Shown here: one piece after another, positions 1 to 36,751 of the stretch | Numbering within the stretch: the stretch's first letter is position 1 | Layout of the letters: each line of letters starts with the position of its first letter | Origin: Bacteroidales bacterium | Lineage (GTDB): Bacteria; Bacteroidota; Bacteroidia; Bacteroidales; P3 | DNA length: 36,751 nt | Assembly: GCA_031256055.1 (NCBI GenBank) | Contig: JAIRRI010000174.1 | Span: forward strand, 1 to 36,751 | Direction: 5' to 3' | Position numbers and translations under genes: made by a program | The notes under the pieces: model-generated | Told to the model about the DNA's origin: nothing | Seen by the model: only the letters and a program-made list of their open reading frames with translations | The model's database searches: none

Positions 1-1324
1 TCAATACAGCATCTTTCGGAATATCATTTCCAACCAAACTGTTCATTTTTTCGCAAGAAAAATCAATGATTTTTGGTTCGATTTTTTCAGGATAAACATC
101 TACAATTTCAGACGAAACAGCTCCGCCTGCAACTTCTTTTATTAGCATTGCTGCACGTTTCAACGCATCAATCGTAATGTTTGGATCAGCGCCACGTTCG
201 TAGCGAAACGAAGCATCGGTTTTTAATCCATGCAGTTTCGACGTTTTACGAATGCTCACGGAATTGAAATATGCACTTTCCAAGAAAATTGCCGTGGTTT
301 GTTCCGTAACTCCTGATTTTGCACCGCCGAAAACGCCTGCAATACACATGCCTTCATCAGCATTGCAAATCATCAACTCAGTGCCGTTGAGTTTTCGATC
401 AACATCATCCAATGTTTTGAAAACAGTGTCTTTCGGAAGTTTTTTAACAATGACTTTTTGTCCCGAAATTTTTGCAACATCAAACGCATGTAAAGGCTGA
501 CCGCATTCCATCATCACAAAATTAGTTGCATCCACAACGTTATTAATCGGTCGCAAACCAACGGCTTTCAAGCGATTTTTCAGCCAGTCAGGCGATTCGC
601 CAACTTTAATATCCGAAATCGTAAGCCCTGAATATCGCGGACAATCTACAACATCTTCAATACTTATTCCGATTGGAAGATTGGTATTATCAACTTTAAA
701 ATTGTCTAAATTCGGATATTTCAAACACTGGTTACCCAACGTTTTCGCGTTAATTACAGCAATCACATCTCTTGCAACGCCAATGTGTGAAGTAGCATCG
801 TTACGATTTGGTGTAAGACCAATTTCGAACACGACATCCGTTTCGATTTTGAAATACTCTGCAGCCGAAATACCTACTTGTGTACTCGGTTCAAGCACCA
901 TAATGCCATCGTGATCACCACCTAAACCCAATTCATTTTGAGCACAAATCATACCTTCGGAAAGATGTCCTCGAATTTTGGATTTCTTGATTTCAAAAGG
1001 TTCTTCATCGCCTTTGTAAATCATCGTTCCAACGGTAGCGACAGGTACTTTTTGTCTTGCTGCAACATTGTTTGCACCACAAACAATATGCAATAATTCC
1101 GGTGCGCCGATATTCACGGTTGTAACTTTCAATTTATCTGCATCAGGATGTTTTTCGCAAGTAATCACCTCGCCGATGACCACGCCTTTCAAGCCTCCAC
1201 GAACGGATTCGACAAGTTCAAAACCTTCAACTTCAAGTCCGCAATCGGTTAACATAACCGACAACTCTTCCGGTGTTTGTGTGATGTTAGCGTAATTTTT
1301 TAGCCAGTTGTAAGATATTTTCAT
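1..1324 (-). CDS. pheT: Phenylalanine--tRNA ligase beta subunit, N-terminal part (cut by window start)
   Basis: PheT pairs with PheS in the cytoplasm to charge tRNA-Phe. The reading frame is open from an ATG at 1324-1322 to the window edge, about 441 codons of a protein usually near 800. The start MKISYNWLKNY is typical. Next comes the EMAP/tRNA-binding OB domain (about residues 40-150, with EKHPDADKLKV and CGANN), then the B3/B4 editing region with LTPNRNDATSHIGVARD and RPINNVVDATNFVM, and the start of the B5 region after LHGLKTDASFRYERGADP. The C-terminal B5 remainder, synthetase-like core and anticodon-binding domain lie outside the window. No promoter box is obvious in the short upstream region, which holds an inverted repeat. 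Identification is from sequence motifs alone but is very firm. Confidence 0.96.
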   Translation of the reverse strand, partial: MKISYNWLKNYANITQTPEELSVMLTDCGLEVEGFELVESVRGGLKGVVIGEVITCEKHPDADKLKVTTVNIGAPELLHIVCGANNVAARQKVPVATVGTMIYKGDEEPFEIKKSKIRGHLSEGMICAQNELGLGGDHDGIMVLEPSTQVGISAAEYFKIETDVVFEIGLTPNRNDATSHIGVARDVIAVINAKTLGNQCLKYPNLDNFKVDNTNLPIGISIEDVVDCPRYSGLTISDIKVGESPDWLKNRLKAVGLRPINNVVDATNFVMMECGQPLHAFDVAKISGQKVIVKKLPKDTVFKTLDDVDRKLNGTELMICNADEGMCIAGVFGGAKSGVTEQTTAIFLESAYFNSVSIRKTSKLHGLKTDASFRYERGADPNITIDALKRAAMLIKEVAGGAVSSEIVDVYPEKIEPKIIDFSCEKMNSLVGNDIPKDAVL

Positions 1325-1353
1325 TTTTGTTTTTTGTTTTTTGATTTTTAGAC

Positions 1354-1406
1354 GGTCGTTTCGACTCCGCTCAACGACCATGGTGTGATGGCTGAGCGGA
1401 GTCGAA
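1354..1406. repeat. REP-like palindromic element between pheT and the OMP gene
   Basis: TTCGACTCCGCTCA at 1360-1373 is answered by its exact reverse complement TGAGCGGAGTCGAA at 1393-1406. A nested pair GGTCGTT (1354-1360) / AACGACC (1373-1379) offers an alternative hairpin. It is clearly more GC-rich than its surroundings and lies between the stop of the small outer-membrane gene and the pheT start, so it could end transcription of the former, although no T-run follows on the minus strand. Similar palindromes are scattered in Bacteroidota intergenic regions (from memory). Confidence 0.7.
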
Positions 1407-1412
1407 GCCACC

Positions 1413-2015
1413 CTAATATCGTATAGTTAATCCAACATTCAGAAACGAAAGCCCATAACCCAGTTCCGCGAAAATGGACGCTTGAGGTTTAAAATAATAC
1501 CGTCCGCCTATAAAGAAATTGTAACCGAGTTTAAAACCGCTATTGTCGCCAATTCCGATAACCTCGGGTGAAATTCTGTGCGACAAAAAGTTGAACCCAA
1601 TACCTATACCACCATATAAATCAATATTTTCAGGAAAATCATCCTCATAAAAAATCTCGTGAAAATACAATGCTATTCGAGGAACAAAATAAATTTCTGT
1701 CCAGGATTGCTTATAATTTACTATAGGTTGTCCATCATGATTTGCCAAAACTCCAACACCTCTGTGGTTACCATAGTGAAATCCAAATTGTGCACCAACA
1801 CTGAGAAAACCGAAATTTTTGAAAGGAAGAACACTCCGTTCAATTAAAGCATTCGGAGAAGGAAAATGTGTGGATTTACTACCTTTTACCACATTATTGC
1901 TTGTCCACCCAAAACCAACTCCAAAAGAAGCCCTGTTTTCACCAATTTTAAAAGCTTGCGCATGAATTGTGCTAAACAAGCCCAAAAAACAGATTGTGAA
2001 AATAATTTTTTTCAT
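1413..2015 (-). CDS. Small outer-membrane beta-barrel protein
   Basis: A 200-residue exported protein. The start chosen is ATG 2015-2013, because the frame then opens with a signal peptide (MKKIIFTICFLGLFSTIHAQ), while the upstream extension crosses a promoter. The mature part has alternating hydrophobic/aromatic strands rich in Gly, Tyr and Phe (FGVGFGW, LSVGAQFGFHYG, IDLYGGIGIGFNF, FFIGGRYYF, IFAELGYGLSF) and ends in an aromatic residue (TIRY), the usual outer-membrane insertion signal. This fits an eight-strand OmpA/OmpW-like or porin-family barrel. No catalytic motif is visible and the substrate is unknown. It is transcribed from a TATCTTTG box at 2032-2039, back to back with metK. Confidence 0.8.
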   Translation of the reverse strand: MKKIIFTICFLGLFSTIHAQAFKIGENRASFGVGFGWTSNNVVKGSKSTHFPSPNALIERSVLPFKNFGFLSVGAQFGFHYGNHRGVGVLANHDGQPIVNYKQSWTEIYFVPRIALYFHEIFYEDDFPENIDLYGGIGIGFNFLSHRISPEVIGIGDNSGFKLGYNFFIGGRYYFKPQASIFAELGYGLSFLNVGLTIRY

Positions 2016-2031
2016 ACAAATATTTTTCTTG

Positions 2032-2039
2032 CAAAGATA
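2032..2039 (-). promoter_or_regulatory. -7 box (TATCTTTG) for the OMP gene
   Basis: CAAAGATA on the plus strand is TATCTTTG on the minus strand, 16 nt upstream of the ATG at 2015. It matches the Bacteroidota -7 consensus TAnnTTTG and is divergent from the metK promoter. Confidence 0.7.
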
Positions 2040-2047
2040 CGAAAAAA

Positions 2048-2079
2048 TTTGCTTATATGAAAAATTATTCGTATCTTTG
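2048..2079 (+). promoter_or_regulatory. metK promoter (TTTG -33, TATCTTTG -7)
   Basis: TTTG at 2048-2051 and TATCTTTG at 2072-2079 are separated by 20 nt, the canonical Bacteroidota spacing. Transcription should begin near 2086, immediately in front of the SAM-II aptamer, giving a leader of about 137 nt before the metK ATG. Confidence 0.8.
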
Positions 2080-2085
2080 TAAAAG

Positions 2086-2136
2086 ATTTGTGGATGGATT
2101 TGACTGCTTGCAACCACGTAAAAAAACGCTAAAACG
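2086..2136 (+). promoter_or_regulatory. SAM-II riboswitch aptamer in the metK leader
   Basis: GTGG (2090-2093) pairs with CCAC (2114-2117) as P1. The loop contains GGATTTGA (2096-2103) and GCTTGCAA (2106-2113). The A-rich single strand after P1 ends in CGCTAAAA (2127-2134). This order (GTGG, GATTTG, GCTTGCA, CCACG, poly-A, GCTAAA) is the SAM-II signature known from Alphaproteobacteria and Bacteroidota, where it controls methionine and SAM genes. A gene for SAM synthesis directly downstream fits feedback repression by SAM. The identification is from the remembered consensus and was not searched. Confidence 0.85.
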
Positions 2137-2171
2137 AAAACAGATATGCCAATATTGGTTGTATGCAAGCG

Positions 2172-2201
2172 AACTTTCCACGAATTTGGAGAGTTTTTTT
2201 T
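2172..2201 (+). terminator. Intrinsic terminator of the SAM-II riboswitch
   Basis: AACTTTCC (2172-2179) pairs with GGAGAGTT (2188-2195) over 8 bp with one U-G wobble, and a T-run to 2201 follows, all before the metK start. This suggests premature termination as the output. TGCAAGC at 2164-2170 is complementary to GCTTGCA (2106-2112) of the aptamer, and TGGT (2156-2159) to ACCA (2113-2116), so the ligand-free RNA can form an alternative hairpin that would disrupt the aptamer. Confidence 0.7.
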
Positions 2202-2222
2202 GTGAAATTTAAAATCAAAATT

Positions 2223-3521
2223 ATGGCTTACTTATTCACTTCAGAATCTGTGTCCGAAGGACATCCCGACAAAGTAGCGGATCAAATTTCCGACGCTTTA
2301 TTAGACCAATTTTTACGCTATGATCCGGAATCGAAAGTGGCGTGCGAAACGCTTGTAACTACAGGTTTGACCGTGTGTGCAGGCGAAGTAAAAACAAACT
2401 GTTATGTAGATGTACAACATATTGCTCGCGAAACGATCCGAAAAATCGGTTACACCAAAGCCGAATATCGCTTTGACGCGGATTCTTGCGGTGTGATTTC
2501 CGCTATTCATGGGCAATCGCAAGACATCAATCAAGGCGTTGAACGCAAGAAAGCCGAAGATCAAGGCGCGGGCGATCAAGGTATGATGTTTGGTTATGCG
2601 TGCAACGACATGGATAATCACATGCCGATGCCGGTTGAATTATCACACATTTTTTTGCAGGAATTGGCTGCCATTCGTAGAGAAGGCAAACAAATGAAGT
2701 ATTTGCGTCCCGATTCCAAATCGCAAGTTACGATTAAATACGAGGATAACGGCAAGCCGATTGCTATTGATGCTATTGTAATTTCCACGCAGCACGACGA
2801 TTTTGCAGAAGAGAAAAAAATGCTCGACACTATTAAAAAAGATGTTGAAACAATTTTAATTCCACGAGTGATAAAAACCTTACCAAAACGCGTACAAGCG
2901 TTGTTTAATGCGAAATACAAACTGTTTGTAAATCCGACAGGAAAATTTGTAATCGGCGGTCCTCACGGCGATACAGGTTTGACAGGTCGTAAAATTATCG
3001 TCGATACTTACGGTGGAAAAGGTGCTCACGGTGGTGGTGCGTTTTCGGGAAAAGACCCTTCGAAAGTAGACCGTTCGGCGGCTTACGCCATGCGACACAT
3101 TGCGAAAAATCTTGTAGCAGCAGGCATTTGCGACGAAGTTTTAGTTCAAGTGGCGTATGCAATCGGCGTGGCTCAACCTGTTGGATTGTATGTAAACACT
3201 TACGGAACGTGCAAAGCCAAGAAAAACGGAAAAATCATGCACGATGGCGAAATTGCAACTATCGTTTCCAAATTAATAGATTTACGTCCTTACGCAATTG
3301 TAAATCGTTTCGGTTTGAAAAACCCGATTTACTTGCCAACCGCGTCTTACGGACATTTCGGAAGAGACACCTACAAAAAAGACGTTGAAGTTTTTTATTC
3401 CAACAACGAAACCAAAACCAAAAAAATCGGTAAAGAAACTAAATATTTCAAAACTGTTGAATTTTTTGCTTGGGAGAAATTGGATTTGGTGAAGGATTTT
3501 AAGAAAGCGTTTGGTATGTAA
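2223..3521 (+). CDS. metK: S-adenosylmethionine synthase (methionine adenosyltransferase)
   Basis: A cytoplasmic enzyme making SAM from methionine and ATP, with release of phosphate and pyrophosphate. The start chosen is ATG 2223 ([25 protein letters not shown]), 20 codons inside the longest frame, because the upstream part is the riboswitch leader. The 432-residue product carries the ATP/methionine-binding start motif, the signature [12 protein letters not shown], the P-loop-like [21 protein letters not shown], the [19 protein letters not shown] motif and GVAQPVG. The C-terminal region (about residues 330-430) is somewhat longer than in E. coli MetK, as is usual in Bacteroidota. SAM-II riboswitch control is inferred from the leader. 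Confidence 0.97.
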
Positions 3522-3526
3522 TTATG

Positions 3527-3555
3527 GTAGGGGCGGGTTTCAAACCCGCCCCTAC
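3527..3555. repeat. GC-rich perfect palindrome, probably a shared terminator or short mobile repeat
   Basis: GTAGGGGCGGGTTT (3527-3540) is followed one base later by its exact reverse complement AAACCCGCCCCTAC (3542-3555). It sits in the 35-nt gap between the convergent metK and AMP nucleosidase genes, where it could stop transcription in both directions, though the T-runs are poor. Its high GC content is unlike its surroundings and suggests a dispersed palindromic repeat. Confidence 0.75.
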
Positions 3556-3556
3556 G

Positions 3557-4330
3557 TTAAAATTCAAATCGCAGGTGTTTCACCGTAAGCCCATTATACA
3601 TCAATTGTTTCAGCGAATCAATCCCGATGTCTAAATGGAATTGTGCGAAATTTTCGCTGACCATGTGATCGCTTGATGAAGTTTTCACACCTTCGGGTGT
3701 CATTGGATTATCTGACACAAGAAGTAGCGCGCCCGTCGGGATTTGATTTGAAAATCCGACAATGAAAATTGTTGCGGTTTCCATATCAATTCCGATGCAT
3801 TTGAGCGAATGTATGTAGTCTTTAAATCGCTCGTCATGCTCCCAAACACGGCGGTTTGTGGTGTAAATTGTGCCAGTCCAATAATCTTTGTTGTAGTCGC
3901 GAATGGTTGTAGATACGGCTTTTTGCAAACTAAACGCAGGTAATGCGGGAACTTCTTTCGGGAAATAATCCCTTGATGTTCCTTCACCACGAATGGCTGC
4001 AATCGGAAGAATAAAATCGCCGAGCAACGTTTTTTTCAATCCGCCGCATTTGCCCAAAAACAAAACCGCTTTCGGATGAATGGCACTCAGCAAATCCATG
4101 ATTGTCGCTGCATTCGGACTACCCATACCAAAATTAATAATGGTGATATTTTCGTGTGTTGCGCACTGCATGGCTTTGCCAACTCCGAAAATTTCCACAT
4201 TGAATTTTTCGGAAAATCGATACACATATTCGTGGAAATTAACCAAGAGAATGTATTCCCCAAACTGTTCCAATGACGCTCCTGTGTAGCGAGGTAGCCA
4301 ATTTTCTACAATTTCTTCTTTTGTTTTCAT
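3557..4330 (-). CDS. amn: AMP nucleosidase (PNP/UDP phosphorylase family)
   Basis: Probably hydrolyses AMP to adenine and ribose 5-phosphate in purine salvage. The 257-residue protein is the short form that Bacteroidota use: it has the nucleoside phosphorylase fold but not the long N-terminal domain of E. coli Amn. Visible motifs are INFGMGSPNAATIMD (phosphate/ribose site), FLGKCGGLKKTLLGDFILP, AIRGEGTSRDYFP, IGIDMETATIF (base and ribose contacts) and LLLVSDNPMTPEGVK. Its ATG overlaps the stop of the upstream nitroreductase gene by 4 nt (ATGA), so the two are translationally coupled. A different nucleoside phosphorylase specificity cannot be excluded from sequence alone. Confidence 0.88.
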   Translation of the reverse strand: MKTKEEIVENWLPRYTGASLEQFGEYILLVNFHEYVYRFSEKFNVEIFGVGKAMQCATHENITIINFGMGSPNAATIMDLLSAIHPKAVLFLGKCGGLKKTLLGDFILPIAAIRGEGTSRDYFPKEVPALPAFSLQKAVSTTIRDYNKDYWTGTIYTTNRRVWEHDERFKDYIHSLKCIGIDMETATIFIVGFSNQIPTGALLLVSDNPMTPEGVKTSSSDHMVSENFAQFHLDIGIDSLKQLMYNGLTVKHLRFEF

Positions 4331-5181
4331 AGACGTGTTATTTTTAGTTCTTTTCTGTCAATGTAATTTGGATATTCAAACTGTGGCATTCCAAGCGCCA
4401 TTCCTGCGTGGATTGTTCCGTTGATGCCCAATAGTTTTTCCAATTTTTGTTTTTTCTGTTTAATGGCACGAACCACAAAACCTGTGTAGAACTGCGATAC
4501 ACCAAGACTTTCCGCCATTAGCGATGCATTTTGATAAGCGAGTTGACTGTCTTCGCTACCGAAATTTGAAGGTTTCGATGTATGAATTAACAAAACAGCA
4601 GTTGCACCTCGCAAAATACCTACGTCTTTGCCTTGTTCGCGATAACTACGCTCGAAATTTCGGAATATGACAACATATTTGTAAAGTTTCGGAAAACATC
4701 GTTTGAAAATCGGTTTGAACAAAGCAAAGTCCGCAATTTTGACAATCGGCATATACGTATTTAACGTAAAATCTACGATAGTTTTGAGTTTCTCGGGATC
4801 GGTAATCAACGTGAATTCGACTAATTGCAAATTCATCGCCGTTGGCGCACGATGTGCTGCTTCGAGAATTTGAGATAAAAATTCTTCGGGAATTGGTTTG
4901 GACGAAAATGTCCGATTTGAGCGTCGTTTGCGGATCAACAACAAGGTTTGTTCAGGTGTTGGAAGTTTTGCAACATCAATTTTATGAACTTTTTCTTTTG
5001 GAAAATCACCGTGAACAACAGCATTAAAGCCACAAGTAGCCACACAATGCCCGCATTTTATACAACGATGTTCGTGTGCAATTTGAACGGACTTCTCTGA
5101 GGAAATTGTAAAAATGCTTGAAGGACAAACTTTTACACAATGGTAGCAACGCGTGCAATTAGAAGAATTAATGTTTATCAT
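4327..5181 (-). CDS. Nitroreductase family protein with N-terminal 2[4Fe-4S] ferredoxin domain
   Basis: The 284-residue protein begins with two ferredoxin-type cluster motifs: C9-x2-C12-x2-C15-x3-C19P and C40-x2-C43-x2-C46-x3-C50. From about residue 78 it continues as an FMN-dependent nitroreductase domain (LLIRKRRSNRTFSSKPIPEE, then HRAPTAMNLQ, the usual FMN-binding start). The C-terminal half carries the family pattern of paired helices and a GMALGMPQFEYP segment. It probably passes electrons from ferredoxin or another donor through FMN to an unidentified substrate in the cytoplasm. It is the first gene of a coupled pair with the AMP nucleosidase gene; nothing in the sequence explains that link. 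Confidence 0.9.
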   Translation of the reverse strand: MININSSNCTRCYHCVKVCPSSIFTISSEKSVQIAHEHRCIKCGHCVATCGFNAVVHGDFPKEKVHKIDVAKLPTPEQTLLLIRKRRSNRTFSSKPIPEEFLSQILEAAHRAPTAMNLQLVEFTLITDPEKLKTIVDFTLNTYMPIVKIADFALFKPIFKRCFPKLYKYVVIFRNFERSYREQGKDVGILRGATAVLLIHTSKPSNFGSEDSQLAYQNASLMAESLGVSQFYTGFVVRAIKQKKQKLEKLLGINGTIHAGMALGMPQFEYPNYIDRKELKITRL

Positions 5182-5196
5182 AACGTTTTCTGAACT

Positions 5197-5361
5197 TTAC
5201 AAAGCGGATTTTCCACAGTTATGGCATTTGTTTTTTTTGATTTCTTCTGCGAAATTTTTGTCATTGAAGTAAAGCCCTTTCTCTGTGTGCCCACAGTGCT
5301 CACATTCATAAATACACTTTGACTGCATAGCGTTACAGTCCTCGATGTTTGTTGCTTTCAT
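5197..5361 (-). CDS. Small zinc-ribbon protein (54 aa)
   Basis: A short gene from ATG 5361-5359 to TAA 5199-5197. The product has CEHCGHTEKG near residues 20-29 and CHNCGKSAL at the C-terminus, two CxxC knuckles about 24 residues apart, as in a zinc ribbon or rubredoxin-like fold. It has its own upstream promoter box (TACCTTTG, 5430-5437 minus) and ends 15 nt before the nitroreductase start, so all three genes may be cotranscribed. The regular cysteine spacing, the promoter and the absence of a competing frame support it as real. Role unknown: metal binding or a regulatory adaptor are possible. Confidence 0.75.
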   Translation of the reverse strand: MKATNIEDCNAMQSKCIYECEHCGHTEKGLYFNDKNFAEEIKKNKCHNCGKSAL

Positions 5362-5429
5362 AATTGTTTTTTTGTTTTTGTATAAGGTATGTTTTTATTT
5401 TGTTTTTTCGAGTTTATTCATATTTTTTG

Positions 5430-5437
5430 CAAAGGTA
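5430..5437 (-). promoter_or_regulatory. -7 box (TACCTTTG) for the zinc-ribbon/nitroreductase/amn transcript
   Basis: CAAAGGTA on the plus strand is TACCTTTG on the minus strand and matches TAnnTTTG. It lies about 68 nt upstream of the zinc-ribbon ATG. Confidence 0.6.
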
Positions 5438-5594
5438 CGAAATAATTATGAATTATGGGTTATGAATGATGAGTTATTTACTCGGCTTCGCCCTCCCCCC
5501 GCGACTTCGTCAAGCGGGCGGCACGTTATACGTTAGCAAACAGACAGTGTCGCAAATAAAAGCAAAAAAAAACTGTCCGAAAATATCGTTTTTC

Positions 5595-5813
5595 TCAACG
5601 GATTATTATTGTACGCATCCGAAGTATCGAATCCAATTCTTTCCAAGAGTTAAATTCATCTAAATCAACAACAAACGGCTCTGTGCCATTATCTACATAA
5701 AACATTTGTCTTTCCTCTTCATTTGGAAACCATACGTTTGGTATCGGCATGTCGTTTGACTGGTAGAAATCTTCAACATAAGCCTCAATTTTTGATTTTT
5801 GAAATTTTTCCAT
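5595..5813 (-). CDS. Hypothetical protein (72 aa)
   Basis: A small acidic, soluble protein with no signal peptide and no membrane segment. It starts at ATG 5813-5811, 33 nt downstream of the stop of the secreted 317-residue protein and on the same strand, so it is probably the second gene of that transcript. The central part, PNVWFPNEEERQMFYVDNG, then PFVVDLDEFNSWKELDS, looks like a compact alpha/beta domain. I do not recognise the family. The hydrophobic/charged pattern and operon placement favour a real gene, but the short length leaves doubt. Confidence 0.55.
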   Translation of the reverse strand: MEKFQKSKIEAYVEDFYQSNDMPIPNVWFPNEEERQMFYVDNGTEPFVVDLDEFNSWKELDSILRMRTIIIR

Positions 5814-5846
5814 AATTGTTCCTTTCTAATTTTAGTTTATAATTTA

Positions 5847-6800
5847 TTAAAGTCTGTTTATTTTCTCTAATTTGTCGCTTTTGAAATGTAACCACGTATT
5901 TCCTACTTCCCAAACTTCCGCTGTTGCTGTTTTTTCAATAACTTTATACTTTCTGTTGTGATAGTTTAGTATTTCTCTACATATAACTTTACTCATACCT
6001 ATCTCATATTTGCCTGCTATAATTTTATCTGCGTGAGTTGCACCGAATTTGGCTACAAGTTGTTGCCTTCTTTGAGCTTGTTGTTGGGTTGATTGCTGAG
6101 ATGTTTTTGCTTCTCCTTGTTTCATTGCTCTGTACTGCGTTTCTGTCATCCAATGAGTATCGTTAGAGTTAGAAGGCCGAAAATTCTGCCACAATTTGTG
6201 ATTAAAAAATTTATCTTCTTCCGGAACCCGGATTTTTATTTGAGTTCCATCTTTTCTAACAAGCAATAAAGAAATAGTACGTCCATCCATTACAACATCT
6301 GTACATTTCCAATCTTGTTCGTTATTTCGAGTTACGGAATAGATATTTTGTCCAATAAACATTTGTTGCAATTTTATGAAACCGCCAACAAAAATATATT
6401 GATTGTTTCTAGACCTGAAATTTACGTCAGTATTATCGAAAAAATTCCAAGACGCTCTATCACCACTTTGCATTTCTTGCAAATCAAAATACCATTGACG
6501 ATAGGTCATTGAACCATATGTGACATGTGTACTAGTATCGATAATTTCGAAATATTTTTCGTCATATTTACGATATATTTGCTGACCAATATATTTTCCG
6601 AAAGCTGAAAGTGGCACTCCTTTCAAGCCACACATTTCCTCTACACTTATATAACAATACGAACTGTCGTAAGGAGCAAAGAGGCAATCCTTGTGTTTCC
6701 ACCACCGAGGTAATTCGGGTTCTTTTTCGGCTACTTTAATCTGCGCAAAAACACTAAGCGATAGAGTGATTGCAAAAAATGATGTGATAATTTTTTTCAT
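5847..6800 (-). CDS. Exported protein of unknown function (317 aa)
   Basis: The first 20 residues (MKKIITSFFAITLSLSVFAQ) are a signal peptide ending in the Bacteroidota-typical FAQ, so the protein is exported. No lipobox or membrane helix is seen. The middle contains a Gln-rich stretch (around residue 240, QQSTQQQAQRRQQ). The C-terminal 70 residues (GATHADKIIAGKYEIGMSKVICREI ... TWLHFKSDKLEKI) resemble the small SmpA/BamE-like repeats common in Bacteroidota envelope proteins: G-M-S followed by a helix, then a short strand pair ending in F-K-x-D-K-L. The gene lies directly downstream of a structured RNA with an intrinsic terminator, and no clear TAnnTTTG box of its own is visible, so its expression may depend on read-through. 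Function not recognised. Confidence 0.75.
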   Translation of the reverse strand: MKKIITSFFAITLSLSVFAQIKVAEKEPELPRWWKHKDCLFAPYDSSYCYISVEEMCGLKGVPLSAFGKYIGQQIYRKYDEKYFEIIDTSTHVTYGSMTYRQWYFDLQEMQSGDRASWNFFDNTDVNFRSRNNQYIFVGGFIKLQQMFIGQNIYSVTRNNEQDWKCTDVVMDGRTISLLLVRKDGTQIKIRVPEEDKFFNHKLWQNFRPSNSNDTHWMTETQYRAMKQGEAKTSQQSTQQQAQRRQQLVAKFGATHADKIIAGKYEIGMSKVICREILNYHNRKYKVIEKTATAEVWEVGNTWLHFKSDKLEKINRL

Positions 6801-6856
6801 AATAATTTTGTTTTTTTGATTTGTATTTAGTTAATTGTATTTTCAAATTTTGGAAT

Positions 6857-6882
6857 AAAAAAAACGGACTTAACAAATCCGT
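6857..6882 (-). terminator. Intrinsic terminator at the end of structured RNA copy 2
   Basis: On the minus strand ACGGATTT (6882-6875) pairs with AAGTCCGT (6871-6864) over 8 bp with one U-G wobble around a GTT loop, followed by a run of seven U residues. It ends the structured RNA before the 317-residue secreted protein gene. Two of its stem bases (6881-6882) are also part of the closing helix of the RNA, so the two helices compete slightly. Confidence 0.8.
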
Positions 6883-6997
6883 ATCAAAGGTTTTCGACGA
6901 CCGTGTACCAAATAAGAAAGCCCGCTTTTTGCGAGCGTCACCTATTCTTGGTACTTTGAAACGTCGAAATTTTTGATACAAGAATTAGCAATCGCTA
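6857..6997 (-). ncRNA. Structured RNA, copy 2 (same class as the RNA at 35.75-35.98 kb)
   Basis: Read on the minus strand: a 5' hairpin TAGC-GATT-GCTA (6997-6986); closing helix GTATCAAA (6979-6972) with TTTGATAC (6888-6881); second helix TTTCGACG (6969-6962) with CGTCGAAA (6899-6892); a bubble with TTTCAAA on the 5' side and ACGG on the 3' side; an apical arm GTACCAA (6954-6948) with TTGGTAC (6911-6905), bearing CCAAGAATA and CTTATTTGG; and an apical hairpin GCTCGC/GCGGGC with an AAAAA loop. It ends in an intrinsic terminator. No coding frame fits the interval and no promoter box is clear within 60 nt upstream, so it may be processed from, or read through from, the toxin-antitoxin transcript. 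See copy 1 for the shared core. Confidence 0.75.
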
Positions 6998-7060
6998 TAT
7001 GTTTTTTGCTTTTTTTATTTCATGCTTTTCAGTTCTGATTTATATTTTTTTTGAATGTTT

Positions 7061-7390
7061 CTACAGATGTTGAGCAACGGTATGATTGTTGGCGATGTAT
7101 CGCACTAAATAAATCGCTTTGCCATTGTCGTTGTATTTTGTGAAAAAAGCATACCATGCCGTTTGTTTGTTTTTTCGGAACGTGGCATAATACATACCTT
7201 TTCCGTATTTATCGAAGTGTTCGGGTGCGGGTCGCTTAAATTTTGTTGGCAGGTTCATTTTTATGTCAAGAATTAAATCCTTAACATATTCTTTCGACGA
7301 TTCGGGAAACGAAAAATAACCCTTTTCATAAAGAATTTGTTCGAGATTATCGTAATACTCTTGAACTTTTGGTAAAAATATAACTTTCAT
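7061..7390 (-). CDS. Putative RelE/ParE-like toxin or host-inhibition protein (109 aa)
   Basis: The start chosen is ATG 7390-7388 (MKVIFLPKVQEYYDNLEQIL), 1 nt after the stop of the upstream 77-residue gene; the longer frame only overlaps that gene. The opening strand-helix (hFLPKVQEYYDNL), the central KFKRPAPEHFDKYGKGMYYATFRKNKQTAWYAFFTKY and the final YLVRYIANNHTVAQHL fit the compact RelE/ParE-type fold, in which basic and aromatic residues late in the chain cut ribosome-bound mRNA or poison gyrase. This is an inference from shape and gene context, not a clear family match. The small acidic gene in front would be its antitoxin. Confidence 0.65.
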   Translation of the reverse strand: MKVIFLPKVQEYYDNLEQILYEKGYFSFPESSKEYVKDLILDIKMNLPTKFKRPAPEHFDKYGKGMYYATFRKNKQTAWYAFFTKYNDNGKAIYLVRYIANNHTVAQHL

Positions 7391-7391
7391 T

Positions 7392-7625
7392 TTAGATACG
7401 ATTTGCAAATTTTCTATCAATATCTTGATATATTCTTTCCAAAAGTTCGTCGCCTGTAATTGCACTACGCAAATCGTCGTCGGGTTGTAAAACAGCCTGT
7501 TCAGGAAACTGCTCACTTTCTTCAATGTAAATGTTAATAGGTTTTTCCTGATAGGCTTGTCTGATTGCCTCTAAAATAGCAGGAGAAACTTCTTGTGCCG
7601 ATGCGAATTGAAACGTTGTATTCAT
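7392..7625 (-). CDS. Putative antitoxin (77 aa)
   Basis: The start chosen is ATG 7625-7623 (MNTTFQFASAQEVSPAILEAIRQAYQEK), because the longer frame runs through the promoter region. The product is small and acidic (EESEQFPEQAVLQPDDDLRSAITGDELLERIYQDIDRKF), mostly helical, and ends 1 nt before the start of the RelE/ParE-like gene. Size, charge, order and spacing fit a type II antitoxin. No obvious helix-turn-helix or ribbon-helix-helix is visible, so autoregulation is uncertain. It has its own TATCTTTG box upstream, divergent from that of tex. Confidence 0.65.
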   Translation of the reverse strand: MNTTFQFASAQEVSPAILEAIRQAYQEKPINIYIEESEQFPEQAVLQPDDDLRSAITGDELLERIYQDIDRKFANRI

Positions 7626-7653
7626 AATTCTTAATGTTTTTGAATTGGTTCTG

Positions 7654-7661
7654 CAAAGATA
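7654..7661 (-). promoter_or_regulatory. -7 box (TATCTTTG) for the toxin-antitoxin pair
   Basis: CAAAGATA on the plus strand gives TATCTTTG on the minus strand, 28 nt upstream of the antitoxin ATG. It is back to back with the tex promoter. Confidence 0.65.
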
Positions 7662-7692
7662 CGAAAAATTTCCGATAGTTGTGTTTTTTTTG

Positions 7693-7700
7693 TATCTTTG
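7693..7700 (+). promoter_or_regulatory. -7 box (TATCTTTG) for tex
   Basis: TATCTTTG matches the Bacteroidota -7 box. Transcription would start near 7707, leaving a leader of about 74 nt before the tex ATG at 7781. Confidence 0.65.
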
Positions 7701-7780
7701 CACCAACAATATCCCCAATGATAACACAATGAACAAAGCAGAGTCAAAAACACCTGACCATACAGAAAGAAACAACGAAT

Positions 7781-9922
7781 ATGAACTACTCCACTAAAAT
7801 ATCACAAATCCTAAATATCGGCGTACGCCAAGTAGAAAAAACCATTGAATTGTTGGAAAGCGGAGCAACCGTGCCGTTTATCGCTCGTTATCGAAAAGAA
7901 GCGACAGGCAGTTTGGCCGAAGTGCAAATCTTGGCTATTCGCGACCATTTAAATCGGATGAAAGACTTAGATAAACGTCGTGATGTTATCTTACAATCTA
8001 TTTCCGAACAGGGAAAACTCACATCGGAATTGGAAAAGAAAATCATGGACGCAGAAATCATGTCCGAATTGGAAGATTTGTATTTGCCGTATAAACCCAA
8101 ACGAAAAACACGTGCAACTGTTGCCATTGCTAAGGGATTAGAGCCTTTGGCACACAAAGTATTTCAGCAAAATCAGTTTGATGTTGAAGCCGAAGCGGCG
8201 AAATATGTAAGCGATGAAAAAGGCGTTCTTGACGAAGCGGAAGCGTTAGCAGGAGCACGCGATATTATTGCAGAATGGGTCAATGAAGATGCTACGGCAC
8301 GTAACCGTATGCGGAATTTGTACAAACGAACAGCGTTTTTGAGTTCAAAAGTTGCGAAAAATAAGGAAGAAGAAGGGGAAAAATATCAATCGTGGTTTGA
8401 TTGGAACGAGCCCGCAATGAAGGCTCCATCACATCGGATTTTGGCAATGTTGCGCGGTGAAGAAGAAGGTTTTTTGAAAATAAAAGTAGAACCTGAAAAC
8501 AATGAAGCAGCCATCGAAACCTTAGAAAAAACATTTATAAAAGGTCAGAATGATGCGTCCAAACAAGTAAAATCCGCCATTGCAGACAGTTACAAACGCC
8601 TGTTATCGCCCTCTATGGAAACCGAGATATTGGGCATTCTGAAAGAAAAAGCCGACGCGGAAGCCATCAATGTTTTCACCGAAAATTTACGCCAATTATT
8701 GTTGGCTTCTCCATTGGGGCAAAAGACTGTATTGGCGATAGACCCAGGGTTTCGGACAGGTTGCAAGGTTGTGTGCTTGGACAAACAAGGACAATTATTG
8801 CATAACGAAACCCTATATCCATTCACTTCTACAGTCGTAGAACGCGAAGCGATAAGTAAAATCGAACACTTGGCGGAAGCCTACAAAATAGAAGCCATTG
8901 CCATCGGAAACGGCACGGCAGGGCGCGAAACTGAAGCCTTTGTTCGTCGTGCGTATTTCAAAAATGCGCCTATTATTGCGATGGTGAATGAAAGTGGGGC
9001 TTCGATTTATTCCGCGTCGGACGTGGCGCGTAGAGAATTTCCGAATTATGATGTAACAGTTCGAGGAGCAGTTTCCATTGGTCGGCGATTGATGGATCCG
9101 TTGTCAGAATTGGTGAAAATAGACCCGAAATCAATCGGAGTAGGGCAGTATCAACACGATGTTAATCAACCAAAATTGCAGGAAGCGTTGACGGATACGG
9201 TTGTTAGTTGTGTGAATAATGTAGGTGTTGAACTAAATACAGCCAGCAAAGAATTATTGACGTATGTTTCGGGAATTGGTCCAGTGATAGCGCAAAACAT
9301 CGTGGATTATCGGAATGAAAACGACGAGTTTGAATCGCGCGTACAGTTGAAAAAAGTACCGCGTTTAGGCGAAAAAGTTTTTGAATTGTGTGCAGGATTT
9401 TTACGAATTAGGAACGCAAAAAATCCGTTGGATCAAAGTGCGGTACACCCCGAACGTTACAAATTAGTAGAACAAATAGCCAAACGTGTAAACTGTTCCG
9501 TTCCCGAGTTGTTAGAAAAAAAGGAATATCGTGATAAAGTCAATATCAAAGAATTTGTTACGCCCGATTGCGGATTGCCCACCTTACAGGACATTATGAA
9601 GGAATTGGAAAAACCTGGGAGAGATCTACGCACGAAATTTGAAGTTTTCGAGTTCAACAAAAATATCAACAAAATTGAAGATTTAGTTGCAGGTATGATC
9701 CTTCCCGGAATTGTTACGAACATCACTGCTTTCGGCACTTTTGTGGATGTTGGCGTACATCAGGATGGGTTGGTGCATGTCAGTCAAATGGCAGATCGTT
9801 TTATTTCTAATCCGAATGACGTTGTTCGATTGCAACAAAATGTATTGGTTAGAGTGTTGGACGTTGATATTGCAAGACGGCGGATCAATCTTAGCATGAG
9901 AAATTGCAATACTCAAACCTGA
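7781..9922 (+). CDS. tex: Tex-family RNA-binding transcription accessory protein
   Basis: A 713-residue cytoplasmic nucleic-acid-binding protein of full family length. Domains in order: an N-terminal helical Tex region (GATVPFIARYRKEATGSLAEVQI is the family signature near residue 30); a YqgF/RNase H-like domain beginning at about residue 318 (VLAIDPGFRTGCKVVCLD); the helix-hairpin-helix pair near residues 495-560 (LLTYVSGIGPVIAQNIVDYR, then KVPRLGEKVFELCAGFLRI); and a C-terminal S1 domain from about residue 645 (GMILPGIVTNITAFGTFVDV, VHVSQM). Tex proteins influence transcription and RNA turnover; the exact activity is not readable here. The gene is monocistronic and converges on the TonB-dependent receptor gene with a 23-nt gap. 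Confidence 0.96.
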   Translation: MNYSTKISQILNIGVRQVEKTIELLESGATVPFIARYRKEATGSLAEVQILAIRDHLNRMKDLDKRRDVILQSISEQGKLTSELEKKIMDAEIMSELEDLYLPYKPKRKTRATVAIAKGLEPLAHKVFQQNQFDVEAEAAKYVSDEKGVLDEAEALAGARDIIAEWVNEDATARNRMRNLYKRTAFLSSKVAKNKEEEGEKYQSWFDWNEPAMKAPSHRILAMLRGEEEGFLKIKVEPENNEAAIETLEKTFIKGQNDASKQVKSAIADSYKRLLSPSMETEILGILKEKADAEAINVFTENLRQLLLASPLGQKTVLAIDPGFRTGCKVVCLDKQGQLLHNETLYPFTSTVVEREAISKIEHLAEAYKIEAIAIGNGTAGRETEAFVRRAYFKNAPIIAMVNESGASIYSASDVARREFPNYDVTVRGAVSIGRRLMDPLSELVKIDPKSIGVGQYQHDVNQPKLQEALTDTVVSCVNNVGVELNTASKELLTYVSGIGPVIAQNIVDYRNENDEFESRVQLKKVPRLGEKVFELCAGFLRIRNAKNPLDQSAVHPERYKLVEQIAKRVNCSVPELLEKKEYRDKVNIKEFVTPDCGLPTLQDIMKELEKPGRDLRTKFEVFEFNKNINKIEDLVAGMILPGIVTNITAFGTFVDVGVHQDGLVHVSQMADRFISNPNDVVRLQQNVLVRVLDVDIARRRINLSMRNCNTQT

Positions 9923-9945
9923 GATGGAACAGTCAGAACTAATTT

Positions 9946-12300
9946 TTAAAATTCTATTTTGTAACTGATATTCGGTATCACCACTGCTCCCATGTACATC
10001 TCCGGGCGGTCTTTGCGATAATTGTAGGCATAGCCGTCGAATTCTTTATTGCCGGTGATGTTGACCATTTTTAGACTAAATTCGTGTGCGAAATTCTTTC
10101 GGTTCATTTTGTAACTAACAGTAAAATGTCCGATAATTTCTGCTGGCAATTGCGTTTTGTAGGCTCGTGAATTGTCGTAAACAAGGGTCTTTGCTAATAT
10201 GGATGCTTTTTCATCTACAGGAATATAACGTTCGCCGCCTTGCAGTGTAAAACGAAGACTGACACTCAACATATCTCGATTTTGTTTTCCAATTTTCCAT
10301 TCTTTTCCGCCTAAAGCGTTGAGAATATAATTGCGATTCAAGCGTGTATTTCGCCACACACCATCACCTCCCATGTAATGCGATTCGAACAACGAGCCGG
10401 TAAATAAGTAATAATGACCGTTGTTCAAATAACGTTCCAGTGTAAAATCAATGCCATAATTTCTACCTTTTCCATCGTTTACCAAAGGCAACATCAAAAA
10501 CCAATCGCGATAATTGATGAGCGACAACAAACTGTCTTTTGCCACCGGAATATCGTACAGATACTGGAAATACGGCTCTATTTTCAGACAAAGATTGTCG
10601 GAAATTAACCAATCGTAAGAGGCTACAATATGATGTGCTTTGGCGAAATCCAAATGTTTATTGACTAATTTGTCGCCTGTTTCCAGAGTTTTTACAAAAT
10701 AATAATCCGTATTTTCTCTGCGACTGTGTTTTCCATACGCCAAGCCAAACGTGTGTTTCGGAAGGGCTTGCCAGCGAACGCTCACACGCGGTTCGAGAGT
10801 TAAATTTCCGTTTAGTTGGAAATACATACTATGCAAACCAACGTTTGTTGTGAGGCGACTATTCAACCGAATCAGCGATTGACTGTAGGCGGACAACGCT
10901 ACCGAACTGCCGTTATCTTTCGCAAAATTAACCATATCGCCGGGTGGAATGTTCATAAAATCGGGGCTCATCCAATAATCCAAATCATAAAATAAATTCG
11001 TGATTGTAAAACCGGTTTTGTTCGTATGCATGGCATCGAATTTCGTATTCAGATACGTGCTGAAAATCGTGTTCCAATTTGTATTTTTCATATCGGCAAT
11101 AGGAAATGTACTCCAATCGGTGTAAACCTGATCAGCTTCAATTTGGTTTTTGGTGTAATTTGCAGCAAGAATATTTTTCAAATATGATCTTTTGTTGATA
11201 AAAATTTTGTGTTCAATTCCGCCAACAGCTTTGGTTTGTTTGAAATCGGCATTGTCTGTCCAAATGTCCCACCAGTCTGCGGTATCTTTCGGAACTTCAT
11301 TTTTAAAATGGTCTTTAATTCCGATGCCCCACACGCTAAATGTTCCTGCTTTTTTGGTTGGAAAATTCGTTTTAAATGCCAAATCTTGATAACGCATACC
11401 TGCCGCACCTTCCAACAAATCAGGAAACAAATCACCTACAAGTGCCATCGACGAATACCGATAATTGAACAAATATGATGCTTGTTTTCCCTTTGAAAAC
11501 GGACCTTCTGAGCCAAATTCAACGCCCAACGAACCGATTTGTGCCATATGTTCGTAGTTTTGATTGTTGCCGTTTCGCAATCGCATATCAAATACGCCCG
11601 AAAGAGCATTGCCGTATTCAGCAGGGAAAGCACCCGTAAAAAAGTCGGAATTGGCAAGCATTTGCGAACTCAACGCTGTGAGGATACCGCCACCAACACC
11701 TGTGATATCCGAAAAATGCGTAGGATTAACCGCTTCCACGCCGTCTATCCGCCATTGCGTAAACAGTGGCGAATTGCCGCGAATTACAATACCGTTGCTA
11801 TTCATACTTCCCGAAACGCCTGCAAACGCAGTTACCAAACGTGCTGGATCGTCGAAACCACCGGCATAACGACTGGCTTCTTCTACGCTAAACATCCGTG
11901 CACTCGCCAGAGCCATTGTGTTTAGTGGCTTTTCCTTGTCCACTTTCGGACGAATAGTTACACCTTGCAATTGATAAATATTTTCACGCATCACGATTTC
12001 CAAAAACACTTCTCGTCCTGAACCGACCATTATTTCTCGGAATATCGCAGGTTCATATCCAATGAAACTACTTTGAATGGTGTAGCGTCCGACTGGTAGA
12101 TTTGTCAGACGGAAATGTCCCACAGAGTCGGTTATTGCTCCGACAAGAGGGTCGGAGTGAAGTACAATTACAGAAACGTAAGGCAAGGTTTGCCCGGAAG
12201 CAGCATCGGTAACAATGCCGCGAATGCTTCCAACGGGTTGTGCTACAATCCACATAGATTGCAAGAGCAATCCAAACATGATAAAACTGTTTTTTCGCAT
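9946..12300 (-). CDS. TonB-dependent receptor with N-terminal carboxypeptidase-regulatory-like domain
   Basis: An outer-membrane transporter-type protein of 784 residues. The start chosen is ATG 12300-12298 (MRKNSFIMFGLLLQSMWIVAQ), which gives a signal peptide; the longer frame adds only non-signal sequence. After the signal comes a beta-sandwich CarboxypepD_reg-like domain (about residues 26-110: GSIRGIVTDAASGQTLPYVS, then VGHFRLTNLPVGRYTIQSSFIGYEPA), a plug domain (GFDDPARLVTAFAGVSGSMN, IVIRGNSPLFTQWRIDGVEA), and a long region of barrel strands. There is no SusD partner and no nearby TonB-system gene, so the substrate is not indicated. It lacks the large size (about 1000 aa) of SusC glycan receptors. 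It diverges from the NSS transporter gene. Confidence 0.92.
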   Translation of the reverse strand: MRKNSFIMFGLLLQSMWIVAQPVGSIRGIVTDAASGQTLPYVSVIVLHSDPLVGAITDSVGHFRLTNLPVGRYTIQSSFIGYEPAIFREIMVGSGREVFLEIVMRENIYQLQGVTIRPKVDKEKPLNTMALASARMFSVEEASRYAGGFDDPARLVTAFAGVSGSMNSNGIVIRGNSPLFTQWRIDGVEAVNPTHFSDITGVGGGILTALSSQMLANSDFFTGAFPAEYGNALSGVFDMRLRNGNNQNYEHMAQIGSLGVEFGSEGPFSKGKQASYLFNYRYSSMALVGDLFPDLLEGAAGMRYQDLAFKTNFPTKKAGTFSVWGIGIKDHFKNEVPKDTADWWDIWTDNADFKQTKAVGGIEHKIFINKRSYLKNILAANYTKNQIEADQVYTDWSTFPIADMKNTNWNTIFSTYLNTKFDAMHTNKTGFTITNLFYDLDYWMSPDFMNIPPGDMVNFAKDNGSSVALSAYSQSLIRLNSRLTTNVGLHSMYFQLNGNLTLEPRVSVRWQALPKHTFGLAYGKHSRRENTDYYFVKTLETGDKLVNKHLDFAKAHHIVASYDWLISDNLCLKIEPYFQYLYDIPVAKDSLLSLINYRDWFLMLPLVNDGKGRNYGIDFTLERYLNNGHYYLFTGSLFESHYMGGDGVWRNTRLNRNYILNALGGKEWKIGKQNRDMLSVSLRFTLQGGERYIPVDEKASILAKTLVYDNSRAYKTQLPAEIIGHFTVSYKMNRKNFAHEFSLKMVNITGNKEFDGYAYNYRKDRPEMYMGAVVIPNISYKIEF

Positions 12301-12374
12301 CAGTATAAAAATTGAAATTATACAAACAAGATGCAAAAAATTAAAAAGGTGGCAGTGTGTTTTGATTTTTTTTG

Positions 12375-12382
12375 TAACTTTG
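12375..12382 (+). promoter_or_regulatory. -7 box (TAACTTTG) for the NSS transporter gene
   Basis: TAACTTTG fits TAnnTTTG. The predicted start of transcription is about 12389, so the leader is only about 9 nt long if translation begins at 12398. That favours 12398 over the ATG at 12389. Confidence 0.65.
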
Positions 12383-12397
12383 CAGAAAATGTATATC

Positions 12398-13750
12398 ATG
12401 AGTCAAAGTTCAAGAGATGGCTTCAGTAGCAGGTTTGGTGTTTTTGCAGCAGTGATAGGCTCGGCTGTGGGATTGGGGAACATTTGGCGATTTCCTTACA
12501 TGGCGGGGGAGAATGGCGGTGCTGCATTTTTAATTGTTTATTTTGCGTTTGTTTTGATTATTGGAATTCCCGCAATGCTTTCGGAGTTTATTATCGGTCG
12601 CAGAGGACAAAGCAATTCTTACGGTTCATTCAAAAAATTAGCGCCGAAAAAACCTTGGTATTTGGTCGGATTGATGGGCATTTTAGCAGCATTCATCATA
12701 CTAACTTTTTACAGCACGATTACGGGTTGGACTTTGGAATATGTTGTTCTTGCCGTGAGAGATGTGTTTTCATCAACGGCAGCAGTGCAAGACCCTAAGC
12801 AGGTTTTCGAACACTTTCACACGCAAGCAGCACGACCTTTGATTTGGCAGTTGACCACAATGTCAATTTCTGCAATTGTCATCATGTTCGGCATCCGAAA
12901 AGGGATTGAGAGTTCTGCAAAAGTATTAATGCCTTTGCTTTTTGTTTTTTTGGTTATTTTGGCTGTGAAAGCACTGACATTGCCCGGTTCTGCGGAAGGT
13001 TTGAAATTTTTATTTAAGCCTGATTTTTCAAAACTAAATTCAAATGTATTGTTGGCTGCACTCGGACAAGCCGTATTTTCGCTGAGTGTCGGCATGGGTG
13101 CGTTAATCACGTATGGTTCATACATCAAGAAAGATGTCAACATGTCGCGAACAGCATTTTCCGTTTCGATAACCGACTGCATCATGGCGATTTTGGCGGG
13201 AATAGCGATTTTTCCGGCGGTGTATTCGTTTGGGATGTATCCTGATCAAGGCCCTGGATTGGTGTTTGTCGTGCTTCCCGCGATATTTCAGCAAATGACG
13301 GGTGGCGTTTATTTTGCATTGTTATTTTTTGTATTAGTTGCTATTGCAGGGATTACCTCGATTATTTCGTTACTCGAAGTTATTGTGGCGTATTTGGTTG
13401 AAGAATTTAAATTGAAACGAATTTTTGCAACCACTGTTGCCACAACGCTTGCGTGTGCTTTGGGTGCGTTTACAACGCTTTCGTTTGGTCCGTTGAAACA
13501 CGTTCAAATATTCAACAAAAGTATTTTCGACAATAGTGACTTTTTTGCGTCCAACATTTTGCTGCCGTTGGGAGCGCTTTTCACGGTTGTTTTCTTAGGC
13601 TGGTTTTACGATATTAAGCAAACCAAAGATGAACTCAGCAATCAGGGAACGCTGAAAATACGGTTGTTTTCGATGTTTATGTTCATCATTCGATTTGTAG
13701 CGCCCATTGCGATTTTGATGGTCTTTTTGAAAGGGCTTGGTGTATTTTAG
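12398..13750 (+). CDS. Sodium-dependent transporter, neurotransmitter:sodium symporter (NSS/SNF) family
   Basis: A 450-residue inner-membrane protein with about 11-12 hydrophobic helices. The start chosen is ATG 12398 (MSQSSRDGFSSRFGVFAAVIGSAVGLGNIWRFPYMAGENGGAAF); an ATG three codons earlier is possible. The segment GSAVGLGNIWRFPYMAGENGG is the NSS helix 1 signature with the unwound Na+/substrate site. Helix 6 to 8 features (AALGQAVFSLSVGMGALITYGSY) also match. Such bacterial proteins import amino acids with Na+, as LeuT and Tyt1 do; the substrate is unknown. An AGCS symporter gene follows 42 nt later with its own promoter. Confidence 0.95.
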   Translation: MSQSSRDGFSSRFGVFAAVIGSAVGLGNIWRFPYMAGENGGAAFLIVYFAFVLIIGIPAMLSEFIIGRRGQSNSYGSFKKLAPKKPWYLVGLMGILAAFIILTFYSTITGWTLEYVVLAVRDVFSSTAAVQDPKQVFEHFHTQAARPLIWQLTTMSISAIVIMFGIRKGIESSAKVLMPLLFVFLVILAVKALTLPGSAEGLKFLFKPDFSKLNSNVLLAALGQAVFSLSVGMGALITYGSYIKKDVNMSRTAFSVSITDCIMAILAGIAIFPAVYSFGMYPDQGPGLVFVVLPAIFQQMTGGVYFALLFFVLVAIAGITSIISLLEVIVAYLVEEFKLKRIFATTVATTLACALGAFTTLSFGPLKHVQIFNKSIFDNSDFFASNILLPLGALFTVVFLGWFYDIKQTKDELSNQGTLKIRLFSMFMFIIRFVAPIAILMVFLKGLGVF

Positions 13751-13760
13751 AAACTTTTTG

Positions 13761-13768
13761 TATCTTTG
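13761..13768 (+). promoter_or_regulatory. -7 box (TATCTTTG) for the AGCS symporter gene
   Basis: TATCTTTG begins 11 nt after the stop of the NSS gene, with TTGG at 13737-13740 as a possible -33 element 20 nt upstream. It allows expression independent of the upstream transporter. Confidence 0.7.
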
Positions 13769-13792
13769 CAGCAAAAAGAACACCACAAAACC

Positions 13793-15454
13793 ATGAACAT
13801 CGCATCCCTCCTCGAAACCCTCGATAGTTACCTCGGCAGTAGCAGTTGGTTCGTGTTTCTTTTACTCGGAACAGGACTGTTTTTCACGATTTACCTGCGC
13901 TTTCCGCAGTTTCGGTATTTCAAACATGCCATTCGCATTACACGCGGACGTTTTGACAAAGACCATCATTCCGGTGACACTTCGCATTATGGCGCTCTTA
14001 CAGCAGCCCTTTCGGGAACAATCGGAACAGGCAACATCGCAGGAGTTGCCTTAGCCATCCATTTGGGAGGCCCGGCTGCTTTATTTTGGATGTTGGTAAC
14101 TGCCGTTTTGGGTATGGCAACCAAAATGGTTGAGGTGTCGCTTTCGCATAAATACCGTGAAGTTGCTGCTGATGGAACTATTTCTGGAGGACCGATGTAT
14201 TACATGAAAAACCGCCTCAACTGGAAAGTTCTTGCAGCGATTTTCGCGTTTTGTACCATCATTTCAAGTTTCGGAACGGGCAATTTACCTCAAATCAATT
14301 CCATCGCAAATTCGTTCGAATCAGCATTTGGCGTCAACAAACTTTTGACTGGCGGAATATTGGCGATTATTTTAGCCCTGATTCTTTTGGGTGGCATCAA
14401 GCGCATTGCCAATGTTACCACAAAGGTTATTCCGTTTATGGTATTTCTTTATTTCATCGGCGGAGTAGCCGTTTTGATTGCCAATTATCAAAATATTTTA
14501 CCGTCAATCGGCTCAATTTTTTCTAATATTTTTTCGAGCGCATCTGCCACAGGAGGCTTTTTGGGAGCGGCTTTTGCGTGGGTGTTCAATCGCGGTGTAA
14601 ATCGCGGATTGTTCAGTAACGAAGCCGGACAAGGCTCTGCACCAATTGCACACGCTGCGGCAAAAACCGATGAACCTATTTCCGAAGGCATGGTTTCGCT
14701 TCTTGAGCCGTTTATCGACACGCTTATCGTTTGTCTTTTTACAGGAATTGTGCTGATCAGTTCGGGAGTTTGGTCGGAACGCGTGGATACATCGTTCCAA
14801 AGAACCGACACTTACATTGTGCAACAGACCGACCATACCGAACATCTTTTGGCATTTCTTTCCAATCAAAAAGAAGGCGATAATCTCACTTTTTCCGGTG
14901 AAATCACTGTAGAAAACGGTGTGATCACATCGCCTGTAACCGTGCTTCACAACCGCTCTATTGCAGAAAATGTTCGTGTTACAGATAGGCACCAAGCACC
15001 ATTTAGTGGAACTCTTACCGTTGTTAAAAGCCGAATTTCTAACGATGTTTCCCTTTCGGGGAAATCGCTGTTGCATTCTGCACCGCTGACTACAGAAGCA
15101 TTTTCGCGCAGTTTGTTTGGTAATTTCGGACGATATATTATTCCGTTGTGCTTGCTGTTATTCGCATTTTCGACCTCTTTGGCGTGGGGCTATTACGGCG
15201 ATCGCGCAGTGGTTTATCTGTTCGGCGTTAAATGGGTAACGCCGTTCCGATTGTTTTACGTGGTTGCATTTGCTGCGGGCGCAGTTATCGACACAACATT
15301 GGTGTGGCTCTTTACAGGTATTGCAATTGTGTTGATGGCATTGCCAAACCTCATAGGAATTCTTTGGCTGCACAAAGAAATGCGTTCTGAAATCAAAAAA
15401 TACTGGGAAAAATTCCGACAAGAATACCCAAAAGAGAAAGCACCGAAACGGTGA
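13793..15454 (+). CDS. Alanine/glycine:sodium symporter (AGCS) family protein with a large loop insert
   Basis: A 553-residue inner-membrane Na+/amino-acid symporter. The start chosen is ATG 13793 (MNIASLLETLDSYLGSSSWF) downstream of the promoter; the longer frame begins inside the promoter. Family motifs are GALTAALSGTIGTGNIAGVALAI, GGPAALFWMLVTAVLGMATKM, FNRGVNRGLFSNEAGQGSAPIAHAAAKTDEP and FAFSTSLAWGYYGDRAV. Between SGVWSERVDT (about residue 330) and LTTEAFSRSLFGNFG there is an extra stretch of about 100 polar, beta-rich residues (GEITVENGVITSPVTVL and so on) where most family members have a short loop. The insert would be an extramembrane domain of unknown purpose. The frame is intact through it, so it is not an assembly frameshift. 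Confidence 0.92.
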   Translation: MNIASLLETLDSYLGSSSWFVFLLLGTGLFFTIYLRFPQFRYFKHAIRITRGRFDKDHHSGDTSHYGALTAALSGTIGTGNIAGVALAIHLGGPAALFWMLVTAVLGMATKMVEVSLSHKYREVAADGTISGGPMYYMKNRLNWKVLAAIFAFCTIISSFGTGNLPQINSIANSFESAFGVNKLLTGGILAIILALILLGGIKRIANVTTKVIPFMVFLYFIGGVAVLIANYQNILPSIGSIFSNIFSSASATGGFLGAAFAWVFNRGVNRGLFSNEAGQGSAPIAHAAAKTDEPISEGMVSLLEPFIDTLIVCLFTGIVLISSGVWSERVDTSFQRTDTYIVQQTDHTEHLLAFLSNQKEGDNLTFSGEITVENGVITSPVTVLHNRSIAENVRVTDRHQAPFSGTLTVVKSRISNDVSLSGKSLLHSAPLTTEAFSRSLFGNFGRYIIPLCLLLFAFSTSLAWGYYGDRAVVYLFGVKWVTPFRLFYVVAFAAGAVIDTTLVWLFTGIAIVLMALPNLIGILWLHKEMRSEIKKYWEKFRQEYPKEKAPKR

Positions 15455-15474
15455 TAAAACTTTTTATGGAACGA

Positions 15475-16365
15475 TTATTTTTGCCCCTTCCGCCTCAGAC
15501 TTGATAAATAAACTCCTGTCAAAATAATCAGCAAACAATAAATGTGTATGGAGTAAATCGCTTCGCCGTCCCAAATGCCCCAAAGCAGAGCGAAAAACGG
15601 CACAACATACGTTGCCGACGAAGCAAAAACAGGACCTGCACGATGAATGAGATTATAATAAACAAACAACGAGAGAACAGAGCCGAATAAAGCCAATATC
15701 AACGTTGCAATTAAACTTGAGTAAAAATCGGGCGAAAGCATCGGCGTTTTCAAATCCGTGAAACCAAGCATGATTCCCGCCAAAGGTCCAACAAAAAAGA
15801 AACTCAACGATGTAATCTGAATGCCGTTCAAATTCTGCAATCTGTATTTAATCAAATTCGAACTAACGCCATACATCGCAGTTGCTATCACAATCAGCCA
15901 AACATATCGGTTGATACTTCCCAACGAACCCAAGTTTCCATCGCTCATCAACCAAAACGCACCGAAAAATCCTACAGAAATACCGATATACTGCCAAACA
16001 CTCGGTCTGTTTCCGAAAAAAATCACACCAATCGCCAATACAAAAAACGGCGCTATGGCGTTCAAAATTCCTGCCAAAGAACTTGTGATTTCCGATTGTG
16101 CCAACGTAAATAAAACGGCAGGAATAAAATTTCCAATCAGTCCCAACGTGATGAGATAACCGATGTTTTTCTTATTGATTAATCGTAAATTTTTAATCGC
16201 AATCGGCAACATAATCACAAAACTGAAAAAGATCCGCATAGCGCCAACTTGCATATAATCGAAAGCGCCTAATCCTCTTTTCATCAGAATGAACGAAGAG
16301 CCCCAAACCATCGAAAGGAAAAGGATTGCAAGCCACTGCCAGCGTTTTTTTTCTAAACTGAACAT
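15475..16365 (-). CDS. EamA/DMT-superfamily transporter
   Basis: A 296-residue inner-membrane protein with ten hydrophobic helices in two EamA halves. The first half opens with WLAILFLSMVWGSSFILMKRG, the family's VWG-S-F start, and contains LAQSEITSSLAGILNAIAPFF. The second half contains YGVSSNLIKYRLQNLNG and ASSATYVVPFFALLWGIWDGE. Members export amino acids, nucleobases or other metabolites; the substrate cannot be read. It starts 3 nt after the stop of the YjbQ gene, so it is cotranscribed with it. Confidence 0.92.
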   Translation of the reverse strand: MFSLEKKRWQWLAILFLSMVWGSSFILMKRGLGAFDYMQVGAMRIFFSFVIMLPIAIKNLRLINKKNIGYLITLGLIGNFIPAVLFTLAQSEITSSLAGILNAIAPFFVLAIGVIFFGNRPSVWQYIGISVGFFGAFWLMSDGNLGSLGSINRYVWLIVIATAMYGVSSNLIKYRLQNLNGIQITSLSFFFVGPLAGIMLGFTDLKTPMLSPDFYSSLIATLILALFGSVLSLFVYYNLIHRAGPVFASSATYVVPFFALLWGIWDGEAIYSIHIYCLLIILTGVYLSSLRRKGQK

Positions 16366-16368
16366 GGA

Positions 16369-16785
16369 CTATTCACCGATTATTTTTACCAACACTCTTT
16401 TGGCACGTTTGCCATCAAATTCGCCGTAAAAAATTTGTTCCCAAGTGCCGAAATCTAACTTGCCGTTGGTAACAGCCACCACCACTTCACGACCCATGAT
16501 TTGTCGCTTCAAATGAGCGTCGGCGTTGTCCTCAAAGCCATTGTGTCGATATTGCGAATGTGGTTTTTCGGGTGCAAGTTTTTCGAGCCACACTTCGTAA
16601 TCGTGGTGCAAACCGCTTTCATCGTCGTTGATAAACACACTGGCGGTGATATGCATGGCGTTGCATAATACCAAGCCTTCTTTGATTCCGCTTTCGCGCA
16701 AACAAGCATCCACATACGGCGTAATGTTGATAAACTCACGGCGGTGCGTGGTGTTGAAGGTTAGTTCTTTTCGGTAGGATTTCAT
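16369..16785 (-). CDS. yjbQ: YjbQ/UPF0047 family protein (secondary thiamine-phosphate synthase family)
   Basis: A 138-residue cytoplasmic protein of typical length for the family. The start chosen is ATG 16785-16783 ([23 protein letters not shown]). The signature [28 protein letters not shown] includes the metal-binding histidines; [21 protein letters not shown] and [13 protein letters not shown] complete it. E. coli YjbQ has weak thiamine-phosphate synthase activity in vitro and its real role is unsettled. The gene overlaps the end of a small exported-protein frame by 50 nt and is followed closely by an EamA transporter gene. Confidence 0.93.
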
Positions 16786-16945
16786 AGAGTGTAATCGTTT
16801 GTAGTAATACCCCAACTTCTTTTTGTAGTAGCTGTAATTTTAGATCTACTTCGGTTTGAGTATAGGTTCTATTGATAACCTGTTGTTGCTGTGCACTTGC
16901 GTTAAGACTTAACAGCAAGAATAGGAAAAAAACAAATGGTTTCAT
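16736..16945 (-). CDS. Small exported protein (69 aa), overlapping yjbQ
   Basis: The frame starts at ATG 16945-16943 with a clear signal peptide ([19 protein letters not shown]), followed by a short helical, Gln/Leu-rich part ([21 protein letters not shown]). It ends 50 nt inside yjbQ in another frame. A TATTTTTG box lies 28 nt upstream, so this small gene appears to lead the yjbQ-EamA transcript. The last 20 residues ([17 protein letters not shown]) look random, which suggests a decayed or frameshifted longer gene, or that only the upstream part matters for translation coupling. I do not recognise it. Confidence 0.5.
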
Positions 16946-16972
16946 AATAATTTGATTTCGTAAAATTTTTGC

Positions 16973-16980
16973 AAAAATAC
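16973..16980 (-). promoter_or_regulatory. -7 box (TATTTTTG) for the small exported protein/yjbQ/EamA transcript
   Basis: CAAAAATA on the plus strand is TATTTTTG on the minus strand, an acceptable TAnnTTTG match 28 nt upstream of the ATG at 16945. Confidence 0.5.
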
Positions 16981-17045
16981 AATTTTTTCATCAATATACC
17001 AAGTAAATAACAAAAATATATCATTCATAATGCTGCTCACAATTT

Positions 17046-18218
17046 TCATCCTTTAATCACCGCCAAAGGGCTAAGTTCCGTTTTGATTTTCACCAAATCA
17101 CTTTGCAACGCCATCACTTGCGAAATGTCTTTGTAGCACGACGAGGCTTCTTCCAAATCCGATTTATTTCGAATGGAATGAATGATACCGAGTTCGTCAA
17201 GTTTGCGTTTTTCTTCGTCCAAATCAAGGTTGCGAATGGCTGCTTTTCTGCCCATCACACGCCCTGCACCGTGCGAACAACTCATAAAACTTTCGGGATT
17301 GCCGAGCCCTTCAACAATATACGACTTCGTTCCCTGCGAACCGGGAACAATGCCGATTTCGCCCAATTTGGCTGATGTTGCACCTTTGCGATGAATGATA
17401 ACTTTAGTGTCGAAATGCTCTTCCCATGCCGCATAATTGTGAGCGATGTTGATGATTGGCTCGAAAACCACAGCACTCAAAACAGATGAAATAACTTGCT
17501 GAATTCGCTCCATCATCAACTTGCGATTTGCAAACGCAAACTCGGTGCAATACCGCATTTCTTTGTAATAAACGTGCGCCTCATCCGTTTCAAAAGGCAG
17601 AAACGCCAAATCCGCTTTGGCATCAACCGATGAATAGTAAATTTGATTGAGTTTTTTCGCTTTTTTATTGTAATATTCCGCCACTTGCAAACCGAAATTT
17701 CGACTGCCAGAATGCACCATAATCCACAAAAAACCATCGTCGGAACGTTGCAATTCGATAAAATGATTTCCGCCTCCGAGCGTGCCAAGTTGTTTCAATG
17801 CTGCGAGATATTGGCGTTTTACAACTACCAATTCGTCTATCTGAAACCCTTGCGGCATTAGCGATTCGTCTTGTCGTTGTTTTTGATGTTCGAATCCGAG
17901 CGGAACAAGTTCTCTGATTCCTGCCATAATTTGTGTGAGTTGTTCATGCCTTAAACCATCAACTTTGACATTGGTTTCTACAGCACACATTCCACAGCCA
18001 ATGTCCACGCCGACAGCGTTTGGAATAATCACATTATCCGTTGTTAACACGCCACCAATGGGCATCCCATAACCTACATGCGTATCGGGCATTAAGCAAA
18101 TATGGCTAAACGCAAACGGCAGGTTGGCGAGATTTGTGGCTTGTTTCAACGCGTCTTCTTCGATATCGTCGAGCCACATTTTGATGGGGATTTTTTCGGT
18201 GGAGATTATTTTTTGCAT
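17046..18218 (-). CDS. rtcB: RNA-splicing ligase RtcB
   Basis: A 390-residue cytoplasmic GTP- and Mn2+-dependent ligase that joins 2',3'-cyclic phosphate (or 3'-phosphate) to 5'-OH RNA ends in RNA repair. Landmarks are CLMPDTHVGYGMPIGGV (residues 41-57), VGVDIGCGM with the metal-binding D72 and C75, GGGNHFIEL (148-156), VHSGSRNFG (168-176), HNYAAWEEH (260-268), GSQGTKSYIVEG (293-304), and SCSHGAGR with H316 as the expected guanylylated histidine. All key residues are present. The length fits the shorter RtcB branch. No archease or RtcA gene is next to it. It is transcribed alone, back to back with an EamA transporter gene. Confidence 0.96.
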   Translation of the reverse strand: MQKIISTEKIPIKMWLDDIEEDALKQATNLANLPFAFSHICLMPDTHVGYGMPIGGVLTTDNVIIPNAVGVDIGCGMCAVETNVKVDGLRHEQLTQIMAGIRELVPLGFEHQKQRQDESLMPQGFQIDELVVVKRQYLAALKQLGTLGGGNHFIELQRSDDGFLWIMVHSGSRNFGLQVAEYYNKKAKKLNQIYYSSVDAKADLAFLPFETDEAHVYYKEMRYCTEFAFANRKLMMERIQQVISSVLSAVVFEPIINIAHNYAAWEEHFDTKVIIHRKGATSAKLGEIGIVPGSQGTKSYIVEGLGNPESFMSCSHGAGRVMGRKAAIRNLDLDEEKRKLDELGIIHSIRNKSDLEEASSCYKDISQVMALQSDLVKIKTELSPLAVIKG

Positions 18219-18241
18219 GGTATTTTTATTTTAATTTTTTG

Positions 18242-18249
18242 CAAAGTTA
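18242..18249 (-). promoter_or_regulatory. -7 box (TAACTTTG) for rtcB
   Basis: CAAAGTTA on the plus strand reads TAACTTTG on the minus strand, 23 nt upstream of the rtcB ATG. Confidence 0.65.
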
Positions 18250-18280
18250 CGAAAATAATTTTCAATTCTCTATTTTTTCG

Positions 18281-18288
18281 TATCTTTG
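18281..18288 (+). promoter_or_regulatory. -7 box (TATCTTTG) for the EamA gene at 18297
   Basis: TATCTTTG lies 8 nt before the ATG at 18297, so the transcript would be nearly leaderless. That rules out the longer upstream reading frame as the real start. Confidence 0.7.
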
Positions 18289-18296
18289 CACCTTTT

Positions 18297-19181
18297 ATGC
18301 TTAAAAATAAATCTGCACATATCGCTATTTTGACTGCCAACGTTGTTTTTGGCGTGAATTACGTGTTTTCAAAAATGTTGGTGCCCGAGTATATGTCGCC
18401 AATGGCAACAACTGTGACGCGTGTAGTGTTTGCAGTGCTTGCGTTCTGGACGATAGCGATGATCGGGAATTATCAAAAGGTAGAAAAACGCGATTTGCTG
18501 AAACTCTTTATTTGCGGGCAGTTGGGGATTACCTTGAACATGTATTTATTCATCAAAGGTCTGACATTCACATCGCCGATGGACTCTTCGATTATCATGA
18601 CGCTTACGCCGTTGTTGGTCTTGATTATTTCGGCGATTGTGCTGAAAGAAACGATTACCAAAAATAAAATTTTCGGAATTATTTTAGGCGCGACCGGTGC
18701 GATTTTGTTAATTACATCAAGTGGAATAAGCAGCACATTTGGACCTAACCAATGGTTGGGCAATGTGATTAGTTTTGGAAGTTCGCTTGCGTATTCAATC
18801 TATTTGGTTCTCGCCAAACCTTTGATGGAGAAGTATAATCCGCTTACCGTGATGCGTTGGATTTTTACGTTTGCTGCGATGGTTTTGGTGCCGATTGGTT
18901 GTGCGGATTTGTTTCAAACGAATTGGTCGGCATTTGATTTTAAAGGCATCGGTTTATTGACCTACATGTTGATTGGCGCAACATTCATAACCTATTTGTG
19001 TATCGCTTATGGTTTGAAGAAAGTGCGTTCAACCACTGTCAGTATTTACAATTATTCGCAACCTGTGATTGCATCGTTTTTGGCGATAATGCTGGGTATT
19101 GACCGACTTTCGCCGGAAATCTTGTTTTGTGCAGGATTGGTGTTTTCGGGAGTGTATTTGGTGGTTCGGGGGAAAAAATAA
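18297..19181 (+). CDS. EamA/DMT-superfamily transporter
   Basis: A 294-residue inner-membrane protein with ten predicted helices. The start chosen is ATG 18297 (MLKNKSAHIAILTANVVFGVNYVFSK), just behind the promoter. The two EamA repeats are visible: the first with MDSSIIMTLTPLLVLIISAI and ILGATGAILLI, the second with YSIYLVLAKPLMEKYNPLTVMRW, TTVSIYNYSQPVIASFLAIM and FSGVYLVVRGKK. It is a paralogue at family level of the transporter at 15475-16365. The substrate is unknown. Confidence 0.92.
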   Translation: MLKNKSAHIAILTANVVFGVNYVFSKMLVPEYMSPMATTVTRVVFAVLAFWTIAMIGNYQKVEKRDLLKLFICGQLGITLNMYLFIKGLTFTSPMDSSIIMTLTPLLVLIISAIVLKETITKNKIFGIILGATGAILLITSSGISSTFGPNQWLGNVISFGSSLAYSIYLVLAKPLMEKYNPLTVMRWIFTFAAMVLVPIGCADLFQTNWSAFDFKGIGLLTYMLIGATFITYLCIAYGLKKVRSTTVSIYNYSQPVIASFLAIMLGIDRLSPEILFCAGLVFSGVYLVVRGKK

Positions 19182-19443
19182 GTGTCGGATGTTTTGATGT
19201 CGATCAAGAAGTCTGCTTGTAAGGTATAAGCGATTTTTTGTAACACTCTTATATTTAATTAATTAAAAACGTTATTTTTAAAAGGACGAGAAAAAGGACG
19301 AGAAACGCTCGTTACATCTGCTTAAAAATCAGAATATTAAGACATTTTGTCAGGTTTTGTAATTTTGTTAATAACTTTTTTTGAAATTCCCCAAACTTGT
19401 AATTTTTTACAAGTTTTAGGAATTCACATTGATTTTTCGCTAT

Positions 19444-19485
19444 TAAGTTAGAAAAAATCTAAATATTTTGATTTTTTCTAACTTA
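19444..19485. repeat. Left 16-bp inverted repeat at the ATPase promoter
   Basis: TAAGTTAGAAAAAATC (19444-19459) is matched exactly by its reverse complement GATTTTTTCTAACTTA (19470-19485). The right arm lies between the -33 TTTG (19467-19470) and the -7 TATCTTTG (19490-19497) of the ATPase gene, the position of an operator. Its first 18 nt with flank, GCTATTAAGTTAGAAAAA, recur exactly in the inverted repeat downstream of the gene. Confidence 0.8.
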
Positions 19486-19497
19486 TTCGTATCTTTG
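19467..19497 (+). promoter_or_regulatory. Promoter of the ATPase gene (TTTG / TATCTTTG, spacing 19)
   Basis: TTTG at 19467-19470 and TATCTTTG at 19490-19497. The ATG at 19514 follows 16 nt after the -7 box. The promoter is embedded in the inverted repeat 19444-19485. Confidence 0.75.
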
Positions 19498-19513
19498 CAA
19501 AAAATTTGGTATC

Positions 19514-20809
19514 ATGAAACGGAAAATTAGCACCTCTCTTGTGGAGTGGAAAAACAAGAAAAAACGAATGCCTTTGATTGTTAATGGTGCTCGTCAGGTT
19601 GGAAAAACCTATATTTTGGAACAATTCGGCAAAGAGCATTTCGAAAACGTGATCTATCTTAACATGGAGATTGAACGTACGTTTGGCGAATTTCTCGAAA
19701 CGGAATTGTCTCCAAAAAAAATCATTCAATTTCTTGAAACAGCCAAAGGAGAAGTTATTACTGCCAATAAAACATTGATATTTTTCGATGAAATTCAAGC
19801 TAGCGAAAGAGCTTTGATGTCGTTAAAATATTTTTGCGAACAAACACCCGAATATCACGTTGTCGCAGCAGGTTCATTGTTAGGCGTAGCGATTAATCGA
19901 CAAAGATATTCGTTTCCGGTTGGCAAAGTTGATCAAATGCATATGTTCCCTTTGGATTTTGAGGAATTTTTGTGGGCAATGAATCGTGAGAAATTGACAG
20001 AAGAAATTAGAACACATTATAACGAAAACAAACCAATGCCAGAAGCCTTACACAATGTAGCAATGGATTTGTATCGAACCTATTTTATTGTGGGTGGTAT
20101 GCCTGCAGCTATTGTAAATTTCATTGAAACGGATAGTTTTGTAAAAGTACAAACGATTCAAAATAATATTCTCAACGAATACATTGCCGATATGGCAAAA
20201 TATGCCGATTCAGCAACAAGTGTGAAAATTCGTGCGTGCTACCAGTCCATTCCTGCACAGTTAGCCAAAGAAAATGCAAAGTTTCAGTATAAAGTTGTTC
20301 AGCGAGGAGGCTCAGCAACTATTTTTGGAGAAGCTATTGAGTGGTTGGTTTATGCAGGAATTGTGCTTAAATGTCAGCGTTTGGAACACGGTTATATCCC
20401 GATAAATGCTTATGTTGATTTGCCGAACTTCAAATTGTATATGGGTGATATTGGTATTTTGACCTTACGTTCGGAAATGCCTTTGCAAACCATACTCTCG
20501 CCTATTGAAATTGACAATACATTTTTTGGTGCAATGACTGAGAATTATGTTGCACAAGCGTTTGCAACAAAAAATTATAATTTGTTATACTGGCAAAGCG
20601 ATGGTATTGCCGAAGTGGATTTTGTTCTTCAAATAGATGGGGCTGTTGTTCCGATTGAAGTCAAAAAAGGCAATCGAACACGATCGAGAAGTTTGAATGT
20701 TTTTGTTGAAAAATACAAATCGCCTTATGCCATTCGCATATCTAAAAAGAATTTTGGTTTCGAAAATAATATTAAATCTGTTCCGCTCTACGCAGTTTTT
20801 TGTATTTAA
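19514..20809 (+). CDS. AAA_14 ATPase with C-terminal DUF4143 domain
   Basis: A 431-residue cytoplasmic protein. The N-terminal P-loop domain has Walker A GARQVGKT (residues 25-32), Walker B TLIFFDEIQ with D92-E93, and the family motif VVAAGSLLGVA near residue 117. The DUF4143 part (about residues 200-430) ends in EVDFVLQ followed by VVPIEVKKGNR, the D...E-x-K pattern of a PD-(D/E)xK-like fold common to this family. Function is not established; these ATPases are abundant, mobile and often numerous in Bacteroidota and archaea. The gene is flanked by two near-identical inverted repeats and has no operon partner. Confidence 0.92.
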   Translation: MKRKISTSLVEWKNKKKRMPLIVNGARQVGKTYILEQFGKEHFENVIYLNMEIERTFGEFLETELSPKKIIQFLETAKGEVITANKTLIFFDEIQASERALMSLKYFCEQTPEYHVVAAGSLLGVAINRQRYSFPVGKVDQMHMFPLDFEEFLWAMNREKLTEEIRTHYNENKPMPEALHNVAMDLYRTYFIVGGMPAAIVNFIETDSFVKVQTIQNNILNEYIADMAKYADSATSVKIRACYQSIPAQLAKENAKFQYKVVQRGGSATIFGEAIEWLVYAGIVLKCQRLEHGYIPINAYVDLPNFKLYMGDIGILTLRSEMPLQTILSPIEIDNTFFGAMTENYVAQAFATKNYNLLYWQSDGIAEVDFVLQIDGAVVPIEVKKGNRTRSRSLNVFVEKYKSPYAIRISKKNFGFENNIKSVPLYAVFCI

Positions 20810-20837
20810 TTTTGAATGAAAACATTTTAAAACTATT

Positions 20838-20916
20838 GCCAAAATTAATACAACAATAATAGTTTTTGGCTATTAAGTTAGAAAAAGTCAAAAAAATCTG
20901 ACTTTTTCCGACTTAA
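20838..20916. repeat. Right inverted repeat downstream of the ATPase gene
   Basis: TTAAGTTAGAAAAAGTCA (20873-20890) pairs with TGACTTTTTCCGACTTAA (20899-20916), 18 bp with two mismatches. A smaller pair GCCAAAA (from 20838) / TTTTGGC (to 20870) lies in front. The sequence GCTATTAAGTTAGAAAAA is identical to the left repeat. It may terminate the ATPase transcript or mark the edge of a small mobile unit. Confidence 0.75.
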
Positions 20917-20959
20917 CGGTAATTTTGAATATTAGACCGAAAATATTGGCAGTTTTTTA

Positions 20960-21475
20960 TCATCTCAGTTTTGAAGCCTTTTTCAAACCTTTTACATATT
21001 GATTTTTTACACCGTTGTCTTGTTCGTTCTCGGCAATTACGACTAATGCTTCAAATAAATCGCTTTTGGCAAATTTTGGAATTTGAATAATTCTACCTAA
21101 CGAATAACCGCTACTCCATCTAACCACAGTACCGTTATTTTCAGCGTTTGTCAACAATTTCGGAATAATGTTTTTCAACTTTTCAGGAAATTTGTGAGCG
21201 ATATTTCCGATTACTCTTGCCGATTCTCGTTTTAGCGTATTATCCTCGCTATCGACATGACTTTCTGCGAATTTCAGCCAACTTTCATCAATAATTTCAG
21301 AATCTTTTTGTGAGATTTCTTCCATTGCTTCGAGAACAATTCCGGTTTGTTTGTCATTGAGTTTTGGCAGTTTTGAAATGGTCAATTCTCCGCTCGACAA
21401 AAGCGAAATAACGGCTTTCCGTTTTTCAATTGATTTCAGATTTTTGTCTGACAATAGGTCTATGATTTTTTCCAT
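20960..21475 (-). CDS. HEAT-repeat-like protein (171 aa)
   Basis: An all-helical soluble protein. The start chosen is ATG 21475-21473 (MEKIIDLLSDKNLKSIEKRK), which overlaps the zinc-ribbon gene by 16 nt; the longer frame would overlap more. Repeating helix pairs such as LKRESARVIGNIAHKFPEKLKNIIPKL and VVRWSSGYSLGRIIQI look like HEAT/ARM repeats (R-x-S/A-A-x-x-I/L-G), which bind proteins. It is the last gene of the 13-gene minus-strand run. The partner is unknown. Confidence 0.75.
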   Translation of the reverse strand: MEKIIDLLSDKNLKSIEKRKAVISLLSSGELTISKLPKLNDKQTGIVLEAMEEISQKDSEIIDESWLKFAESHVDSEDNTLKRESARVIGNIAHKFPEKLKNIIPKLLTNAENNGTVVRWSSGYSLGRIIQIPKFAKSDLFEALVVIAENEQDNGVKNQYVKGLKKASKLR

Positions 21476-21732
21476 CGTTCCAAATTTTTCAAAAAGATTT
21501 TTCTTGTGTATAACCATGCCATGAATCTGTTTGCATCTCCACTTGCAATCATTCCTTTTCGTGCATTTTCACAAAATTCTTCTAACGTGTCACCACCCAA
21601 AAATTCGCCATCCTTATAGCACCAATGGCAAAATTTCAAACTTTTTGTGCCGTCTTTTTCTGTTCCACCACCTTGTGGGTCTTTGCTCATCGGCATTCCG
21701 CAACTTTGACAAAATTTGCTTGTTTTACTCAT
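21460..21732 (-). CDS. Small zinc-ribbon protein (90 aa)
   Basis: The N-terminal half has four metal-ligand cysteines: CQSCGMPM (C8, C11) and FCHWCYKDGEF (C35, C38), a putative zinc-ribbon seen in widespread bacterial proteins of 80-150 aa annotated only as zinc-ribbon domain proteins. The C-terminal half is helical. The stop lies 16 nt inside the following HEAT-like gene, which suggests coupled translation. Role unknown. Confidence 0.85.
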   Translation of the reverse strand: MSKTSKFCQSCGMPMSKDPQGGGTEKDGTKSLKFCHWCYKDGEFLGGDTLEEFCENARKGMIASGDANRFMAWLYTRKIFLKNLERWKKS

Positions 21733-21756
21733 TTTTCTGTTTTTTTTGGTTATTAT

Positions 21757-22200
21757 TTATAATTCTTTTTTCAGATAAATCATATCAATAAGCTGTATTC
21801 CCTCTTCAAACATTGGGTAGTCATAATTATCAGTAAAAAAATTCTTGATAGAGTGCGATTTTTCAAACCCAAGACTTTCGTAAAACGACAATATCGACGG
21901 CACTTCGCCAGTTCCGACGAGCATTGTTTTATACTTGTTTCTGTAAAAATCAAAAACATATTTTAGCAATGATTTTGCATATCCTTTTCCTTGATATTTT
22001 TTGTAGGTTGCAATGTTTTTCAATTCGCAAGTTTCGCTGTCTATTGCCACAACAACGCAAACCGTTTTCAAATCGTCATCGTATAATGCAAACAGATCGC
22101 CACGTTCCAAATACTTGTCGATCATATTTTCTTGCTCGTCTGCTAATAGCAACAAATCAAGGTATTGTTTTTTGTTATGGGTAATCTTTTCTATTCTCAT
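21757..22200 (-). CDS. GNAT-family N-acetyltransferase
   Basis: A 147-residue protein with the GNAT acetyl-CoA-binding motif [21 protein letters not shown] (Q-G-K-G-Y-A at about residues 70-75), and motif [16 protein letters not shown]. It transfers an acetyl group from acetyl-CoA to an unknown amine. Its start codon begins one base after the stop of the upstream YdeI-like gene. It is a different subfamily from the GNAT at 24362-24877. Confidence 0.9.
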
Positions 22201-22767
22201 TTAGTAGTATTTATCAATTCCACCAAACCCTGTTATCTTTTTATTTTCTTTTGTTTTACTTATGAAATTATTTAATCGTTTTTCAAATTCTTCAGAGCGT
22301 ATCCTCGCTACATCAATGTACGCAATACGGATTCGTTTATAGGTATCCGAAAATTGTTGATAGTTTTTCCATACCTCTTTATCTTTTTTCAGCCTATCAG
22401 TTATATCCTTTGGAAAAATGAAAGGTTTAGACAAAACATTCTTTATTTTATCCTCAAATTTAGGATGTATCATTTTGTTTTCCAACAGCCATTTCAATCT
22501 TTCTTTGTTGTCTTGCGAATAACCACTTTTGGGATTTCTCGGTGTGAAACGCTGAATTTTATGGTCCTTATCAAGTGCTTTTATGGTGCTGTCAATCCAA
22601 TCGAAACAAAGAGCTTCTTCAACGGCATCATTGTAGATAATACCTTTTTTGTCTGACGATTTATTGGGAAATGTAAACCAAATTTCATCAGTGGTTTCAA
22701 AGTTTTCCGTCAACCACTTTCGCCAATCTTTTCGATTCTCAAAATATTTTATTTTGTCAGTTCCCAT
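22201..22767 (-). CDS. YdeI/OmpD-associated family protein
   Basis: A 188-residue protein with the family layout: a start like KYFENRKDWRKWLTENFETTDEIWFTF, then EALCFDWIDSTIKALD and RFTPRNPKSGYSQDNKERLKWL, and a C-terminal OmdA-like helical part that includes IDVARIRSEEFEKRLNNFI. Members have been linked to resistance to cationic peptides in enteric bacteria, but the biochemical activity is not known. The start overlaps the end of the upstream TraB/Tiki-like gene by 11 nt. Confidence 0.85.
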   Translation of the reverse strand: MGTDKIKYFENRKDWRKWLTENFETTDEIWFTFPNKSSDKKGIIYNDAVEEALCFDWIDSTIKALDKDHKIQRFTPRNPKSGYSQDNKERLKWLLENKMIHPKFEDKIKNVLSKPFIFPKDITDRLKKDKEVWKNYQQFSDTYKRIRIAYIDVARIRSEEFEKRLNNFISKTKENKKITGFGGIDKYY

Positions 22768-23395
22768 AAAATGTCCAATCCAACTTTAAGTTTTCTTGTT
22801 TCTTATATTTTTCTATTTTTTCAATAATTGATTTTCGGTGTGCTGCACCACACATAAATATTGCTTTATTGAACATATTTTCCTTACTATAAGCATAAAT
22901 ATTGCGAAGCATTGAGTTTTCATAAGCATCAATATTTTCATTGAATTTTTGACATACTTCATTATTTCCTAAAATGTGATTTCCTAGTTCTCTTATTTCT
23001 TCATATAATTGAATACTTTTTTCACTATTAAGAAATTGAAAACCATATTCCGTTACTAATGAAATGCTAATGTCAATTAATTTTTGACAATTTGAATATT
23101 CACAAACTATATTAAGCCATTTGCTAAAATCGTCAGATAATTCTGTGTCAAGAACAGGAATCATACATTTAAAAGAATTAATCTGGTAATACTTTTGTAT
23201 TGCTTCCATTTCTAACTTTTTATTAAAAACTCCGTATGTAGAAAATAGAAAATGGTCATAATACGTATAATTAGATTCAAACGCTTCTAAAAAAATGACA
23301 TCAGGGCGTATTTCTTCAATAATTTTTAGCAATTCATCAGAATTACATTTTCCTATTTCTTTATGAGTTGTGCTAATTAAAGTAATGTTGCTCAT
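22757..23395 (-). CDS. TraB/Tiki-like (ChaN-EreA superfamily) protein, tentative
   Basis: A 212-residue soluble protein. The start chosen is ATG 23395-23393 (MSNITLISTTHKEIGKCN); the upstream TTG adds three codons. The order of conserved-looking elements is an N-terminal strand ending in T-H-x-E (TTHKE), then IRPDVIFLEAFES, and a late GAAHRKSIIEKI. This resembles TraB/PrgY/Tiki and EreA-like proteins, which carry an early H-x-E, a P-D-x-x-x-x-E and a late G-x-x-H as putative metal ligands. The match is by pattern only. Substrate unknown. Confidence 0.5.
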   Translation of the reverse strand: MSNITLISTTHKEIGKCNSDELLKIIEEIRPDVIFLEAFESNYTYYDHFLFSTYGVFNKKLEMEAIQKYYQINSFKCMIPVLDTELSDDFSKWLNIVCEYSNCQKLIDISISLVTEYGFQFLNSEKSIQLYEEIRELGNHILGNNEVCQKFNENIDAYENSMLRNIYAYSKENMFNKAIFMCGAAHRKSIIEKIEKYKKQENLKLDWTFYGN

Positions 23396-23414
23396 AACAT
23401 TCAATAATCTATTA

Positions 23415-23663
23415 TTATTTTACTTTGTCAACTGTTATAATTCTAAACGTATTCGAATTTACGGTTATTTTGATGTTGTGTTCGGTATTTGTGATATAGT
23501 AGTTTTTGCCGATTTTTTCAAAACAGTTTTCGTTGGTTTCTTGGATTACATCAAACATCAATTTTTCTATTTCATTTTTTGAAAATTTTGTATTGAGTTT
23601 TTTGTTTATTCTTTCGTAAACAAGCTCGGTATAACAGATGTTTTTTAGAATTTCGCTTTTCAT
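23415..23663 (-). CDS. DUF3781 family protein (82 aa)
   Basis: A small soluble protein, MKSEILKNICYTELVYERIN..., with the phrase YYITNTEHNIKITVNSNTFRIITVDK typical of DUF3781 as I remember it. The function of the family is unknown. Its ATG overlaps the stop of the upstream 59-residue gene by 4 nt (ATGA), so the two are translationally coupled. Confidence 0.75.
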   Translation of the reverse strand: MKSEILKNICYTELVYERINKKLNTKFSKNEIEKLMFDVIQETNENCFEKIGKNYYITNTEHNIKITVNSNTFRIITVDKVK

Positions 23664-23839
23664 TTCAAGTTGTATTTTTCTTTCAATACATTTTTTGTGT
23701 CCTCATCCAACGAGTTCATATACTTTTTCCAACCGGGGCAAAAGTTTATATGCCATCGCCAAAACCTACCAATCAGCGACTTTGGATTCTTGTCGTATTT
23801 TGCACGTATAGTGCATTTTTCGCAATTGTGTTGTTCCAT
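23660..23839 (-). CDS. Small cysteine-containing protein (59 aa)
   Basis: A short gene from ATG 23839-23837 to TGA 23662-23660. The product begins MEQHNCEKCTIRAKYDKNPK and continues SLIGRFWRWHINFCPGWKKY. The cysteines (C6-x2-C9 and C34) and the Trp/His/Pro-rich centre suggest a metal-binding mini-fold. I recall similar small proteins in Firmicutes and Bacteroidota without a named function. Overlap with the DUF3781 start and a 22-nt gap to the isochorismatase gene support it as real. Confidence 0.75.
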   Translation of the reverse strand: MEQHNCEKCTIRAKYDKNPKSLIGRFWRWHINFCPGWKKYMNSLDEDTKNVLKEKYNLK

Positions 23840-23861
23840 ATCCTAATCTTTTTTGAATAAA

Positions 23862-24347
23862 TTATAAGTCAGCTAAATTAATTATTTTACTACCTTGTTT
23901 TTCATAATATTTCAGCATTTCGGGAATTTGCTTTTTATCCCAACTCGTTATGCAGTCTGATAAAACTGTAACTTGGTAACTTCCCTTGCGTAAATTAAAT
24001 ACGGTTGATTTTACGCAAATCGAAGCGTCTGCACCGGTTATGTAAAATTCGCTTATTTCGTTTTTACTGATAAAATCTACGAACGCCTCGCTGGTCAAGG
24101 CATTTGTTTTGTATTTTGTAAAAACATTTTGTGATGCGATTTTCAAATCCGTTGCCAATTCAGACCCATGTGTATTGGGTTTAAGAGTTTTCGTGCCAGC
24201 TGATAAATTTTCATGTCTGATATAAACAACATGAATATCATTTTTTACTGCCCAATCTATTGACCGATTGATATTGTCAATGATTTCCTTGTAGTTCTTT
24301 GTGATATCGTTTTGAATATCTACTATTACTAACGCTTTCTTTTGCAT
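23862..24347 (-). CDS. Isochorismatase-family cysteine hydrolase
   Basis: A 161-residue hydrolase of the isochorismatase/nicotinamidase superfamily. The catalytic triad can be placed: D10 in LVIVDIQND, K78 in FTKYKTNAL, and C111 in GADASICVKST, followed by VTVLSDCITSW. The chain is at the short end of the family. The substrate (isochorismate, nicotinamide, N-carbamoyl or other amide) cannot be read. The neighbouring genes are unrelated small enzymes and give no pathway. Confidence 0.9.
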   Translation of the reverse strand: MQKKALVIVDIQNDITKNYKEIIDNINRSIDWAVKNDIHVVYIRHENLSAGTKTLKPNTHGSELATDLKIASQNVFTKYKTNALTSEAFVDFISKNEISEFYITGADASICVKSTVFNLRKGSYQVTVLSDCITSWDKKQIPEMLKYYEKQGSKIINLADL

Positions 24348-24361
24348 AATTACAATGTTTT

Positions 24362-24877
24362 TTAATCTTTCCTAAATAAACTGTAATAATACATATCAAC
24401 GACTTTTTCGTTTTTGATTGCTGCTTGTTTCAATATGGCTTCTCGCTCGAACCCTACTTTTTCCAAGACTTTGTGTGAAGCCGTATTGAAGTCAAAAGGC
24501 GTTGCATAAATTTTTCGAAGATATGGAAAATTAGTAAAAACATACGTCGCCATTTGTTTAATGGCTTCGGTCATAATGCCCTTGTTCCAATAGTTTTCGC
24601 CTAAATAATAGCCGATTTCTGCCGTAATCCGTTCCACATCGGTTCGCAACGTAATACCAATACTGCCGACAACTTTTCCGTCAACCTCAATCGCCAAAAT
24701 AGTCGCAGGTTTGGGTTGAGCCAAAACAAATTCTATAAATTCTTTCCCATCAGCTTCTGAATAAGGTTTTGGGAGACCATCTCGAAGATTGTCCCAAACG
24801 TTTGGATTATTTATGTTTTCCGCAAGCGAACTCGCATCGGATAACTCCCATTCTCGTAGTTTTATAGTATTGTTCAT
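24362..24877 (-). CDS. GNAT-family N-acetyltransferase, RimJ/RimL-like
   Basis: A 171-residue protein of the Acetyltransf_3 type that acts on protein N-termini or small amines. The start LREWELSDASSLAENINNPNVWDNL, the middle GSIGITLRTDVERITAEIGYYLGENYWNKGIMTEAIK (acetyl-CoA loop) and the late ATPFDFNTASHKVLEKVGFEREAIL are all typical. It lies 7 nt upstream of, and is cotranscribed with, its neighbours in the minus-strand run. Substrate unknown. Confidence 0.92.
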   Translation of the reverse strand: MNNTIKLREWELSDASSLAENINNPNVWDNLRDGLPKPYSEADGKEFIEFVLAQPKPATILAIEVDGKVVGSIGITLRTDVERITAEIGYYLGENYWNKGIMTEAIKQMATYVFTNFPYLRKIYATPFDFNTASHKVLEKVGFEREAILKQAAIKNEKVVDMYYYSLFRKD

Positions 24878-24884
24878 TCCTTAT

Positions 24885-25265
24885 TTATTTTTTGCTTACA
24901 ATTGCCGGTACCAAGTAAATCAGCACAACAATGAGTAAGATTATTCCAAATACGATTGAACCACCCGGAAACGCAAATTCTCCAACTAATCTTGCAAGCC
25001 AAAATAATGCGAAACTAATCAGCAAAGCCTTGCCCAATGCGGAATTTAAAATCTCTTTACGATAAAAAAGCATAATAAATCCAGCCGACAATAAATAAAC
25101 GGTTACTGCAATATTCAGCATTTGCATCACATTGCTATTGATTTCAGTTAGTTTGACGAGTTCGTTTCCCCAATCCAGTCCGTGCCAAAAAGTCAAGTGA
25201 AATAATCCAAATAGTAGGAAGTTTACACCTCCAATAATGACTAAAATGTTTCTAAGTTTTTCCAT
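24885..25265 (-). CDS. Four-helix inner-membrane protein (126 aa)
   Basis: The start chosen is ATG 25265-25263 (MEKLRNILVIIGGVNFLLFG). Four hydrophobic helices can be seen at about residues 6-27, 44-63, 76-95 and 101-122, with short polar loops (FHLTFWHGLDWGNELVKL between the first two). No catalytic motif. Size and layout resemble small DoxX-like or DUF-type membrane proteins. Function not recognised. Confidence 0.75.
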   Translation of the reverse strand: MEKLRNILVIIGGVNFLLFGLFHLTFWHGLDWGNELVKLTEINSNVMQMLNIAVTVYLLSAGFIMLFYRKEILNSALGKALLISFALFWLARLVGEFAFPGGSIVFGIILLIVVLIYLVPAIVSKK

Positions 25266-25290
25266 GACAATTATTTTTTGGTTAATTATA

Positions 25291-25728
25291 TTATTTACTG
25301 CTATCACACGTTTCGCGATCGTAATACAATATCTGCCAAATCACGCCATACTTATCTTTCAGCATACCGTACAATTCACTGAAAAACGTTTTCTGAAGTT
25401 CCATATAAACTTCGCCACCTTCTTTTAGTTCGTTGAACATTCGCTCAACTTCTTTCTTGCAACCAACGCTAATCGTAGGACTGATGTTATTTCCGGCAAT
25501 CAACGGATGACCCGATGGCATATCACAAAACATCACGGTTAATTCGCCAATTAGCACATCGCAATAGCAAATTCTATCTTTGTCTGCTTCTGCCACAGGA
25601 CAATTTGGATCGGGAGGTGCTTGACCAAAAGTCATCAAATTTTTAACTTCCGATTTGAATACCTTTGCGTAAAACGCTGTTGCTTCGCGACAATTGCCGT
25701 CAAAGTTGATAAATAATTCTAGTTTCAT
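25291..25728 (-). CDS. VOC-superfamily (PhnB-like) protein
   Basis: A 145-residue protein beginning MKLELFINFDGNCREATAFYAKVF, the PhnB/glyoxalase-like opening, with ISPTISVGCKKEVERMFNEL in the middle and YGVIWQILYY at the end. These are beta-alpha-beta-beta-beta modules that usually act as dimers. The metal ligands of true glyoxalases are not clear here, so an enzymatic role is uncertain. It stands in tandem with a second VOC gene upstream. Confidence 0.9.
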   Translation of the reverse strand: MKLELFINFDGNCREATAFYAKVFKSEVKNLMTFGQAPPDPNCPVAEADKDRICYCDVLIGELTVMFCDMPSGHPLIAGNNISPTISVGCKKEVERMFNELKEGGEVYMELQKTFFSELYGMLKDKYGVIWQILYYDRETCDSSK

Positions 25729-25758
25729 AATAGTAGTGGTTTTAATTTGTTTAACGTA

Positions 25759-26214
25759 TTATTTCAAATATTCTGCAATTATAATTTTTTTCTGTTTCAT
25801 CATCACTTCAAAAGCGTTGGGTTTAGTCATCAACTCGCCCATATTCACAGGCACTACCTGCCAGCGAAGTCCATATTTGTCGATGCACCAACCGCATTGC
25901 GATTCTTCGCCTTCCTTTGTAAAATAATTCCAATATTTATCAATTTCGTTTTGATCTTCGCATTGAAGCATTAATGAAATTGCATCATTCAGCGGATGAT
26001 GTTTTTTTTCTGTACTCAACAGCACGTATTTTTGATCGAAAATCTGCACTTCGCACATTTCAGAATTTCCGCTCGGAGTCTCGCCAAGCCGTATGATTTG
26101 TCCTTCCTGAAAATCATTACAAAAAATGGTTTTGTAATAGGTAATGATTTCAGAAATTTTTCCTTCATTGGAGTTAAACCAAATGTTTGGTATGATTTTG
26201 TTTGTCTGTTTCAT
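25759..26214 (-). CDS. VOC-superfamily (PhnB-like) protein
   Basis: A 151-residue relative of the next gene, opening with IIPNIWFNSNEGKISEIITYYKTIF and ending YGLRWQVVPVNMGELM, the PhnB-like VOC layout often mislabelled 3-demethylubiquinone methyltransferase. QCGWCIDKYGLRWQ is the usual second-module signature. The start ATG lies 3 nt after the stop of the 46-residue gene. No substrate is indicated. Confidence 0.9.
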   Translation of the reverse strand: MKQTNKIIPNIWFNSNEGKISEIITYYKTIFCNDFQEGQIIRLGETPSGNSEMCEVQIFDQKYVLLSTEKKHHPLNDAISLMLQCEDQNEIDKYWNYFTKEGEESQCGWCIDKYGLRWQVVPVNMGELMTKPNAFEVMMKQKKIIIAEYLK

Positions 26215-26217
26215 ATT

Positions 26218-26358
26218 TTATATTGTATTTTTCTTGTGTTTGATTTTTCGAGTATAAGTTTTCTTCGACTGATGAACAGTCGTAGGATTGTAATAGGAAA
26301 TCAACTTTCGATTCGCTATTTTATTGGCTTTTATATAATCTTTTTGAGTGATTTTCAT
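26218..26358 (-). CDS. Small basic protein (46 aa), conserved-looking
   Basis: A short gene from ATG 26358-26356 to TAA 26220-26218. The product begins MKITQKDYIKANKIANRKLI and continues YNPTTVHQSKKTYTRK. I recall this pattern (K-K/Q-D-Y-I-K-A-N-K-x-A-x-R ... H-x-S-K-K-x-Y-x-R-K) as a common small Bacteroidota protein of unknown role. It is strongly basic and could bind nucleic acid. A TAAATTTG box 14 nt upstream makes it the first gene of the 13-gene minus-strand run. Confidence 0.75.
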   Translation of the reverse strand: MKITQKDYIKANKIANRKLISYYNPTTVHQSKKTYTRKIKHKKNTI

Positions 26359-26371
26359 TTCTTATGGACTG

Positions 26372-26379
26372 CAAATTTA
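26372..26379 (-). promoter_or_regulatory. -7 box (TAAATTTG) for the 13-gene minus-strand run
   Basis: CAAATTTA on the plus strand reads TAAATTTG on the minus strand, matching TAnnTTTG just upstream of the first gene (26358). I found no other strong box inside the run. Confidence 0.65.
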
Positions 26380-26397
26380 CGAATTATTTTTGAAAAA

Positions 26398-26734
26398 TGT
26401 AGTTTTCTATCGTGAAAATGTATCTTTGTGTAATTTTCGACTGACATAATTCTTATATTTTGCGAAATCGTGTAGTTTTTTTCGTGCAAAAGGTACATTT
26501 TGTAGTTTTCGATTGGAAAAACGCTTACAATTTACGAAAACTTGCCGTTTTTTGTCGAAAAAATGTTTGCAACTTGTAAAAAATGTACTTTCATGTTGTT
26601 TCGAATGTTATTTCGTGTGCTTTCGTGTCATTTTTATTGGCGGATCGTGTCGTTTTACTTGTGTTTTCGTGTAAAAACTAAGAAAAAACACGCTTAAAAT
26701 ACGAAAATATTACAATAAATCGCTTTCGAACACG
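26398..26734. other. AT-rich repetitive non-coding block
   Basis: This block, most of a 376-nt gap, has no gene I can support. It is full of short degenerate repeats: TGTAGTTTT at 26399, 26470 and 26499 (each followed by a C/T-rich tract with CG), and many copies of the type TTTCGTGT or ATCGTGT between 26409 and 26673. A TATCTTTG box at 26421-26428 points into it on the plus strand, although no plus-strand gene follows. It separates the 13-gene run from the NACHT operon. Confidence 0.55.
26421..26428 (+). promoter_or_regulatory. Orphan -7 box (TATCTTTG) pointing into the repetitive block
   Basis: A perfect TATCTTTG on the plus strand with no downstream plus-strand gene before the opposing operon ends. 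It may be chance, or drive a small RNA antisense to the end of the nuclease gene. No TTTG is found at the right distance. Confidence 0.35.
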
Positions 26735-27625
26735 TTATAATTTCCATTTTTTAGTGTCTCTCGTGGTTTCGACAACATTTTCTAGTTCCGGTTTGGTAGA
26801 AATCACATACTTCAAGTTCGGAAAAAAGTTAATTCCGGTTAATTCTTCCAATTCTCGAATCGTCATCGAATATTCATGCGTTATTTTTGAGTTTTCGTAG
26901 CGTTTATTTTCGAGCCAAAATGCAATTCCATCAAAAGTATCGCCTTTGCGTTTGACAAGAGCTTTAAAATAGTATTTTGGAATGGTTACGTTGTTGCGAT
27001 TTTCAAGTTTTCCGATGACTTCAATACCAGAATTTATCGCACCACCGGTTACAACATAAAGTGTGTCGCAATCTTTCGCCCATTTTCTTACTGCCGTTTC
27101 AAGATTTTTCCAAATTTGCTGATTAAACCAACCCAACTGCGGACTCATATTGGAAAAGTAAAAGGTTTCTTTGTTTGCTAATTCGCTAAAAACACGATCT
27201 TCGGAAGCAATCAAATGTCCGCGATCATAACCTGGAAAGGTTTGCGACTTACTACTGAGCGATTGATATTCTTTCGGAATGATCGGACAAAACGCCCACG
27301 CATCCGTACGACTTACGTTTTTTTGATTATAGTCGTCATGAAAAACATACGCAACCCAAATGGAATGGCGTTGAGCGGTGTCATATTCGAGAGCGTAGTG
27401 ATTGTATTGAATAAACCAATTCGTATCTTTTAATTGCGGTATTTCGAGACGAGTTTGCTGAGCAGTTGTGTTTGTTTCATTGTATGAAAACGTGCTATCG
27501 GCAAAAATTGACGAAGTGGTTGATTGCTGTGCTCGAGTGGTTGGTGGATTGCAGGATTGGAGACCTATGGAGCAGAGGAATAGAAATGTGCTAAATGAGA
27601 GAGGTTGGAGTTTCATCAAGTTCAT
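26735..27625 (-). CDS. DNA/RNA non-specific endonuclease (NucA/Serratia type), predicted lipoprotein
   Basis: The start chosen is ATG 27625-27623 (MNLMKLQPLSFSTFLFLCSIGLQSC), 4 nt after the NACHT gene stop; ATG 27616 is also possible. The signal peptide ends in a lipobox LQSC, so the protein should be lipidated and exported. The mature part has the beta-beta-alpha-metal nuclease motif PGYDRGHLIAS with the catalytic His of DRGH, then FYFSNMSPQLGWFNQQIWKNLE with the metal-binding Asn. Such enzymes cut DNA and RNA with Mg2+. Bacteroidota often carry one as a housekeeping exported nuclease, but here it sits as the last gene of a NACHT operon. Confidence 0.88.
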   Translation of the reverse strand: MNLMKLQPLSFSTFLFLCSIGLQSCNPPTTRAQQSTTSSIFADSTFSYNETNTTAQQTRLEIPQLKDTNWFIQYNHYALEYDTAQRHSIWVAYVFHDDYNQKNVSRTDAWAFCPIIPKEYQSLSSKSQTFPGYDRGHLIASEDRVFSELANKETFYFSNMSPQLGWFNQQIWKNLETAVRKWAKDCDTLYVVTGGAINSGIEVIGKLENRNNVTIPKYYFKALVKRKGDTFDGIAFWLENKRYENSKITHEYSMTIRELEELTGINFFPNLKYVISTKPELENVVETTRDTKKWKL

Positions 27626-27629
27626 TTTT

Positions 27630-30600
27630 TCAATAATAATCATGTAACACATCTTTCAGTCGAACAGTTTTGTTTGAAACAATGTCGTAACCAAAATCGT
27701 TTTTGAAATCCGTTATTTTATTTTTCCACTCCGTTACATCTTCGTCTACCATATTGGCTTGAGACAGTAAGTTGTAGTATGATATTTTCTCATTCATTGA
27801 ACTGCTCGATAACAAAAGCCCTTTGATAGCTAAACCAAAATCCTTATCTTTTTTCAGTCTTTCGAGCATAGGAATGAAAAAACATCTATGATAACGTTTT
27901 ATATCGCTGGTATTTGTAAATATGTTTTTTAAGAATTCGGTTAAATTATCCACATCTCGAAATAAAAATTTTAAATTGAACCCCACATAGCTATCTACTT
28001 GATGTTGATTCTCAGTAATGTCATCAAACATTTCTTTAAGAACCGGATCGTCAGCCCAACCACAACACAAAGCTATAATTCGACCTGAATCCCAATAGTC
28101 TTTGACCTTTTTTACTTCTTCGTAAACTTGACTATCGTTTTTAAAATTCGTGCCTAATAGTCTACCCACAAAAATGCCTCTGCCCGTAGGAATTCCACGA
28201 TATCCATCGACATCATTAATAAATCGCAATAAAACCTCTTTCAAAGTTGGGTCTTTTGGTACCATTTTATTTAGAAAACTAATTAGAGAATTATTTTTGA
28301 TTGTTGCACTATTGTTGGATATATATTCCATTATATGCTTGTATGTTGGCGATGATTTTGTGGTATGTCTTGCAAAGAAGCCCCAAATACTTTCAACATC
28401 TTTGCTGTATTTTAAATGTTCAACAAGTGAATTAAAATCACCGCCTGCACAAGAAATAAGGTAATCAAAATTATCAACGATAGACGTAATCATCATCTCG
28501 CTCGAAGATTTTCTGTAAGCATATTCATCAAAAATATCAAGAAATTTTGATTTGTTTTTCTCATTTTCAGCGTCTTCTATTTCAAAATATTCATCTATTT
28601 TTCTTGAAATTAAAAAACCCGTAAACGCAATATTCCTTTTTACTTCACAGTCAAACCCTCTTACAAAAACTAATGGTCTACTCAAATCTATAACCTTGCT
28701 TGTATTAGTTTTTGCAATATGGTTGAATAAACAAATTGCCATATCTGCCATTACTTCTTCTTCTTCCTCTTTTTCAAAATTACTCAAAACATTTTCAATA
28801 TTGTTTGGCAATATTGAAAAATTCGCAAAAGTTCTTATAATCAACAGTCTAAGATCTTTTGGCAATGGGGTTGATTTATTTAGTAATTTTTCTTCATTAC
28901 TTATAAGCTCTGGAAAATGTTGAATGGCTAAAACATACAAACTATTGTCGTTTTCTATCCGTTCCAATATATAAGTCTGTACCATTGTACTTGACTGAAA
29001 ATCCTTTACAATTAAATCAAGAGCAGTATAATATTGACTGAAAACTTCTTTGGGAAATGATTCTAGGTCGTCTATAAGTCTCTTTAAAACATTGTTCTCA
29101 AAATAATCCCTATCTATTTCAATGAGTGCAGAAATTGCTCGCTCTCTAAACATTATTTTTTCATCAAATAAAATTTCTTCTAAAATTTTTATTGCTTCGT
29201 CTTTTTCGTTACTATCAAAAGCCTTAGAAATAAAATGAGCAGAAGCAGATGTTTTTGCCCTTTCAACAGTTCGGAAATACTCTTTGAGCTTTTCTTTTAT
29301 TTCTACATTGTTTTTCCAACCCTCTAATAAAGCCATTACATTCCAATGAGAAAAGTATGTTTTTGGTAAATCTTCAAGAAGTACTTTTTTTGCTTTTTCG
29401 GAATGAACTAAAATACTTGCAAGTGCATCTTCAGGTGCAATATGTTTATACTTTTCGTAACGTTTATCTAGCCAATTTTGAACGGAAGGTATTAACTCAT
29501 TATTATTAAAATAATGAAGTAAGTATTTAAACATTTCGAGTCTATCGGTAGAAATAAAAGGAAATTCTTCATTCTCAAATTGGGATTTTATCAGGTTAAT
29601 TACATCCGTATCTTTATTAAAGCAATGAAAAAGCACTTTCCATGCAGTCCCATTATCAATTATATTTCTATCTTCACTATAAAAATCCTTTCTCTCTACA
29701 GATTTGATTAGTATTTCTTTTAGAAAGTTGTTTTTATCAAATCCCTCTGTTAACAAGTCAACGACTTCTTGATTTAATTGATTGGGGATTTGGTTTACAA
29801 CAGACAATATTAATTCTAAATCATCTTGAATATGTTTTTTTGAGAAGACTTTATGTTTAAACAAATAAAGTTGAACAATTGGAACATCAACTTTAACAGA
29901 CTTTATTAGATCATATCTTTCTTGTTCTGTAATATCTTTTGTCGTAATACTGTTAATTGCAAAAGCTAAAATATCGGGATTTGAACAATTTAAAATTATA
30001 TCTTTTATAAAGCTAAAAACATTTTCGTTTTTTATATGTTTTCTAAACACATAAGAAGCATCATATCGCAATTCAATTTTTCCATTGATAAATGCTTTTT
30101 TAAGAAACTCTAATTGTATTTCGTTTAACTGATTAGAATGTTGTAATGCTTTAATTCGGAAATCTCTATATTTGTTTTGATTCGGGAAATATTGTATTAG
30201 AAAACCCTGAACCTTTTCTCTCAATCTTCCATTTTGAAGAGCATCTAGTATCCGTTTAAGCAATGCCTCTTTGTACAATGGGTCTGTTTCATATTCAAAA
30301 TCACGAACAATTGAATCAAAAGCTTCGTTCATTGTTTCACTTGGTGCATTATCTAAGTTAATAGCTATTTCGTATGAAATTAGTTTAAGGTATTCTTCTT
30401 GAAATTTTTCACGGATAGCTTCTTTTAGTACATCAAAATGTTTTTTATGTTTTTTTACCTGCTTTAATGGTATTAATCCAAAAAAGTTAATAATTACTTG
30501 ATGGAAAGCAGGATTCGCTGCATACTGTTTTATGAATTCATTAACCAAATCTTCATCAGACTCACACAATTGTTGAGCAGCCAAAAACTCTTGAAATTGC

Positions 30601-32519
30601 TTATGTCCAAAAGAAATTTCATCGTTTGATTTTTCAATGATAATTCCAAAATTATTTGCCCCAACTTCTATCAATTCTTGACTACGAGCTTTTGCTTTTA
30701 CTTTGTCGTATTCTGCATAAGTAATAAGATATTGTTCAATTATTTTTTGAGCATCACTTTTTAAAATTACACCATTGTTACTCTCTTTTTGAATATTGAT
30801 AGCTAATTCGCAGAAAATATCTTTAAAATCTATATCATTCAAATTGTCCTGTACAATTCCTGCGTCTTTTCCTCGTTTTGTGGGGTGTTTTTTGATTAAG
30901 TATTGGGTTATTTCTTTAAGTGCTTCAAGTTTGTTTTTTGGCAACGCCGAATCTTGCATTTTTTGTATTATCAAAATACTCAATAATAAAGGTATTTCTG
31001 CCAATTTTCTCAAATCTCCAGACTGCTCTAATTCTCTTATAAAATTATCTGTTAGTGTTTTTGAAAAATCTTTATCTTTAATTCCGTCCTGTAAAGAAGT
31101 CCATTTATCGTACCATTTCTCAACAAAGTTTTTTTGTTGAGAATTAGAAAATCCCGCAAGATTTAAGACGTTTAGATTTGTAAAAAGATCTTTTAACATT
31201 CTAAATCCATATGGTCTACTCGAATAGAGAATACTACAATTATAAAGTTCTCTTAGGGTTTCAATACGTGTTATAGCTTGTTGTGCAGAAGAAATACTAC
31301 TCCATTCATCAATTCCATCAATAATTAGAAATAGTCGTTCGTCTTCTAATGCATCTTTAGCAACATCAAATAAATGATTTTTATCAAAACTTTTAAACCA
31401 AAGATTGAGTATTTCAGAAATACTTAGCGTATCGTTTTGACTAAGTTGTTTTGTTATGAATGCAAAAGGTAGCCATACGGGTAAGGTCTTGCCATACTTC
31501 TGTAAAATGTTTTCTAATTTGGGTTTTGGGCTTAGAATATCTAATGTGATATATCTAAGCAATGTACTTTTTCCTGCTCCGGGATCGCCAACGATTATAT
31601 TTCTATTGCTGTTTACTAACGCTTCATCTATTTTTATTCGAATATCAATGCTACTTTCTTCTACTTCACGATTATTATTCAATCGTCTATATCTGAAGTC
31701 ACTTTCAGATTGTCCATACCAATAATCATCATAATAGTATTGGTCTTGGTCTATAGTTGAAGAAGGGTTTTCTTTAATGATTTCAAAATTTTCTTCTTTC
31801 ACGTTTGAAATTATATCAGGAATAATGAATCTATCTTGTAAGGTATATGGGTTGTTTAATTCTTTAATTGGAATTCCGGGGTCTTGGATATTAAAGATTG
31901 TTGAATAAAAATCGTACAATTCTTTTTTTAATTTCACAATTTGTTTTGCATCGAGTTTTTTAGACTTTGAAAGTTGTTGTAATGCAAGTTCACCATTAAA
32001 TCTTTTGACCCATTCTAAACCAAAAAAGTCGTACACTATCTGAGGTTTGTCTTTTAGAAGTCTACAAAGTTGAATCTTATCCCACTTTATTAGAGTTATA
32101 TTTTCTTTTTCTAATTCAGTTTTTAATTCTTCAAACTTGTTTTGAACTTGTGTTCTGTTCCATTCGCAGGATGTACATAAATGCAAGTTGTCACTTTTAC
32201 CACAAAAATCCTTGTTTCTAAAATCTTCGACAGCTTTATTTATGTCGTCCAAATCAAATTTTTGGTATTTTTTACATTGATAGGAGCTGTATCTGCCGTT
32301 TGGTTGTCTTGCAAAAATGTCTATCCCTTCTTGTGCCTGCCCTTTTATTCCATAAATCTCGCAATCGTCTATAGAAAATACTGTTTGCACTACTGCTAAA
32401 CACAATTTTTCAAAATCTTCCCAATGTAACTCTTCTAAGGGAAGTTCTTGAATTGTGGTGTTAACTGGCGGATCTATTACGGTCTGAGTAGGTGGTGTAT
32501 ATAGATAATTTGTATTCAT
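27630..32519 (-). CDS. Mrr-like nuclease-NACHT NTPase with long helical-repeat C-terminus (1629 aa)
   Basis: A STAND-type NTPase. Residues 28-170 are an Mrr-like PD-(D/E)xK domain: LHWEDFEKLC, then QEGIDIFA with D67 and SSYQCKKY with Q81-x-K83 (Mrr proteins use QxK), closing with PQIVYDFFGLEW. Residues 305-440 are a NACHT ATPase: Walker A GDPGAGKS (311-318), Walker B RLFLIIDGIDEWS with D401 and the NACHT D404-E405, and YSSRPYGF as sensor. From about residue 600 to the end are helical repeats of HEAT/ARM character (for example FRERAISALIEIDRDYFE), the expected sensor. The layout matches anti-phage Avs4-like and bacterial NACHT proteins: ligand binding by the C-terminus, oligomerisation, nuclease activation. 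No signal peptide. Full length and unbroken. Confidence 0.9.
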   Translation of the reverse strand: MNTNYLYTPPTQTVIDPPVNTTIQELPLEELHWEDFEKLCLAVVQTVFSIDDCEIYGIKGQAQEGIDIFARQPNGRYSSYQCKKYQKFDLDDINKAVEDFRNKDFCGKSDNLHLCTSCEWNRTQVQNKFEELKTELEKENITLIKWDKIQLCRLLKDKPQIVYDFFGLEWVKRFNGELALQQLSKSKKLDAKQIVKLKKELYDFYSTIFNIQDPGIPIKELNNPYTLQDRFIIPDIISNVKEENFEIIKENPSSTIDQDQYYYDDYWYGQSESDFRYRRLNNNREVEESSIDIRIKIDEALVNSNRNIIVGDPGAGKSTLLRYITLDILSPKPKLENILQKYGKTLPVWLPFAFITKQLSQNDTLSISEILNLWFKSFDKNHLFDVAKDALEDERLFLIIDGIDEWSSISSAQQAITRIETLRELYNCSILYSSRPYGFRMLKDLFTNLNVLNLAGFSNSQQKNFVEKWYDKWTSLQDGIKDKDFSKTLTDNFIRELEQSGDLRKLAEIPLLLSILIIQKMQDSALPKNKLEALKEITQYLIKKHPTKRGKDAGIVQDNLNDIDFKDIFCELAINIQKESNNGVILKSDAQKIIEQYLITYAEYDKVKAKARSQELIEVGANNFGIIIEKSNDEISFGHKQFQEFLAAQQLCESDEDLVNEFIKQYAANPAFHQVIINFFGLIPLKQVKKHKKHFDVLKEAIREKFQEEYLKLISYEIAINLDNAPSETMNEAFDSIVRDFEYETDPLYKEALLKRILDALQNGRLREKVQGFLIQYFPNQNKYRDFRIKALQHSNQLNEIQLEFLKKAFINGKIELRYDASYVFRKHIKNENVFSFIKDIILNCSNPDILAFAINSITTKDITEQERYDLIKSVKVDVPIVQLYLFKHKVFSKKHIQDDLELILSVVNQIPNQLNQEVVDLLTEGFDKNNFLKEILIKSVERKDFYSEDRNIIDNGTAWKVLFHCFNKDTDVINLIKSQFENEEFPFISTDRLEMFKYLLHYFNNNELIPSVQNWLDKRYEKYKHIAPEDALASILVHSEKAKKVLLEDLPKTYFSHWNVMALLEGWKNNVEIKEKLKEYFRTVERAKTSASAHFISKAFDSNEKDEAIKILEEILFDEKIMFRERAISALIEIDRDYFENNVLKRLIDDLESFPKEVFSQYYTALDLIVKDFQSSTMVQTYILERIENDNSLYVLAIQHFPELISNEEKLLNKSTPLPKDLRLLIIRTFANFSILPNNIENVLSNFEKEEEEEVMADMAICLFNHIAKTNTSKVIDLSRPLVFVRGFDCEVKRNIAFTGFLISRKIDEYFEIEDAENEKNKSKFLDIFDEYAYRKSSSEMMITSIVDNFDYLISCAGGDFNSLVEHLKYSKDVESIWGFFARHTTKSSPTYKHIMEYISNNSATIKNNSLISFLNKMVPKDPTLKEVLLRFINDVDGYRGIPTGRGIFVGRLLGTNFKNDSQVYEEVKKVKDYWDSGRIIALCCGWADDPVLKEMFDDITENQHQVDSYVGFNLKFLFRDVDNLTEFLKNIFTNTSDIKRYHRCFFIPMLERLKKDKDFGLAIKGLLLSSSSMNEKISYYNLLSQANMVDEDVTEWKNKITDFKNDFGYDIVSNKTVRLKDVLHDYY

Positions 32520-32523
32520 TTTG

Positions 32524-33447
32524 TTATTTTTTTATTTCCTCATCAATTCTCTTTTGAATATCATTTGGTAATGTAGGATTCCTCAGATCTCTACCTTCAT
32601 TCAAATATTTTTCCATTTCTTTAACAAATAAAACATAAATATCTCTATCTTTTGAGTTTTTGATATTATCAAAATACAAAATGTTATTAATGTTTTTTAG
32701 TGTTTCGCTAATGTCGTTGTTACATCTTGTTTTCAGATACTTTAATAACAGAAAGGCAGGCATAGCAGGAGAAATCCGCTGTGTTTTAATAAAAGAATCA
32801 TAAATGATATTATAAGCAACTTCTTTAGAAATTGAATAAATAGATTTTTCAGAGTTTGGACGACAATAGTTTTCCGAATAGATACAAATTATATGGGCGT
32901 TACGATAAGTCAATTTGTCAAGTGGTATTGTCTCAACAACTCTTTCTAAAAACCTTTGAATCTGCTCATTTACTTTCGGGTAGCTCACATCAGCAAACAT
33001 ATCTAACCCTTTTAAATCAATCGGATTATATTCTGTTGTATAAAGATAATGTCGAATTTTGTTCAATTCTATACTAACTCCATCGTTGAATATCAGATCA
33101 AGGTCTTGTTGTTTTTTCTCAATTTCCACAAAACGATTATTTATATCTATTTTATTTTCGTCCAATAGTTTTTCGTATTCATCAATTTTATCTCTATAAC
33201 CATTTAGGCGAGAAGTTTCTTTCTCGAATTCTTTTTTTATTTCTGCGACTTGTGCGTAATTACTGACAACTATAAATGTCGCTAAAACCCCAATAAATGC
33301 TAACACTATTGTGCCAAACACCATAGATAACGAAACATATCCGAAAAATAATTTACAGGCAAAGCCACCAACAATGCTGAAAGCCGAGATGGTCGCAACA
33401 ATCACTAATACATTACGCAAATATTGGGTATTGGAGGAATCTTTCAT
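32524..33447 (-). CDS. Two-TM membrane protein with coiled coil (307 aa), NACHT operon
   Basis: The N-terminus has two hydrophobic helices (about residues 12-33, VLVIVATISAFSIVGGFACK, and 38-62, LSMVFGTIVLAFIGVLATFI). A charged coiled coil follows (about 66-125, EIKKEFEKETSRLNGYRDKI and IEKKQQDLDLI), then a soluble helical C-terminal domain of about 180 residues with no motif I know. It starts 48 nt downstream of the second small paralogue and ends 4 nt before the NACHT start. It could anchor the system at the inner membrane or act as effector or sensor there. Not recognised as a named family. Confidence 0.8.
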   Translation of the reverse strand: MKDSSNTQYLRNVLVIVATISAFSIVGGFACKLFFGYVSLSMVFGTIVLAFIGVLATFIVVSNYAQVAEIKKEFEKETSRLNGYRDKIDEYEKLLDENKIDINNRFVEIEKKQQDLDLIFNDGVSIELNKIRHYLYTTEYNPIDLKGLDMFADVSYPKVNEQIQRFLERVVETIPLDKLTYRNAHIICIYSENYCRPNSEKSIYSISKEVAYNIIYDSFIKTQRISPAMPAFLLLKYLKTRCNNDISETLKNINNILYFDNIKNSKDRDIYVLFVKEMEKYLNEGRDLRNPTLPNDIQKRIDEEIKK

Positions 33448-33495
33448 GATGTTTTTTGTTTTGGTTATTTGATATACTTAATTTGTCACTACTCT

Positions 33496-33879
33496 TTAAA
33501 ATTCAATAGGTTCTTCTTGTGTTGTCCAAATATGACTCCCAAGACCAGATAAATAATCTCTATAATATTTAGAGCGAAATTGTGCCATTGAAGCATGGAA
33601 TTGAGCAATTATTAAAATAGAATCACTATTTGAAGGCAACGATTCTTCATCTAACAAATCTAAAAATTCATTTGTTGGCTCTTCTTTCATAATTTCCTTA
33701 ATCTGCTCTAACACCCTATTAATGTTCTTAACTTTGAATTTATTCAAAGGTTCATCGGGTTTCTTTTTTGAAAATTCTTTCATTTCTACATAGATAGACG
33801 ACAATAGTTTTTCAAGCATTTTATATTTATCTATGTCTGCTTGTGATGGTAAATTTTGATTGGTTTCTTTTTTTGCCAT
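33496..33879 (-). CDS. Small helical protein B (127 aa), paralogue of the upstream gene
   Basis: A soluble, charged, mostly helical protein. It aligns with the 123-residue product of the next gene upstream: SSIYVEMKEFSKKKPDEPLNKFKVKNINRVLEQI against KGLYSEIGILSKKNPNDAVNKFKLKLINQSLKEA, then SLPSNSDSILIIAQFHASMAQFRSKY against DAPTTSDVVMILEQYYSALEKIRCAN. The C-termini diverge (here SHIWTTQEEPIEF). It is separated from its twin by 8 nt. A pair of diverged duplicates suggests a heterodimer or two specificities. Family unknown. Confidence 0.8.
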   Translation of the reverse strand: MAKKETNQNLPSQADIDKYKMLEKLLSSIYVEMKEFSKKKPDEPLNKFKVKNINRVLEQIKEIMKEEPTNEFLDLLDEESLPSNSDSILIIAQFHASMAQFRSKYYRDYLSGLGSHIWTTQEEPIEF

Positions 33880-33887
33880 ATTATTTA

Positions 33888-34259
33888 TTATTTTAAAGTT
33901 GAACTGCGTGTTTCATGCTTTGATAATTCTCCATTAATTCTCCAATACCAATGCCCCCAATTTTGACCAATGTTTGCACATCTAATCTTTTCCAATGCCG
34001 AATAATATTGTTCTAAAATCATCACAACATCACTTGTTGTTGGTGCATCATCTTCATTAAAAACGGCAAAGTCAGAATACGGTTTTTTATCTTTTAATAT
34101 ATCATTCGCTTCTTTCAGCGACTGGTTAATAAGTTTTAATTTGAACTTATTAACAGCATCATTAGGATTTTTCTTTGACAAAATTCCTATTTCACTATAC
34201 AAACCTTTGATTTGTGTTTGTACTTTTTCAAATTGAATAACTTCCTTTTCGTTTTTCAT
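33888..34259 (-). CDS. Small helical protein A (123 aa), paralogue of the downstream gene
   Basis: Shares the K-x-P-x-x-x-x-N-K-F-K-x-K-x-I-N core and the (D/E)-x-(A/L)-P-x-x-S-D-x-x-x-I-x-x-Q block with the 127-residue protein encoded 8 nt downstream, and ends in a Trp-rich stretch (NIGQNWGHWYWRINGE) where the other has a different tail. It starts 12 nt after the stop of the 457-residue nuclease-like gene. No signal peptide and no metal motif. Not a toxin-antitoxin pair in the usual sense, since the two are homologous. Function unknown. Confidence 0.8.
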   Translation of the reverse strand: MKNEKEVIQFEKVQTQIKGLYSEIGILSKKNPNDAVNKFKLKLINQSLKEANDILKDKKPYSDFAVFNEDDAPTTSDVVMILEQYYSALEKIRCANIGQNWGHWYWRINGELSKHETRSSTLK

Positions 34260-34271
34260 ATTATTTTAACT

Positions 34272-35645
34272 TTAAGAAGGACAAGCCCTCATGAATTCAA
34301 CATATTTCTTTTTAAGATACTCTATTGGTAACCTCTGTTTGCTTTCAAAAACTTGAACCATTGCTTTTAAGTCGTTATCATCAAGAATTAAGATACATCT
34401 ACGCTGTCCTGACCATAATTCTATTGTGTTTTGAAAAATATTTCTTTTTGGAGTATTCCGAGTAATGATTACTCCAAACCTTCCCAAATGATCATTCAGA
34501 TAACGATTCAACTGAAATATATGGTCTCTTGTAACTTCTTGTACATTTTTAAGTTCAAATACAATTTGCTTTGAACCATAATCATCATAAATGTCTTTCA
34601 AAAAATCAAAAGACCTATTATTATAAAAAATCAAATCACGGATTAGCACGTTTGAATCTGTCCGGCTTTGTTCTTGTGCAAAATCAAGATGAGGGTATAA
34701 CAAAGAAGCCATTAATTGGCATACATTATCCTCATACTGTATATCTGCATTGTTTGTTTTTCCTGTTGGTAGTTTCGTTATAGTCGATAATTTTCTTTTC
34801 GCTGATGTAACCGGTATTTGTGTAAATAATGGATCATTTTTGCAATTCTCAAATTGCTTTTCTTTTATTTCTGTATAGGTTTTAACCAAATCATAATTAT
34901 GACGATTGAAATCTAACAACTTTACACGACTAATCTTGCCTTCACTTGCATCTACACTCGTTAAATAATAGTTTTTGAAATAATCATCAGGATTAATCCA
35001 TGGAATAAATCGCAACCATCTTTTTGGAACAAATACTATCGGTTGCTTCGTGTTTGGGTTTATCGGTAAAAATGTTTTTTCTTCTTCAAATTTATATTTT
35101 CTTGGATTATAAACTCTTTCAAGGGTAACTTTTTCGATTGGTATCTTGTATTTTTCCGATTGTTCTATTGTAAAATCAACAAGAAAAGAAAAAATAAAGT
35201 TACAAGCAATATCACTTATTCTATCTTTTGAGATATTGTCAACCAATAATTGCACTTCTTCAAAATGAGTAAATCCTGATTTTGAAATTTGCGGAATTAC
35301 CTTAAAAGTATCCAACATTGAAGCTGCCAACTTCCCACCTATGCGTTTACCTTCTTTAGTTTTAGAATTTCCAAGACCAACTTCGTTACATTCAGATGAA
35401 TCTATAAGTATATCTATGGCTTCTTTTTCGTTTCCTTTATTGACTAACGAGCCTAAATGATTAAAGCTATTTGTAATCAAAGAATGTAGGGCGTTATCCT
35501 GCTGTGATGGCGATTTCCACAATAGAAAAGGATCGAGATATAAAGGAATATCTTCATCAAGAAACGGTATCGCAAAATCTACCTCTTCTTGTGTTAAAGG
35601 TATGTTATAAAAATCATTTAGTCTTGGACGAATTATACTCGACAT
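34272..35645 (-). CDS. Putative PD-(D/E)xK nuclease-domain protein (457 aa), first gene of the NACHT operon
   Basis: The first gene after the operon promoter. The N-terminal 300 residues (RPRLNDFYNIPLTQEEVDFA, LDPFLLWKSP, and so on) are unfamiliar. The C-terminal part looks like a restriction-endonuclease fold: VCQLMASLLYPHLDFAQEQSR, then LIRDLIFYN with D337, then QIVFELKN with E364-x-K366, then HIFQLNRYL with Q378, in the order D...E-x-K...Q-x-x-R-Y expected of such nucleases. FGVIITRN follows as the next strand. It is probably a soluble DNA- or RNA-cutting protein, or an inactive scaffold of that fold. It may supply a second nuclease to the system. Confidence 0.75.
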   Translation of the reverse strand: MSSIIRPRLNDFYNIPLTQEEVDFAIPFLDEDIPLYLDPFLLWKSPSQQDNALHSLITNSFNHLGSLVNKGNEKEAIDILIDSSECNEVGLGNSKTKEGKRIGGKLAASMLDTFKVIPQISKSGFTHFEEVQLLVDNISKDRISDIACNFIFSFLVDFTIEQSEKYKIPIEKVTLERVYNPRKYKFEEEKTFLPINPNTKQPIVFVPKRWLRFIPWINPDDYFKNYYLTSVDASEGKISRVKLLDFNRHNYDLVKTYTEIKEKQFENCKNDPLFTQIPVTSAKRKLSTITKLPTGKTNNADIQYEDNVCQLMASLLYPHLDFAQEQSRTDSNVLIRDLIFYNNRSFDFLKDIYDDYGSKQIVFELKNVQEVTRDHIFQLNRYLNDHLGRFGVIITRNTPKRNIFQNTIELWSGQRRCILILDDNDLKAMVQVFESKQRLPIEYLKKKYVEFMRACPS

Positions 35646-35659
35646 ATTCTATTTTTCTG

Positions 35660-35691
35660 CAAATATACTAAAATCCTCAGAATTAACCAAA
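35660..35691 (-). promoter_or_regulatory. Promoter of the nuclease/NACHT operon (TTTG / TATATTTG, spacing 20)
   Basis: On the minus strand TTTG (35691-35688) and TATATTTG (35667-35660) are 20 nt apart. The ATG at 35645 follows 14 nt after the -7 box, a short leader. It diverges from the promoter of the structured RNA/PLD gene about 45 nt away. Confidence 0.75.
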
Positions 35692-35732
35692 AAAAGTTTC
35701 GCACATATTTTTCACGATTTCCAAAAAATTCG

Positions 35733-35740
35733 TATCTTTG
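35733..35740 (+). promoter_or_regulatory. -7 box (TATCTTTG) for structured RNA copy 1 and the PLD gene
   Basis: A perfect TATCTTTG. Transcription should start near 35747, about 30 nt upstream of the first hairpin of the RNA and about 268 nt upstream of the PLD-gene ATG. Confidence 0.75.
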
Positions 35741-35746
35741 CACCAA

Positions 35747-35980
35747 ATTAAACACTCCAAACTATGATAAAATCGTGCTAACAAGCACAAAAAAACAAAA
35801 CATATAAAATAGCGATTTGCTATTATTCGGATTACCCAAATTTCCACAAGTTGCCTGAAAAGGCAACAAGATCCCAAGAATAAGTTAGTGAACGCTCACG
35901 CTATTGCGTGGGCTTAACTTATTTGGGATCACGGCTGTGGAAAGCCAGGGTAATCAGTAAGATTAGTTCACGCTTTTTTT
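35747..35980 (+). ncRNA. Structured RNA, copy 1 (unclassified; 6S-like architecture), leader of the PLD gene
   Basis: No coding frame fits. Helices in order: GTGCT-AACA-AGCAC (35775-35788); AATAGC-GATTT-GCTATT (35808-35824); closing helix GATTACCC (35830-35837) with GGGTAATC (35948-35955); TTTCCACA (35841-35848) with TGTGGAAA (35936-35943); hairpin GTTGCC/GGCAAC (35850-35867) in the 5' side of a bubble whose 3' side is ACGGC; GATCCCAA (35870-35877) with TTGGGATC (35923-35930) and ATAAGTTA with TAACTTAT, GA bulged; apical GCTCACGC/GCGTGGGC with a TATT loop. A T-run (35974-35980) ends it. Copy 2 (6857-6997, minus) shares CCAAGAATA, CTTATTTGG and the core aligning ACGGCTGTGGAAAGCC with ACGGTCGTCGAAAACC. 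A Bacteroidota 6S RNA is one candidate; a regulatory leader is another. Confidence 0.75.
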
Positions 35981-36012
35981 ATTCTTTTTCAGCACTACCC
36001 AAATTTCCACAA
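35833..36012 (+). repeat. 17-nt direct repeat TACCCAAATTTCCACAA (35833-35849 and 35996-36012)
   Basis: Two exact copies, 163 nt apart. The first forms most of the 5' arm of the closing helices of structured RNA copy 1. The second ends 2 nt before the PLD-gene ATG at 36015. Both can pair with the 3' arm TGTGGAAA...GGGTA (35936-35952), so the two pairings exclude each other; pairing with the second copy would cover the ribosome-binding region. Confidence 0.85.
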
Positions 36013-36014
36013 CT

Positions 36015-36751
36015 ATGTCCTCAAAATTCTTTACAAACGAACACGAAAACACTCTACTCAACAAGATTAAAGAGGTTTTCGAGCATAAAAATATTCACTT
36101 TTTCGATGCACTTGTTGGCTATTTTCGTGCATCCGGCTATTTCAACGTGCGACCATTCGTTGAAAACGCAAGTGAAATCCGCATTTTAGTCGGCATCAAC
36201 ATTGATGAAATGGTTTACGATGCCAACAACAAAGGCTTGTTGTTTACCGGAAACGAGGAAGACAGCGTTGATACTTACATCGACAATCTCAAAAAAGATA
36301 TTCAAAACGCCAAATACGACAAAACCGTTGAAAACGGAATGTTGCAGTTTATTCGGGATTTGATTGACGAAAAAGTAAAAATCAAAGTTTACCCAAAACA
36401 AAATTTACACGCCAAAATTTATATCTTTCGTGAAAAACAAAAACACGCTCACGGCTACGGCTCGGTTATTACTGGGTCAAGCAATTTGACCGACTGCGGA
36501 CTGCAACACAATTTTGAGTTTAATGTTGAATTGCGAGAAGATGCCGACATTGATTTTGCCGTTGAAACCTTTGAGCAACTTTGGAAACAAAGCGTTGAAA
36601 TCGACAAGAAATTTATCGAAAAACTGAAAACCGAAACCTATCTTAACGATACGTTTACACCTTTTGAGATTTATTATAAATTTCTGATTGAATATTTTGG
36701 CAAAAGCGTTGAATATGATCCTAATTCTTTGCGCGATTTACCCAAAGAATA
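36015..36751 (+). CDS. PLD-like domain protein, probably a PLD-helicase (cut by window end)
   Basis: Open from ATG 36015 (MSSKFFTNEHENTLLNKIKE) to the window edge, 245 codons. The N-terminal 200 residues are a phospholipase D-type nuclease fold: DALVGYFRASGYFNV (30-44), LHAKIYIF with H132-x-K134 of the HKD motif, and TGSSNLTDCGLQHNFEFNVEL (153 onward) with the S/N of the same site. Family members with this opening usually continue into an SNF2/DEAD-type helicase and stand next to restriction-modification or other defence genes, so I expect a helicase in the next 2-3 kb. This part is not visible. Its mRNA leader carries structured RNA copy 1. Confidence 0.85.
   Translation, partial: MSSKFFTNEHENTLLNKIKEVFEHKNIHFFDALVGYFRASGYFNVRPFVENASEIRILVGINIDEMVYDANNKGLLFTGNEEDSVDTYIDNLKKDIQNAKYDKTVENGMLQFIRDLIDEKVKIKVYPKQNLHAKIYIFREKQKHAHGYGSVITGSSNLTDCGLQHNFEFNVELREDADIDFAVETFEQLWKQSVEIDKKFIEKLKTETYLNDTFTPFEIYYKFLIEYFGKSVEYDPNSLRDLPKE

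Follow-up and report, generated by a model that had tools for sequence, protein, structure and literature searches.

Bacteroidota include many gut and soil bacteria, and several described RNA systems offer points of comparison for the element reported here. 6S RNA is encoded by one, rarely two, free-standing genes per genome, binds RNA polymerase and templates a product RNA. Precedents for antitermination are provided by put-RNA and by NusG/LoaP-like systems, and the tetQ resistance operon of CTnDOT is regulated by translational attenuation. In Rfam, DUF805 and DUF805b RNAs (RF03081 and RF02914) are listed as cis-regulatory leaders. FopS small RNAs of Bacteroides, as described in the sections of PMC11697453 covered here, carry a single-stranded 5' seed and one terminator hairpin and act in trans on susC mRNAs.

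The window analyzed in this study is a stretch of 36,751 nt from a Bacteroidales bacterium (GCA_031256055.1, contig JAIRRI010000174.1). An initial annotation had claimed a structured RNA class present twice in the window, and had offered the choice between a diverged 6S family and a new class of RNA lying upstream of accessory genes. We found that the two copies, copy 1 at 35810-35980 on the plus strand and copy 2 at 6857-6997 on the minus strand, occur at the positions and with the folds that had been proposed, that the compensatory pairs named between their helices are present in the sequence, and that the copies are two of 21 in their own genome; the new class upstream of accessory genes held up, and the diverged 6S family did not. 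On balance, it appears probable that both copies belong to a multi-copy, Bacteroidota-wide family of folded 5' leaders, likely attenuating accessory genes in cis through a choice between an apical hairpin (P5) and a tail helix (PT); the genes so attenuated would likely often be of surface or defense type. The element resembles attenuating leaders and riboswitch platforms in its position as a same-strand 5' leader, in a hairpin that would exclude a predicted terminator-like helix, and in its U-run. Unlike in the usual attenuators, the 5' strand of its predicted terminator is the apical strand of a long rod and not part of a local hairpin, and, unlike those of usual attenuators and riboswitches, its downstream genes are accessory, varied and without a known shared pathway.

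Both copies follow a common plan: a 5' hairpin (H0) containing GCGATT; helices P1 and P2 with a small internal loop between them; an asymmetric bubble whose 3' side carries ACGG; and then P3, a bulged GA, P4 and the GC-rich P5. After this rod, both end in a tail followed by 7 or 8 consecutive U. The predicted folds are far more stable than those of dinucleotide-shuffled sequences: -79.6 kcal/mol for copy 1 against a shuffled mean of -42.2 (z -9.4), and -46.7 kcal/mol for copy 2 against -28.2 (z -5.7), with 0 of 200 shuffles reaching as low a value in either case.

Upstream of copy 1, a -7 box of the Bacteroidota type (TATCTTTG) lies at 35733-35740 on the plus strand, and the transcript would be expected to start a few bases downstream of it; a minimal leader ORF of five codons (ATG ATA AAA TCG TGC TAA) follows at 35764-35781. 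The H0 hairpin of this copy, TAGCGATTTGCTA, occupies 35810-35822, and its 5' strand, AGCG, is the complement of CGCT at the apex. The 5' strand of P1 (35830-35837) pairs with 35948-35955, and that of P2 (35841-35848) with 35936-35943. An additional hairpin predicted in the bubble (GTTGCCTGAAAAGGCAAC, 35850-35867) is an insertion that, as had been noted, has no counterpart in copy 2 when the folds are compared; no hairpin of this type was found among the aligned member rows listed. P3 (5' strand 35870-35877, partner 35923-35930) is followed by the bulged GA at 35878-35879, and fold and covariation place the 5' strand of P4 at 35880-35888, opposite 35914-35922. At the apex, the conserved motif AACGCT (35891-35896) overlaps the P5 5' strand GCTCACGC (35894-35901). 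The P5 3' strand GCGTGGGC (35906-35913) is common to P5 and the proposed terminator helix PT, in which its alternative partner would be the 3' tail TTAGTTCACGC (35963-35973); the U-run comes directly after the tail, at 35974-35980.

On the minus strand, copy 2 is preceded by a minimal ORF, ATG AAA TAA, at 7015-7023. Its H0, TAGCGATTGCTA, lies at 6986-6997, and the 5' strands of the rod helices, placed by fold and covariation, lie at 6972-6979 for P1 (partner 6881-6888), 6962-6969 for P2 (partner 6892-6899) and 6941-6945 for P4 (partner 6912-6916). P3 has its 5' strand at 6948-6954 and its partner at 6905-6911, with the bulged GA next to it at 6946-6947, and the same two lines of evidence place the apical hairpin P5 (GCTCGC/GCGGGC) at 6920-6936. 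The 3' tail TTAAGTCCG (6865-6873) would be the alternative partner of GCGGGCTT in PT, and the U-run lies at 6857-6864. This tail can also enter a weak local hairpin with CGGA, predicted at -5.6 kcal/mol versus -12.1 kcal/mol for PT; the corresponding PT energy in copy 1 is -13.8 kcal/mol.

The two copies are far from being the only members of the class. A covariance model of copies 1 and 2 (model R1; family scan, E <= 0.1, at most 20 candidates scored per genome), a search that the initial annotation had proposed, matched 108 of 189 family genomes, contrary to the possibility that no homologues exist beyond these two, and gave as many as 19 matches within a single genome of the organism's own genus. 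Each later model was seeded by matches of the preceding ones. Model R2, built from 24 members, matched 94 of the 295 order genomes, spread over 68 of 184 genera (E <= 0.01, with at most 10 candidates scored per genome, which makes the copy numbers low estimates), and model R3, built from 101 diverse members, matched 70 of 392 genomes of the phylum (E <= 0.001, at most 7 candidates scored per genome). The count of 21 element places in the 2.1-Mb assembly of the organism itself was obtained with R3, with 150 candidates scored. When one genome per species was scanned with a pattern, at least 117 stretches were returned; these gave 80 loci, and R2 matched all 80. The titles of these loci name Bacteroidetes, Bacteroidales, Flavobacteriales, Sphingobacteriales, Cytophagaceae, Chitinophagales and genera within these groups, with two exceptions, an uncultured bacterium and a Clostridia metagenome-assembled genome (MAG). 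Five copies were counted in Alistipes sp. dk3624, two in Millionella massiliensis, one in Sphingobacterium lumbrici and seven in Paenimyroides aquimaris.

As a control of specificity, the class of the Clostridia-labelled MAG was scanned, and none of the 148 genomes matched apart from that MAG, where the match lies on a 6.4-kb contig; the protein encoded after its element (L189) starts nearly identically to that of a Bacteroidales locus (L118). Two further scans of viral contigs gave 2 and 0 stretches; of the viral-contig stretches, L315 matches the model and L316 does not. The single members outside named Bacteroidota (L189 and L315) likely reflect misbinning or transfer. An exact DNA pattern taken from both copies found nothing beyond the two in the window among 190 family genomes. 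Nine matches to the exact pattern in viral contigs were rejected as chance matches, the rod being absent from the folds listed and the final model giving none at E <= 10, and a plasmid search with one member yielded a single short match that looks like chance (22% of the query, E 0.1).

The fold is borne out by changes on both sides of its helices, which contradicts the possibility, raised in the initial annotation, that an alignment would contain no covariation. In an alignment of 101 members (A12), which was fitted to the model and so leans towards structure, 97.2% of 3621 cells were paired, two-sided changes were present in 31 of 36 base pairs, and the covariation score was 0.756, compared with 0.186 after shuffling and at most 0.081 after sliding. 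A MAFFT alignment of 24 members, not fitted to the structure and with the structure taken from one of its rows, had 93.0% of cells paired, two-sided changes in 22 of the 36 pairs, and a score of 0.478 versus 0.184 shuffled and at most 0.109 slid. Among the 101 members, paired cells amounted to 98.3% in P1, 99.3% in P2, 97.7% in P3 and 99.3% in P5, and two-sided changes were found at every pair of P1 (8/8), P2 (7/7) and P3 (7/7), as well as at each of the three modelled pairs of H0 in A12. Because of the many length changes and the perfect inverted repeats, the interval does not appear coding-like.

Pair types were counted in 171 rows, that is, 176 aligned rows less 3 weak or antisense matches and 2 duplicate loci; removal of 7 rows lacking TTTT after P1 left 164, and k-mer overlap was used to select 128 representatives from these. 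Across P1 to P5 there were 355 G-U cells and 49 A-C cells, an asymmetry that implies a constraint acting on the RNA of this strand. The G-U share was 3-4% in P1 and P3 and 12-17% in P4 and P5. In P2, 1187 of the 1194 cells with letters on both sides were Watson-Crick and none was G-U, with all four pair types in use; this absence of G-U from a helix so variable in sequence is explained by none of the readings proposed here. A pairing of GGGT with ACCT across P2 was considered and dropped, on inferred steric grounds. By eye, GGGT, ACC and AACG appear to be conserved and unpaired, which is compatible with, and no proof of, a small-molecule aptamer.

The position of the element relative to genes is strongly oriented. 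For 115 representatives, the dominant downstream ORF (60-360 nt) shared the strand of the element in 108, ran opposite to it in 3 and was lacking in 4, and the same-strand ORF began at a median of 42.5 nt past the element; the dominant upstream ORF was on the same strand, on the opposite strand or absent in 62, 32 and 24 of 118 representatives, respectively. A TAnnTTTG box within 170 nt upstream of H0 was present in 92 of 126 representatives, against 11.8 expected from base shuffles, and in 21 of 112 far-upstream control regions. Copy 2 has no TAnnTTTG box nearby and sits between two same-strand ORFs, the upstream one encoding a protein of 154 aa without a Pfam match. Judged by position, the element lies between a predicted promoter and the start codon of a same-strand gene, the place of a transcription attenuator, and the copies appear to be gene leaders, not a free-standing single gene.

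Minimal ORFs are also enriched in these leaders, and are far from universal. Among leaders with a box and at least 40 nt (n = 87, a set that excludes copy 2, which has no box), 44 contained an ATG, zero or one further codon and a stop, compared with 15.6 expected from dinucleotide shuffles. In CTnDOT, the tetQ leader likewise places a very short ORF ahead of a regulated Bacteroides gene, but attenuation there is translational, and the likeness is one of description only. By eye, the U-run often runs straight into an ATG (TTTTTTTATGYC), which in some loci is apparently the start codon of the gene itself.

A U-run of at least 5 T follows the tail in 121 of the 128 representatives. The local hairpin that could precede it is weak, with a median of -2.7 kcal/mol over 30 nt, but some members do possess a usable one, since 38 of 128 lie at -5 kcal/mol or lower and copy 2 has the local hairpin given above; this speaks against a general need for PT. 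The duplex predicted between the P5 3' strand and the tail of the same member, PT, averages -13.3 kcal/mol, compared with -11.2 kcal/mol when tails are permuted among members (z -12.4), and reaches -8 kcal/mol or lower in 119 of 128 representatives. In the same permutation test, the known helix P5 gave z -14.9, whereas the tail against the P5 5' strand and the H0 strand against the P5 3' strand gave +0.8 and +1.3. A further control, the H0 strand against the tail, is a pairing in which we do not believe and still gave z -4.0, so that z values of this size can arise from relatedness. Since the pattern behind loci L113-L192 itself demands CCACG downstream, PT statistics were also calculated without them: z was -9.5 in the 73 representatives found without the DNA pattern and -4.8 in the 55 found with it.

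The innermost base pair of PT changes in step. In the 95 representatives with both motifs located, it was Watson-Crick in 73, compared with 38.3 on average and 51 at most after shuffling, and in members found by covariance model it was Watson-Crick in 35 of 43, compared with 16.5 (maximum 30). The 95 comprised 49 G-C, 14 A-T, 7 T-A and 3 C-G pairs, 7 G-U pairs and 15 mismatches (10 of them T-T); some of the 14 A-T pairs are to be expected anyway, with the T supplied by the U-run. Matched changes occurred in separate lineages, for instance GTGAGC with GTTCAC in L032 and L084 and GCGTGAAC with GTGTCACGC in L067. In fixed columns of A12, where the tail was modelled as unpaired, the signal was modest: the score was matched by 11 of 500 shuffles, the two-sided cells by 3 and the fraction paired by 92. 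As modelled, PT is a GC-rich helix directly 5' of the U-run, as is expected of an attenuator, and it has the look of a terminator whose formation would rule out the apical hairpin, P5 and PT being mutually exclusive through their common P5 3' strand. PT crosses P1-P4 and would consequently form a pseudoknot, unless the very stable P1-P4 melt.

These features suggest the following mechanism. While P5 is closed, the tail of most members would lack a strong partner and polymerase would read into the gene; when the P5 3' strand pairs with the tail instead, PT would form as a GC-rich helix directly before the U-run and transcription would end, with PT a pseudoknot if P1-P4 stayed closed. Opening of P5, which would favor termination, might be promoted by pairing of AGCGTT in H0 with the apical AACGCT (PK5), a weaker part of the proposal. 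This complementarity is conserved in the aligned sequences, with 90.5% of cells able to pair versus at most 49.7% when slid, and the pairing itself is putative: PK5 column covariation was within the shuffle range (385 of 500 shuffles reached the score in A12), the energy test was weak (z -6.2 for all, -4.3 for members found by covariance model and -1.4 for those found by pattern), and matched changes, such as GCATT with AATGC in L017 and L047, occurred in few members. PK5 also crosses P1-P4 and would for this reason need a pseudoknot or melting of the helices. The duplex energies of the two states, with loop costs left out, are -15.0 kcal/mol for H0 plus P5 and -19.4 kcal/mol for PK5 plus PT, close enough to be as expected for a poised switch. 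The trigger might be a small ligand that binds within the conserved internal loops, a protein or another RNA, or it might be ribosome occupancy of the minimal ORF.

Several other readings account for part of these observations. The element could be a family of stand-alone small RNAs that act in trans on other RNAs or proteins, with the U-run as a normal 3' end and the next gene expressed independently. The promoter-like box upstream of the element, the compact stable fold, the U-run itself and the number of paralogues per genome would all suit such a family, and FopS RNAs, in the portion of PMC11697453 considered, are likewise a multi-copy Bacteroidota family and possess an intrinsic terminator; the element differs from FopS as there described in being a long covarying cis rod, a comparison made at the sequence level by Rfam scans only. 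We consider the trans-acting reading unlikely, given that the downstream ORF was on the same strand in 108 of the 111 representatives with a clear one, and that at the short distance noted above most of these genes would be too close to have a second promoter; in addition, no conserved single-stranded seed was noticed by eye, and the conserved unpaired bases lie inside the fold. Another reading is a put-RNA-like antitermination site, where the folded leader would bind polymerase or a NusG/LoaP-like factor, so that polymerase reads past the U-run and later terminators. Downstream genes that are diverse, often long and without a common pathway would fit such a site, as would the P2 helix, in which the use of all four Watson-Crick pairs with 0 G-U in 1194 cells hints at a need for a precise helix geometry. 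However, antitermination alone leaves the member-by-member match between apical strand and tail unexplained, and we hold it to be quite unlikely.

A constraint on DNA instead of RNA would be expected if the element were an integron-like recombination site or a cassette leader in which recombination or template switching maintained the inverted repeats. Consistent with this are the near absence of G-U from P1-P3 (0-3.8%), the multi-copy occurrence beside variable genes, the presence of tRNA, tmRNA or RNase P genes at several loci and the occurrence of two elements together at L062, at L079 and, weakly, at L111. An attC-like site in particular predicts equal numbers of G-T and A-C mismatches and was rejected on the 355 G-U against 49 A-C cells counted above; the same excess, together with a G-U share of 12-17% in P4 and P5, is specific to the RNA strand, and the promoter box, the orientation and the U-run are features of leaders, which makes a DNA-level element very improbable. 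The 6S alternative of the initial annotation drew on a real likeness, since the element, like 6S and 6S-Flavo RNAs (RF00013 and RF01685), is a rod with an internal bubble. Unlike them, it occurs in many copies, 21 in one genome, and in leader position, and the comparison with Rfam that had been called for gave no match to either model on the element, in the window or in member loci, so that a diverged 6S family is hardly credible. In 21 relatives, RF00013 had no match (0/21) and RF01685 none above its cut-off (0/21); three matches to RF01685 fell below the cut-off, none of them at element places among the matches listed.

Copy 1 precedes a gene that runs off the window (36015-36751, plus strand) and matches PLDc_2 (E 8e-13) and RE_NgoFVII (E 3e-7), its product being predicted to have a phospholipase D (PLD)-like domain of the type found at the N-terminus of NgoFVII-type restriction enzymes. 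Copy 2 precedes a gene for a protein of 317 aa (5847-6800, minus strand) with an N-terminal hydrophobic, signal-like segment and no Pfam match. For the class as a whole, the 173 elements, less 19 with a short flank, 2 without a gene and 10 with repeat proteins, gave 142 distinct downstream proteins, of which 95 have an N-terminal hydrophobic core by a simple in-house rule (not SignalP), compared with 122 of 326 other ORFs of at least 200 aa from the same loci. Pfam and PADLOC were applied to 129 of the 142 (13 near-paralogues left out), over the first 420 residues at most. The Pfam matches, counted from 25 of 126 matching families, include BspA-type LRR_5 (11), MmeI_Mtase (5), N6_N4_Mtase (4), Fib_succ_major (3) and Por_Secre_tail (3). 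Those of PADLOC, counted from 25 of 149 matching and overlapping families, include type II and type III methyltransferases (up to 6 and 4), mads_2 (7) and type IV restriction enzymes (2). Single cases include an Eco57I-type methylase, helicases of the UvrD and ResIII kinds, an outer-membrane barrel and a MotA/ExbB protein, and a thiol-cytolysin-like protein is encoded downstream of an element in the organism's own genome. From their sequences, the downstream genes look accessory, encode secreted products more often than the background and have no common pathway, which is unusual for a ligand switch. Secreted or leucine-rich-repeat surface proteins and restriction-modification genes are prominent in the mixture, the Pfam and PADLOC figures being raw counts. 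A small protein of about 75-100 aa, helix-turn-helix (HTH)-like by eye, follows the element in L080, L129, L152 and L186, loci that come from different genomes; that of L080 has no Pfam match.

A bolder extension of this reading, which we put forward tentatively and judge possible rather than probable, is that one phylum-wide RNA switch, in up to about 20 copies per genome, jointly gates variable surface and anti-phage genes by a pseudoknotted terminator. If so, transcription termination would be the step at which one shared signal switches outward-facing and defensive genes on or off, and the apex of a rod-shaped sensor would swap partners with the 3' tail of its own RNA. The class makes testable how Bacteroidota might coordinate surface adhesins, lipoproteins and restriction systems after transcription initiation, and supplies a defined pseudoknot-terminator design for biochemistry.

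Rfam 15 gave no match on copy 1 or copy 2 in the window at E <= 5, and no family on the element in 47 member loci (27 of them searched, like the window, at E <= 5 or 1, and a further 20 at the gathering score). A class this common and covarying, without a match to Rfam 15 in the loci tested, would be a large uncharacterized class of leader RNA. No description of the element was found in the parts of PMC2864571, PMC9723704, PMC8040213, PMC11697453 and PMC7366714 that were covered, and a word search of PMC11109978 and PMC8632094 returned no occurrence; the element may have been listed earlier as an unnamed candidate in supplementary lists. Known leader RNAs do occur beside it. In 4 of the 47 member loci, a DUF805 or DUF805b RNA lies about 20-150 nt downstream of the element (L085, 1687-1881; L086, 1705-1863; L105, 1394-1462; L174, 3773-3840). 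Both are cis-regulatory leaders in this reading, but they have separate covariance models and the DUF805 RNAs lie beside the element and not on it, and these loci, as annotated from sequence, carry tandem leader RNAs of different classes.

Other features of the loci deserve mention. Two elements in the same orientation are found in L062, L079 and L111, the second being weak in L111, and ORFs lie between the two in L062 and L079. The element shares a locus of a few kilobases with tRNA, tmRNA or RNase P genes in L087, L128, L146, L149, L160, L162, L174, L184 and L187; such loci are possible integration hot spots. At copy 1, a 17-nt direct repeat on the plus strand (35833-35849, identical to 35996-36012) brings the 5' strand of P1/P2 again just before the downstream start codon, and could be what is left of a tandem copy, or might offer the P2 3' strand a second partner. 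As a general second partner, repetition of the P1-P2 strand was rejected, with a mean longest match of 7.8 nt versus 7.2 nt in controls; in 164 rows, repeats of at least 17 nt before the start codon were found at copy 1, L111 and L148 only. Elsewhere in the window, a SAM-II (long loop) riboswitch was recognized at 2084-2142 on the plus strand (63.4 bits, against a cut-off of 44), directly 5' of the ORF at 2163-3521.
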